Assembly (NCBI GenBank): GCA_963920765.1
Contig: OY987250.1
Coordinates: 8,982,409-9,046,408, forward strand
Length of the DNA stretch: 64,000 nucleotides
Reading direction: 5' to 3'
Source of the DNA: Ulota crispa
Taxonomy: Eukaryota; Streptophyta; Bryopsida; Orthotrichales; Orthotrichaceae
This document shows, piece by piece, positions 1 to 64,000 of the stretch. Every line of letters starts with the position of its first letter. Positions within the stretch are counted from its first letter, which is position 1. The notes under the pieces were generated by a model that was given only the letters and a program-made list of their open reading frames with translations, was not told the DNA's origin and searched no databases. The translations under genes and the position numbers were made by a program.

Positions 1-3000
1 GCTCTTGAAGACAAGCCAGCAATAAGTACTAGGTGTTTCGGACATCCCAAAGCCAAAAGGCAAGAAAAGAAAAGAAAAGACACATAGTCTAATCTGTAAA
101 AAGAGTTGTACCAATAGTAAGTTGGAAATCCCGAGGCAAGAAAGAGCAAAAAAAGCTTAGTTAATCATGCAGGATAAACAAAGTGCAAGTGGAGAAAGAA
201 AAAATCTCCAACTGCAACTAAGAGAGGGTTTTGGCAGAACAAATTGAGAGTGGAGAGTGAGTAATCTACAGCTCTAAGATAAGATAGGAAAATCCTGATT
301 AGCGCATTTTACCACTCAAAAAAGGTAAGTTTGAAAGACACCGCATGTCAGTAAGTTGCAGTGCGGGGTTAATTTTGCTTTGTTCACCTAATTGTTGATT
401 AGGTGTTTATTAATATATGGGTCAATTTTAGAGCTGATCCATTTTTACAACACTTACTAGAACAGCAAAGTGCTATTTAGTTACAATAAAGTAACCCATC
501 CTTCACAAGTTGTATATGAAAGCTAGATTAAAAGCATTTGTTCATCAAACTATACAATGCAAGTATTGTAATATGGTTTTTTTGACAAACTCATATTAAA
601 TGCAAGAAGTAGAATGTTGAAATTAGCCTAAAAGCTAAATTTGTCATTTACTTCTAAAAGAGTGTATGTGCTCTGCTCAAAAACCATGATATTCCACAAT
701 CCATGAAGGCATATAAGGCTATATCATGCCATTAAAAGTTTCTCAAATTTATTTGCTCTAAATATTAGGGTTATAAGAACCACTATATAAAAGAGTCGCA
801 AGTTAGGTTTTATAAGGCTTTTTGGAAAATGTGACAAGGCACCATATCCATTAATCATGGTGCAAGAATTGCTAGAAAGGACAAGGCCTTAGAGCAAACT
901 ACAATTGAGTTCTAAAGGTTAGGTTTTCATGTGAATCTTAACATGTGATATGTACTTAAATAGAAATCTTGAATAGATATCTTGAGAAAGAAAAAGAAAA
1001 AGAAAAAAAATAAATGCTATTTTTAGAAGTGCTCCTCAAAATCCGAGGAGCCCTTTACAAAATCCAAAACCACCACAAGTGGGCCTCTTGGGTTCCAAAG
1101 AGGGTCCTAAAACACAAAAATGAAATTTGTAAAAAATAAAAAAATAAAAGAAATGGGGAAAAAGTCACAAATAAATACATATTAGTAATAATAACAATAA
1201 TATTTGTTGTCCTCTTTCTATATACATTTATCTATTTTAGTTTTCATTCATCCAATTTATTTTTTTGTTTGTTTGTTTCAATGGATGAATTTCAAACTTC
1301 ATCCAAAAAAATTATTCATGAGTGATCATTTTTGCCTACTTACATTTGTATAAAACTTACTAAATATCATTTTTAACTTTCCAATTTTCATGAAAAATTT
1401 GCCCAATGCTCAACACTCACTGCTCAACGCTCAACTCTCATTGCTCCCCGCTCAAACTTTAACATTCCTAAAGTTGTAGCTATGGCAAAATAAATGGTTG
1501 TAGATATGGCCAAAAAACACTATGAGGTTTTTTCTAGAGTTTATCACTACTTTTATTACTCTAGGTCGCTCACTCCTCTTGGTCGCTCACTCTCCTAGAT
1601 CACTATCTTTTGGACTCTTGATTGCTTACCTTTCAACTAACTTACCGCTTGCTTACTAGTGGCTTACCGCTTGCTTACCACTCCCTTACTACACTCACTT
1701 ACCATTGGCTTACCACTCCTTCCCTTACTGTAGTAACTTGCTCTTGTAGGGACAGTCAAAGTAGTGACATCAAGGCATGTTTGAAATTAAGTTCTCCCCG
1801 CTTTGCCGCTCCGTCGCTCCGCCGCTCCGTTGTGTTTAGTCACAATAAGTTTTTGTGTTTCTTGATGCTTTGCGGTGTTGTTGGTAACTAAAAGGAATAT
1901 GAAAATCTATTTATTCACCAATGCGGTATTGTCGATAACTAAGAGGAATATCAAAATCTATTGAGATGCTAGCTTTTAGCAGTAGATGTGTCTGTTTTTG
2001 CAAAGTAACCGTTGCTTAACCTTAAATTTTGATCAAGTTTTAAATGTTATTTTGACAATTCAAATACATGTCACTTTGTGTTAACTATTATTGAATTTTA
2101 CAAATGTATTTACATCTTTTGTGTTTTTATGCATATGAAATTATGCACTATATATTAATTAAAATTGAGTTGCTTTTTTAAAACTTTAAACTAGCATATT
2201 TATAATTTTTATGTCTTTATGCATTTTATTTTCTGTTAACCATCATTGCTTAGACAAACTCGTAATGTTTTTGTAACATGATATGTTTCTGGATGAAATT
2301 TGTTATTTTAAAAGCTTGTATAAACTAAACTTGATTTGTAATAAAGTTAACTGAGCACATTAAGTAATACATTGTTATAACTATAGTATAACATATTAGT
2401 GACATAAAATTATCAAATTAAATATCTTCATTGGTAAAAATTATGTTGTATAAAATAATTTACTGCAATTTATTATTTTTAAATCAAAATTTTAAGATAA
2501 TATGTAAGTATTTTCAATTAAACAAATATACAAAATAAAATTATTTCAATCATTTGCAAAATATGTTTTTTGTTTTGTTGTAAATAGCAAATAATGGCGG
2601 TAATTAATGAAACTTTTAATAACTTTAACAAAAAAACAAGAAATAGTATAACGAACTTAACATTAAATAAATTACATTTAACAAACTATGGTCTTTTAAA
2701 CATTTATTATAACATATAATGATTGTATCATACAATGTATATTTTTATATTATTACAAAATATTATTTATCTATTCAATCATAATCATTTTAAAATCAAA
2801 ATTTCCAACACAAAACACTATATAAGTATATTCGCAACCTCCAATGCAAAAATAACAAAAGTCATTGTTTTTTTTGCAACAATCATGATTCTTGTGGTCT
2901 TTGTAGAGATTTAGGCGTAGAGTCAACAATGCACATGCTAAACAAAATGATTGAATTACTAAATAGACTTCTTGAAAAATCCAATATTTGGAATCCCAAG

Positions 3001-4199
3001 CCACTCACATCCTTACGCACAAAAAGTTTGTATTGTACATTTGTACTCAATATATCTTCAAAGTTAGAATTAAAATGGGCAAGAGCTCAAATACGTGAGA
3101 ACTTGTAGATTTAAACCTGTACATCCTTGCAATGAAACTCACAAACAAATCTCAAATTGTGGTAGATTTCAAAATTGTGTACACAATGTTCATGGAACCT
3201 AGTAGAGAAATTCACAAACTATCATGCAAAGTGGTAAAAAAGAATTTGTAGATTTGAAGTATGCAAAATTTTGCCAAGCTCTAAATTCAAGTTGAAAATC
3301 AGAATCCAAAAGAACGGATTCTTCTTAGATCTTCAAACTTGTTTATAAACAAATCAGTGTACAAAGAGAGAAGACTCAAAAATAAATCATGGTCCATCAT
3401 GTGCCTCTTTCCTAGGACCTCATTGTGATGGAGACGCCACCACATTCGCAAATCTATATACTCGGGATTTTTCAGAAATTGCAACATTTAAAACTGAAAT
3501 TTGTCATATGAAATGTCCCCGTTTATATATTGAAACATGAGTTCATTGTATACGACAAAGTTTGAAAGTGGCTTAGAGAAGATTGCTAGCTGCTCTTGCG
3601 ACCAATTGATTACATGAACGATATCCACTTTCCTGTCCATTCCTGAGGGAATTATTTAGGGTTTTTTTGTTCTTTGTCTAATTACTAAAACTGATTGAGG
3701 ATATGTGTTTTTGTTTGTAAATTTATTTTTGATGACAAACTAATATCTACATTATAATTTTGAGTTATTTTCAAAATTTCACATTTAATTATGTTTTGTT
3801 ATCATTAAAAATATATATGATTACTTTTGAATTGTTCATTGATTTTTAAATAAATTATATTTTTTTATCATTAACCAATTTTTTTTTAAAGTTTCATTTA
3901 TCAATTCTTATATTGTTATTTATTTATTTTTAACTTAAATATAAAACAAAGAATATTAACATTTAAAACAAAAATATATTGTGTTACTGAGAATTAACCT
4001 TTAAGCACTCCAGCAAATAAATGCCATTGTTTAAAATAGAAAAAAAACATTTTATTTACAATGATCAAAGTGTATTGTTGGCATAAGTATATATAGAGAG
4101 GGGCGGAGTGAGGTACTCTAATACAATCATGAAAATCTAACATCTAGAATGCAATTGTACGTTGGTTTTGTAAATTGATGTAAAAAACAACCAAAAAGT
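1..4199. other. gene-free AT-rich flank
   Basis: No reading frame here looks like a conserved protein; the short open frames are AT-rich and lack family motifs. There is a purine-rich run near 985-1010 and a C-rich low-complexity stretch near 1390-1835 (listed separately). I see no RNA gene, but a covariance-model search was not possible. Confidence 0.6.
1390..1835. repeat. C-rich low-complexity repeat tract
   Basis: Short imperfect words built on CTCAAC, GCTCAC, GCTTAC and CGCTCCG recur throughout, ending in a run of CCGCTCCGTCGCTC type around 1798-1830. The open frame of 89 codons across 1622-1891 is a by-product of this composition, with runs of Leu/Thr/Tyr, and I do not call it a gene. 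Confidence 0.5.
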
Positions 4200-4202
4200 G
4201 GG

Positions 4203-4925
4203 CAAAAGTTGCTACATGCAATTGGGACTATCAGAACGGGCCAATGTGGGTGCACAACCTATACTACTATTGTATCCGCATCGCAACAGGTAGAGTATCA
4301 AATGCACATGAGAGGAGTGGACGTAGTGGACCAAATGCGGATAAATTACAACACAATTTCTTTGGCACAGGTGGTGGCACAAATACTTCTTTTTCATTGT
4401 GGATTGTTGGTTGTACAACTCATGAGTATTAGTAAAGCACGAGAGTGTCATTTTGGATAAAGAAGTGTATAAAAAGCAGCATACATTTCACATGGACATT
4501 GTGGAGAGGTTGATGTTGCCTTGGTTGAATCCGTCATTGTTCTGTAAGATGAAATGCATTTGATAATTGGGTGTATTGCACTATACACCAGTAGAAAACT
4601 ACGTTGAAACCCACTGAATTATGTGTAGTTGTTTTTGTTGAATTCCTTGTTTCCAACGCAAAATTTTGCAAAATTTTAATGCAAAAACTCATTCTAACTC
4701 AAAAATTTGCATTGGAAACAAGGCTCTCAACAAAAACAACTAGACATAATTTAGTGGGTTTCAATACACTTTTCTACTAGTGATAATAACCTTTATATTT
4801 TTCTCTGTTGTAGGTGCATCCATTGCATTGTGTGCAAAAAGATAATATGATTTTGGAATAGTTCTTATGGCGGTGTTCACATGTGTTTGAATAAATGTTT
4901 TGTGAAAATGCACGGCCTTAGAAAA
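4203..4925 (+). pseudogene. piggyBac-type transposase relic (C-terminal half)
   Basis: Three blocks in different frames match the piggyBac transposase family (DDE_Tnp_1_7). Block 1 (about 4209-4250) reads AIGTIRT, like the family's GT-x-R-T-x-R segment. Block 2 (about 4300-4370) reads MRGVDVVDQMRINY, the hallmark GGVDxxDQ segment that holds a catalytic Asp. After a frameshift, block 3 (about 4374-4563) has WWHKYFFFIVDCWLYNS, matching KWWKRxFFxLLDxAxxNA, then a stop. A later piece (about 4880-4920) reads CLNKCFVKMH, like the C-terminal Cys-rich CLxxCFxxYH motif. A CACTA-like mini-element (4586-4782) lies between. The gene is dead: frameshifts, in-frame stops and no N-terminal half. Terminal repeats of this copy were not found. 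The family is common in animals and fungi and little described in plants. Confidence 0.8.
4586..4782. mobile_element. CACTA-like MITE
   Basis: A 197-bp near-palindrome. It starts CACCAGTAGAAAA and ends as the reverse complement of CACTAGTAGAAAA, with the two arms matching for about 80 bp (for example TTGAAACCCACT and TAGTTGTTTTTGTTGA in both). ATA flanks both sides, a 3-bp target duplication as expected for CACTA elements. It has no coding capacity and interrupts the piggyBac transposase relic. Confidence 0.85.
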
Positions 4926-7823
4926 TGGGCCTTACAAGTAACTAGGGAGTCATGTCATTGAGACATTTATGGTTAAACCTTTAGAGACCACCGAACCATA
5001 TTTTGGTTTGGGAGAGTAGTTTTTGGCATATACAATAAAATCACTCAATAATTTGGAAAATGATCTTGAAGAACGCCTATGATCACAAGAATTTTGCATC
5101 CGATCCAAGTCACGACAATGGAATCGGATATGTGAGTTGATAATAATGGTGTTTATACATCATGGCCTCAAAAGACGTATCCATATTTGGTCAAAGATGG
5201 ATCAAAGCAACAACACAATACATCAAACATCCAAAAAGAATGTCACAATTCAATTGTGCAATCTTAAAAAAATTCAGATTGCTTAAGGAATACGCTTGTA
5301 TTGTTTCTCTATATGATAGTAGTACAATTGTAGTATTTTAGAATCCATTGAAATGATACTATCATTTTATTTAATTAAAAAATCATCCTACATTCAAGGC
5401 CAATTCTTGATTGCTTTCACCAATTGGATTTTCCATAACATTTATCAAATTTCTTGTAAAATTGTTTTAGGGTAGCAAAGAAAATGGGATTTTTGACCCT
5501 TTTTGTCCACTTAGCTACACCTTGTGATTGTTATTTTTGTCTATTTTGTGTGAAACTAGTCTTGTTGGAAAGGTGAGAAACCCTACTTTCTAGAAATGTA
5601 AAACTCTTCTCAACCAAAGCTTGCATGAAGCATTAACATTCAAAACCACACAAGCATGAAAAACTAAAGAGTTTCCATATATGGCTCACTCAATTGTTAT
5701 AATATTTCACTTCCAACAATAGATCTAACTGAGATTTTGATACATTACAACAAACAAGGTGTCCTTCACATTTATATGATTGGATTATTCAAATTGGGTC
5801 CATATTTGATTCAAATGCACATCTAACTTTATTGCGTTATTGCCCTAGTTTCTAGTGAATTTTGGGAAAATGTGTGTGGTCTTTAAATGGTTAATGTAGA
5901 GTTGTTGTAGAGTATAATGGCTGTAGCATGCTCTAGTCACCGCAGGTTATGATACTATGAGAAAATATGCAGCTAATGGCAGGTGACAGATTGGAGTTTC
6001 CATGGGCGTGCAAAAATGTGGTCCAGATGGGTAGTTGGCTAAACCTTCATCAATGAAGTTATGCATGCCATGTCACTTGAAGATATAGAGTAATGAATTT
6101 TGCCGGTAGCTCTACCTACAAGATATGGTAAAACTAGATGTTAATCTTTTGAATCATGTTATATTTTTTTCAATGTTGTAAAGTTGTATGTGACATGATA
6201 GGGACATGCGTGGTCTCGGCTTTGAATTTGTTATTCTTTTTAGAACAAATATTGACTTATTCTGTTTTGAGGGGGAATCTTCATGTGTGTTGTCCATGTC
6301 TTTCGGAGATGTGCTTTGACAGAAAATGAAACTATCTCCTAGTGGTGTCGCCATTTAATTATTAAATTATTTTTTGTTTTAAAAGTGCATTAGTATATTT
6401 TAAGTTTTTTAAATATTTTGAGTTCGTTCTTTTTTCATACATTGGACAACCTACATACTTTTTATGAACTTGTCATCAAATTAAATTATAAACATATAAA
6501 TTATTAATTATCTATGTAAAAAACCTTTGCAGTTAAAAATAAAGATAAAAATCATTGATGATAGAAAGCTAAGGATTTTGTTGATTTCATTATACAAAAT
6601 AGACTTAGCACCATTATCATGCATGCTAATATTTGTATGATTTTAATTTAGTTTTAAATTTTTAATACATGCTTTGTAATTTCTCTCATTTGTTGGAAAA
6701 AGACTTTACACTTCTTCCCAAATCGTGACATAATTTTAAATTCAAACGCTTGTGAATTTGCAAACACTAATATTGGCGCATTGTGACTATATTATAAGCC
6801 TTTACATGCTTTTTATAATGCAATAACAAAAAAATCGACAACGTCATTGTTTCAATGACGTTTTTGCAATAAGCTTGTATACATAAAAATAAAAATAAAT
6901 GTCGATAGTCATACAAAATTAAAAATTAAAAAATTAAAAAAGAAATTGTGAGTTTAATGATAAAAAAATATTTGCAAAAGTAAGTTCAAAACGGTTTTTT
7001 ATACAATGCTCAAATTTTTTAGGTTTATTTAAATATAACAAAACTCTATAATTAAAGATCAAAACCTTAAAAAGAAGTTTAAAAATTTGAATTTAAAACA
7101 CAATTAAAAGCTTTTCACATCCACGTAAATCTTCTAAACTAATTTCAATTTTTTGTTTTTGAGAAAAGTGATTTTTAAAAATCTGCCTAAACTGCCCATT
7201 GAGTGAATAAAACAACATATTAGGTCATATTTTCTTATTCATACTTTCAAATGTTATAAAATTTAGTGCATATGATAGATAAACCTTGTTCCCACATTTT
7301 GTTAAAACTCCAACTTAAAATATGAAAAGTTCCAATCACATGTACTTGCCCAAAATTACTATGTTGCTAAAAAAGGAGGTTTGGTCCTTTAGGGGTTAAA
7401 GAAAGGAGACATGCCACTCTCTTATTGATTTGCAAAGACCATTTTCTATAAAGGTTATGAAGTTTTTTCTTCACCTCTGGAGTTGAAAAATGGGTGTGGA
7501 GAAGTTTTAGCATGTGAAAATTTTATCAATGCATGTCTCTTTATCATCTCACTCTTCTTGTTTTCACCTTTTTATAAATAAATAACTTAGTTGAGTGTAT
7601 GAATGCAACTTGTTTTCTCATTGCATCACCATTTTTGAGGTAAATTAATTTTCCATACCCTATCCTCCACAAAAGAGGAGTCACACCTTCTTATGCTCCC
7701 ATTGACTCTTGTTTCCACTCCACAACTTCTCATCCTTCATAGAAGTTTCATTCTTGAAGAAAGTGTGACTACCCTAATAAAAAGAAGCCAAAAGACATAA
7801 GAAAGAATGGAAGAGAACATACA
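4926..7823. other. gene-free AT-rich interval
   Basis: No conserved coding sequence seen. One isolated piggyBac-like terminus (GGTCCTTTAGGGG next to TTAA) sits at 7383-7399 without a recognisable partner. The rest is unremarkable AT-rich DNA. Confidence 0.55.
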
Positions 7824-7921
7824 AGGGTATGTTCACACTTGGTGTTAGGAGGAGTATTAGCAGTATGAATGCAATTTTCCTTTGCCAAAACACCTCCTAA
7901 CACCAAGTGTGAACATACCCT
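7824..7921. mobile_element. 98-bp palindromic MITE (copy 1)
   Basis: The arms begin GGGTATGTTCACACTTGGTG and are near-perfect inverted repeats, so the element can fold into one long hairpin. The same family recurs in opposite orientation at about 34921-35040 in a CFAP65 intron, where the subterminal word CTAATACxCCTCCTAACACC is shared. It lies about 360 bp upstream of the PIGH start codon. No clear target duplication. Confidence 0.8.
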
Positions 7922-8278
7922 AAAAGCCTAAAATACACCTCTAGCTAAAACCAAATCTCTTCACGAACAACGAAGTTCCGTCCTTCTTGGATGAATGGAT
8001 CTCTTCATCGCCATCGTCTTTCTCAGGACGTCCCCAAGGTCTTGCTGACCTGAATCAGGCTCTCGAAAACCCTAACCCTAACCCTAACGGAGCACGAGCA
8101 CCAGTGTGCAGCAGAGATCGTCCAAACGAGCGTTGTCTAAGTGAAGCTTGTGTGCACAAATCTCATCACCTCTTCGTCGCAGTGATCCGCGCTCTCTCTT
8201 CCACACAATGCATCAACACTCACTCACATCCCCTTCCAATTCCTTCATTCCGTGAGAAAATGAGAACAATCCGTAGAA
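7922..8278 (+). promoter_or_regulatory. PIGH promoter and leader with upstream AUGs
   Basis: Higher-GC segment in front of PIGH. Three upstream ATGs are out of frame with PIGH: 7991-8053 (20 codons), 8208-8255 (15 codons), and 8260, whose frame overlaps the PIGH start and runs to 8370. If transcription starts upstream of them, these would reduce PIGH translation. Positions 8069-8088 hold three CCCTAA units, telomere-like but of the six-base form rather than the plant seven-base form seen elsewhere in the window. The transcription start is unknown. Confidence 0.5.
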
Positions 8279-8812
8279 ATGACAAGAGATCATCCGCTGT
8301 ACGAGTACATATGCGAGTCACCACAAGACATCCGCTCTCCCCTTCTCCACACTCACCGAATCTTCATTAAGCAACAACCCCTAGGGTTTCTCACAAAATG
8401 CTTCTCGTTACTCTTAATCGGGAGCACGGCGTTCTTCTCAGGCTTGCATTGGATATTGATACCACTTGCATTGCTTTTCATTTTGAGACGACGGAATGAC
8501 GTTGAACAAGAGGCAGTGGTGGTGATGCCAACGTTAGGGATTCAACTCGAGACTGTGTATCGGAGTAAGACTGTGAAGCGACGGTTCGTTCCTCTGCATC
8601 GGGTTCTGTGGCCTGTGATCAACGAGGCTGTGACTCCCACGACTTGTTTTACGTATCTGGCGTTGTTGGTTCGGGATGAGTCTCGACTCACGCTCACGTT
8701 TCTGCATGTGCGCCCTCCGGTGTGCATGTTGGTTCCTATCTGGACTGCTCTTTGCGAAGCTCTCGGACATCGTCCTCCTCCCAAGAGCTTGCTGCGAAGT
8801 AAGCTTAGTTAG
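8279..8812 (+). CDS. PIGH: GPI-GlcNAc transferase subunit H (PIG-H), intronless
   Basis: A 177-residue protein with the PIG-H domain. PIG-H is a subunit of the GPI-N-acetylglucosaminyltransferase complex, which transfers GlcNAc to phosphatidylinositol on the cytosolic face of the ER, the first step of GPI-anchor synthesis. Residues about 41-69 form two hydrophobic segments (a membrane hairpin), as in the family. The domain follows: a VVMPTLGIQLET block (residues 81-92), a RRFVPLHRVLWPVINEAV block (101-118), a YLALLVRDESRLTLTF block (125-141) and a terminal helix WTALCEALG. ATG 8279 is the first in-frame ATG; an in-frame TGA lies 18 bp upstream. Length is close to plant and animal PIG-H. A GTAAGC donor-like site overlaps the last codons, so an alternative spliced C-terminus is possible, but I found no good continuation. 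Confidence 0.87.
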   Translation: MTRDHPLYEYICESPQDIRSPLLHTHRIFIKQQPLGFLTKCFSLLLIGSTAFFSGLHWILIPLALLFILRRRNDVEQEAVVVMPTLGIQLETVYRSKTVKRRFVPLHRVLWPVINEAVTPTTCFTYLALLVRDESRLTLTFLHVRPPVCMLVPIWTALCEALGHRPPPKSLLRSKLS

Positions 8813-8984
8813 TTAGAAACAGAAATTATGTTTTTATTGCATTCAATTGTATGGTTTCAATTGTTTACTAGAATTTTTTTCCCTGTTTTCGATTGTTTTA
8901 GGGTTTCAGCTTGTTATGTGTTCGGTTTTGAACATCGAGATTATAGTTAGTAGTTGTTAAAAATACAATTACACTTCGTTGCAG

Positions 8985-9190
8985 TTGTACAGTGCATGAT
9001 ATTTATAACCAACAACTCCCAATTCAATTGGTTAACCTAAGGTTTTGTCGAAAAAAAGTTATCAAAAATTTGAAGTTTAGGGTTTGTCTCGTTTGGTGGT
9101 GGAATTATTTTTGAGCTAATGAGTATATGTGTTGTGTCTTAGTATTTCTTGTTTGGCCAATAGTTGTTGGTTATAAGTGTCATGCACAAT
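8985..9190. repeat. inverted repeat with TTGTTGGTTATAA ends
   Basis: The left end has GTGCATGATATTTATAACC reading into CAACAACTCCCAATT, and the right end has the reverse complement form (AGTTGTTGGTTATAA followed by TGTCATGCAC). A related copy lies near 30171-30215. The pattern fits a short foldback element or two abutting retroelement ends. Boundaries are approximate. Confidence 0.5.
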
Positions 9191-9316
9191 AGTGATGCGT
9201 GTGGATGACGTTGAGCATCCTCTGGCTTAGGATTTTTTTTCTGGTAGTTGTATCTATCTAAAGTCCTTTTTTAGTCGTATACTAATGGTTGGCGCTTGCT
9301 ACACTATACATTCACT

Positions 9317-9540
9317 ATTAGAATTTTAGAATTTTATTAGAATCTTCATATGTTAGTAAATTTTTTAATAAGTTTTCAAATTATATGTATGTGATAATAT
9401 CACAAAATAGATGTGATATTACATACGGTCTTGTGACTTTAGTAGTATGATGTCACAAAGATTAGATATGTGATATTATAGAAGGACAGATGTGATATTA
9501 CACTGGTCATTGTGATTTTAGTAGTATGATTTGATATGTT
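9317..9540. repeat. dispersed TGTGATATTA-rich repeat, copy 1
   Basis: Contains repeated TGTGATATTA words and ends with GTGATTTTAGTAGTATGAT. A second copy is at about 60465-61045, where a 404-bp MITE is inserted; this copy at 9317-9540 is the unoccupied version and shows a single TATCACA at the corresponding point (near 9398). Confidence 0.7.
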
Positions 9541-9832
9541 GTGCGTCGTGTCGTTGCAGTTCTGTGATTGAGGGTCATGCTGATACACTGAAACCGTATG
9601 GAAGGTAGTTCTTATTAGAAAGAAGGCTCCGATAATTATAGAAAGGTACTGGTTATTTGCAAGACTTGTTTTCGTCCCTTAGGGTGAGGCTCCTCATTGG
9701 GGATGTAGTGACTTGCAAGACTCCTATTGTCACTTAACAAACAACGATCTATCTTTACAACCATCCTTGGGGTATGCGCTCACTGAACCTGCTGTAGTTC
9801 ATCAAGCCTCTTTAAAATGGGCGTTTAAAATA

Positions 9833-10154
9833 GGGAAAATTTCATGGATACCCCTGAAGTTTACAATATTTACATAGATACCCCTAGATACCCTGCTTTT
9901 CAGAAATTATTACACAAATACCTTTAGACCAAAATTTCCATGCGTTTGTTTGATGTGCATGTCACTTCCCTTCTTCCGTTGCTTCTTTTTTGTTTCATTT
10001 ACATTCCCTTCTTCAACATTGGTCATGAAGGAAGTATGAGCACAACAAACAAACGCCTCAAAATTATGGTCCAAGGGTACTTGTATAATTTCTGAAAGAG
10101 CAAGGATATCTATGTAAATACTACAAACTTCAGAGGTGTCCATGAAATTTTCCC
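9833..10154. mobile_element. 322-bp MITE, GGGAAAATTTC ends, 7-bp TSD (copy 1)
   Basis: Left end GGGAAAATTTCATGGATACC; the right end is its inverted match with a few substitutions. The arms pair for about 60 bp (TTTACATAGATA in both). The heptamer TAAAATA occurs immediately outside both ends (9826-9832 and 10155-10161), a target-site duplication. No coding capacity. A second member is at 31810-32087. Confidence 0.85.
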
Positions 10155-10450
10155 TAAAATAAAATACTCCATCCTACAATGATGCTTACACGTAAACTTC
10201 ACCAAGTAGTAGCAAGCTTCAAGTAAAGAGGGAAGCCATTATCACACTACATCATTATGGAAACTCACAAGATTGTAATTATCTCCATGGCGAGAATTGA
10301 CAACCTTTTCAGCTTCACTTTGATAATGCAATAAATGCTATTGGCTAACGACCCACACATTGTGCATTAGGACTCCATCAATGTCACTCAAGTAGTTGAA
10401 ACATCAAACATGGTTTAGAGTATCACACATTTAGACTTGTCAATCATTAA

Positions 10451-10799
10451 CCTTTAAACATCGGGCTCATCCCCGTGGCAACTTGCTACAGTGACTTCTA
10501 CAGTGTTTTTCAAAAATTTCAGAATTGTGATTGGTGTAACTAGTGCCTAGCTAGTTGCAAAAGTGAACAGTACATGCTAACCTCACAAAAATTGTAAGAA
10601 GGGCAATATGGATCTTCTCACAATTTGGATTGTCTAAAAATATGAATGTATTTGATGAAGTTATTTTTTGCTTTCCATGATGGAGCATGTGTTTATGATC
10701 ACTTTTGGGAAAAAATCAGATGAAAATCTACTTTCTTCTGCCATCTAGAATGTTTTCCAGAGGCAAAGGACAAAAAACCTCCTCTTGAACGTTTAGGGG
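10451..10799. mobile_element. possible piggyBac-like MITE
   Basis: TTAA lies at both boundaries (10447-10450 and 10800-10803). The ends inside read CCTTTAAACATC and, inverted, CCCCTAAACGTT, a weak but aligned terminal repeat like that of the better copy at 13078-13308. The interior is non-coding. Confidence 0.45.
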
Positions 10800-10803
10800 T
10801 TAA

Positions 10804-11849
10804 GGTAGGCAACTCAAATTCCACTCAAGTACTAATTAGTTTCACATTCTAGGAACAAGTAACATGTTCCTTCAAGTGACATTTTCCTTCAAATATCTAC
10901 TACCATTAGTAAGTTGGGTAAGCTTAAGTGGTCGGTTTATGTACCTCCTACCTTAGTACTTGACATTGTACAAAATGCAATGTTGTTTAAATTCAAGCTA
11001 GTAGTGCCAATCGCAACCAATTCAAGATACTTCAACTCAGTTCTTATCGTTGCGGTTTCATCAACAGGCAAGTGGAGTGATGTGAGGATATAACAATTTG
11101 AAATTGAATTTTCAGTTCTTGTACCACATCAGTTATACTTTGAGTGCCGCCGTAAACCCTAATGCAGAGTACAACCAGAGCTTGCTCGACCACCACGAAT
11201 AGACAAACTACCTCACTGACAGAAAGTTGGTTTATAAGGTCGTTTCTGCAACTGTATGTCAAGATTCATGTTAAGCACACTTGGTGTTCAGGAATAACCT
11301 CAACAAATGACAAAGCAAAGGGTTCCCACAAAGGTCTCAGAAGATATGCCATTTACTAGGCGGTACACTTCCTACTACCCTAGTGAGGAAAAACTGAGAT
11401 CTGCTTCTGGATCTACAAAGAAAACTTCTACAAGAAAAGCCCTGGTTAAAAAGGCCAACTCCTACCAAAATAAACTACAAGCAGTGGGCTTCAAGCTAAA
11501 ATTCACCTCCAAGAATCAAGGTTGATCCAAAATGCTGCTAGAAGTAGTAGTCCTTGTACCCCTTACAGAATGGGGAGATCATTCTGCACATGATTCTGCA
11601 AAATATGAGTCAGGTATTGAGACCTGCTGCAGCAGCCACAAGGAAATATGGACGGCGATTCAAACGTCCAGAAACAGTAGTAGCTGAGAATCTCCGCATT
11701 AAAAAATTGTGGGAGTCAACCCAGCTATCATTGCATGCAACTTTCCCTGGCAAAATATCATCAACACAAAATATCCACATTCTCTTTCTCCAAGAAAGTC
11801 ACAAGCTGGTCGCCAGTTACTACTGGCAGAAATGCACATCGAGCTCCAC
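10804..11849. other. 3' flank of the CHTOP-like gene
   Basis: Non-coding by inspection; it lies downstream of the stop codon of the minus-strand CHTOP-like gene and presumably holds its 3' UTR. Small open frames here have no recognisable motif. Confidence 0.5.
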
Positions 11850-14800
11850 TCAGGCACCGTTGTTTGCTGACTCAGGAGCCTCTCCGTTGCTCCGGTCAAG
11901 AACTCTTGCTCCATTCGATTTCTTCGCAGGTGATTTCGTGCTCTTTGGTGTATCAGACTTGGAGGCTCCCTGTGCCTCAACTAGTGTCGACTCCAACAGC
12001 TCCCCGTCATCTGTAGAAGAAAACGAAACCAAATCATTTACAAACACAAAACATTTGCAAGAAGAAAAGGAAAAAACTTAAGAGCACATAACTTGCAATT
12101 CTGTCAAAGTAAAGAAGGTTTGCAAAGACAATATTTTAGAAACACCAACGCCCCTTTATCAGCACGCGACAATAGTAAACATGAAACTCACCTTTATCAG
12201 TGGGATCATCGTCTTCCTTGTTCTTCCAATAGTCGTCCAATTCTGCATCCAGAGAAGTTCCGCCATGCTTCTTGTCTTTCATTCGCCACTGCCAGTCCAG
12301 CATAACAGACGGATATCTCAAATATCAATAGATACCAACAGAATTCCATATTCCAAACTGTAAAGAAATAAACCAAAAAAGACTTCATCTAATGAGGTAC
12401 TCTACACTTATATCAACAAACGGAACGCCCAAGCAATAGTTGCCAAACTAGGTTTTTCCTGCTGCGGTACCTCATCTAAATCAGCATCCAAAGCTTCCTT
12501 TGTCAAAGGCTTTTGATCCCGGTCCTTGTCCCGTCCACCACGACCACGACCGCCACGACCCCCTACAGCCATAAAAAACACATGAGATTCAATTCCTGTG
12601 TCGACAACGGTCAGGCAAAAAAGGCAGTTCCAGATGATTGGCAAAAAGTGTCCTGGGAAGTAGCAGAGACTGCTAGAATGAGATAGTAAAATCACTTCCA
12701 ACTGACATAGCAAACGTCACAAACGTAAACAGTACAGCAAGAGGTTCCACCCAAACATTTTTCAAACTCGAGATTGATGAATTCAGCACTAGAAGCGGTT
12801 GAAATTAAGAAAAGGATAATAGGTTTCACTCATAGATACTCGAAAGAGATTGAAGTACAGTGCCATCATACACGGCATCGTGATAATCCCCCTGAAGCAC
12901 ACCTGTACCTTGCCACGTAAGCCTGAGCCAGTTGCTTTAAGTTTATAACAAAACTTCCTGATGCAGTTTCACTTTGTACTACCCTTGAAACCTTTTGTCC
13001 AAAGCAAGGAACGGAGAGAAAACATCGACAGCAGCATCGATCAAGGAACAAGGGGTGAAACTTTGCCCATGATTTAACCCTTAAAGGACGAGGCTACTAT
13101 GATACATAGTATGTACGTCGCCATATAACTAGCATTTGCTACCAACAAAAAGTTTTAATTTGGAATCTTGACTACCTCACTAGAACAGCATTGATTTATA
13201 TTCTAACTTCTTTGTTGATCTCAAATGTAATAAAGGTGTGGATGCACTCCAAATACAAGAATGCACCGTATTGTACTGGTCGCAAAGGGCTGCCTCGTCC
13301 TTTAGGGGTTAATTCCAACCATAAACTTCGCTTTTTTGAGCATGACATGCTTAGCTGTCACTATCGACCAAGAAGTTTTGCACCTTTCAACCAGGAACAC
13401 CGAAACCAAGGATAGTACGCCAACAAACAACTTTCAGTCTCTAGAATGAGGCGATCGTAGAGAATGCACTCGGACTTGCGCTTTAAAAAAATCCGCAGGC
13501 AAAGGTACCTACTTCACAATATTCCTTTTTACTACTGATCAGTTCCCGCAATTGCTCGTCATATCTCCGTACTTACTATAACTGAACGCTGGCTGCCACA
13601 GTTCTGAAAGTTTGAAAAATCCGCAGAACTGGAAAAAGTAACAAGGTTCTGTGATGTCGTCCACATCCACACCCGCTTGAAGCCAGCTCTAGGGTTACGA
13701 ACACGAATCCTTGCGTGAAGTTTTGTGAGGTAGAGGGAAACTCGTACAGAGCGCTTGATTCTAGCCAACTTCTAACAAAAAATCGCTACAGGAAGCGTAC
13801 TCTCAACCTTCCCGAAGTTCAACAGCTTCTATCTTGCGGACAGCTCCGAGAAAAATCCAGGACAGAGAGGCGCGGAACACTAAGCACGCATCCAGGCATG
13901 GCAACTACCAAAGAAACGAAAGCCTTTGAAATAGACCAAACCCTAGCTTTGTGAAGAGGTCTGCTCGCAATCTTAGAACGCGCTAGGAAGAACAAACGCG
14001 GATGATTGACGGCAGGGAAGACAGCAACCATGCAAACTGTTTAAGAAACGAGAGTAACTTATTTCGAGAGAGAAAACACGCACCCCGACTGCCTCGTCCG
14101 CCCCGTCTCAAAACACGAATCCTTGCATAACGTTATGTGATGAGGTAGAGAGAAACTCGTACATAGCACTTGATTCTAGCCAACTTTTAAGTAAAAATCG
14201 CTACAGGAAGCGTACTCTCACCCTTCCAGAAGAAGTTCAACAGCTTCAATCTCCGGACACTCGCAGTAGCTCCGAGAAAAATCCAGAACAGAGAGGCATG
14301 GAATACTAAGTACACGCATCCGGGCATGGCAACTACCAAAGAAACGAAAGCCTCTGAAATAGACCCAAACCCTAGCTTTGTGAAGAGGTTGTAAGAACGC
14401 GCCATGAGACATAGAGGAATGAGCAAACGCGAATGATTGACGGCAAGGAAGACAGCAACCATGCAAACTGCTTAAGTTCGAAAGAAAAAACGCACCTCGT
14501 CCGCCTCGTCCGCCGCGCCCCCGCTGCTGCTGATGATGATGATGCCCGCGCCCGTGCAACAGCGGCCCTTGCGGCCCGCCCGTCGGCCGCTTCAAGATGC
14601 CGGCGCCTTGCACTCCGAGAGGCAGAATGCCGCCTCCCAGTCCTCCGCGGGCGCCATAGACGGGGCCAAAACCTCCGCCCCCGTGCATCCCGTGCGGTAA
14701 GAAGCCCGCGCCGTAAGGCTGCTGCTGCCATCCAGCTGCTGCTGCTAAGTCCAGTGCTGCTGCCGGTGCGGCGTAGGGCTGGTAGCCATGGCGGTAGCGG

Positions 14801-14862
14801 TGGTAGCCTCCTCTGCCTCCTCCCCCCGACCTGCTGCTGGCTCGCCCTTGTTGCCCCTGCAT
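11850..14862 (-). CDS. CHTOP: CHTOP/FOP-like RGG and FoP-domain mRNA-export adaptor
   Basis: Four exons: 14862-14496, 12562-12471, 12288-12192, 12010-11850; 238 residues, splice phases consistent throughout. Residues 1-133 are low-complexity and rich in Gly, Arg, Ala, with a HHHHQQQ run and GRGGRGGRG repeats (arginine-methylation and RNA-binding type). The FoP duplication domain follows: KEALDADLDE at 144-153 and SLDAELDDYWKNK at 165-177, the paired LDxxLDxY motifs of Friend-of-PRMT1/CHTOP, which in animals bind the export factors UAP56 and NXF1 within TREX. The tail is acidic, then Ser/Lys-rich. Start 14862 was chosen because the RGG frame begins there; an in-frame upstream ATG at 14910 would add 16 charged residues. 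Intron 1 (12563-14495) carries a tandem duplication and a piggyBac-like MITE. The family assignment is firm; orthology to animal CHTOP is inferred. Confidence 0.87.
13078..13308. mobile_element. piggyBac-like MITE flanked by TTAA
   Basis: 231 bp, non-coding. Left end CCCTTAAAGGACGAGGC, right end the inverted CCCCTAAAGGACGAGGC, so the terminal repeats match over 16 of 17 bases. TTAA abuts both ends (13074-13077 and 13309-13312). TTAA targets with CCC...GGG termini are the signature of the piggyBac superfamily. It sits in intron 1 of the CHTOP-like gene. Confidence 0.82.
13698..14495. repeat. tandem duplication in CHTOP-like intron 1
   Basis: Two units of about 410-415 bp: about 13698-14107 and about 14108-14520. 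Shared words include GATTCTAGCCAACTT and ATCGCTACAGGAAGCGTACT, offset by 415 bp. The upstream unit includes the exon 1 tail (GGACGAGGCGG type) and its GTGCG splice donor; the downstream unit keeps a mutated copy of that exon tail at about 14080-14107. Divergence is moderate, so the duplication is not recent. Confidence 0.85.
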
Positions 14863-15360
14863 CCTGCACCCGAGCTCGAACAACAAATCCCTCTCCCTTT
14901 CTCTCTTCACTTTCTCTCTCGTTTGCTCTGTCTCGTTTTCGATCTGTTTTTCTGTCTCGTTTTCTCTCTGTCTTTGTTTCGAACCCTTTTTCTGTCTCGT
15001 TTTCGATGTCTTGTTTTGTGTCTGTTTGTTTGTGTTCCTGGTTTGGTGTGAGTGATGGGAGTGAGCTAAGAAGGGTAGAGGAGGGGAGAACGACGGTGGA
15101 GGGGCTGCATAAGGAAGAGTAGAAGGGGAGCTTGGGAAGACGGCAGCTTTGCGAAGGAAGTGAAGTATCTTTGTGCGAGCAAGCTGAGTGAGTGTTGGGC
15201 TGGACGCGAGCCTCGTGGCTGTGGCTCTGGGGCTTTGGTTTTGTATTTGCTGCTGCTCTCCCCGCCTTCTCTCGGCACTCGGTGGCCGGTGGATGAATGG
15301 TGTAAGTATAGCTTATTCATTCGTCGACTCTGTCCGTAGAGAGTGTCTGTCGATGTGGCT
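14863..15360 (-). promoter_or_regulatory. 5' leader and promoter of the CHTOP-like gene
   Basis: GC-richer than its surroundings, with a long GA-rich tract on the coding strand (about 14880-15040), typical of plant 5' leaders. The open frames on the plus strand here (14433-15122, 14788-15051) are antisense products of GC-rich exon 1 and the pyrimidine tract. Confidence 0.45.
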
Positions 15361-16319
15361 TTGGTAGAGCATCTCCAGCCTTGAACTTCAAACTTGATAC
15401 TAGATTACATTTATTTTCTAAGGGCCCTCAAAATTCTTGCTCTCTAGCCATGCACGGTATAAATTTTCCTAGCAAACATTTGCCTAAATCTTACCTTGAA
15501 ACCAGCCTGGCAACTTGAACACTAGACAAAATCTTTGAAAAAGTGCACGAACTTGTTGAAGCCCTCTCCAAGTTTCAGCAGATTTGCCATATTTTGGATG
15601 AAAGTTACTAAAATTAGTAGATTTTGTGGATGAGCATGCAGACGTCAATGAATCTGTCTAATTCTATTCAAATTTTCCTTACCTGCTTGCGTGGTAGGGT
15701 GCATGTCGCTCTACCAACGAAAATATTAAAAAAAAACCGTTGGGCATGCATTTCAAACATGGCCCTTGCACTTCAAGCGTATCCCACAAATAGTCATTTG
15801 ACCATTCACCAAAGGGAATTGTCGTGTAAATAGATATCGCTAAACACAACACATTGTGTACTATCACTAACAGCAGATAAAAACAAAAATGTAATCCAAA
15901 AACATATATACAAATATGCTCTTAATTGCCCCCCCTAGCTGGCTAATGGAAACCCACGAGTCAGTTAGGACTATACTAAAAGTATAACTAGATCTAAATA
16001 CTAAGATGAATATAAGTCTTCAGCATCTATCCACACCAAAGGTAATGTTGTTGGCGACTGACAATGACAAGTGAGTATGATGAAAAGAATGTATAAAAGA
16101 TTGTAAGTTGGATGCATTGATGAGCCCCATCGTTAATCGCATTTGGCAGGTTTTTAGTGCCAATCTCTTATTCAATCTCTTATTAGTCCAATCTCGTGCG
16201 CTGCAAATTTGGCGCCTAGTCAACAAAAGTGGCAATGCTGTCATCTTGAACATAAAAGGCTTGACCTCAAGAGATTATCAACGCTTGTCCAGAGTCGTAG
16301 CATGGCTTGAAGATCTCCT

Positions 16320-16450
16320 ACAACAAGGACAAATCTAATCTCTTGGAGGTAGAGTCAACAAGGACGGAACTAAGTATGCCATATGCTAACCACGTTGGCA
16401 CTGATCACACAAAAGTATAATAGCCGCGCCTTTCTTCTTTCCACAAACAA
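16320..16450 (-). pseudogene. PHD finger at the 3' end of the retrotransposon pol
   Basis: One frame reads a VCGKKKG block (Cys codon 16442-16444), LLCDQCQRG (16390s-16412), a stop, HMA (His codon 16383-16385), LVPSL, LPPRD, then ICPCC (16320-16334). This follows the PHD consensus CxxC...LLCDxCxxGYHxxCLxPPL..LPxGxWxCxxC. Two expected Cys read Tyr and two expected aromatic positions are stops, all single-base changes, so it is a decayed copy. It lies in the same orientation about 370 bp after the integrase remnant. PHD fingers typically bind the histone H3 tail. Confidence 0.75.
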
Positions 16451-16820
16451 AATAAGATAATCCCTCTGGCACCAATGCCAACTCCGGCTACTTGATACCG
16501 TCAATGGACATGTGACAAGAGATACAATTTTTGGAATGTTCCCTGCACTCTCACCCATCCTTGCTTTCCAATAAAAAAATGCCATTAGGCAAGACGTTCT
16601 TCACGCAAAAAATGGTACGTTTTACTCTGACATCCAATGTTGTAGGCGCTTCAAGCTGCAAATACACATAATCTTCTTGAAAGAACTTTTGCAGCTGCGG
16701 TCGATAAGCGCCGCTACAAATGCGCGTATAATGTAAAGAATCTTGATGCTAAGCTATATGTAAATTTTCCAAAGCCATAGGCATGGCTCTTTTGAAGAAC
16801 TCAGTCCGATCATGTAGGCA

Positions 16821-17480
16821 TTAAGCCCAAACATCTGGACTATCCAAGTCCACGACTAAAGCCAGCTTCTCCTGCACGAAGCTAGGCAAAATGGACTTTC
16901 TCCCATATAACAACTGGTAAGGACTAGAAGAGGCCAAAGAAGCCTGTTTACTAAAATGGTAACCCATAGCAATCCATAGCAACATCAAATCCCAATTTCG
17001 ATAGTTTCTACAAAGCAATCCATACTTGCATAAACCACGTTTTATTGTTTAAACAACTTGTTCAGCCAAACCATCTGCCTCATGGTGATCTCTAGAGATG
17101 GTGTGGTGATCAAGCAAAGCCTTGGTGTATAAAGTCTCAAAAGCTCTTAGAAACTTTTGACCTTGATCTGTCAAGATTTCAACTAGTACTTCAAAGCGTG
17201 CCAATACTTGGTCAAAAAATGCCATAGCTGCTAACTCCAAAGAGTTCTGAGGTAAAGCAACTAACTCAATCCATTTCCTGAAATTCTCTACCATCACTAA
17301 TACGTGTTTGGCTCCACGTGGGGTGACTACAAGCGGTCCAGCAAAGTCCAAAGACCAACAATAACTTAAATCCATGATAGGTAAAGGCTTCAACTATGGA
17401 GATAAAGTGTAAAAACTTGATTTCACTCAATCACACACCTCACAACAAGAAACATAAGTGGAAATTTGCTGATATATGCT
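16821..17480 (-). pseudogene. integrase remnant of the Ty3/gypsy element
   Basis: A CEVC segment near 17430-17445 fits the end of the HHCC zinc-binding region. It is followed by LDFAGPLVVTPRGAKHVLVM (catalytic-core start with its Asp, about 17330-17350), ILTDQGQKFL (second core block, about 17160-17180) and HHEADGLAEQVV. A separate frame (16821-17018) continues with the SPYQLLYGRKSILPS segment typical of the core's end. Frames are broken between these parts. No chromodomain is recognisable downstream; a PHD finger takes that place. Confidence 0.82.
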
Positions 17481-17879
17481 AGTCCACCAATACTGATTGC
17501 ACAACATAGAATGCGTCTTGTGCACTCTAAAATAACCAAGCTTCTCATGCACTTGTCGTATCAAAGAAGTTCTCTAGTTCAATCTAAGAATTATGCGCCT
17601 AGCTCTATCCGGTCAAATTTGAATCAACAAGCCGTTATCCAAATGGAACCTTGTTATTTGATGGTAAACTTTGTCTCACTCCATGATGGAAATATTCAAA
17701 GGAAATGATTCATGCTGAAGTTTGTACAAGACCATTATGTCCTCTCACACATCTTCAATACCTTAAGACTTATCAAGCTCATCATTCAAATCTAGATCAG
17801 CCGCCTCAGTATCAGAGTTTGATATCAAAGTCAAATAAGCAACTGCGTGTCAGCTTGGAACTACCTCCAATTCACAATC

Positions 17880-19407
17880 TCAATGCTATCTAGCACCAAT
17901 CAAATCTTCATTAGATGGACTTGGATTGCAAAAAAGCCCATCCGCATCCAGGTTAGTGATACCAACTCAGTGAATAACCTCAAAATTATATTCTTGAAAC
18001 AACAGAACCCACCTAACAAACTTGCTAGTGAGTTTATCTGACTCCATAAGCCACTAAAGGTTGATAATCTGTCACCAATATAAAGTGTTGCACATACAAG
18101 TAAGGCCAAAAATGTGAAATGGCCCATACCGCAATTAGAACTTCCCCTTCATAAGACAAATAGTTAGAGTCTACCAAGTTGTTACTCCTTGAAGCAAAGG
18201 CAATAACATACTCACGTCTTTCTTCATCTTTTTAAGTCAAAACTACACATAATCCCATTGCATTCCAATCCGTATACAATTGAAAAAACCTAGTAATATC
18301 AGGACATTGAAGCATGGGTGTTGAGCCCAATTTCTGCTTCAACATATCAAAAGTCAATTGCTGCTCACGGCTCCATGTCCACATGTGATCCTTGCCAGTG
18401 AGCATAATTAAAGGCTTGGTAATCAAGCTGAAGTTCTTGACAAAACGGCGATAATAATTTGCTAAGTTAAGAAATGTACGCAACCTTAAAATATCACAAG
18501 ATATTGGAAGCTTTCGAAGAGCATCCACTTTTGCCTGCTGTACGCCAAGTCTTCTTGAAAGTATCATGTGTCTCAAGTATAACAACCTTTCATAGAAGAA
18601 TTTGCACTTGCCGTAATACAAGTACAATCCTCATTCACGCAATCGCTCAAAAACGGCTTGCAAATGCCTTACATGCTCCTGAGGTGAACTACTAAAGACA
18701 ATAACATCATCAATGTAGCATCAAGCAAATGACAATCTAGTCAAAACACAATCCATCACTCTCTAAAACTCAGTAGGTACGTTTTTAATATCAAATGAAA
18801 GAAACTTCTAATGATAGAATAGATTTCTGCCATCATGATCTACTCTCCAAAATGCAGTCTTCACACAATCTTCCAACCGTAATGACAACTGGCGGTATCC
18901 AGTTTTCAAATCCAATGTATTAAAGATTTGAGCCGATCCCACTGCATCAAAGAATTCCTCTGGCGTCAGCATAGGAGATCAGTATGATTTGATCTTTTTA
19001 TTAATTAGATGGTAATCTCCACACATTCTTTTCTCAGTCCAATTTTTAAATATATCCTTCTTAGAAAGCATTATCGTAGCACAAGCGTACTTGCCATTAG
19101 ATAACTCAATCAAACCCGCAGCTAAAAGCTCATGACATTGGGCTTGAACACTAATCTTCTCAGAACTACTCAATTTATAAGGACATCTGAAGATCGGATG
19201 ATCATTCTCAAGCTGAATATGAAGAGACTTACCTTTATAACTTTCCAAATCATGAAGATTAAAAGCAAAATAACTCTGATACGAGTGAATGAATATTTGC
19301 ACCCCAAGTGCCTCAACATCTGTGAGATGATGATTTAAACTCAAAAGCCAATCATCAAACTCCGTGGTAGTCTTTTCTATCAAAGAATCACTACCAGATG
19401 TGGACAC
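17880..19407 (-). pseudogene. reverse transcriptase and RNase H remnant
   Basis: RT starts within 18979-19407 (CPYKLSSSEK, ELLAAGLIELSNGKYA, MCGDYHLINKK). The catalytic YIDD motif is readable at about 18697-18720. The connection (18232-18627: LRTFLNLANYYRRFVKNF, PLIMLTGKDHMWTWSREQQ) leads to an RNase H start at TDWNAMGL (about 18255-18280). RNase H continues to about 17880 with YEGEVLIAVWAISHF, LVTDYQPLMWLM and DADGL. Ty3/gypsy-type by sequence pattern and order. Several stops and frame changes; no intact polyprotein. Confidence 0.87.
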
Positions 19408-19574
19408 AACCTGTCGTTGCTAATCAGAAGAGGGAAGGATAATATCACTACCTCTAACATTGTCATGTAGGGTCAAAGTAGCAAAGGCTTTTTGAGCTTG
19501 AAGCTCATCCAAAGCTTGTCACTAAAAATGCAAATGATGCCTAGAATCCTTATTAACTATAGCGATTGGCATTT

Positions 19575-20640
19575 TTATTGCTCCAAACCATTGTTCTCTG
19601 CCTTCAGAGTGAATAATTTGCCATATTGCTGCTGAACAGCAAGCCACATGCCAATAGTCCAAACCATGGTATGAAGATCTATAGTTTGACCCAATACAAA
19701 GCGTCGTTGACTTTTGGTGAGATCATGAGCTGATGTAGTGCCAATAGAAAAACCCATGGCACGCTCATGCTTATCCGCATTGCCCTCTTCATAAATGTGA
19801 TTATGAGAATCCCACACCATACCAGGTCCACGTGCTCGGAATGCAAAAGACTTAAAATATGTAATAAATGTCAGTAATGCCTCGCAAGACTTCTTAACCT
19901 TATTGACAAAAATAAAATAAAGTGAATCGGCTTAGATCACAACTAAAGGTTCTTTGTGGTAAACCAAAATGTCCTTTATCAAAAGTCTTGGAGATATAAT
20001 AATTTGTGAAAATGCCTTGGCCAACATGGAATGTGACACCATGTTGATCTAAAGCCAACGTGGTCAATGGGCAAATGACTTTAGTGCAGCGACACCCACA
20101 AAGGTTGGAAGACTAAAAATTTGATAAATATAATAGTCATCTTCTATCACCTTTGGCCGTTCATCGGCCAATAGAAGTACATCCTCAAAAATATACCCAG
20201 ATGGAGTGGTTTGATGGTTATACCACCATTGTATAATCCTCACAAATTTCATAAAAAAAACTAGATCTTTGGTCATCTAACATTTGACCTGCATCTGCTC
20301 GTGAATGACCTTGGCAAGGCCATTCTGTCACAAGCAAATCAACGTGATTCAATCTCCTAAAATTCTGATCACTAATAAAGGTAACGTCTCCAGAAAGGTG
20401 GCCAAAACATTCATAAATAAACAATGGCGGCAATTACTCAAGGAATTGAGCCATCAACTTCTGAAAATGATGTTGGGCTATTCTGGTAAGAATATAACTG
20501 TCATTAACGTGAATGTACCGCCAAATCATGAGCCCAGCCTCTAAAATGGTTGCCAATCTGGTGTCAATGCCTCCAAAAAACTCCATGAAAGTGATTTCGT
20601 CTATGGATAGACGCTAATTGATAAATCGCCCGGAGATAGA
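19575..20640 (-). pseudogene. DNA cytosine-5 methyltransferase domain captured by the retrotransposon
   Basis: Conserved C5-MTase blocks appear in order. Motif I, which binds S-adenosylmethionine, reads FMEFFGGIDTRLATILEAGL from about 20592. Motif IV reads VDLLVTEWPCQGHSRA, with the catalytic Cys codon at 20314-20316 intact. A motif V-like DDQRSSFFYEI follows (about 20280-20240). After a frameshift near 20240, motif VI reads GYIFEDV (about 20178-20198; the family has ENV), then VAALKSFAH (about 20065). The C-terminal part (19575-19820) holds ERAMGFSIGTT and RRFVLGQTIDLH, matching motifs IX-X. So nearly the whole catalytic domain, about 340 residues, lies between protease and RT. Stops and a frameshift make it inactive. 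Capture of C5-MTases by retrotransposons is known from some algae and protists; this exact lineage is not known to me. Confidence 0.85.
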
Positions 20641-20829
20641 GCTCATGGGAGTAAAAGCTAAAGAGTCAAAATGTACAGAAGCTGCAATGTCCCTATATCA
20701 TTGAGACAATTAATGACGACTAGTCCAAAGTGGCAAAGCATCATTGGAAAGCTAAAGTGTAGCTAATAAAATTGATGACTCTCATCAGTCCTCTGGAAAT
20801 GCGACAGCAAACGCCAAAGTCTCCTCTCA

Positions 20830-21330
20830 GAGCGAAAGACCAAATAGAAGGGTCTCTAAAGATGCCGAGCATCTAAACATAGCGTTAGTAGCTACAAACA
20901 TAGTCAATGCTGCAAATGCCACTGGAATCAGCTCCTTCCTACCATTGCCAAAAGACCATCCTAGTCGAATCCACGCTTTTTTGGTCCAATTATCTATACT
21001 GAAACTAAGAGGGTAAAATGCCTGCTGACCAACTAAAATATCATAATTGATAGCATTGGTGACAGCGCACCTCAAAGAAAAATGAAAATAGATAGATCTT
21101 CCACCTACTCAAAAAATCAGCTATAGAGGCTTTTTGGTGTAGCCTATAGCACTCTCCGTGCCCCCAATTAAAGTGACAATAGTGAATGGACAAAACACCA
21201 AGTCTTTAGTAGTCAAACCAAGTTCTACCGCCAAATATTTGCTAATCATAATTGGCCAGGCACCTGAGTCTATCATCACTCTAAGTGGAGTAGCTCAATG
21301 ACCATGCTCTCCATTATATGAAACCACGAA
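20830..21330 (-). pseudogene. retroviral-type aspartic protease remnant
   Basis: RVMIDSGAWPIMI is readable at about 21245-21282, containing the DSGA active-site motif. Downstream, in the frame at 20827-21075, NAINYDILVGQQAFYPLSFS matches the flap/late region of retropepsin-like proteases. It sits directly upstream of the methyltransferase block. Confidence 0.75.
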
Positions 21331-21864
21331 GACTCCATTGTTGTTTACCAAACATACAATACTTAGATATACAGCTTGTCGCTCTCTAGTAGATCTTGCT
21401 GAAACATTAGCAAGATAAGCTGCTTCTATTGCTAGAGGTACATCCATAGAGGAATAATGCGGTGTTTGGCTATGTACATGCTCACCAAATGCTACAATGG
21501 CTTCAGTTGCAAACTTAGCTCGTAACTTTGTTTGAGCCTCTGAACCATAAATTGAAGAGGTCTCAGCAACAACCTAAAAAACCTGAAAAGATGGCATGTC
21601 CGCTTTTTCTTTTAAAACACGTCCCACCACATGAAAGATTTTAGAAGCCTGAAAACTAGGTGCCATCAACTCTGAGCCAGAAAAAAATCGACATCTGTAT
21701 AACTTTAAAAATTATGGTTTGCAGTAAATCAGATGATGCAGAACCTCTAAGATGTGAAAGTGAAACAACAAGGTGTTTGCCCGTGGCAATAGCATCAGCC
21801 AGACCAAAAGATAATGGCAGGTATATTTGGCCAATAGAATCAATAGGACCACTATAGCGTGCGC

Positions 21865-23489
21865 TGTGGAGTAGAGAGGAATTTGCCTCGGGAAATCACT
21901 GGGATTCTAGCTGCAGCCCATCTCATATCAACAGGTGGAAAGATACCATAAAATAAAATATAGCTCCCAAAAACAAAGCTAGAAGAAGACAAAAAATCAA
22001 AACAAGAAGAAAAGAAGTGAAAATTATGGAGTATGTAATATATATTATGAAGAACATCTCATTTTTTCCCAAGTAGGGTTTCACCTATATACTAAAGAGA
22101 GAAGACTTAAAGTAAAAGTTCTTCTTTGCTATTAATCTTTGAGTTACTTTAAATAAAAATAACTCTAATGTAAAAGTTACTCTCTATTATTGGTCCTTAG
22201 AATCTCTTTACTAAAGTAAACCATGGTTGTTGCTTTATCAAAACCTTATCCAGAAAAACCTTATTAAATATGAACAAAACTGCGGATGAAGAAAAAAGAG
22301 TACAACACCTCACACATACTATAATCTAATGACTTTCCTTATTTTTATCATATGCCGTGATTTACATCACGACATCCACCCCCTCCAAACTTGCACATCC
22401 TCCAATATGTGCCAACCTTCAATCTTCATCATCTTTTTTTTAAAATCAATTATAGTCTTCATCTTCTTTTTTTTTTTTTTTTTTTCATATAAATATGTAA
22501 TGCCTTTACCATAGTTAGCTTAGCATTCAATTGCATTTTCCTCTTCTTGACATCACTATTAAGCTTATGAAAATCCATCTTAGTATACCTAGAGCTCCTT
22601 TCATTGAAACTCGATTTAGCATCCAAAATCTTGATCCTTTGAATTCACCTTTCATGCATGTCAATTGAAGACTCAATATAAAACAAAAGCTTGTAAGCAA
22701 TAAATATGGTTTTAGATTGGTCTTCATTTGTATTTTCTTCTTTTTGACATTACTATTAAGCTATGGCAATCCGTCTTGGTATTACTTCAAAGCCTCCATT
22801 ATTGAAGTTTGATTTTAGCATCCAAGATCATTATCTTTTCAATTTACTTTTCATGCTTGTCAACAAAAGACTCAATATCAAATTTAACCTAGTAAGCATA
22901 AAATATGTAGCATCATCCATCTCATAAAAACAAAATAAGCTATTCCAAAGCGCTTCTTAGTGGAAGCACCATATGTCAAGTAGAGAGTAGCATGCTTTAT
23001 GAACACTCGAAGTGTCTAGCTGCGACTGTCTCAGAGAATCAAGGGAGAGATAGTATGCACATAATCACTATCAAAATAACTCTCCAAGATGATCAAAACA
23101 TAAGAGAGTAAAACACATAAAAATATGAATCAAGGTATAGGAAAATATATTGTGGTTTCAACGAACAAAACTCTTTCAAATAGGGTTTCAAATATATGCT
23201 GTGGAGAGAGAATATAAAAGTAAAAGGTCATCTTTTACCCAAAATTAAACTCTAAAGTAAAAATCTTTTTAAACCATTTATTTACAAATTCCTTTTAGAA
23301 TATACTTTAAAGAACTCTAATTAACTAACATTTCTAAAAAGATGTTGCTTCCTTAAAACCTTATTCAAGAAAACCTTACTAAACAATGACAAAACTGCGG
23401 ATGAAGGAAAAAGAATACAACGCCTCACACATACTATAAACTAACAATTTTATTTGTTTTTATTATATACCGTGATTTACATCACGACA
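21865..23489 (-). mobile_element. nested non-autonomous LTR retrotransposon (TRIM-like)
   Basis: Two direct repeats of about 510 bp: about 21865-22374 and about 22974-23489. Each begins TGT(G/C) on the plus strand and ends CACGACA, with long shared words (ACTGCGGATGAAG, CGTGATTTACATCACGACA). Only about 600 bp separates them, with no protein motif. On the minus strand a purine tract (GGAGGGGGTGG, about 22376-22386) precedes the left LTR, giving the minus orientation. GTGCG occurs at both outer edges (21859-21863, with one extra C, and 23490-23494), a 5-bp target duplication. It interrupts the gag-protease region of the Ty3/gypsy element, so it is younger than that element. Confidence 0.85.
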
Positions 23490-23551
23490 GTGCGTGAGAC
23501 AGCAATAACATCTGATACTGGTGAACTAACTAATCTTCTAGTGGTTTGAGA

Positions 23552-24900
23552 TCAAGTAGCCGCTGTAGCTTCTAACTCTCTAAATGTATCAAATATGTAA
23601 TGCTCAGAGCTAGAATAACCAGCTGTCTTTTTGGGAGATGTCCCAGAATCAGAAGCTTGAGCTAATGATGCAAAAGTCTTGAGCTTCTGCTCAAACTCTA
23701 CTACCTTAGTTGCAAGGGTCTTCTCCCTTTGAAACTTAACAGCCACAAAGCTAGCTGGCTTCATCTCAAGATGAAGCTGAAAGCACTGATCTTTATCATG
23801 GTTAGTGCCACCACAATGGTTGCACGCAAAGTCTTTTTCTTGGCCTTAGCTTCACCTTTCACCTCTTCCTTTTTAGTAGTCTTGGATAGCTGAGAAAGAG
23901 TCTTGGGTTTTTGTAGGCAATCTTTCTTGGTATATCCATATTATCCACATTTCTAACAATGCAAGATCTTCACTGGCTTAGTGTCCAACAAATTGCTAGT
24001 GACAATAGGGGTCTTCCTAGATTTGGAAGAATCTGTCATGAAAGTGACTATATCCGTGACATCATGATAACAAAGCGCCCAATCTCATCTCTCAACGAGA
24101 GCAAAAATTTGGGCTAAGATAGCTCTACCCTCATAACCATGGATAATCCAAAGGAATACTAAATCCAGCAACCGCTTGTCAATTTTTGACAAAAAAATCT
24201 TCACAAGCTAACTCTTAGTAAAAACTCTACCAGACTCTACAGCAAACCATGCCAAACAAGTGTACATGGTGCATGGCGTATCTTCCTTCTCCCTCCGAAA
24301 GTCTTGAAATTTATTGCATCTAATCACGACGGAATCTGCTATACTCCAGCACCAAATGTGCAATAAATTGCGCTAGTAGATCAAATCAAGGTGGGAGACC
24401 AACTGAGGCTAGTACTGCCTGAGTAGCACATGCCATGCACAACATGGTAGATGGTGTAGCACTCTTTGTCTTAGGTCCCAAGGCTATCGCTTTGCCCTTA
24501 GAATCCTCAAAAGCCAATCCATCATCTTTGCTACGTTTCTCTTCTATCTTCATAGATGAAGAGGCAAAAGCAATTACCGTGCCATCTTTGAAAGTTGAAA
24601 CAAGTTTTACTTGCGTCTTCTAGTAAAACTGCACCTCAAAAAGCTCAAATTTGTGAACATGAGTTCACTGCTCATAGGTCTGAAGAGCCTCAAATTCCAA
24701 ATGTTAAGGCAAAAGCTCAAAGGCAAACTAATCGTTAAAACTAGGTGATCTCTAGCGCTTCTCCTTTACCCATGTGCGGAAGCAAAGCTTCCAATCGAGA
24801 AGGGAAATTTTCCCTACACGTCTTGAGAAACAATTATGCACCAATTTGTGATGATTGTCCTCCATCTTGTCAAACGTGCCCATACTCAAGACCCAAAGCC
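23552..24900 (-). pseudogene. gag remnant with CCHC zinc knuckles
   Basis: A clear knuckle, CNHCGGTNHDKDQC (CX2CX4HX4C), lies at about 23785-23826. A second, degraded one (HC..KCG..YGYTKKDC) is near 23910-23965. Between and around them are Lys-rich segments, as in nucleocapsid regions. A coiled-coil-like stretch (KTLATKVVEFEQKLKTFASL) follows at 23650-23720. Upstream capsid-like sequence reaches about 24900 but is broken by stops. Confidence 0.75.
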
Positions 24901-27900
24901 TACTACTAGTATCCAATGCCAAATCTGGCTGAAAAACCTCATTTTATTTACTACTGGCTGAAAGTCCTCAGTGTGGATACTGTCCAAGTAATCTGGTTAA
25001 AAAGACCTATAATATTGGCTCATAATCTACACCATAAATAAACTACTTAAGTACTTGCAATTATCTACCTGCTTAGGGCAACCTGACCTGCAATCACCAC
25101 CAAGCTGTGTAGTTCACCGGTAATAATATCAGGTGAATACAAGTCCAACACATATAGAAAGGTCTTGCCGGCAATCAACTCGACTTCATCTCCACAATAT
25201 GCCCACTCCCAACAAAAACACTAAATGAAACAATTTCCGCAAACATGGGAGGTATCAACAATAAAATCCATAACACAAATCTTGGATCTTCTTTCCCAAA
25301 CAACAGATAAGTAGAAATAAAAACCTGCATAACCGGCCAAAACGTCTAAACAACGGGCCACAGTCATTCTACAGAAAGGCTCAACAAATGATATTTGACT
25401 GCTTCTCTAAGTAGTTACCGCCACCCCTTCAAAGTTTTTGTGTTAGATGATCAAGTCATCCACTTGCGTTTTTTCTTTCCGGCCCAAAACTATCACCCAA
25501 CGACAAATAAGCAGAAATGAAATGAAACCAACACAATCGGCACTCGCCTGCGGTTGGTAGTAAGTAGCAAAGTGAAATGCAACAATTTGCAATTTCAATG
25601 ACCCAAAATCCAATGTCCACCAATCTCATAAGAAATTTGACAATCATCCACTAATGAAATACATCCGATGTGGCATAGCCACGATGCCATATCATGTAAT
25701 CAAATATAGGATAGAGCTCACTAAACTTAAGATGAATAGTATTTTGAAGGGTCATTGCTTTGACACACTAGAATGGAGTGCCATGAGAGAATTTTAAAGG
25801 GCCTTGAGCACTTATCATTTGTGCTTTGAGTGTGTTAGACCATATCAGTGCAAGGGTGGAGAAGCTTTAAGGATGGAAGCTCATAAATTGTCCAAGTTCT
25901 AAAACCGTCCACTTTTTCAAATGTACTCTTTCTGTACATGTTATTTTTCATAGGTTTCAACAATGTATACAAGCACTATACATTTGAGGAGGTGGGCAGT
26001 TTTAGAACCCTATGCCACTTCAACTTCAAATTTTCATAACCAATTTTACAAAACTTCAAAGAAAGATGAAACAACTTGGATTAGATGCTAGTTCCTCTTG
26101 TCTTTCAAGGAAAGTTTACTGAAAAATATTTCAAGAAGTTTCACCTCTCCAAAATTCATTTTCAACTCTCAAATGGTTAGTTTATGAGCCTCTTACCTTA
26201 CCTCAACCAATGTTTGAGGAGAACCGGCATTTTTAGTGTATTATCAATAATCAATTGAAATTAGAAAAATACATAACTAGTTTTAAATTACCCAGAAGAA
26301 GTGATTAGTTTTTTATTTAAAAATTAGTTATATTATGTTACACTATAGATAGGAAATAAATAAATCCACCACGCCTTTTTGTTAAATCCACTACATTGGA
26401 CCATGTTTACAATGTGTAAATGAAATGGAACTTAAATGTAAAATATTTATTAATCTCGATTAGAGAAATTTTTTTTTAAGTAAAAGAAAGAATAATAAGT
26501 TATTTAACAATGAAAAATCAAAATGAAAACTTTAATATCACATAGCAAGAAAAATATGACCAATATTGAAGTTGTAATATTTTGAAATGAATCTTGAAAT
26601 TTTAGGACCATGAACTTATAGAGCCTTGACAATGACAAATGATGATATTCTGTAGCCTCTCATAGGTTGATACAAGACAATTGAAAACCTTTTAAGATCA
26701 TAGTTGATTTTGTAATAGGACATCCTCGTTGTTAAAATTTATGGCAACTAGGGCCATCAACACATGAAGGCGTAAACTTTCAATGAGGACAAAGAGAGAG
26801 AAAAAAAAACTCCATGTGGTAAAAAAAAAGGAAATCTTGCCTTTGATGAAAGGCATAATTACAAGCACTTTTACATGTTCGTATACCATTTATTCAGAAT
26901 AATCATCCCTAACACCAATAGATTGTCCTAAGCTTTTTTAAATGCATGAATGTTTTCTTAAGGGAATTTTAGGTTGAAGTGGTGGACTAATTACCATGCA
27001 ATTTTTCATGCTAAATTTGATATTTGATACCATATTTTAACTATTTATTAATTTTGAAGTTAAAAGTTGCCCCATGTCATATTAAGGTGAAGGCAAAAAT
27101 TTCAAAGACATTTTGTAAATAATGTCATATACCTTAGAGCTTTATAGGTGTAGTATCTTTACCAGCAATCAATTCAAAATAATCATTTATAGAGAATGAT
27201 TGTGGTGACACCAAGTAAATACTTGGACCACAAAAAATAAATCAACCAATATATGGTATCTTTTCATCACTATCCATCCAAAACTTATGTGACTAACCAT
27301 GAATGGATATGCCACAAAAAAATACCAAGACTAGTCAATCATAATAATAGATCACCTTTACTCTCATATCTTTGCACTCTTATATCATTATTGCGCTCCT
27401 TACATAAGCTTTTTTTTCTTTATTTGTTTTTTATTACTTTTTACAATTTTTATTTTTGAATACTAATGTATTTCTAAATTCTATATTTTTTTGAATAAAT
27501 GCTATAATTAGAAAATTAAAACGTTATCAAAATTTGGACACAAAGAAATACAAGATACAAAGAAATAAAAAGGTCAAAGAAAATTTATTTGGTTGCTACA
27601 ACGTCTCCTTGTCTTTTTTGGATTCACACGCTTTTTTAACCTATATCCAACATTATGAGTTAGAGATGGAGACACAAAGATCCATTCCCAACTCACACCC
27701 CTCCCACGCAATCAATACTTCACTAAATCTAAAATTTAAAAGTATGTATCTTGAAAGTTTTGACTATAGATTGAGAATGTGTTGGTTTTAAATTGATAGT
27801 GGGTTTGTAGTGATTTTGAAAGCAATTTGATCAAAATTTGATGATTTTTTCTAATGTTTTTTATTAAAACTCCTCTTAATTTGATTTATGTCAAATTTTA

Positions 27901-28997
27901 GTACATTGTGTCCCTCTTTCTATCTACAAGAGGCTCGCTTGAATTGAGGCAATTTCAAGCTCTAAAAGGTGGTTAAAAGCTAAAAACATTGTTGGTGGAA
28001 GATTAAAAGTTGGTGAATATAGCATATTTGATAAAGCAAAATAGCACTTGACACGAGCTAAAGATATGGAGTTGGAACAGTTGACTCTTCAAATATTAAT
28101 ACATATTTTCCCCTTTAGAAGCTTTTAAAATACGTAATTGGTTTTAAATTTGGTGAAAAATTGATGACATGGGAAGGGATTGAGTGAAGAATGGATCTTT
28201 CTATCCACATCTCTAATTTGAATCTTTGAATTCCACGGAATAAGGGTTACCATTAATGGTAGAGGTTGCAAATGTATAGGAATCAATTCATGTGCAATAC
28301 AATCTTCAACTTCCAAATAGCTCGTTTTATTTTGCTAAAATGTTAAAATTCTACTTTTCATTTTTGAGTTCTCATAAACGAAAATAAACACCAAATTTGA
28401 TTATTTAGGGCTTGGGCTAAGTCTCAAACCCTTGGTCGTTGTATGCGTTGAAAATACAAACTTGCTCTCAACACTCTTTTGTGTGGATCACAGAAGCAAA
28501 CATGATATTAGATATAAGTCAAATTTCCAAACATAGTTCAAAAATCACATCTATTTGGGCAAAACATTTATAGCAAAAATTGCACAATGCACATTCTAAG
28601 TGCAAAATACAAAATGATGTGATAAAAGAAATTATTCTTAAAAAAAGTGAAACTTTGATGATACAACGATTGAAAGTGCACAAGTAAAATGACCATTGAA
28701 AAGACTTGGAGACAATAATTTTGTTGTAAACACCAATGTTTCGAAGTTGCTCTTTAGAAATTAAAACAGTTTCAAAACAATAGCTATTTGTTACACTGAA
28801 AATCAACCAATGCACTAATTTAATAGCCTAATTTAGAGAAACCTGGATCTTGTTATATCTCTTATTTGAAATATTTTCGAAACGTCAGACGATTTTTGTG
28901 ATATGTTTATTTGGTACATGCAAGTATTGTAAGGAGGGTGAAATTAGGGAGACCACTTTCACTTTTGCAAATGTTTTAAGAAAATAGTTTAAAAAGG
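24901..28997. other. gene-free interval before CFAP65
   Basis: No conserved protein seen on either strand. The part nearest 24901 may include the 5' end of the retrotransposon, but no second LTR was recognised. From about 26.2 kb the sequence is ordinary AT-rich DNA. The CFAP65 promoter and any non-coding first exon should lie in the last few hundred bases. Confidence 0.5.
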
Positions 28998-31900
28998 ATG
29001 AAAATGTTTAGTGTTCCACAACAAGGAGTGCAAAGCCTCAAAAATGACCGAGACCTTCGAAAAATTCGCCTCAAAATGGATTGTCCCAGTGAAATTGAAT
29101 GGCATAGATGGAAACCTGGACGTGAACACCAAAAGACCTTTCTTATAAAAAATATACTTAACAAAGTACAGGTATGCATATCTATAAATTATAATAATAA
29201 AATTGCATAAAGCGCAAGCAAGACATATTAGTATTAATAATATGGCAACCTTAGGTTAGTAACTAGGATTGATAAACAAAAGAAATTCACAATATGTGCA
29301 CTTGGTATTTTCGGTATTAGCATATATCATATGGATTTATTTATCTCCCCAAAGTAAAAAAACGACTTGTTTGTGTAGCATAATCAGAATTCTCCTAAGA
29401 TGTGCAAGATGGTATGGGAATGAAACATAATTTATTTCAAGGAATTCTCAAATTTTAAACGATACAATTAGGTAGTTGGATAGGCAATTGGGTCTCTATC
29501 TAATTGTATTCAAGCTCTTAGAATTATCAATTACAACGTGTAGAAGAATGCACCTTGTTAAGGGCTTTCCACTTAATAAAAAACTCAAAACATGATATTT
29601 TATATGGTAATCCTTGCACTACCATTGAGAAATTTGTTGATCTCTAACACAGTTAATTCACTTAGCCTTCTGGGGGGTTGTTTTTTAATGATTTTAGTTT
29701 TTGTTCTTTACTTTGTGGTCTTTTGGTAGTTTTTCTTTTTCATGGTTACAACCCTAATTTTCTATGGATATGGAAATGCAGACATTGCGATGGGAAGAAC
29801 CTGTCTCACCTTATTTCAAGACTAATTTCCAAGAACCTCATGCAAGATTAAACCCAAACATGACTGCTGCAATTATCATATACTTCTTCCCCAAAAGTGT
29901 TGAAGAATATCATGATACGATTCCTTTCCGAACAGCTCGGGTAAGCTTTTCTCTTAAAAAATAGTAAAAATTTACATTAACATTTTAGTGCCATACAGGC
30001 CTTGACACTTATAACCAACTAAATTGCAGTAATAAGAAATATTAAAGCACAACACATATATTTATTAGCTTAAAAATAGTTTCACTAAAGCAATTTCATC
30101 AATAAGAAGAACAAAATTAGGTGGGTCTCCATTCTTGATAGCTTTTTTTTGGACAAAGTCCACTCAAATTGGGGAGTTGTTGGTTATAATTATAAGCGTC
30201 ATGCACTACATATTGAATATTTTGGTGTTAGGTACTGATTGAGGGTGTTGAGTTGGAGTTTACGTGATACTCAAACAATTTTTCATATAATTTCTAATTA
30301 AACATTACAAGTGTTGAAGATAAAAATTATTCTAGAAGAGTTTTTTCACGATATCGAAATTAATAAATGTTAATTTGGATTTTATTAAGTTCAATAGAAC
30401 AAAAACATAGGAAATCTCATCCTTGACAAATTTTTGAGTCATTCATAATAGTACATGTACAGAATAATCTTTCAAGTATAACTTAGATGTTATGTTTAAC
30501 TGATTATGGACTATTTAAAGTTTAAATATAATAACTCGAACCAAACTGAAGGGCATTTGATTTATGAAACATCAGGTGACAAATTCAAAACATTGAAAAA
30601 TCTCCTTGATGTTTAGAAACAAAAAAAAGAAAAGGTCCAAAATGACATATCGAACTAAGTATGGATTACTAGTGGAGTTGTGTGGGTTTCAAGCAATTAT
30701 CTTGACAATTATTTTAATTCAATTAGATGAGGTCCTTTTTTTATATTAGCAATGTCTCAATTTTTTGAGAGTACTTTAACAAGTTTCTTTAATTTTGGTT
30801 ATTTTCAGGGGCCTTTCACTTTGCATTTAAGAGGCTTGTTACCATCTGTAAACTTAGGGCTTCCAGCAAGCATTGACTACAAGTATTGTCCAGTCAAAGA
30901 TATTACTACAAAGATGTTTGAAATTCACAATGACCAAGATTTTATTGTTGGGTTTAAATGGGTCATGGTCACCCAACCTTTTTCAATTACACCAACTCAA
31001 GGGAATTTGAAACCAGGACAAACTGTTACAATCTCTTGCCACTTTTGTCCAGACGATGCAACAGCTTACAAAGGAACTGTAAGAAATTCTTTAACCATGT
31101 TTCTATATTTCATACTTTAAAGTAAAGGATGTTTGAAAGTAATGACAATCAAAAGACAATTGAGAATTTTCCTATGAAAGAAAACCTTTCAACAACTTTT
31201 ACATTGGAATTTTAGTGGCACCAAAGGTTTAAAAATAAGCAATTCATGTTTCATTAGAAGAAAAACAGAAATAATTGGTTGATTTTCAACAATTGTAGGT
31301 GATGTCCTAGACAATTGTAATTGAGTCATCTTATAGTCATTACATAGTTATTTAGGATATTTCCCATTGTTGTGGACAAGTTATTTGGGATATTTTTTTC
31401 TTCTAGTGCATCTAAAAGATACTTCATTCCAAATTTTATAACTCATAAATCATTCAAAATCCATAAGCAACAACCTAGTTTTTTTTAGGTTTGCTACACA
31501 TCAAAAGATTATTGCAAAAACATCAAAGGACGTATATCCAAAATTAGAATATACATGCAAAACATTTGAGATACGTACAAAACATGGAGAGGTCTCCATA
31601 TATGCCCACATTTATCTGAATTTAGAAAATTCATATATCCTAAATCTCTTGATACATATAAGCAAGAGAGCAAAACATAAGACATCTTCCAACATTTTGT
31701 ATGTAGTTCCAATTAAAAAAATTGATTTTTAGTTCTAAACTTTGATTTGGATAGACTGACTCAAAGATGGCATAAATGTTTAGACACACAAAAAGTTCAT
31801 AATTACAAGAAGGAAAATTTGATGTACACCCCCACAACTTGCAATATTTATAATTGCCCTTGATTTTTTGGAAATTGCACAAATATCCAAAGGGGCATGT

Positions 31901-34900
31901 CACCTCCCAAGAAATTTAAAGGTTGATTACAGTGCCCAAAATTAGGTGATATGCACCTTTGATAGATGTGGAGAAGAATATTTTTCCAATTATGAAAATG
32001 TGTCAAGGGTACTTGTGCAAATTTTTAAAATCAAGGACATTTGTACAGATATTTCAGATTTTAGAGGTATCCATCAAAAAAAATCCCTTACAAGGGGTGC
32101 AAAAATAATTCATGCAAAAAAGAGTTTACTGAATGATGTCTAGTTCAGAACAATTACAAATGTTTTAAACAATTGCACAATGATTCAATTATAGTTGTTA
32201 GGACATTTGCGGTCATCTTGAACCACTTATTTATTGCATGTTTTCTTCTAATGAAGAGAGGTTAAAAAGAAAAACATTTTTCTAATATCCTTGGTCAAGG
32301 AGTACTTTATGTCATATTATAGCATTTTTCAAAGATCGTATAAGAAAGAAGCAAGAATATGTATGTATGTATATGTATATTCAATTTTTGATGAAAATTT
32401 TAGTTACAGTATGACCAACCATTGATACTAACTGCAGGTAAACTCACAATAATTTTCACAGGCGTGTGTTGGGACAACAACCAAAACAACTGGACAAGTG
32501 AAATTGTTTGGGATTGGAAAATACACTTTTCTCACGTTACTTTACCAAGTCATGGAATTTGGGGATGTCCTCAATAGAACATCCAAAGAAATGGAGCAAA
32601 GAGTGACTAACATTTCTCCTGTAATAGCTCACTTCACCATCCAAAGAGTGGAAGCTTGGTATTGTGGCCATGATAGTGTATTCACAATTAGCCCCATGAA
32701 AGGATCCATTCCGCCAAATGCTTTTATGCCACTCAAGGTTTGTCTCCATCCATCTTAGACTACTTCCTCCCCACTCCTTGCCTTTTGTTACTTAACAGTG
32801 TTTTCTTTTATAACCTTAAAAATTAATTGCTTACAAAAATGTCTAAAAAAATACTATATGTTCAAAACTTGCAAAATCATTGCAGATCCGTGACTATTTT
32901 TTTAACACTTGTGAGAGATAGTTTTCTAGACAAAGACAATAATGTGAAATTTAACTACTCACGGACTACCCAAAGTCCGTAAGTAATATCTGAACTATAG
33001 CTTTGGTTTGTAGAGTGTTGGGAAGATACTTGAGAAGAATTGGGAAGTACTTGGAAAAAAAAAACATTAGAAGATATATAAAAATAGATACATGCAAAAA
33101 AACATCAAGAAAAGTTTAACATGTATTCAGCCAATTTTGGACAATCTAATATCCATAAATAAATAACCCATATGTAAAACGTGAATGATCTCCTAATGTT
33201 TTGCATGTATCATAAGCAAATTTTAGGAGATTTATGCAAAACATAAAGAGATCCATGCTAAACATTGTAAGATCTATGTAAAACTTTAAGAAATCCAAAT
33301 AAGACATTGGGAAATCTATGAAAACATCAAGAAATCTTAGGACATGGGGAAATCTGTGCATAAAATCTCAAGGCTTTTGTCTCGCAAATTCCTCAATAAT
33401 TGGAGATCTCCCTATGTTTTGCAAACAAAGTCCAAAACTACATGAACAATTCAAACTTACATAAACATGTTATATTCACAAAACATGGGAAGTTTATTGA
33501 GGTGTTCATAAGCAAAGAATGTACATCCATAAGTACATGAATGGTCTATAAGTAGTACTTTGCAAAGCATTGAGGACAATGAAAGCTAAAAAAAGGGCTT
33601 TATTAGCAAAAGTAGAGAGGCCAAAAAGGAGCTTAAATGAGCATTATAACATAATAGTAAGGCCATTTCACACTATGGCTGACCAAGTCAAGAGGCCATG
33701 AGATTGGCCAAATTTTGTCAAGAGTTCATAGAAATGGGTCAAAATAGGTAATAAAATAGATTTTTTGAAACTTTTGGCTGTCTTAGTGTGAAACCTACAA
33801 AGGCCAAGCTTTAAGTCCAAAACTCTTAGTTGTGAATTCCACGGCCCCTTGACTTGAATGGGCATAGTGTGAAACCTCTAAAGGCCAAGCCCAAAATCCA
33901 AACCTTCTAATTTGACAACCAATGTCTTGTCACTTTTTGATAATTTCATGAAAAAAAATTGATGGCCTCTTGCCCATAATTTGAGCCTCCATTTTTGCTT
34001 CACTGAAACTTCTTTTGAGAGGTTGTTGCTTTGGATAAAAAGTGGTGCTAGCTTGCTTGGTAGAACACAATATTTGTTAATTTGGGAAAAAATCTTTCTC
34101 AAAATAATCTTTTGGAATAATAAATTTTACATTTGTGAGAATATTTTGGTGATTTTAAGTGAGTTTTTTGATACTTTCTTCAAGCATAGTTGATATAAGG
34201 TCTTGATGAAATTATCATAAAACTCACTCTAAATCACTAGAAATCTCTAAAAAAACAAAAAGAAAAACACCATATTAAATAAATTGGGGAAAAATGCAAT
34301 TTTGGGACTTATGGATTTTGTTTTCTTGAAGAAGATTCACTAAATGCACTTTAAGAAACATAAAATCCAAAAGTCCCAAATTTGCATTTTTTTTCCCAAT
34401 TTACTTAACATGGTGTTAGAACCAAAAAATCCCAATTTTTTTTTTCCAAATTAACAAATATTGCATTGTAGGCAATATTTTGGACTTTGTCTAGTACAAT
34501 ACAAAGGGTTGAGAGGCCAAAGTCATGGTTTCTTGCAATGTGACTAGTGGATGTTGATAGCCTCTTGACTTTTGGACATAATGTGAAGCATGGCTTTTTT
34601 TTTTCATTTATTCAAAAGTGCATAAATAGCAATTTAAAATATTATAATGATGCTCCAAATTTCAACATTCATCCATGTATTGGATAGAAAAAAACACATT
34701 AGTACATATTACATGTCTATAATTTGGTTTTCATCCACAATTTCGCAATTTCATTCATGTGTTTTTTTAATAATTTGAAGCCTTTTTGGCAATTTCATCC
34801 CAATTTTTGGCATTTTTTTGACGTTTTTTAGCCAAACTCTTTTTTTTTATGCAATCTAGCACCAAGAAAGCCAAAAAAATAGCCTTGGTGTGAAGTGGCC

Positions 34901-37900
34901 CTAAGTTCCAAGAGACGTGATATGTTCACACTTGGTGTTAAGAGTGGTAGTGACGAAGGAAAAAATTAGATGCATTTGAACACACTTTTAGATTGCATTC
35001 ATATTGCTAATACCCCTCCTAACACCAAGTGTGCACATACATTGATTGATGCAGGCCATGTAAGAAAGAAAGAGAGTGAATGTGGATGATGGTAAAGTAA
35101 ACACAAGGGGAGCTGCTTGTTGCCATGATGGTAAAGGAGCCCTAGCTCTACTGCGCTATGCTTGTCTCTTGCATCAATCTCTAAACTGGCTAAGTTTTGC
35201 AAGATTGCTATCAAAAAATTATGGGACCAACTAGGTGGACACCTCCCAATTGCTATGTGGACATCCCCCATAGCCAAATTTATTAAATTTGAGATTATTA
35301 TTACACTAAAATATGAAAAAAAATCAAAGCAATAGTTTAGCATACATCTGTATTTACAAGTGCTCCAAACATATAACAAATATGCCTCATTTGTGACATG
35401 GTCAAAAGTCAAACAAATAAATGAAGGGAGCAATTGGTTTAACTCCTAACTATATGACAAATGAGGCAAATTTGTTGTGTGTTTGCAACGCTTGTAGATG
35501 CAAATGTACGCTAAAGTATTATGTTGATTTGTTTCATATTTTAACGTAATAATAATCTCAAATTTAATAAATTTGACTATGGGGTGTGTGCGTAGCAATT
35601 GGGGAGTGTCCACCTAATCATTCCCAAAATTATACAACTAAAAAGTATGTGAACCTCTCAGCATTGAATTTGAAAATTTTAGCTTTTTAGCTACGTTTTT
35701 AGCCACTTGAGCTAAAAGTGAAAATCATATTTGGAATCACTGGTCTCTTGTGGTTGCAGGTACTGTATCACCCAGCAGTAGCCGGCACATTCTCATACGA
35801 ACAGTTCGAAGTGGTAACATCTCAAGCACGCCGAGCACTATTTGCATGCTCAGGCACAGCAGCACGCCCTCTCATCAAGCTCACAGTCCCCTTCCTGGAC
35901 TTCGGCAGTGTGGAAACCGGCAACCTGTCCCACCGCACCATCACTCTCGAAAACCACTCCTCAGCTCCAGTCCACTTCCAGTTCATCACCGACGAGATCA
36001 GGTACTTGCTCAACGCTCTGTACCCTAACTTCCACTTTCATCCTCAGTCTAGACTTTACATCAGTTTCACATTATACATCCATTCTCCATTCATTCGCAC
36101 CTATATATGCATACTCTAAAATACCAATGGTAACGAGTTCTTTGTTTTAAGGTAGCAACACCCATAATCATCACCTCTAAAATCTTGAAAAATATGCATG
36201 TGGAAGTGAATAGATGTAATTACAAGGATGTACAACGTGCAAACATGAAACTTTAGTGTTGGTATTATTAAGTGCAATTGCAATCGGCTAGCTCTCTAAA
36301 AATTCACAACTTATTCTCAAAGTATCCAAATAATACATCTAAAAGTGCAAACTCATCATTTTTCTCTCTTGCTAATAGGATCCTACAATTTGCTAGATGT
36401 TTATCAATAATCATGTTCAAAACTTTTAATTTGACGGTTATGTGTGATGCTACCAGGTAGCAACACCCATAACCATCATTGTACCTTTAATCATTACCTC
36501 TAAAATCTTGAAAAATATGTGGAAGTGAATAGATGTAATTTACAAGAATGTACATGTGAACATAAAACCTTAATGTTTGTATTTATTAGGTGTAATTGCA
36601 ATCGGCTCTTTAAAATTCCCAACTTATTTGCAGAGTATCCAAAACAATACATTCAAAAATGCAAACTCTCTCTTGCTAATAGGATCCCACAATTTACTAG
36701 ATGTTTATTAATAATCATCATGTTCAAAACCCTTAATTTGACGGTTATGGGTGCTGCTGCTACCTGATATAGACTCTGAAATACCAATGGTAACGAGTTC
36801 TTTGTTGGGTAACTAACTTACCGATTTTTTCCTACAGGTACTTCGAGTGGCACGTCACCCGAGCAGTGGTGAACCCCAACAGATCCATCCTGCTCCACTG
36901 CAACTTCAAACCCATCGAGACAGCCAATTACTACAAACGAGTGTTAATAATTCTCGAAGACCAGTACCCCTTGTTTGTTGATTTAGTCGGTACCAGTTAC
37001 AAACTCGCCTTGAGAGCTGCGACTATTCTGCCGTACCATGTTTACGAGCATCGTGAGAATCTGAAGTTGATTATTGCTGAGAGAGAAATGGGGCATGTGT
37101 TGAAGAAAGATGTGCCTGAGTTGGCTGGGCTTCGAGATGAGGGTGATGATGTGATTGAAGCTATGTACTTTGATCCTATGGATATCTTTTATGGGGATCC
37201 TACTGATGATACGCAGGATGACCCTCCTGAATGGTCTTGGCTTGAAACCCCGAGTGGACAGCATGTGAAGTTCCGGAGTAGTGGTATCAGGAATGTTGGT
37301 GCTAGTTCGGGTGAACTTGCTAACATGTTGCTTAATGCTGAACCTCAGGAAGCTCAGCTTTTTCCTCGGCCTCATGCGTGGGATATTCAGGTAAAGGATA
37401 AAAATATATATAAATAAAGAAAAAAATGAGTTGTTAATACCATCATTTGTTAATCACGAATTACACCTAGTTGTTTCTACTTTGTGCAAATTGGGAAAAA
37501 GGATACATTCTGGGATTTCTGAATTTTGTATTTGTGAGAGTATTTTGATGATTCAGGGTGAATTTTTTAATGATTTCTTCAAGATCTCACATCAATGATG
37601 TAGGATCTTGAAGGAATTATCATAAAACTCACTTCAAATTGCCAAAATACTCTCACAAAAGCAAAATTCAAAAGTCTCAGAATATATCTTTTCTTCAATT
37701 TAATGAATATGGTGTTCAAGACTTTGAACAATGCAAAACCGTGTTATACTAATTAGGGCAAAGTTGACATACTTGTAACATGTCTCCTCACTCTTATCCT
37801 TGTTCTTGTTCTCCAAGTAGGATTCCGGACATAACCTTTCACCACACCTCAAAAAGCAACTTGGTGCCAAAGTCTCTGTCCAGCACCTTTTATACGCTCC

Positions 37901-40900
37901 CTTGTTGAGCTACATGCTTACAAAATCTACGTGAAACTTTGGCCACTTGCGTCACACTATCACAATTTTCAATTATTTGGGAGAAAACCCAATTTTGGAA
38001 CTTTTGAACATTATGTTTTTGAAAGAGTACTCAATAAATACTCGTTTGCGGACGTAAAAATTCAAAATCTCAAAACTAAGTTTTTCTCAAATGAATGAAT
38101 ATTATGTTCATTACTTGAAATAATATTTAAATGCCACAACCCTCAATACATTGAGTCAACCTAAACTCTTGTGAACTACTTTATCAATACGCCTTGAAAC
38201 TTCACCTATTTCTTGAATTAGCGTTAGTTAGTAGCAATGATCCCAAACATGATTTTCCACTGCTAAAAAGCTAAAACTTTCAAACATAACACTGTAAATT
38301 TCACATGTTTTTTTAGCTGTGTAAAATTTTGGTAGAAATCTTGCAAGATTTAGCCAGTTTAAAGATCGCTGCTATGCGGGAACAATAATAATTAAAATAA
38401 CTTGTGTAATTTCTAATTTAACCCAACAAAATTTTATTCATGTAAAATTGTTTAGGCACCTGAGAACGACGATAGCTTGGTGATGTACCACAAGATGGAG
38501 GCAACAGGCAGAGTATCAGCCTTTGAATGCTGGGAAGAATTCTTCGTAGGCAGAATGGTGGATTGGGATCCCATTACCATTGACACGGCATACTTCGACT
38601 TTGGGCTGAGCAAGCCCAACGTGGAGACTCCGGAGAGGATTGTGTACGTGAAGAACAATCTGGCAGATCCGGTGGTGGTGATGTGGATGGCCCCCTGGGA
38701 GTACGAGCACCCGCATGTTGCCTTGCATCGAGCTCGCTATGTCGCCAGCAAGCTCCCTCCCAAGACCACTAATAATAATTCTTCTGCTTCTTCAGTTGCT
38801 GCTTTAGATCCACAGAGGACTCTGTTTCGAGTTAGCCCAGAGAAGACCAGAATTGCTGCAGGGTCTTCGGTGCCGTTTAGTGTTACCTTCAAGCCACTAC
38901 AGGTTGTTAAAATATATAAAATCAATTTCAAAATACAAAATGCCATCGTTAACTAAATCTATACAGTCCAAATGCTGTACTTAACTGAACTTGGACAGTC
39001 CAAATCCCATGTATAAGTAAGTCTAGACAATCCAGATGCCATGTTTAGCTAAATTTGGATCGTCCAAATGTTCAAAGTTCAAAAACAATAATCCGTTTGC
39101 AAAACATTTGGAAATCTCATGATGTATTGCATATGTTATAAGTAAATCATCAAGATACTTTATAAAAAAATATTGGAAGATTTATGTAAAACATCAAGAG
39201 ATCTATGTTTCTGAACATCAAGATGTCTCCTTATGTTTTGCATGAATAGTCCAAGTTTAGTTAAACATGCCATATAGTCGCACAAAAAGCGAGTAATATA
39301 ATTTAGTGAGACTTGTGAGAGCACATTGAAAGTACGTTGTAGTTAATAGTTTTAGTCTTCCTAGTTTTTTGAGGTGCCATTGGCTACTTGAAGCAGTGCT
39401 TGTTAAACGTTAGTTGCTAATATGAAGATAAACATTACCACCTATTTTTTAGAAACCTTTATGCAATCTAATTTTGTATATCAAACAGGGTGACATGTTC
39501 TACTTCCAATTGATATCGTGTTTTGCATGGGTTAAAACTTCCTACCATATGGTACCCTGCTGGTCCTCCACTTTACATGTCTCTGGAAACACGTTTGAAG
39601 ACAGGAGTCACATTTTTTTGCCATTGGCATCACTTTCTACCCACAAAGTTATCTTTCCACCTGCTGCAAAAGGAACTTCGGTGTTCCAAAACGTTATGAT
39701 CTATAACCACGACGCCAATACACCTTTAAGGTTTGTACGTTTATAAATACACACTTTTGCATATTGTTTACACTTTATGCATCTTGTTTAGGTGTAAATT
39801 CAAAAAAGTGCAACCTATTTTAAGGGTGTTTGAGTCACCTTCCATCTCAATAATCTTATTCCAAACCAACATATATGTGCTTTCAATGCCAATTCCGCAA
39901 TATATATTTAAAAGACGAGAGTTGTTGATTCAATTGTGTCTATAAGTTTTATGCTACCTAACAAAATAATGTCTTTTTGCGATTCAAAAAAACTGTTGAA
40001 ATTTTATTATGCTACAGATTGGGAAGTAAACCTAATGAGTTGGTTTGGGAATTTGTAGATATCATTGGATGAGTGAGCACTTACCAGCTGAGTTTAAAAT
40101 GAAACCATCCCATGGACTGATTCCACCGACGGAATTCCATATTATTAGTTTTAGATTTGATGCCGGTGAGCCCAAAGTTAGTCTTGGACGCGTAGTTGTT
40201 CACCTCAATGACTCTGCAACCACCACAATGCAAGTCAATCTTACAGCCACAAGCCACATCGCAAAGGTGCTGTACTATGGATCTATGTCCCTCAACATTG
40301 GGAAGTCCAATATGACATGAGTAGTCCAAATTTAGTTCAATATGGTAGAATATGTTCATCTTGTAAAAATGTAATTCTAAGCTCTTTTCTTAACACTTGA
40401 TTCAAATTATTTCTTCTTCCGCTTTTATGCAAACGTAGGTGAGGTTGGAAAAGTGGGACCAAGCCGTGTGTTTCAAGCCTACAAGTATTGGCACCCAAGC
40501 TATACTGAACATAACAATTATCAACATGGGTGCTATACCCGCAAATTTTGAGTGGCAAATTCCCGAGAAGTATGCGAAGATCTTCTACATTACACCAGAG
40601 AATGGATTATTGAGAGCAGGAGAAAGGCAGTCAATTGAGTTTTCATTCTTTCCAAAAAAGAAAAAGCTCTATTACTGTAAAGTGCATTGCTTATATGCTG
40701 CTGTTCTTGAAAAGGCATTTGTACAAGACAACACGCACCTTGTTGAGGGTGTTACAAGCGACGAAATAGATGAGTTTCTTTTAGTTGTGAATGGGGCCGG
40801 AATCTCTCAATCTATAAACATAACCCCTGGAAAAGTGGAGTATGGAACAGTTGTAACTGGGTTTCCCTACAAGCAAACGTTCACTCTTTTCAACCCAAGC

Positions 40901-43900
40901 GTTGGAAATTTGCGGTTTTTGTTAGAATATGAGCATGGGCCTCAACTCGGACATGATTCGTACCACTTGACTCTAGATTGCAAAAGAGGCATACTCCCTG
41001 GTGGATTAACTAAAACCATAACTGTGACTTTGCATCCAACAAAAGCACAGATTTATAATTTCAAAGTTATTAGTAAGACATTCTTACCTCCGATTGCATT
41101 AAGTTTTGAAGAAACCACTTTTCAGGAATTACAAGAGAAAGGCGGGCATGAAACACGCTATGATGAGAATGATGCAGCAGTACAATCTATGGCATTTTGT
41201 ACACTTGCCATGAACGCCATCCATCCAACGGTCACCATTGTATCTGCAAGAGCTTATGGATTAAGTGCACCTCAGTATTTCCGTTGCCGTTTAATCAAAA
41301 AACTGAACCAGAATCTAAAAGAAGGAAAGATTGTCTTGAGGCCAAATGGAAGGGTGGTGTACCAAGAGTTGTTTTGTTTAGGAGCTGCAATAGAGGATAG
41401 TACTGAAGATTACCCAGTGGATTTCGGCTACCGACATTTGAACACGAGATCCTCGGTTTTATGGTTGGTATTCAAAAGTGGAACTGTGTTGCCGGTCAGC
41501 TGGAGATTTCGACTGTGGAATGACACAGATATCGACGTGGAGAATTGGGTCATGGAGGCACCGGCAACTGATCATGAAAATGATCTCCTCTTGATGCGTC
41601 CATACTTTGAGATTGAACCCCGGAAAGGCAAGGTAGAGCCAGGGGAGACGGCCTTTGTGAAATTCTCCTACCGAGCAGACGTCGAAGGGCGGCATGATTT
41701 TCCAGTCATTCTTGAAATCACGGATGGTCGAACTGTGCACATTTATCTGAGAGGCACAACACTGGCAGAAAAACCAAAGGTGTTACTATACCAACCTGAC
41801 ACACAATATCTAAAAACTGTGGTTGTGGGAGATGTTAACCCACCAGTACAAACCACTGAACTCATCAACAATTGCACCATGGACATGAAATATGAGTTAG
41901 ACATCTCTCCTTTGGTCCAAATGCAGAAGAAAAACCACGGGTTTCGGGTCCTTTGGTGCTTCAATCCATCCGGCGTCATTCCTCCAATGCAGTCAGTTTT
42001 GGTGCATTGGCTTTTCCAACCGTTAGAAGCAAAGACCTACACAGCTGACATTCCTGTCCACGTCGAATATGGAGAAGGAGGCTTGTTAAAAATTGAAGGA
42101 AGAGGCCGCCATCCTTGTGAGTCATACGATCCAACCTCAACCGACGGTAATCCTCCACGCTTGCCGGGAACTCCCTACCAATGGCCCGGCTTACCGTCCG
42201 TCTTGTCAAGCGACCTCATCGATTTTGGAGTCGTTGAAGAGCTATCTGTAACCAAGAAATTGGTGTCTATACAAAACCTATTACCAAAAACTCCTGTAAG
42301 TCTCTCTTGACATGCCATTTGGATCCAATGTCACAGTTAACATCACTATTTACTCATTGTTAAAGGTCCCCAAATAGATTCACAAAACTTATAACAGTAG
42401 AAAACGTTAATCTATTAGAATATTAAATCAATATACTGCGTAACCTTAACATCAATATCAAACTGATTCTTAACAACTGCTAGTACAAAACTAAGCTAGA
42501 CAGTGTCAAAAAACACCAACATCATACAACATAAAGACACTAACGTTGTACTAACATCACACTCGACTCAACATAATTTTCAAGCCAAGTTAGAATCCAA
42601 GGACACTAACATCACACTAGAATCAACATGAAGACACTAACTTTGTACAAACATCAGATCTGACTCAACATAATTTTCAAGCCAAGTTAGACTCCAAGGA
42701 CACTAACATCACACTAGAATCAACATGAAGGCACTAACGTTGTACTAACATCACACTCAACACAATTTTCAAGCCAAGTTAGAATCCAAGGACACTAACA
42801 TCACACTAGATTCAACATGAAGACATTAACAATACACTAAAAATATGCCAACATTTTCGTGATGACATTAGCTTTACATTAACGCAACATGAGAAGAGGG
42901 TTTTCTAAGGACCAATCCTCGTGTACCTCTGCAGATAGCATATTGGTGGAAGAAGAGCGTGGCAGCCGCAGAGCAGATAGATGGCCAGTTCACAATCGAG
43001 CCAGAGCGAGGAGTCCTGGATCCAGGGAAGCGGTTGCTGTGCAAAATTGAGTTCTTGGCAGGAGTGCGGCCGCAGCTCTTTGAGACAACCATCCACCTGG
43101 AGATCAGTGTGTTGGTGGTGGACCCCGAAAACTCGTTAACTAACCGCTCCTCCTCCCCAACAGAAGCAAGCTCCGAGATAATCGTGGATACTTGGCCAAA
43201 GGAACTAGGCTCGTTCACATGGAACAAGGACATCCAACACAAGTCAGCATTAACACTGTCCACCATTGCATCCAGGTCCAAAGTGACAGATTTTGCGTTA
43301 GCAAGGCTGGCAGCAAATCCTTACCTGCACTTCTTCGAGCGCATGGACGACGTCGAGGCTCCCACTCCTCAAGCCACCAACTTCCTGCTCTACCTCACAG
43401 TAATTGGTGAGATCAAGATAAAGCACTTCCATCCAACGGCAGAAGATCTACTGTCAGCTGAAGACCGGCTACCATGGACTCCTCAAGAGAGGTCAGATAT
43501 CGAGATCAGAACGGAGTTCGTGAATGGAATCATGCTGGAGCTTCTGCAGGAGTCTTTGCACGACGAGACTCACGATGAGACCTTTCGATCTCTGGACACT
43601 GGTCTGCAGCTCTGCTTCGAAGAGATTCAACAGGAGTATCCCAGGCCATTGACTGAGGACGAGGCATTCGCCAAGCTGTTCATGAGCTTGGGCGAAGGAG
43701 AGCTACCGCCACGTCCTTACGGATTTAAAGCAGAAGGTACTCCAGAAGAACCGAGAGCTTCACTTGCTCCAGTTGGCGGTAAACAGAAAAGCTCCAAAAA
43801 GCCTAAAGCTCCTAAAGCTCCTCGCCCGAGTGCGTTGATACGAGCAATCAAGGGCGAAGTGGACGAGGAAGAGGATGTAGAGTCAGACTCACCAGATTAC

Positions 43901-43990
43901 TCGAACATGGCCGCTCTAGCAGAAACCACTGAGCTCTTGTTAGAAGATGCACTCTTCAGCGTGACTGCCGAGTTCTTCGAGGGTGACTAA
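28998..43990 (+). CDS. CFAP65: cilia and flagella associated protein 65 (CFAP65)
   Basis: Eleven exons: 28998-29171, 29782-29940, 30809-31078, 32462-32737, 35760-36001, 36838-37390, 38456-38902, 39489-39730, 40059-40266, 40439-42295, 42935-43990. All junctions are GT/AG and in phase; the product is 1,827 residues, near the animal protein's length (about 1,900). CFAP65 is an axonemal, central-pair-associated protein needed for sperm motility. Repeated ASH/MSP-like beta-sandwich modules are visible: FxPxxxxxYxxx and GxxxPGxxxxIxxxF patterns (residues about 60-200, 300-430, 650-700, 860-980, 1200-1300, 1420-1476). The C-terminus has a Lys/Pro-rich linker (near residue 1750) and an acidic stretch (GEVDEEEDVESDSP). 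ATG 28998 is the first Met after an in-frame TAA at 28977; an upstream coding exon cannot be excluded. Large introns hold most of the local transposons. Expression is expected in spermatogenous tissue (inference). Confidence 0.93.
31810..32087. mobile_element. 278-bp MITE, 7-bp TSD (copy 2)
   Basis: Inverted arms with GGAAAATTTGATGTACACC on the left and, inverted on the right, TTTTTTTGATGGATACC; both share CCTTGATTTT and TTGCACAA. TTACAAG abuts each side (31803-31809, 32088-32094), again a 7-bp duplication. Same family as 9833-10154 from its ends and arm layout. It is inside CFAP65 intron 3. Confidence 0.75.
33130..33400. repeat. short imperfect repeats around ATCTATGxAAAACAT
   Basis: About nine imperfect units of roughly 25-30 bp (GATCTATGTAAAAC, GATCCATGCTAAACAT and variants) in CFAP65 intron 4. 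Similar units recur at about 39178-39240 in intron 7 (GATTTATGTAAAACATCAAG), so the tract is dispersed within the gene. Confidence 0.55.
34266..34417. mobile_element. foldback MITE, AACACCAT ends
   Basis: 152 bp with arms starting AACACCATATTAAATAAATT and its inverted match; the arms share TTTGGGACTT and TGGATTTT. Related, more degraded foldbacks lie at about 34060-34270, 37480-37712 and 37975-38115, all in CFAP65 introns, suggesting local amplification. Confidence 0.7.
34921..35040. mobile_element. palindromic MITE (copy 2)
   Basis: Ends TATGTTCACACTTGGTGTTA and the inverted form ACACCAAGTGTGCACATA. The interior near the right end matches the reverse complement of the copy at 7824-7921. CFAP65 intron 4. 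Confidence 0.75.
35223..35635. mobile_element. 413-bp MITE with 8-bp TSD (hAT-like)
   Basis: Arms of about 170 bp share TAGGTGGACAC, CCCAATTGCTA, AAATTTATTAAATTTGAGAT and CATTTGT. Ends are GGGACCAACTAGG and inverted GGGAATGATTAGG. AAAATTAT abuts both sides (35215-35222, 35636-35643). An 8-bp duplication fits the hAT superfamily. No coding sequence. CFAP65 intron 4. Confidence 0.85.
36113..36806. repeat. two tandem TIR elements inside CFAP65 intron 5, with flanking direct repeats
   Basis: Copies 36151-36454 and 36456-36764 are clearly homologous. Each begins GGTAGCAACACCCATAA and ends with the inverted form (TTATG...GTAGC type; GACGGTTATGGGTGCTGCTG before TACC in copy 2). The pair is framed by a 34-bp direct repeat (36113-36146 and 36773-36806) that contains ATACCAATGGTAACGAGTTC. 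The repeats fill most of the 836-bp intron. Confidence 0.85.
37480..38115. repeat. two foldback elements in CFAP65 intron 6
   Basis: Approximately 37480-37712 and 37975-38115. Each has inverted arms beginning with an AAxACCATATT/ATTxxTTTGGGAxAA pattern; the first has TTTTGTGAGAGTATTTT in both arms and a central palindrome ATCTCACATCAATGATGTAGGATCTTG-like turn. They are related to 34266-34417. Confidence 0.6.
42527..42860. repeat. minisatellite in CFAP65 intron 10
   Basis: Just over three units of about 92-97 bp. The word GGACACTAACATCACACTAG starts at 42601, 42698 and 42790; CAACATGAAGxCACTAAC and TTTTCAAGCCAAGTTAGA recur with the same spacing. It lies just before the last exon. Confidence 0.88.
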
Positions 43991-44786
43991 GTGCACACTA
44001 TAACCAGTTCCTATGAGGTCGGACCATGGAATGACTCTCAAAGCATGAATTTTTACTGAAGTGGAGATTCTACATAATTCAAGATATCCAGGACAGACTT
44101 CTGGTCCACAAGTTTTGCAGGTGAAAACAAACATTTCTAACCTTCTAATTTTCCTTATCAAACTCAGGTGATTCTATCTCTTTCTCTGGTATGTTTGGAT
44201 TCGAACCATTGAGAAAAAAGAGGTCAAAATGTCTTGTCACTTGTGGCTGCTTGTTGAGGATCTTTCAAACGGCTTCCTGTAAGGAGTTACTCGAAGTATC
44301 TAGCTGATGCTGTTCAAAATTACATTGTTAAAAAGCGTCACAGTACACCTTTACAGAAATAGGAATTCAAAACTTGCAGTAGAGTAAGGGACTGGAGGAA
44401 ATAACCAAAGGGTTCTGTAAATTGATTTAAGCAGAAAGCACAGAATGAGATACTCTACAACTTGGTCCAGGTCAGTGACCATAAAAAAACGGACCTAGAA
44501 CACTCAAGCGCTCACAGGATGTTGTTCAAAACATCTGTTGGCAATGAATAAAAACACTAAGCTTCTCCAAAGTATCTTCTGAACAGTAGTGATCTATCCC
44601 TTCCTGCATACAGAACTCTAGTGAAAGACCGAGATCTGGGGCCAATAGGTGTAAGCTGGTGTTCGTCTACCGGCATTCTCAACGAAGCTATGTATGTAGA
44701 TTAAGACTAGAAGTACTACATACAAGGTCATGAGCTTACAATCAACCATGTGGCATGTCAAAAGTTGTCCTGCTCTTTTGTAAACG
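43991..44786. other. convergent 3' flanks of CFAP65 and ALG5
   Basis: The two genes end tail to tail, 796 bp apart. No coding motif seen; both 3' UTRs must end here. Confidence 0.6.
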
Positions 44787-47700
44787 CTAGTTTTGGGTAA
44801 AGCTTGTGTGGATTTTCCATATGTGGAAGCCGTAACCCAAACGCACAAGGACAAGCTCTAAAAGCATGTGGACGAAGCTGTAGAAGCGCACTTTGGACCC
44901 CGGAATCTCAGCCCAGGTGACGGATACTTCAGAAATGGGAATCTGCAATCTCTTGCACAAGTAGACCAACTCAACGTCGAAGCACCATCTGTCACAAGGA
45001 GGCTCAGTTAACACCTATGATTTCCATATCCATGATCATACTAACAAGCAACAGATCGCAATCCACAAAAGTCTCCAATCCAAATAGAAATGTAATACGA
45101 CTATTCCAAATATTCCTTGATACAACCTCCACAATCTTTATGAAAATCCTCCTTGGTTGAAAAAATCAAAAACTCTATTTGACAAACTTAAATTCCACTG
45201 TTCCCATAACCAAATGTCACAAGTCTATTGAATAGAAGAAATTGGTTGTTTAGATGAATGGGCCCCACCATACTACCACTAATTTTGATATATGAACTGT
45301 TTTCATTGAATACTAAAACTTTCTGCATTTTTTTAATCATTGCTTAGGATGGTTTGCACCAAGACCAGAGCAAGGGACCGTTTAAATTCGTAAATCGCTA
45401 TTTTTCAAGGAATAGGTCGTGGTCCAAGTCAAGTTTACACTTTGGCCAAAGCCAAAATCATTTTCATTGGACGAGAAGTTCATTTGAAACCCTACATGGC
45501 CAAAGCAGATAATACTTTCCCAGCTTATAAGAGCATTTTTCTTTAAATCTTTATAACCATAGATTTGTCTGTTTAATTGACATTGGGAACCACATTGTCG
45601 AATCTAAAAATGAATACATGAAACCCCTCAATGTAGTCTCTCTTCGGTTTACACCAAGCTCATACAGAACACCATTACTTCCAATGGTCACATCCCACAA
45701 AAGTGGGGTATCAGTGTATTCAAGTGCTCAGGGTTTGGTGAAAACCACTCATTAGTCTCTCCCATTAGGGGAAGAAATAATAAATGACTGATTCTACAAA
45801 AACTTGAAGATAGTGATAAATACCTTTTCAGACGAAGATTGGAGAATAGCTGCCGAGCTGCTGATCGAGTGAACATCTTAAATCCACACTGCCACACCAC
45901 CGTTCCATTCAAACGATCAATATATGATAACACTAGAAAATTCCCAGTTGCCATATAATAATCGAGCCTCAAATAATATTTCTGCATGAAATCTGAATGA
46001 AGCTTATTGAAGGACAAGCATAGCAAACCTCTGGATGATAGGATTTTAAACACACAGGAATTTGTGAGCTGTAAATGAAATAATATAGATGTAATCATTT
46101 CACCCTAATATTTAGACTAAGGAAATTCAAGAGTCCAACTTAGAAGCTCATAGCCAAAGAAGTAACTTGCAAAGCATATTATTACTGTTTCAAAGATATT
46201 GATCACCGTTTCCTCTTTCTATTGGTACATTCCGCTAACATTCTTGAAACTTCCTACATGAAGATTAACAAATTCAAGCTACGAGTAGAACATAATGTCC
46301 TGAAAAGTTCAAACCTGAGTATCTCTGACTCCGGGACCAGCAACGAGAAGCACACAGAGATGAAAAACCTTCATCAGAAAATTTCGATACCACTTGCGCT
46401 GCACATCATAACACACGGAACACACATTTTACTTCCTTAAGAGTCTGGGTTGGTTTGTGACTTCTCTAGTAGTGGCCAAATCACAAGGCAGGGGAAAAAA
46501 TCCATTTCAGAGACAACCGGCGCCAGAGTCATGATCCAGGAAACCGAATGCCGGTTCATGCAAAAGGGACCCAACTGCTGTATGCAATGCAACTCCCTAT
46601 GGAAGATGGAGATAATCAACTTACTGTGGCCAAGGCATGCTTTTCCAGGTGGGCACGGGAACCAAAGGCAACTGCAGGAACACTCTCAACATCAACCTTG
46701 AAATTTGGATTCTGCTTTGACGAAGCTTGTTGACGTCGTTGCACACTTTGCAGAATCTGCTCAACAATTTCATAAAAAAAAATGATCTTACAAAAAGTGT
46801 TTACAACAAGAGAGTTATCTTATAAGTATTGGCACGTCACATCTCTTCTTACCTGTACTTAATCTATACAACCAATAGAATTGAGGTTATCCTCTGGAGG
46901 AAAAAACAAAAACCCGTAAAAAACAAGAGGGGGTCAAAAATTTAACAATTTTCAACAAAAGACGAAGCACTTAAATTCTGCTGACCCTAAATTTTAATAA
47001 AGAGTTGCAAAAGAGAATTCATTTGGGGAAGAGTCAAACTCAGCGTTAATAAATTGCATGCAAATATGAGCTGTTGTCATCCCAAAAGAACACAAGTGGA
47101 CAAAAACTTTAAAGACGATCTAGAAATAAACTGGCATGCATTAAAAAAGGGAAAAAGGTTGAACGACACACTGTTGTTTCTAGGATAACACAAAACCCTC
47201 ACAAATATTTCAAAAATCTAGCTGGCTCTACGATGGATCAAAGCCGATGATTAGTTATACGCAAAATATACTTTAACAAAGAGGTAAACCATGAACACAA
47301 ACCTAGTTAAATAAGACTTTGAACTTTAAAATTCGCTATCTGCTACAAGCAGATAAAAGAATGATTCTTAACTATCCACACGCAACAATATAAGCAATAA
47401 ACAAATACACAGTGGAAACTCACTTGAGCTTCGAGCTTCTCAAGATCAGTTATCCTGCTAGCCCCATCAGCGTCCAAAAAGAGAAGCAATTGCCCTCTCG
47501 AGCACAGCATTCCCTAAATTTCACAAATTATAGAAATAAAGTTCAATTAGTAAAAGCTGTCATCTTTCTCCTTCTTCTAATTTCAAAACCAACTTGCAAA
47601 CGAATGGGATAACAATATGCATCCAAATCAGAATCAACAAAATTGAACGAGGACTACTAAAACCTCATCTTGTATTTTGTAGAATATCAACAACAAGTAC

Positions 47701-50700
47701 TCAATTGACTGATAGTGCTGAAAATTTAATCTATTGCAGGGTAGAGGATGCTAAAACTGTTAAATTTATGTTCCCATTTTCTATCAAATCATACTGATGT
47801 ACAAAGCTTACACTGCTTCTACATGACGGAAATAGGTGGTATAAGGTTTTCAACATCAACAACTCAGTAAATATTCCGGGATTGTCAGAAAGCTGTGTTT
47901 TCTTTAATTTTGGAATACAAACCTTAGTTTCTATCTCCCCCGTACGCTCTTGAAAGTACATGAAGGCTGCATTTATGAGCGATGGCATAACCGACGAGAA
48001 AAGTATTATCTACGTAATTCATTAAGGTGTTTTGAGCAACCTCTTGCAATCAATCCGTAAGCTCAAAAAATACCACCCACCCTACTCCTTACGAGAAAAG
48101 TTCACCGCACAGCATTAAACATTCTATTTAAAGGAGCAGGAACAAGCTCGCACAGAACACTACCTTTCTGACGGCAGCTCCCTTCCCATGATTTACACCC
48201 TGTTTCAAAATGCGGATCACATCCAGCCCATACTTGTTTACGTACTCAAATCCAATCTTTGTTGTGTTGTCCTTGCTTCCGTCGTCCACTATGATAATCT
48301 ACGACCATCCCCCAAAATACCGCTTCCCCTGTCAAGCATGACCACCTTTACCCTGACAATCTCCTACAACGCCCCACTACCCTTCAAATATATGAATTGC
48401 CTCAATAGTGCAGTAAAAAACGAAGCCACGATTTCCACGACGTTCCTGTTCACTAGTAAGATGCAGCAAAAGAAGCTCATCTCACCTCATATGTGAAAGA
48501 CTTGTCTTTCTTTCCACGATCCTGAAGGTAACTGCATCCCAAGAGAATAAAATTTAAACTGAGGATATAACACTGGCTTGCAACTCTAACTGAAGACCCT
48601 ATCAGTAGATCAGTAAGCGATACTCAAAAAAAGAGGAGAGCAACAGACATTCGGCGGGAGAAAACAAACTAAAAGCAGAGTAGTCCAATAACTTCAATAC
48701 AAATATCAAATCTGAATACCAAGATCTAGAAAAAAGAAGTTTTGCCTTACGTTCTTGAATGTTCAAGAAAAAAAGGCGTTATTAAAATTACTATTATCAA
48801 CTACTAACTTAGCTACCGAAATATATTCTCTACTGCTTTCTTGGGACCCTGGGATAACATGAGATGCAATGACACTGGCTGCAGTTCAAGCCCAACACTA
48901 ATAAGAGATTCTTGCAATAGATTCTCTAATTAGTATCCCTGCTCTAGGGTATACCTAAAGCGTTTTCTTTACCTGATAGTTTCGTCAAGGGTGCTACGGA
49001 TTCTGTCCTGCTCATTAAAAGCGGGCATAATCAACGACAGATACTTGCTTGCTGGGTCGAACAACGATGGGAAGTGCACCTACAGAGAAGGATCACCCCC
49101 GAGTTGTTAGGAAACCGTTCGACACATTAGATCAGGAACTAAGTTACAAACAATTAACCCCGAGTGCCCAAAGATCCATAAATTCTTGCTTTCATTACTA
49201 TAGGAGTTCAAATAGATCATCCATAAGGCTTCAAAAAAGATAACAAAATGTCCCCATAGGATGAAGAAATCATACTCTACCATTACTAACGATAGAAGTA
49301 TGTCTTAACGATTACTGCAAAGGCCTATCGACAGTTGGCTTCTAAGTGGACTTTCTATACATAGTTCAGGCACTTAGGGGTTAATAGTACCGATAGTCTA
49401 CTTGAGAGGTAGAGTAAGGTAGAATGCTCTAAAACCGTCACTTTGAGGGCTGGTCTGCCCTTTTCATGGCCTTTCCGAGACAGGAAGATGTTTGTCTAAT
49501 ACAAAGAGAAATGGATGCCAAATGTAACACAAGTTTTAATATTTTTTGAAACATTATTGAATTGTTAGTGAATTTTCAAAATTTCTGCAACAGGCACCCA
49601 TTTCTGACTCTAGATCTCCCATAAACGGTTCCCCTACAACGTGTAAAGAGATGAGGTGAAACTGAGGAGTATGATTGGCTCTAGCAATAAAATACACTTT
49701 TCTTCTATGACTTAAAGAGATCCAGTCAAGGGCCACTTCATATCCATTCCTAAGCTACCTATATATATGGGATGCTTTACATGAGAGGGTCGAAATTAGA
49801 CCACACTGCCTTACTTGCCAAAGGTCTCATCAAAGAGTTGATTCTCGGATTTACATGTCCAACTCACCCGTTCAAACGATGATGGATCTTCCATATAAGA
49901 AACCGCTCCCGTGTTACTGAAAGCAAACAATGCAAGGGTATAGGTGTCATTAAACCAGCCATTCCACAGCATACGAACTTTACCGACACAGAGGATGAAT
50001 TCCGGAGCTTTTACACCAACAATAACGCTGATCAGTAAGGCTGTAAAATTCATACTTCTTGCTAACATTGTAGGAGAATTTCCATGCACTCCCAATGGAC
50101 TCTAACACGAATCCCCCTCGAGGTGGACAATCGATGAAGGATCGACGAAGTGTTTGCTTCCCACAGCCATTGATTCCTAGCCTTACAGCAAAAGCAAAAA
50201 CCAGAGCAAACACACAATTAGAGGCCGAAGAGAGGACACCAGTACCTGGTGCCGAGCTCCAGCTCGTGCAACCAATCCACAACATAGCTCAACAGCCAGA
50301 TCACCACTGCTACGACCTGCAAATCCATGCAAAACTTTGAGCAAAAAACATCCATACCAGTATATATAAAAAAAACAAAAACCGGGAGCTAAGGTAGGAA
50401 TTCCATAAATCGTTACTCCCCAATAATGGCAGAGTACACTGTTCTGAAAAAACAATAGCTGGCTCTGAAAAAGATTCTGAAAAGATACTATTTTCTTGCA
50501 TTTGATTGTTTCACACTTGTTTCTGAACAAGGTTCTGTAGGTAGCCGTTTTACGTGAACCTATGAAACAAGAATAGGTCCAAATGAAGAATCCACGTTTA
50601 TATTGCATAAAAATATTCATTCTAGAGGATTTTTTTCTTTTGCTTTCTTCCTTATCCTTGTTTTTGCACAGATTGAGCTCAATGTCTCAGAAAAATTCCA

Positions 50701-51688
50701 CATATCTTACAGGCTAAGTGGCTTTATTTTAACGGTTTATGGTATTTCTACCTTAGTGACAGAAAAGCCAGCTCATCTCCCAACCCTAAACCCTAACTCA
50801 AAACCAAAAACATACAGCACACTGCCAAGCTAAACTATCAAAAAAATAGAAACAAAACACAAAAATCAAGTCATGAACAACCAAATTATAACAACGAAAA
50901 ACCTATTAATATTACGGAACAGAGCTGGTTTAGTTCAAAAACTGTCGGTACACTGAACTACACCAACAACCAAAACCCTAATTTTCGCGAGCCGAAAAAA
51001 AAGTGTCGAAACCGCGCAGGAACAGGAATGAAAAATTCACACCAGTATATATTAAAAAAAACAAAATCCAGCAGCTAGTGACAGATAAGCCAGCTCATCT
51101 CCCAAACCCTAAACCCTAAACCCTAATATCAAAACCAAAAACATATAGCACACTGCCAAGCTAAAAAATCAAAAAAATAGAAACAGAAAACAAAAATCAA
51201 GTCATGAATAACCAAATTATAACAACAAAAAACCTATTGATGTTACGGAACAGAACGTAGGATACCGGCTGGTGTATTTCAAAAACTGTCCGGACACTGA
51301 ATTACACCAACAACCAAAACCCTAATTTTTTGCTCATTTCCCAAACCCTAAACCCTAATTCAAAACCACAAACATATAGCACACTGCCAAGCTAAAATAT
51401 CAAAAAAACAGAAACAACCAAAAATCAAGTCATGAATAACCAAATCATAACAACGAAAAACCTAATAACATTACGGAACAGAGCTGGTTTAGTTCAAAAG
51501 CTGTCGGTACACTGAACTACAACAACCAAAACCCTAGTTTTCGAGTGTGGAAAAAAACATGTCCAAAACCGAGCAGGAACGGGAATGGAAAGATGAAAAT
51601 GAAAAATTGTGAGGGAGGAGTTAGGCACCAGAAAGAGAGCAGCGAGTGTTAGCCCTTGAAACCCGTCGAAAGGTGAGAAAATAGCCAT
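44787..51688 (-). CDS. ALG5: dolichyl-phosphate beta-glucosyltransferase (ALG5)
   Basis: Eleven exons: 51688-51629, 50316-50246, 50156-50129, 49079-48973, 48531-48486, 48298-48164, 47513-47424, 46756-46625, 46398-46315, 45888-45824, 44988-44787; 339 residues, like plant ALG5. The enzyme makes dolichyl-phosphate glucose from UDP-glucose at the ER, the donor for glucosylating the N-glycan precursor. One N-terminal membrane segment (about residues 15-37) precedes a GT2 fold: LSLIMPAFNE, IIIVDDGSKDN (105-115), NHGKGAAVRKG (138-150), the metal/nucleotide LFLDADGAS (160-168), FGSRAH (210-215), GVRDTQCGFKMFTR (spans exons 9-10) and RWCFDVELVYLCKR. Exon 3 is only 28 bp; the frame requires its donor at GTCCAC, a weak site, whereas the stronger-looking GTGTTA 20 bp further breaks the frame. 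Intron 1 holds tandem repeats with telo-box motifs. Confidence 0.94.
49360..49815. repeat. dispersed repeat, copy 1 (ALG5 intron 3)
   Basis: Homologous to about 52100-52465 in the same orientation; shared words include ACATTATTGAATTGTT, GAGATGAGGTGAAA and CATATCCATTC. It starts with a CTTAGGGGTTAA motif (near 49373-49383) resembling a piggyBac-like terminus. Confidence 0.7.
50753..51610. repeat. triplicated segment in ALG5 intron 1 with telo-boxes
   Basis: Three diverged units at about 50753-51076, 51077-51334 and 51335-51610. All share ACACTGCCAAGCTAAA, AAAATCAAGTCATGAA and ACCAACAACCAAAACCCTAA, and each carries AAACCCTAAACCCTAA-type motifs (for example 51103-51126), the plant telomere/telo-box sequence often found near 5' ends of housekeeping genes. 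The upstream edge of the array aligns with the sequence right at the exon 1 splice donor. Confidence 0.87.
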
Positions 51689-52099
51689 GGCGACAGACGG
51701 AGCTGGATGAGGCGGAGGAGGTAATAGAGCTGGTGCTTCGTTGCAAAGGGGTGGCCAACTCCATCAATTCTCAGAGGCTCATGAAAAGATGCGAAGTCCT
51801 CTCTCCGATCGTCGTTGCTAATTGATCACTCCAAAGAAGAACAAAGCACGGAAGTGTGCGTTGGAAGAATTCCAGCTGAAGAATGTGGCGCACGTGATGC
51901 TCATGCGTGTCGCTGGTTGGATCCAGCTCCGTCGTTTGATTGTTTTCAGTGCACTGACAAAGTTGCGAAAGTTCTGAATGCAGTAGCAGTAGAGTGCTCG
52001 ATCGGATGTTCGGCTCGTCGCGCTGTGAGTGTGTACGAAATTAGGGTTTTGAACGTCGTCGTTCACGAGGACGACGATGAAGAGTATTAAGTGTCTACT
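51689..52099 (-). promoter_or_regulatory. ALG5 promoter and leader region
   Basis: GC-richer than the flanks and directly upstream of the ALG5 ATG. An opposing 91-codon open frame (51815-52090) has no recognisable motif and no ATG at its first codon. TSS unknown. Confidence 0.4.
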
Positions 52100-52465
52100 A
52101 AAGTTGACTTCTCTTAGAGATCATTGGCTGATCTGCTTTTTCATGACCTTTTCAAGACATAAAGATTTTTTGGAGATTTTTTGACTAATTTTCAGACATA
52201 GGTGTTAAATGTAACATTGAAGCATTATTGAATTGTTGATGAATTAGGCATCTATTTGTGACTCTAGGTCTCCCATAAATCATCTTCTAACAACTTATAA
52301 AAAGATGAGGTGAAATCAAGGAGTGTGATTGGCTCTTGTAATGAAAAAACACATTTTATTTTAAGACTAAAGAGGGTTCATTCAAGAACCACCTCATATC
52401 CATTCTTGGGTTACCTATGGGACTCATTATGTGACAGGGTCGCTTTTTGAGCAGATTACCTTATT
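52100..52465. repeat. dispersed repeat, copy 2 (upstream of ALG5)
   Basis: Second copy of the repeat in ALG5 intron 3 (49360-49815), diverged by substitutions and small indels; it ends exactly where TTAACCC begins at 52468. Confidence 0.7.
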
Positions 52466-52471
52466 AATTAA

Positions 52472-53430
52472 CCCTTAAAGGACCAAGCCTTTTTTTCTTT
52501 GAAAATCATTGAAAATTGCCACTTTGGGAGGAAAGAGTAGAAAGGTAGGATTTTTTTTTTTTGGAAATTCAACTGTATGATCTTGCCCTAGACTATGGGA
52601 GGTACTTGTTTGAAAAATTTCAGCTCATTCTAGAAGTAGAGGAGTGAGATATTCACATTTGGAGTGAAAGAAAAAAAAAAAAAAAAAAAAAATTCCCTAT
52701 TGCCCAAAATTTTTAAAAGCCTTTGACGGCTTCTTTATCAAAAAAATTGCTCAACGCAAAATTGAGAGTTTATTTTTTCAATGTAGAAGATCAAGTTAGG
52801 TAAATGTGGGAGAATTTTCAAATGAATTGGAGGTGTGGATCATACTTTGTAAAATCTTGCAATGCCGTAAGGCCATGAAATTTGCATATACACTAGGCAA
52901 AATTGGAGAATTTATGTAAAATTCAGAAATCTGAATTAGTTTGATCCAAATAGTGAAAACCAAGGAATCTTAGTCTACTACAACTTGGAAAGAAAAAAAG
53001 TCAAATAAAAAAAACACAATGAGCTCAAAAAAGGAAAGCAACAAATTTAGCAAGGAGCAAAAAGAATGGAGGTTTGGAAATCCCATACCTACCCGCAAAC
53101 TAAAACTTCTCACAACTTTCATCTCATCAATCAAAATTGAATGATTTAAAACTTCTCAAATTTGCATAAATCTAAAGAACCAATTTCAAATTTTTATTTT
53201 TAAAAAATGCAAATTTGATTTTTTTTGGGCTGCCCGTCCTCCCCTTTTGTAGAAATTCATGCATAACTTCTTCAATAAATGTCAGAATGAAGAAAAAGTT
53301 AGTTGCCCATGTAGATCTTTGAATTCTCCTCCTTCAATAAAAGTTTCAAAAAGTCACAAAAAATAAATTAGCTGTAAGTACATGCCCAAAATCCATTTAT
53401 CCCCCATGGGTACAATTGGTCCTTTAGGGA
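52472..53430. mobile_element. piggyBac-like element, non-coding
   Basis: TTAA at 52468-52471 precedes CCCTTAAAGGACCAAGCC; the other end is the inverted TCCCTAAAGGACCAA followed by TTAT (53431), one base from TTAA. About 960 bp with poly-A/poly-T runs and no open frame of note. The termini match the 13078-13308 MITE. Confidence 0.6.
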
Positions 53431-53865
53431 TTATTTAGATCCCTACATTGAATGTTGCAATTAGGTTGCCTTGTCTTGAAAAGTTACCTCATGATTCATC
53501 ACTTAGTCACTTGAGTAGATATTTGGGTTTCACATGATTCATGATGTGAGCACAATTAGTTTGTTCTTCCACAACTTTGTTGTTATTTCTAGGTCCTTCA
53601 AAATTGTTTATTGCAGTAATTATTTATGGAAATTACTAAAGCAATAGTAAATATTTAGATAGTGTAAAATGTCGAGATAGTAAAATGTCGAGATATTCCT
53701 ATTCAATAGGTAATTTACTGGCAAGAACTTTGAAATAGATGACTCTTTTGTTGGTACATTTTGTTGCCTTTAAAACAAATATTTGTGTCAATGCCAATGT
53801 ACCGTTGAACATTTGAGTATAGTTGCATCATTTTTCAATGTAATGATACTTGAAAGGGAATTAAT

Positions 53866-54255
53866 ATGTCTACCACACCCTTTTAGCTATTCTACCACAC
53901 CCAGGGTAAATTTTAGATTTCTACCATCAAAAAGCTGAATTTGAGGATCTGGAATTCAAATTTGGACTTAGAGACTGTGATATAGTCTAGAATCGCGAAA
54001 AGGTTCTAATTGAATAGCACCCAATGAAAAGGCTTATCTTTTTGTAAACAAAAGTAAAAGTAATACTTTTCCCCAAAGCAAAGCTTTTTCATTGGGTGTT
54101 GTTCAATTACAACCTTTATTTTTATGGTTTGAGACAAAATCAAGGTCTCTAAGTCCAAATCTCAATTCCAAATTCTCAAATTCAGCTTTTTGATGGTAGA
54201 AATCCAAAATTTACCCCAAGGGTGTGGTAGAATAGCTCAAAGGGTGTGGTAGACA
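53866..54255. mobile_element. 390-bp foldback element
   Basis: Ends ATGTCTACCACACCC and its exact inverse; the arms stay complementary for about 170 bp (TTCTACCACACCC, AGCTGAATTTGAG, CACCCAATGAAAA in both senses). No coding capacity. No target duplication seen. Confidence 0.85.
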
Positions 54256-55944
54256 TGTCAACCCCGTACTTGAAAACATCCATTGAAACAAAGTTTGTTT
54301 TTGTAATATAAAAAATTATAATCATAGGAACACAATGTATATCAGAGTGATGAAAATAAAATAATGATGTTAATGAATTTTTAATAAACTGTACAAACCC
54401 TTTAGTACACACTTATTGACTAATTGGATAGACTATAAAACTATTAACAAAAGAAATAGCAAATTTGAACTTTTTGTAATGATGGTTAAAGAGTTTGCAT
54501 TTTGGTTTTCTAATTAGATTCTAAAGCAAGTAATGAATATTGCCTTTAAAAGTGTCTCAACATAGTATCCCACTTCATGCAAAATTGATAGTACACCATT
54601 ATTTGTTCAAATATTCTTGCATAGGTTTAAGGAATGGGATATGGATTTTTTGACAAAGGCATCCTTCCTAATTGTTTAAAAACTATTAATTGAAAATTCA
54701 AATTCACCATAATCAAGTTAAATGTGCACATTTTAAAAAATATATATATATATTTTTGCATGACAATGGACAATAGTGTTAGTACTAAAATTGGAAAGAC
54801 AAAAAACAAATAGAGTATGCTCAAACATTTTTCAAAGCAAAAACTTGAGCTAGTCATTAGTCATTTAAAACTTGTGAATAGAACTAGCAATTTATTATTG
54901 AGCTAGACATAACTAAGCTTAAATCTCAACAAATTTTAGGATCAAACTACAAGCTATATGAAATTTAAGGAAGAAAATGCAATTTTTGAGCAATTTTCAA
55001 CATTGACTTCTTGTAAATCACCAAAAATTATGTTGTACCTAACAAAGTAATCACACAATTTGGCAAAAAAAGAGTGGCTACTTAGAAAGAAAGATCTTGG
55101 TTTTAAATTAACAAAATTAGGATCATTAAAGTCTTGAAAAAAGAAACCAATTTTGACATTGCATTCAAAAACTTTATAAATATTTTAAGACTTAACAAAG
55201 AAGAATCATATTGTGCCTAATTCAATAACAAACCATTGAGGTTCAACACCACCCCAAATACAACTTATCAAGTCTGGTTTCTTTCTCCATTTCACAACCA
55301 AGAGACATAGACGTTTCACAACATAAGTGTGCCAAACTTCCACAGCATATAAATGCCAAAGTTATCACCTTTGGTCAAGCCTCCATTTTTCAATAAAAGA
55401 ACATATTTTGCAATAGAACATCATATATCAATTTAAAATAAGTATTTATTTGTCAAGTTCCATCATCGCAACCAATTAATAAAGTATTTTGAAAATAAAA
55501 GACATTTTTGTGTAAAGAGCCAACCAATCATAGAAGTGAGGTACTAAGTACTAGAATACTCAACTATATCTATTTCACCCATCAAGCTACATTATAAATT
55601 ACTTAAATGTCACTCTACATACTAGAATATGTAAAGATCACTAGACACAGTGGGTGTGGCTTTCTGATCTTCTAGCTAGCAATGTCTTATACATAGTTCA
55701 AAGTCCAGCTAATCATCATAAAGTAACGTAATACCAATAACTACAGCCACAGATTCCAAGCCACAGATTCCAAGCCACAGTTTCCAAGACACAGCAGAAT
55801 AAAGAAAGATGCCAGGCGATGCTACCATTGTTCTGAAATGCACTCAATTTGTGTAGAAGTAGAGGATAAGTTTTTGGCATAGAGAGTACCCTCTCTCTTG
55901 TTTCCAAAAGAGTGTGAGCACTCAACTATGAATATCAATGCAGC
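54256..55944. other. intergenic, nothing recognised
   Basis: AT-rich; no conserved reading frame. Contains the 3' flank of the minus-strand NDUFB9 gene at its right end. Confidence 0.55.
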
Positions 55945-58450
55945 CTAGTGATTCTCTTGCCTCCCAAAGTCGAGAACAACGCCAATCTGCAAACAAGATA
56001 TACACCCAAATGTCAAGCATGCTCTGAGTTACAAAATCTCATATAATATGACCTACAGTTACTATGAAATTCACATGAAAGAACAATGGTAATACCTCTT
56101 GTGGAACTGGTGGATTACGTGCCCATTTTGATCCTCCTGGAGCCCAAGGAACTGCAAAAGCAAACGATGAAAACGATGAGGATTACTGGAATAACAAAGC
56201 AAGAGCACAAGGAACATTCCACCATCAAGCCACCAAACCTCACCCATTGTCAGGATAAATGTTTTGAGTGAAATCAGGAAGTATAGAGGACGGTGACTAG
56301 GACAGGAACAGCATAATAGACCCAGAGTATCGAAGGCTACAATGACCTAACTCAAGTATAGAAAACCCTATATAACCAATAGTCAATAAGATCAAGCCCT
56401 ATGGGATCACCATTTTCGCAGTTTTTATATTAGACTCCAAGTAGGACATTCTGCATGACCTAGTGGCCGTTCCGGATATATCATAAACACAGCTCACTCC
56501 ATAGGACTTATGACTTATGAGAGTCTTCAAGGAGCACCATGAAACTAGAATCAGAGGTCTTCAAAGCATTGGACTTAAGAAAGAATCGTATATTATGCTC
56601 GTTTCTTCCCCTGGATAGTCCATAGAACAAACTAGCCCTTGTGGTAGAACAAATTTCAAACTGATCCTTGCATTTCCAAATCAAGTTCCTGGATTAACAT
56701 TAGGATTCAGTAGAACTGTCAACTTTAGGGAGTATTACAAAAACAGTACATTTATCCTTAAATTCAACACTACTCAATTTCGTGATGAACCTTCAAAAAA
56801 GGCTTGCAAACACTTATTCACTGCACTGCAGTATTCATTAAATTCACACCACTACTTTTTCAATAAAACAAAGCCAGCATTTCCATTTTAAAAGAGTTTA
56901 AATACACCTTCAATTAGAGTATGGAAACATGGAAGCATAAAACACATGATTTGGACAAACAGCATTTACCTATGTAAGGGTCAGGGTGCTGAAACTTTTC
57001 AACCCTAGTTTCGCCCTCGTAGAGCAACCGGTCGATAGTTTCCAAATTCGCCTGCCAAACAGACGGCAGCAGTTTTGTCAATATTCCCACGAGCTTCAAA
57101 AACCCTAAATTCTAGTCCATTTAGTTCTGCAGTAATTCTACAACCTGCTCCAATCCATTCAATGTTACTCCCTTACGTCGTTAACAACACGTACCACATA
57201 TTTGTTAATCTCAAACTTCTCTCGTACCTTCTCTGCCTGTGAAACGAATAGCATGAACATAACGTCAGGACCAACAACAATAACATACTCCCTCTGTCCC
57301 TCTAAAAAGCTCAAATCAGACACATTTCTTGTACCACTAAAAAGCTCCAAATCAGACACATTTCTTGTACCACTAAATAGCTCCCTTTTGCTGATTTCAA
57401 ACGCTGAGAAAGCGTTTGCCATGTTCAATGATCTCATGGGGGCAAGTTAAGAGATTAGAGAGCATTCCTCTCCTAGCAAGGTTGGCCTTGCTCATATGAG
57501 GTACCATTGTTGCTACTAATTTTTAAATCATCAATAACGAGGAGCTAGCAACATGCACAAATATGATACTTTTTGCATGGAATTTGGGTGCCCCAAGAAC
57601 AATATCAAAGCTGGAGATTTCTGCATACATTTGGTAGATCGTGTATTGATTCTAGAATGCATATATCACTAGCACAAAGACTAAAATAATGAGAAGTTGG
57701 CAACATTCACAAACTATGCACAAATACGGTACTTTTTGCGTGGAATTTGGGTTGCCCAAACAGAGTCATCAAATCTGGAGATTTTTGCATACATTTGGTA
57801 GATGGTATACTGATTCTAGAATGCATGTGTCACTAGCACAAAGACTAAAAACACAATTAATCCTTCGCAAGAAAGATCTTTTTGGACGTCTTTAGAGGTA
57901 CAGAGGGGAGTAGTTAGCTCAGGAAATCAAGAATTAGGTTAAACCAAAATCTATAAAAAGAATTCAAAACCTGGTTGAAATCTACACGAAGAATGAATTC
58001 TTTGTTAACTACCCCACAAAACTACTTATTAAAATGTGACAAACCTTTAAACAGGAAAGAGAGAGAGAGGAAATCAAATGAAAAGAGTGAGAATCTGCAT
58101 CTCATCAGGACCAACCACAAAAACATAGTTAGCTCAGGGAATCAAAATTAGGTTAAACCAGAATCTACAAAACGCAGAAGAATTCAAAACCTGGTTAAAT
58201 TCTGCAAGGGGAATAAATTCTCTGTTAACTACCACACACAAACTGCTTATTGAAATGTGACAAATCTTTTAAACAGGAGAGCGCGAGAGAGAGAAGAAAA
58301 TGAAATAAAAAGAGTGAGAATCTGCACCTCCACGTAGAAAATGTCGCGATGCACGGCCCAGCTGAGCACGTTGCGAAGTGTTTTGCGGTAAAGAACACGT
58401 GCTCGCTGCTGCTGCAGCATTCTCCGGGCTGCAATCGCTGCCGTGCTCAT
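55945..58450 (-). CDS. NDUFB9: mitochondrial complex I B22 subunit (NDUFB9/CIB22), LYR protein
   Basis: Five exons: 58450-58328, 57237-57196, 57051-56970, 56151-56096, 55986-55945; 114 residues, matching the plant subunit (about 117). It is an accessory subunit of the membrane arm of NADH:ubiquinone oxidoreductase in the mitochondrial inner membrane. The LYR motif is VLYRKTLR (LYR at residues 20-22); family blocks follow: WAVHRDIFY, REKFEINKYV (like REKFExNKHV), ANLETIDRLLYEGE, FQHPDPYI and VPWAPGGSKWARNPP. The start is the ATG giving MSTAAIAARR, the usual plant N-terminus; an upstream GTG/ATG in frame is not needed. Intron 1 holds a duplicated segment and a Stowaway-like MITE. The gene is head-to-head with the aldo-keto reductase, 1.75 kb apart. 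Confidence 0.95.
57264..58327. repeat. tandem duplication of NDUFB9 intron 1
   Basis: Unit 1 is about 57264-58103 (with the MITE 57288-57910 removed, about 215 bp), unit 2 about 58104-58327. Both run from CAGGACCAACxACAAxAACA through GTTAGCTCAGG and TTAACTACC to GAGTGAGAATCTGCA. The last word of unit 2 abuts exon 1 at its splice donor; in unit 1 the donor copy is mutated (GAGATGCAG instead of GAGGTGCAG, coding strand). Confidence 0.87.
57288..57910. mobile_element. Stowaway-like (Tc1/mariner) element, 623 bp
   Basis: Starts CTCCCTCTGTCCCTCTAAAA and ends with the inverted CTCCCCTCTGTACCTCTAAA, the classic Stowaway-type terminus, between TA dinucleotides (57286-57287, 57911-57912). Internally it has a near-terminal 41-bp tandem (AATCAGACACATTTCTTGTA twice) and a roughly 163-bp tandem (57549-57686 and about 57705-57852). 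The neighbouring duplicate of the host intron lacks it, giving the empty site. Confidence 0.9.
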
Positions 58451-58602
58451 GGCTGCGATCCTGGATCGCCAGCAAGCTCCGTCAATCTGCGTAGTAAATT
58501 CATTTCTCTCCCTTTCCAAGACGACGACGACGAGAACACCCGGCATAGTACCGGGTCACCAGGCCAGAATCCATTATCCTTTCCATCCATCTATCTGTTC
58601 AA

Positions 58603-59085
58603 TTTTCATCCATGTCATTGTTCATTCATCTGTTCCGAGACCTACGAACGTGACGAGAACGACCAGCAGAGTCGCGTGTACCTATGACCGTCGACCGTCG
58701 TCACCACTACTTCGAATTGATCGTTCGTGTTTGTAAAATCATCTGTTCAGTTTCATCCATATCATTCTCCATTCATTTGTTCCAAGACCTACAACCGTGA
58801 CGAGAACGACCAACAGAGTTGGATGTACCTATGGCCGTCGACCATCGTTACCACTACTTCGAATTGATCGTTCGTGTTTGTAGAATCACGTGTTCAGTTT
58901 TCATCCATATCATAGTTCATTCATCTGGTAAAATTTCATCCATATTATTGGACATTCATCCATTCCAAGACCTACGACCGTAATGAGAACGACCAACAGA
59001 GTCGGGTGTACCTATGACCGTCGACCATCTTCACCAACTCACCACTACTTCGAATTGATCCTTCGTGTTTGTAGAACTGGTGGCG
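58603..59085. repeat. three tandem units upstream of NDUFB9
   Basis: The word GAGAACGACCAxCAGAGT occurs at about 58654, 58800 and 58984, followed each time by GACCGTCGACC-type or GGCCGTCGACC and ACTACTTCGAATTGATC. Units are about 146-184 bp. Repeats of CATTCATCTGTTCC separate them. Confidence 0.85.
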
Positions 59086-59237
59086 ATCGATTTTGTTGCG
59101 AGTTTAATTTCTACGAAATGCACAGCCACGGATTGCGCTTCTCGCTTTTGCGTGCTCCTCGCACGGTCGTATGAAGGTTTTGTTTCTCCGTTGCCTTTCC
59201 ACGCTTGAGTAGCTTACTGTGATACTCTGTAATATTT

Positions 59238-60105
59238 TAGATATACGTGCATTTGATTGCTTGTGCCTGGATTAACTGAATGTAGTAGAGTGAGGATTAG
59301 CACTAATTCTGGTAGAAGCCATGGTCTATTTGATTCTGGTCTGTAGATTTTTGGATGTACGTGCATTTGATTGCGTGTGCTGGATTAATTGAATGCAGTA
59401 GACTAATTCTGGTAGAAGCCATGGTCTATTTGATTGTGATTTGTAAATTTTTAGCTGTGCGTGTATTTGATTGTGTGTGCTGGATTAATTGAATGCAGTA
59501 GACTAATTCTGGTAGAAGCCATGGTCTATTTGATTGTGATTTGTAAATTTTTAGCTGTGCGTGTATTTGATTGTGTGTGCTGGATTAATTGAATGCAGTA
59601 GAGTGAGGATTAGCACTAATTCTGGTAGAAGCCATGGTCTATTTGATTGTGATTTGTAAATTTTTAGATGTACGTGCATTTGATTGCGTGTGCTGGATTA
59701 ATTGAATGCCATAGAGTGAGGATTAGCACTAATTTTGGCAGAAGTCATGGTCTATTTGATTGTGGTCTGTAAATTTTTGGATGGACGTGTATTTGATTGC
59801 ATGTGCTGGATCAACTGAACGCGGCAGAGTGAGGATTAAGGTCAGCACTAATTCTGGCAGAAGCCATGGTCTATTTGATTGTGGTCTGTACATTTTAGAT
59901 GTACATGTATTTGATTGCGTGTGCTGGATTAATTGAATGCAATAGAGTGAGGATTAGCACTAATTCTGGTAGAAACCATGGTCTATTTGATTGTGGTTTG
60001 TAAATTTCTGGATGTTGTGATTGCGTGTGCTGGATTAATTGAATGCTGTAGAGTGAGGATTAGCACTAATCCTGCCAGAAGTCATGGTATATTTGATTGT
60101 GGAAA
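59238..60105. repeat. eight-copy tandem array upstream of aldo-keto reductase
   Basis: ATGGTCTATTTGATT (or a one-base variant) occurs at 59321, 59421, 59521, 59633, 59747, 59866, 59978 and 60084, spacing 100-119 bp. Units share TGTGCTGGATTAATTGAATG, GTGAGGATTAGCACTAATTC and GGTAGAAGCCATGG. The last unit ends about 100 bp before the aldo-keto reductase ATG, so the array lies in its promoter or leader. Confidence 0.93.
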
Positions 60106-60205
60106 ACGTGTGCAAGCTGAAGAGGTTCTCCCTCGGCTTGTAATTACTGATTTTTTTGAGCTCGCTAGCTGTTTCCGGTTCTGTGCAGGTTGGAATTTGT
60201 AAGCG

Positions 60206-63200
60206 ATGGCAGGGGCTCTTATATCCGCTATACATTTCACACATATATCTCTTGCCAATGGAGTGCTGATGCCTCGCCTTGGATTAGGCACGTTCAGGGC
60301 CAGAGACGAGGATGTGCGGAAGGCCGTGCTGTGTGCGCTCCAATGCGGTTACACGCATATCGGTAAGCTTGCTGCTATATCGTTAACGCACAGAATATCG
60401 TTTGCGTCATTCTAAGGTTTTTAACATATGTAAGCTTAGGAGTATGCTTTTGGGAGAGACTAGCGAATTTTAGTAGGAATTTCATATTTTAGATAGAATG
60501 CAAAGTAAGACTTTCATTAAGTTTTTCAAATTGTATCTATGTGATAATATCACACAGGGGAATTGCTAACGTGACACCCAAAATTGCTAACAAGACACCC
60601 CCTGTGAGCATGGAATGTGATTTTGAATGCTGATTATTTTATTGGGATCAAAAGATTTGTTTCACCTTTATCATTCTAAGGCTATACTAAAAAAATAATA
60701 GGTGTGCTTAAATTTGAAACTAAAAAATATAGGACTTTTGAGTTACTTAAAGTAAAAATACATCAACAAATAGTATTGGTGCAATAATATTACAACAAAA
60801 ATTGTACTTGTCTTGTTTTCTTTGAAGGAGGTGGTAATGCCGTGATTGAATGAATGATGGATCATTTGAAAATAAATAAAAAATAGCACTAAATTATCAA
60901 ATTTCATGCTCATAGGGGTGTCCCGGTAGGAATTTAGGGTGTCACATTGGCAATTCCCTATCACAAGATTGAATATGTGATATTACAGAGGTCAATATGT
61001 GATATCAAAGAGGATATTGTGATTTTAGTAGTATGATATTTGAGGTTTTTGTTATGAATCCGTATGTAATTCTTCGAAATGGACAGACACTGCATCTATC
61101 TATAAAAACGAGGTCGAGATTGGACAAGCTGTGCGAGCCTCTGGAATCGAGCGGGAGAGATTGTTTATCACCAGTAAGGTTTCTCCTTTTGAGCAAGGGT
61201 GAGTTCCTTTGGAAATCTTTCCGTTTTTTTGTTTAGGATTTAAGCAATGCTCATGGACAGGCATAGCTTCGTCGCTGCATGTATTTGCCGATCCTGATGA
61301 TTCGGTGAAGAGCTCAGTAATGAATGGTTCGGTGTGAGAGAACTATTGCAAGGTTCGAGAAAGCGACGCAGGCTGTGAACGACATTCTTCACCGACTCGG
61401 TTTATCTCACTTGGTAAAGATGCTCCCATAAGCATGATACACTGCAACACTTTTTTGTTACAGTTTTGAGCTTCACCTCACTTTCGTCTTCCAAACTTTG
61501 TGTATTCTTGTTGTGTAACTCCAATATTAGTATTTGATGAAAAATTTGAGTTTGTGGAGGTACAATCTGCTACAATATTCTCAGTTTTAGGATGGAGAGG
61601 TGTAAACACAAAACAAATGTCAAATGACTTGATTTTTATTTTTAAATCAATAATTCTGTTCTTGTGTACCTTCAAAATACTGAAAGTCTGATCTTTCAAG
61701 TGTGCAAGTAGTATAGTAGGATAGATGTACTTCATAAAACTATCAATTTCACTCATTCGAGGGTGTCAGGGTGAAACACTAGGTGAAATGTAGGGTTAAG
61801 ACTTAACTACTACCCCTAGTATCATGAGGGAGAAGACCTATTTGAGGTCCAGTATCTCTATTAGGCCTTAGCTTTTTATGCAAGTCTCTCTTTGCCAAGA
61901 GCTAAAAACAAAACTGTTCTTGGCTGTCTCATGAACATTGTGGTGTGGCGTGTGAATTGCTTGTGATGCGGCAATCTTCTCAGGATCTCTGCCTCATCCA
62001 TTGGTAAGTCCTCTTTGTTTTTCTCCTACATCTGTAGAAAAGTGGGGTTGTTTGTATACGAAAAATGTTTTACCGTGAAGCCAAAGGATTTCATGTGCCA
62101 CGTCAAAAGAGTTGACCCCATGCAACCTCCACTGCTGCATAATGTTTTTAGCTAAGCTGCGCAAAGCGCAGGTTTTTTGCGCAGGTTTTTAGACCACTAG
62201 TACTGTACATTTTTACGTATATTGTGATAACGACTTCTGCCCTTTTCAAAGCAAGCCAGAGCCCTAGTTAAGTTTTGATTTGGGAGGTGTTGGCATTTAG
62301 GGTTAGTGTGGTACTTGCAATCCTTGGTGTTAGTTACTGTTTACGTGATGGTTTCTACATGTTGAGATTACAAATCATGTAACTTACTCTTGTCAACTGT
62401 CTTTATGGCTGTAGGCCAGGCGCAGCCAAATTGGACACGTAAGTTCAGCTCAATACAACGGAAAAGGAAATGTAAACTTGTCCACCAGTATCACCGTTGC
62501 ATTTAGATCAATACTTTCTGTTGTAGCTTTCAATTGTTTCCTGTCACAACCATTTAACGGAATCCATTTTCCCGCCTTGGCTGCAATGTTCAGAAAATCA
62601 ACCAAAAACTCAGTGCTGCGAAGCGAAACGTGGAGAGCGTTGGAGCAATTTTACAAGCAAGGTGACAATATACTCTAACTTAACAGGATTCTCAAATTCA
62701 CTCATCTAAAATCACAAATATAAATCACTTATCTAATAGTTGAAATTTTGTTACTCGTTTCTTGTTAATGATTGCTAAGCATTTGTCTGAGCTATTTCTC
62801 CATATGTCCATGTTGGCAATGTTAGTAGAACTATTTCCAACCTTATTAAAATTAAAAGATATGAGACTATAGCTTGCCATCCAACCCTTTGTCACTTTGC
62901 ATGCCAGAACTTGGAAGGACCACTAGGTATACTATGCACCTATTAGTGGTGTAGCTTCTGGCCTTCCAATGTCTTATGGTGCTTTATTTACTTCAAAATC
63001 CATAGACTTTAAGCGCACTAAATGACTTTAGTTTACAGTTGTCTTAGGGACAACGTAACTCTTCTTCCTCAAGCAATGTGATGATTTATTCCTTCGTTGG
63101 CACGGGGGCTTTTCTCTTCCAAATATATGCATTTTGAATACTATTATGCTCAAGTGAAAGTTTTTTTTGAGTACAGGAAAATGTCGAGCCATTGGAGTGA

Positions 63201-63727
63201 GCAACTACACTGAAAAGCATCTAGAGGAGCTGATATCATCCAGTGAGATCAAACCCATGGTCAATCAGGTGGAGGTGCATCCTTGGTTAACTCAGTCACA
63301 ACTTTGCAGGGCGTGCAAGCTTCATGGAGTTGCAGTCCAAGCATATTCACCTCTTGGTGTTGGCTCTGTATGTCGTTTCTCCTGAAAGTTTGACTGTTGG
63401 CACTTTACTCTGAATGCTACCTTGTGTAGTCTATTTTCTGAGATGTTCTAAGCCTTTTTTGCCCAAGGTAAGAATTAGAAGTCCCCTTTGAAAGCTCATA
63501 ATCCATCTTAGTAACTTCCTTCGCAGACTCTGTATGATCTGGTTCCTTCTTTCTATTGGTACCTCCTTAGACATTACCGAATATATTCCCATTTCGGAAC
63601 TTAGGGTTTGGTTCTCAATGTGGTTTTTTGCAGCTGCTCAAAGACTCCACAGTGCTGAGTATCGCGTCAAAATGCAAGCGATCTCCTGCACAAGTGCTGC
63701 TCAGATGGGGTATTCAGAGTGAGCTCG
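60206..63727 (+). CDS. aldo-keto reductase (3' end beyond the window)
   Basis: Eight exons seen: 60206-60362, 61087-61198, 61353-61413, 61984-62003, 62415-62438, 62594-62661, 63177-63367, 63634-63727; 242 codons, all junctions GT/AG and in phase. NADPH-dependent carbonyl reductase of the AKR superfamily, probably cytosolic. The TIM-barrel start is GVLMPRLGLGTFRA; the catalytic tetrad is complete: Asp53 and Tyr58 (HIDTASIYKNE), Lys83 (FITSK), His116 (CLIHW). Also seen are TWRALEQFYKQGKCRAIGVS, NQVEVHPWLTQ and VQAYSPLGVGS. The cofactor-binding C-terminal exon (the usual IPRS-type block) lies past 63727. Exons 4 and 5 are only 20 and 24 bp. The pattern is closest to single-domain bacterial/plant-type AKRs such as 2,5-diketogluconate reductase-like proteins; substrate unknown. 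Confidence 0.92.
60465..61045. repeat. dispersed TGTGATATTA-rich repeat, copy 2 (interrupted)
   Basis: Outer parts (60465-60554 and 60959-61045) align with 9317-9540: TTTTCAAATTxTATxTATGTG on the left and GTGATTTTAGTAGTATGAT on the right. A MITE occupies the centre. It lies in intron 1 of the aldo-keto reductase. Confidence 0.8.
60555..60958. mobile_element. 404-bp MITE with 7-bp TSD and internal empty-site evidence
   Basis: Ends CAGGGGAATTGCTAACGTGA and inverted GGGAATTGCCAATGTGACAC; arms pair for about 60 bp (GTGACACCC, GACACCCC, GAGCATG in both). TATCACA stands at both sides (60548-60554, 60959-60965), and the uninterrupted repeat copy at 9317-9540 has TATCACA once. Confidence 0.88.
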
Positions 63728-64000
63728 GTGAGGTCATCTCATCTCTGTTTCCACAGACTTCTTCTTGGTTATTTGTGAACCTGTTGTGAATTTATCTGTG
63801 CAAACGTGCTATTCATCAAACACCTAAATATGCTGAGATAGGGTGTGAGAGTACATGGTTTTTGCATGTGTTTTAAAATCACTTTACTACACAAGTTATG
63901 CCAATTAGTGCAAGACTTTGAATAGCGCAAGATCCTTTCACACTAAATTGGGTGAATTTTGCCTAATTAGTATGAAGAGGGTTATATCTCTCACCCTTGT
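63728..64000 (+). other. start of aldo-keto reductase intron 8
   Basis: Begins with the donor GTGAGG; no acceptor or final exon was recognised before the window ends. Confidence 0.7.

Follow-up and report, generated by a model that had tools for sequence, protein, structure and literature searches.

Does the cytosine-5 methyltransferase that lies inside a retrotransposon remnant of the moss Ulota crispa belong to the element, and what would the element use it for? Plants use DNA methyl marks to silence such elements. The remnant is found in the window, by which we mean the whole stretch of 64,000 nucleotides analysed here (C9:8982409-9046408, on chromosome 9 of a genome of 274.8 Mb), where it occupies the minus strand at ∼15.82-25.70 kb as a single, broken copy of an element that encodes proteins of the Ty3/gypsy type. 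It is best explained, in our view, as the decayed copy left by an old retrotransposon lineage of bryophytes, one with a Pol of this type; with the roles proposed below included, we put the probability of this reading at about 60%, and the anatomy of the element, taken by itself, is close to certain.

The genes run on that one strand in the order gag, protease (PR), C5-methyltransferase, reverse transcriptase (RT), RNase H and DDE integrase, with the 5′ end at the high coordinates and a later insertion inside. The remnant spans 15820-25697 and is bounded on both sides by repeats that have counterparts at the termini of four other copies. At the 5′ end, a remnant of terminal repeat A1 (25642-25697) matches the A repeats of copies L012, L019, L024 and L027 at 85-96% over 51-56 bases; in four other copies A1 measures ∼340-390 bp. 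The gag region (23555-24372), split into frames and with a CCHC zinc knuckle near 23845, is recognized by a probe match and, in the pieces upstream of that probe, by its likeness by eye to the gag of L029, an open relative described below. It is followed by an aspartic protease with a DSGA motif and a C-terminal extension (20830-21294), of which the piece at 21124-21294 matches Asp_protease_2 at E 5e-4, below the Pfam cut-off (21.1 vs 24.3 bits), while the PR and PRc probes match 13 related copies. The methyltransferase (19578-20613) is separated by a putative leaky-stop site, TAG CAA CGA (19414-19422), from the broken RT and RNase H (18037-19419), which are supported by an RT match at C9:9000463-9001818 (E 6e-210) and by an RT_RNaseH_2 match at 18235-18630 (E 2.5e-7; 31.1 bits, above the cut-off of 29.8). 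The integrase (16824-17573), also broken, is identified by probe matches and by its core at 17052-17393, which matches rve at E 2.1e-7 and with 31.6 bits falls 1 bit under the cut-off of 32.6. A remnant of the integrase C-terminus with its PHD finger (16296-16583; C9:8998704-8998991) shares 69% identity with that of L029 (E 1.4e-39), although two short window pieces at this site had no Pfam match by themselves. The 3′ end is formed by a repeat B (15820-15933) that is 87-96% like the B repeats of four copies and is taken as B1, its upstream context being B1-like by eye; no A2 or B2 was found in the window copy, and there is no A match downstream of repeat B. Stop codons interrupt the protease (3), methyltransferase (5), RT (5), RNase H (7) and integrase (5). 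The preliminary description of a retrotransposon with its own C5-methyltransferase is thus supported, but the copy in the window is dead, with stops in five domains.

The minus-strand pieces of the methyltransferase contain motifs I (FFGGI), IV (PCQG), VI (FEDV), VIII (AH*PRW, with a stop inside) and IX-X (ERAMGF, RRFVLGQ). The motif IV piece, at 20221-20433, clears the curated PF00145 DNA_methylase cut-off by itself (25.5 vs 22 bits, E 1.1e-5), and the L029 methyltransferase used as a query matches 19626-20255 of the window (C9:9002034-9002663) at E 6e-58, with 49% identity over 210 residues. The pieces that carry motifs I, VI, VIII and IX-X had no DNA_methylase match singly in Pfam; used as probes, those with motifs I, VI and IX-X find every one of the 13 related copies, and that with motif VIII finds 11 of them. 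Motif VI reads EDV in the window copy vs ENV in most relatives. The Pfam, probe and L029 matches confirm what had been described from the letters, namely methyltransferase motifs in correct order, on one strand, between a DSGA protease and the RT, and they supply the significant DNA_methylase match that had been named as a check.

A profile search of the genome returned 46 PF00145 matches at E ≤ 0.001, and 20 of these loci were taken with their flanks for a comparison of layouts. The order gag-PR-methyltransferase-RT-RNase H is present in 13 of the 20, with an integrase found in 11 of the 13; these 13 are also the loci that the gag probe (23555-23845) matches, upstream of the protease, and the remaining seven match none of the element probes. 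Genome-wide, where the counts are lower bounds (scoring covered the best 91 of 972 candidates for RT and the best 103 of 157 for the methyltransferase), a methyltransferase lies upstream of the RT on the same strand in 83 of 89 scored RT loci, within 1.5 kb in 81, and an RT lies downstream in 83 of 90 methyltransferase loci. It is therefore practically negligible as an explanation that the motifs line up by chance in the window copy, or that a foreign sequence landed there once between PR and RT. Nothing was found in favour of either; the Pfam and L029 matches and the fixed order speak against them, and the genome-wide pairing with RT refutes them. The spacing of PR and RT in relatives, proposed earlier as a way to tell these cases apart, shows the methyltransferase block to be a fixed part of the family.

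All 97 RT rows found among the best-scoring candidates in the Ulota genome carry stops, with no open copy among them, and because every one is interrupted the lineage may be extinct in U. crispa. The same genome holds a second, strongly diverged subfamily, represented by L017, which is 24-55% identical to the domains of the window copy and has its own leaky stop and PHD match. Two regions, C3:32751717-32776445 and C4:9400909-9415846, contain pairs of inverted copies with identical scores, which are either large inverted duplications or assembly artefacts. In copy L022, dense tandem repeats with a spacing of ∼44-45 bases and multiples thereof follow RNase H (8692-9652), and no integrase was found in that region.

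The host itself has DNMT3-, DRM- and CMT-like loci. Comparison with solved structures indicates that L010, which is not an element copy, is DRM-like, that L020 is CMT-like (its best chains are labelled DNMT1 and are, we presume, maize ZMET2) and that L014, with DNMT3A as its best match, is DNMT3-like; L013, L015, L021 and L023 were assigned by eye. Four host loci (L014, L015, L021 and L023) have a DNMT3-like motif IV that reads PCQ, not PCN. Ulota may have several DNMT3 genes.

Relatives outside Ulota were sought first with 384 open residues of copy L022, which found 21 proteins, and then with an alignment query, which found 170, the best 120 of them inspected. At least five matches are named from mosses or liverworts: P0031, P0048 and P0126 from Calypogeia fissa and P0056 and P0083 from Sphagnum troendelagicum. 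P0031 is 46% identical to the first frame of L029 over a stretch that takes in the last part of the protease and the methyltransferase, and P0083 shows the protease motif LDSGAQ by eye; the methyltransferase is the sole Pfam match in either. No RT, leaky stop or PHD finger was seen with any of these Sphagnum and liverwort proteins. Most other relatives come from metagenomes as unnamed proteins, and many consist of a methyltransferase piece and nothing else; P0001-P0010 are open or partly open, and P0024, P0054 and P0121 have a protease or RT domain in Pfam. Neither search (in the alignment search, its best 120 of 170) returned a match named from Klebsormidium, and P0002 as a query had no match among viral contigs. 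The sole open relative with both frames is L029 (CADCWO010000201.1), in which gag-PR-methyltransferase runs open from the contig edge for 1162 residues and, after one TAG and in the same frame, RT-RNase H-integrase-PHD is open for 1047 residues; the methyltransferase thus stands at the end of the gag-PR frame, outside the RT frame. The records of L029 and P0003 are named as cyanobacterial and Obscuribacterales MAGs, yet they contain moss-type retrotransposon sequence. Because their nearest kin are moss elements, we infer that both are probably moss DNA binned with bacteria, i.e. eukaryotic contamination of the MAGs.

As to METHYLTRANSFERASE class, the family profile run against PDB chains ranks DNMT3A, 3B and 3C at the top (52.5 bits), above HaeIII (31.5) and HhaI (26.5), and these three account for the first 29 of the 57 ranked sequences, among which there is no DNMT1 or CMT chain. 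DRM-type chains reach 23.9 bits (4onj, which we take to be tobacco DRM), in a ranking that is biased against them, since their permuted order keeps them from scoring along the whole chain; a second profile search gave the same top ranks and no DRM at E 0.001. The motif order I, IV, VI, VIII, IX-X is unpermuted and not that of DRM. Taken alone, the open sequence of L022 matches DNMT3A at E 0.13 only, so that the DNMT3 match requires the family profile. Neither ADD nor PWWP occurs in the 1162 residues of the first L029 frame, where PF00145 and the protease are the sole Pfam matches. By profile, then, the enzyme is to be classed as DNMT3-like. Capture from a bacterial or phage methylase of the Dcm type, instead of a DNMT3, would fit the matches to PF00145 and to TIGR00675 dcm (the latter far under its cut-off) and a motif IV that resembles the bacterial AGWPCQ of P0017; we regard this origin as quite improbable, given the lead of DNMT3A over HaeIII and HhaI in bits and its longer match, which extends to motif VIII. 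A tree of 41 rows (44 were entered; HhaI, P0015 and P0020 were dropped by length) splits 36 family rows from five bacterial ones (100/100) and contains no DNMT3 row; the window copy falls in a clade of 12 rows (100/100).

Between gag-PR-methyltransferase and RT-integrase lies a nine-base motif of the tobacco mosaic virus (TMV) type, TAG CAR YYA. It was compared at 22 junctions, comprising the window, the 13 flanked copies, L029 and seven of eight short methyltransferase pieces (the junction of L041 lies outside its piece): 16 of them have it unchanged, and six, among them the window's TAG CAA CGA, differ from it at a single base. L029 has TAG CAA TCA, and L017 has an exact TAG CAG CCA in frame, though its methyltransferase pieces are only 24-40% identical to those of the window. 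In TMV, CAR YYA after the UAG is reported to be indispensable for readthrough, which reached 32% at the TMV site in reporter tests (PMC2754532). Because the motif is conserved over the junctions and CAR YYA is a reported requirement in TMV, the TAG is very probably leaky, in which case synthesis of the methyltransferase would go together with that of Gag and protease and exceed that of RT and integrase. It might instead be an ordinary stop, with RT-integrase produced by reinitiation or from a separate mRNA and no special link to Gag dosage. P0054, in which methyltransferase and RT (48% identical to that of L029) share a single frame, speaks for this option in so far as the lineage can dispense with a stop, and because of it the leaky stop is not universal in the lineage; but retention of all nine bases, or all but one, at the 22 junctions, the exact site in the divergent L017 and the common phase of the two L029 frames leave an ordinary stop with little probability. 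The site is that of the tobamovirus type (UAG CAR YYA; PMC2754532), but its place here is in a retrotransposon, at the boundary between gag-PR-methyltransferase and RT-integrase.

The integrase of L029 is a DDE integrase with an H2C2 zinc-binding domain (rve, 1.2e-13; Integrase_H2C2, 9.6e-18). Its C-terminus is a PHD finger (PF00628, E 4.3e-10); a chromodomain was considered for this position and rejected, as Pfam shows none there. The L029 C-terminus as a query has 125 matches in the Ulota genome, including the window (16296-16583) and the L017 locus, and the weaker ones are probably host PHD proteins. Among the best 60 of 83 solved PHD fingers, the nearest are those of CHD4, fission-yeast Cph2, PHF12 and UHRF1, with MLL3, KMT2D, KDM5 and PHF21A among others further down. 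Several PHD fingers of this ranking read the unmodified H3 tail. Chromoviruses, which are of the Ty3/gypsy type, likewise have a histone reader at the C-terminus of the integrase; theirs is a chromodomain, whereas the Ulota family has a PHD finger in its place.

The termini follow another plan. Four copies with paired ends have A1 at the 5′ end (336-392 aligned bases, 84-89% like A2) and B1-A2-B2 at the 3′ end, with a B1 of 107-108 bases and no repeat B found at the 5′ end; L009, L011 and L025 have the same B-A-B order, and other copies show parts of it or nothing. The window copy, the fifth set of ends compared, has no repeat pair, and an ordinary LTR pair was rejected for it on that ground. 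Two equal long terminal repeats are thus absent, A1 lacking B and the 3′ end reading B1-A2-B2 in four of five sets of ends. Recombination between B1 and B2 would explain a copy that, like that in the window, retains A1 and one B and no A2. The outer ends are TGTC...GACA or decayed forms of it. Nine copies were examined for target duplications, four of them with an end that was not recognized; a 4-bp duplication flanks four of the five with both ends recognized, L019 having none. L027 sits in a repeated unit, of which an uninterrupted neighbouring unit shows the empty site; its flanks overlap on that site by three aligned bases and the fourth base differs. The Pol is thus of the Ty3/gypsy type, with the order PR-RT-RNase H-integrase, a DDE integrase and target duplications of 4 bp, and the repeats are of the DIRS/PAT type. 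The earlier label of Ty3/gypsy therefore holds for the proteins and fails for the terminal repeats, because these are split. DIRS/PAT elements, which share the split direct repeats A1...B1 A2 B2, have a tyrosine recombinase, no target duplication and often an adenine methylase; the Ulota family differs in its DDE integrase and its duplications. Pfam scans found rve and no tyrosine recombinase in the two L029 frames.

Compared with L029, the methyltransferase has a dN/dS of ∼0.16-0.22 in the seven of 22 copies with dS < 1, despite later decay, and dS is saturated in the other 15; for RT, L022 alone is below saturation (∼0.18). Among all pairwise comparisons within the set of Ulota copies plus L029, those with dS < 1 have a median dN/dS of 0.58 for the methyltransferase (119 pairs) and 0.46 for RT (67 pairs). 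Judged by the ratios against L029, the methyltransferase evolved under purifying selection. Against L029, pN is higher for the methyltransferase (0.28-0.38) than for RT (0.14-0.30) in the same 13 copies (L022 excluded). Methyltransferase distances correlate with RT distances over 15 copies (r 0.83, p 0.0002), weakly so in 12 close copies (r 0.26, p 0.12), and with integrase distances over 13 copies at r 0.72 (p 0.06).

C>T singletons per site in the RT-integrase region of 11 copies number 17/259 in CG, 32/363 in CHG and 233/4350 in CHH contexts, and A>G singletons 128/13625; the methyltransferase region gives 5/74, 12/122, 81/1408 and 59/5001, respectively. Per site, C>T is thus ∼5-9 times as frequent as A>G in all three contexts, element copies alone being compared. 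Such an excess fits prolonged methylation in every sequence context, whichever enzyme was the writer. The CpG observed/expected ratio is 0.35-0.55 in the copies and 0.82 in L029, but the depletion is not clearly specific to the element because the whole window also stands at 0.55.

From these features we propose how an active element would have worked. It would have encoded gag, protease, a DNMT3-like methyltransferase, a leaky UAG, RT, RNase H, a DDE integrase and a PHD finger, bounded by the split repeats A1...B1 A2 B2 with TGTC...GACA ends. The UAG would halt most ribosomes, so that the methyltransferase would be made in Gag-like amounts and RT-integrase in a fraction of the chains. Because it would be made in such amounts before the UAG, the enzyme could be packaged, and it might then methylate the new cDNA before or at integration, the insert entering the chromosome already marked. 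Such self-methylation of cDNA is our candidate for the main role, at a shade under even odds. The PHD finger, being like readers of the unmodified H3 tail, would bias integration towards chromatin without H3K4 methylation, and for targeting of this kind the sequence likeness leaves the odds evenly balanced. Methylation of cDNA upon retrotranscription was already proposed in section 11 of PMC5890265, to which the leaky stop would add an argument from dosage and packaging. A bolder and, in our estimate, rather doubtful reading is that the element had a complete chromatin kit, a DNMT3-type writer at Gag dosage and a reader of unmodified H3, with which it sought out silent chromatin and inserted itself pre-methylated, the kit maybe predating the split of mosses and liverworts; were this true, the element would work with silencing and not against it. 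The element may also alter silencing through its own methyltransferase, as the preliminary description had suggested.

Two other roles compete with the marking of cDNA. The enzyme could act mainly in trans on chromosomal DNA, i.e. on resident copies and host loci, so that the element limited its own spread and persisted. The 11 compared copies are indeed C>T mutated in every context, and slowed retrotransposition to the benefit of both host and element is an option raised in section 11 of PMC5890265; but host enzymes could account for the methylation, and synthesis beside Gag and protease, ahead of the leaky stop, suggests that the enzyme acts in the particle, for which reasons we think this role unlikely. 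Less likely still, the domain may no longer methylate DNA and serve instead to methylate RNA (the genome or the primer tRNA) or as a structural or SAM-binding part. Section 11 of PMC5890265 relates that SymbioLINE-Dnmt failed to methylate DNA in yeast, brings up RNA methylation as a possibility, and reports that SymbioDIRS-Dnmt3 enzymes methylate CGs. Motif IV of the family reads PCQ, not the PCN of DNMT3A; however, the host DNMT3-like loci also have PCQ, open relatives whose alignment covers the PCQ, ENV and RxR motifs have retained all three, and the purifying selection on the domain also argues against its loss of function. Self-methylation of cDNA thus stays our preferred role for the enzyme.

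Elements of this kind have been known since 2018, and the Ulota family is their bryophyte variant: in the plant line, a retrotransposon that had captured a DNA methyltransferase was reported earlier from a charophyte alga, Klebsormidium nitens, whose KnitGypsy-Dnmt3 is described in PMC5890265 as having a Gypsy-type Pol, a Dnmt3-like methyltransferase under purifying selection and DIRS-like repeats, all as in Ulota. Its methyltransferase is reported to lie inside the Pol frame, whereas in Ulota-type elements (L029) it precedes the leaky stop. The main text of that paper contains neither 'PHD' nor 'readthrough'. The two are likened here by description, and may stem from one capture or from several. 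The same paper describes SymbioDIRS-Dnmt3 and SymbioLINE-Dnmt of Symbiodinium, retrotransposons that likewise captured a C5-methyltransferase; these are DIRS and LINE elements of dinoflagellates and, according to its text, unrelated to the Gypsy case. A survey of 2025 (PMC12344493) reports that in streptophytes and dinoflagellates DNMT3 members occur inside LTR Copia and DIRS elements; the passage concerned names Copia and DIRS, the Ulota family has a Ty3/gypsy-type Pol, and the survey's figures and supplement may hold bryophyte cases. In a weak search, which covered titles and the starts of abstracts of the open-access literature, the papers listed include none on a bryophyte retrotransposon with a methyltransferase and none on a PHD finger of a plant integrase. 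As far as such searches show, what is new is a moss family of many copies with a leaky stop, a PHD finger and target duplications. The family numbers at least 80 copies, has been kept under selection and has related proteins in Sphagnum and in the liverwort Calypogeia. Its leaky stop and PHD finger make the question of why a retrotransposon should carry a methyltransferase testable, in terms of packaging, cDNA marking and H3 reading.

Two further repeat structures are present in the window. The later insertion lies between gag and protease at ∼21900-23489 on the minus strand and resembles a non-autonomous LTR element of small size. It contains direct repeats of 147 bases (22228-22374 and 23343-23489, 84%) that start, by eye, with TGTCGTGATGTAAATCACGG, and a tandem repeat of 187 bases lies between them. 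About 1.6 kb past the 3′ end of the element, at 13726-14232, a 92-base direct repeat (91%) recurs with a spacing of 415.
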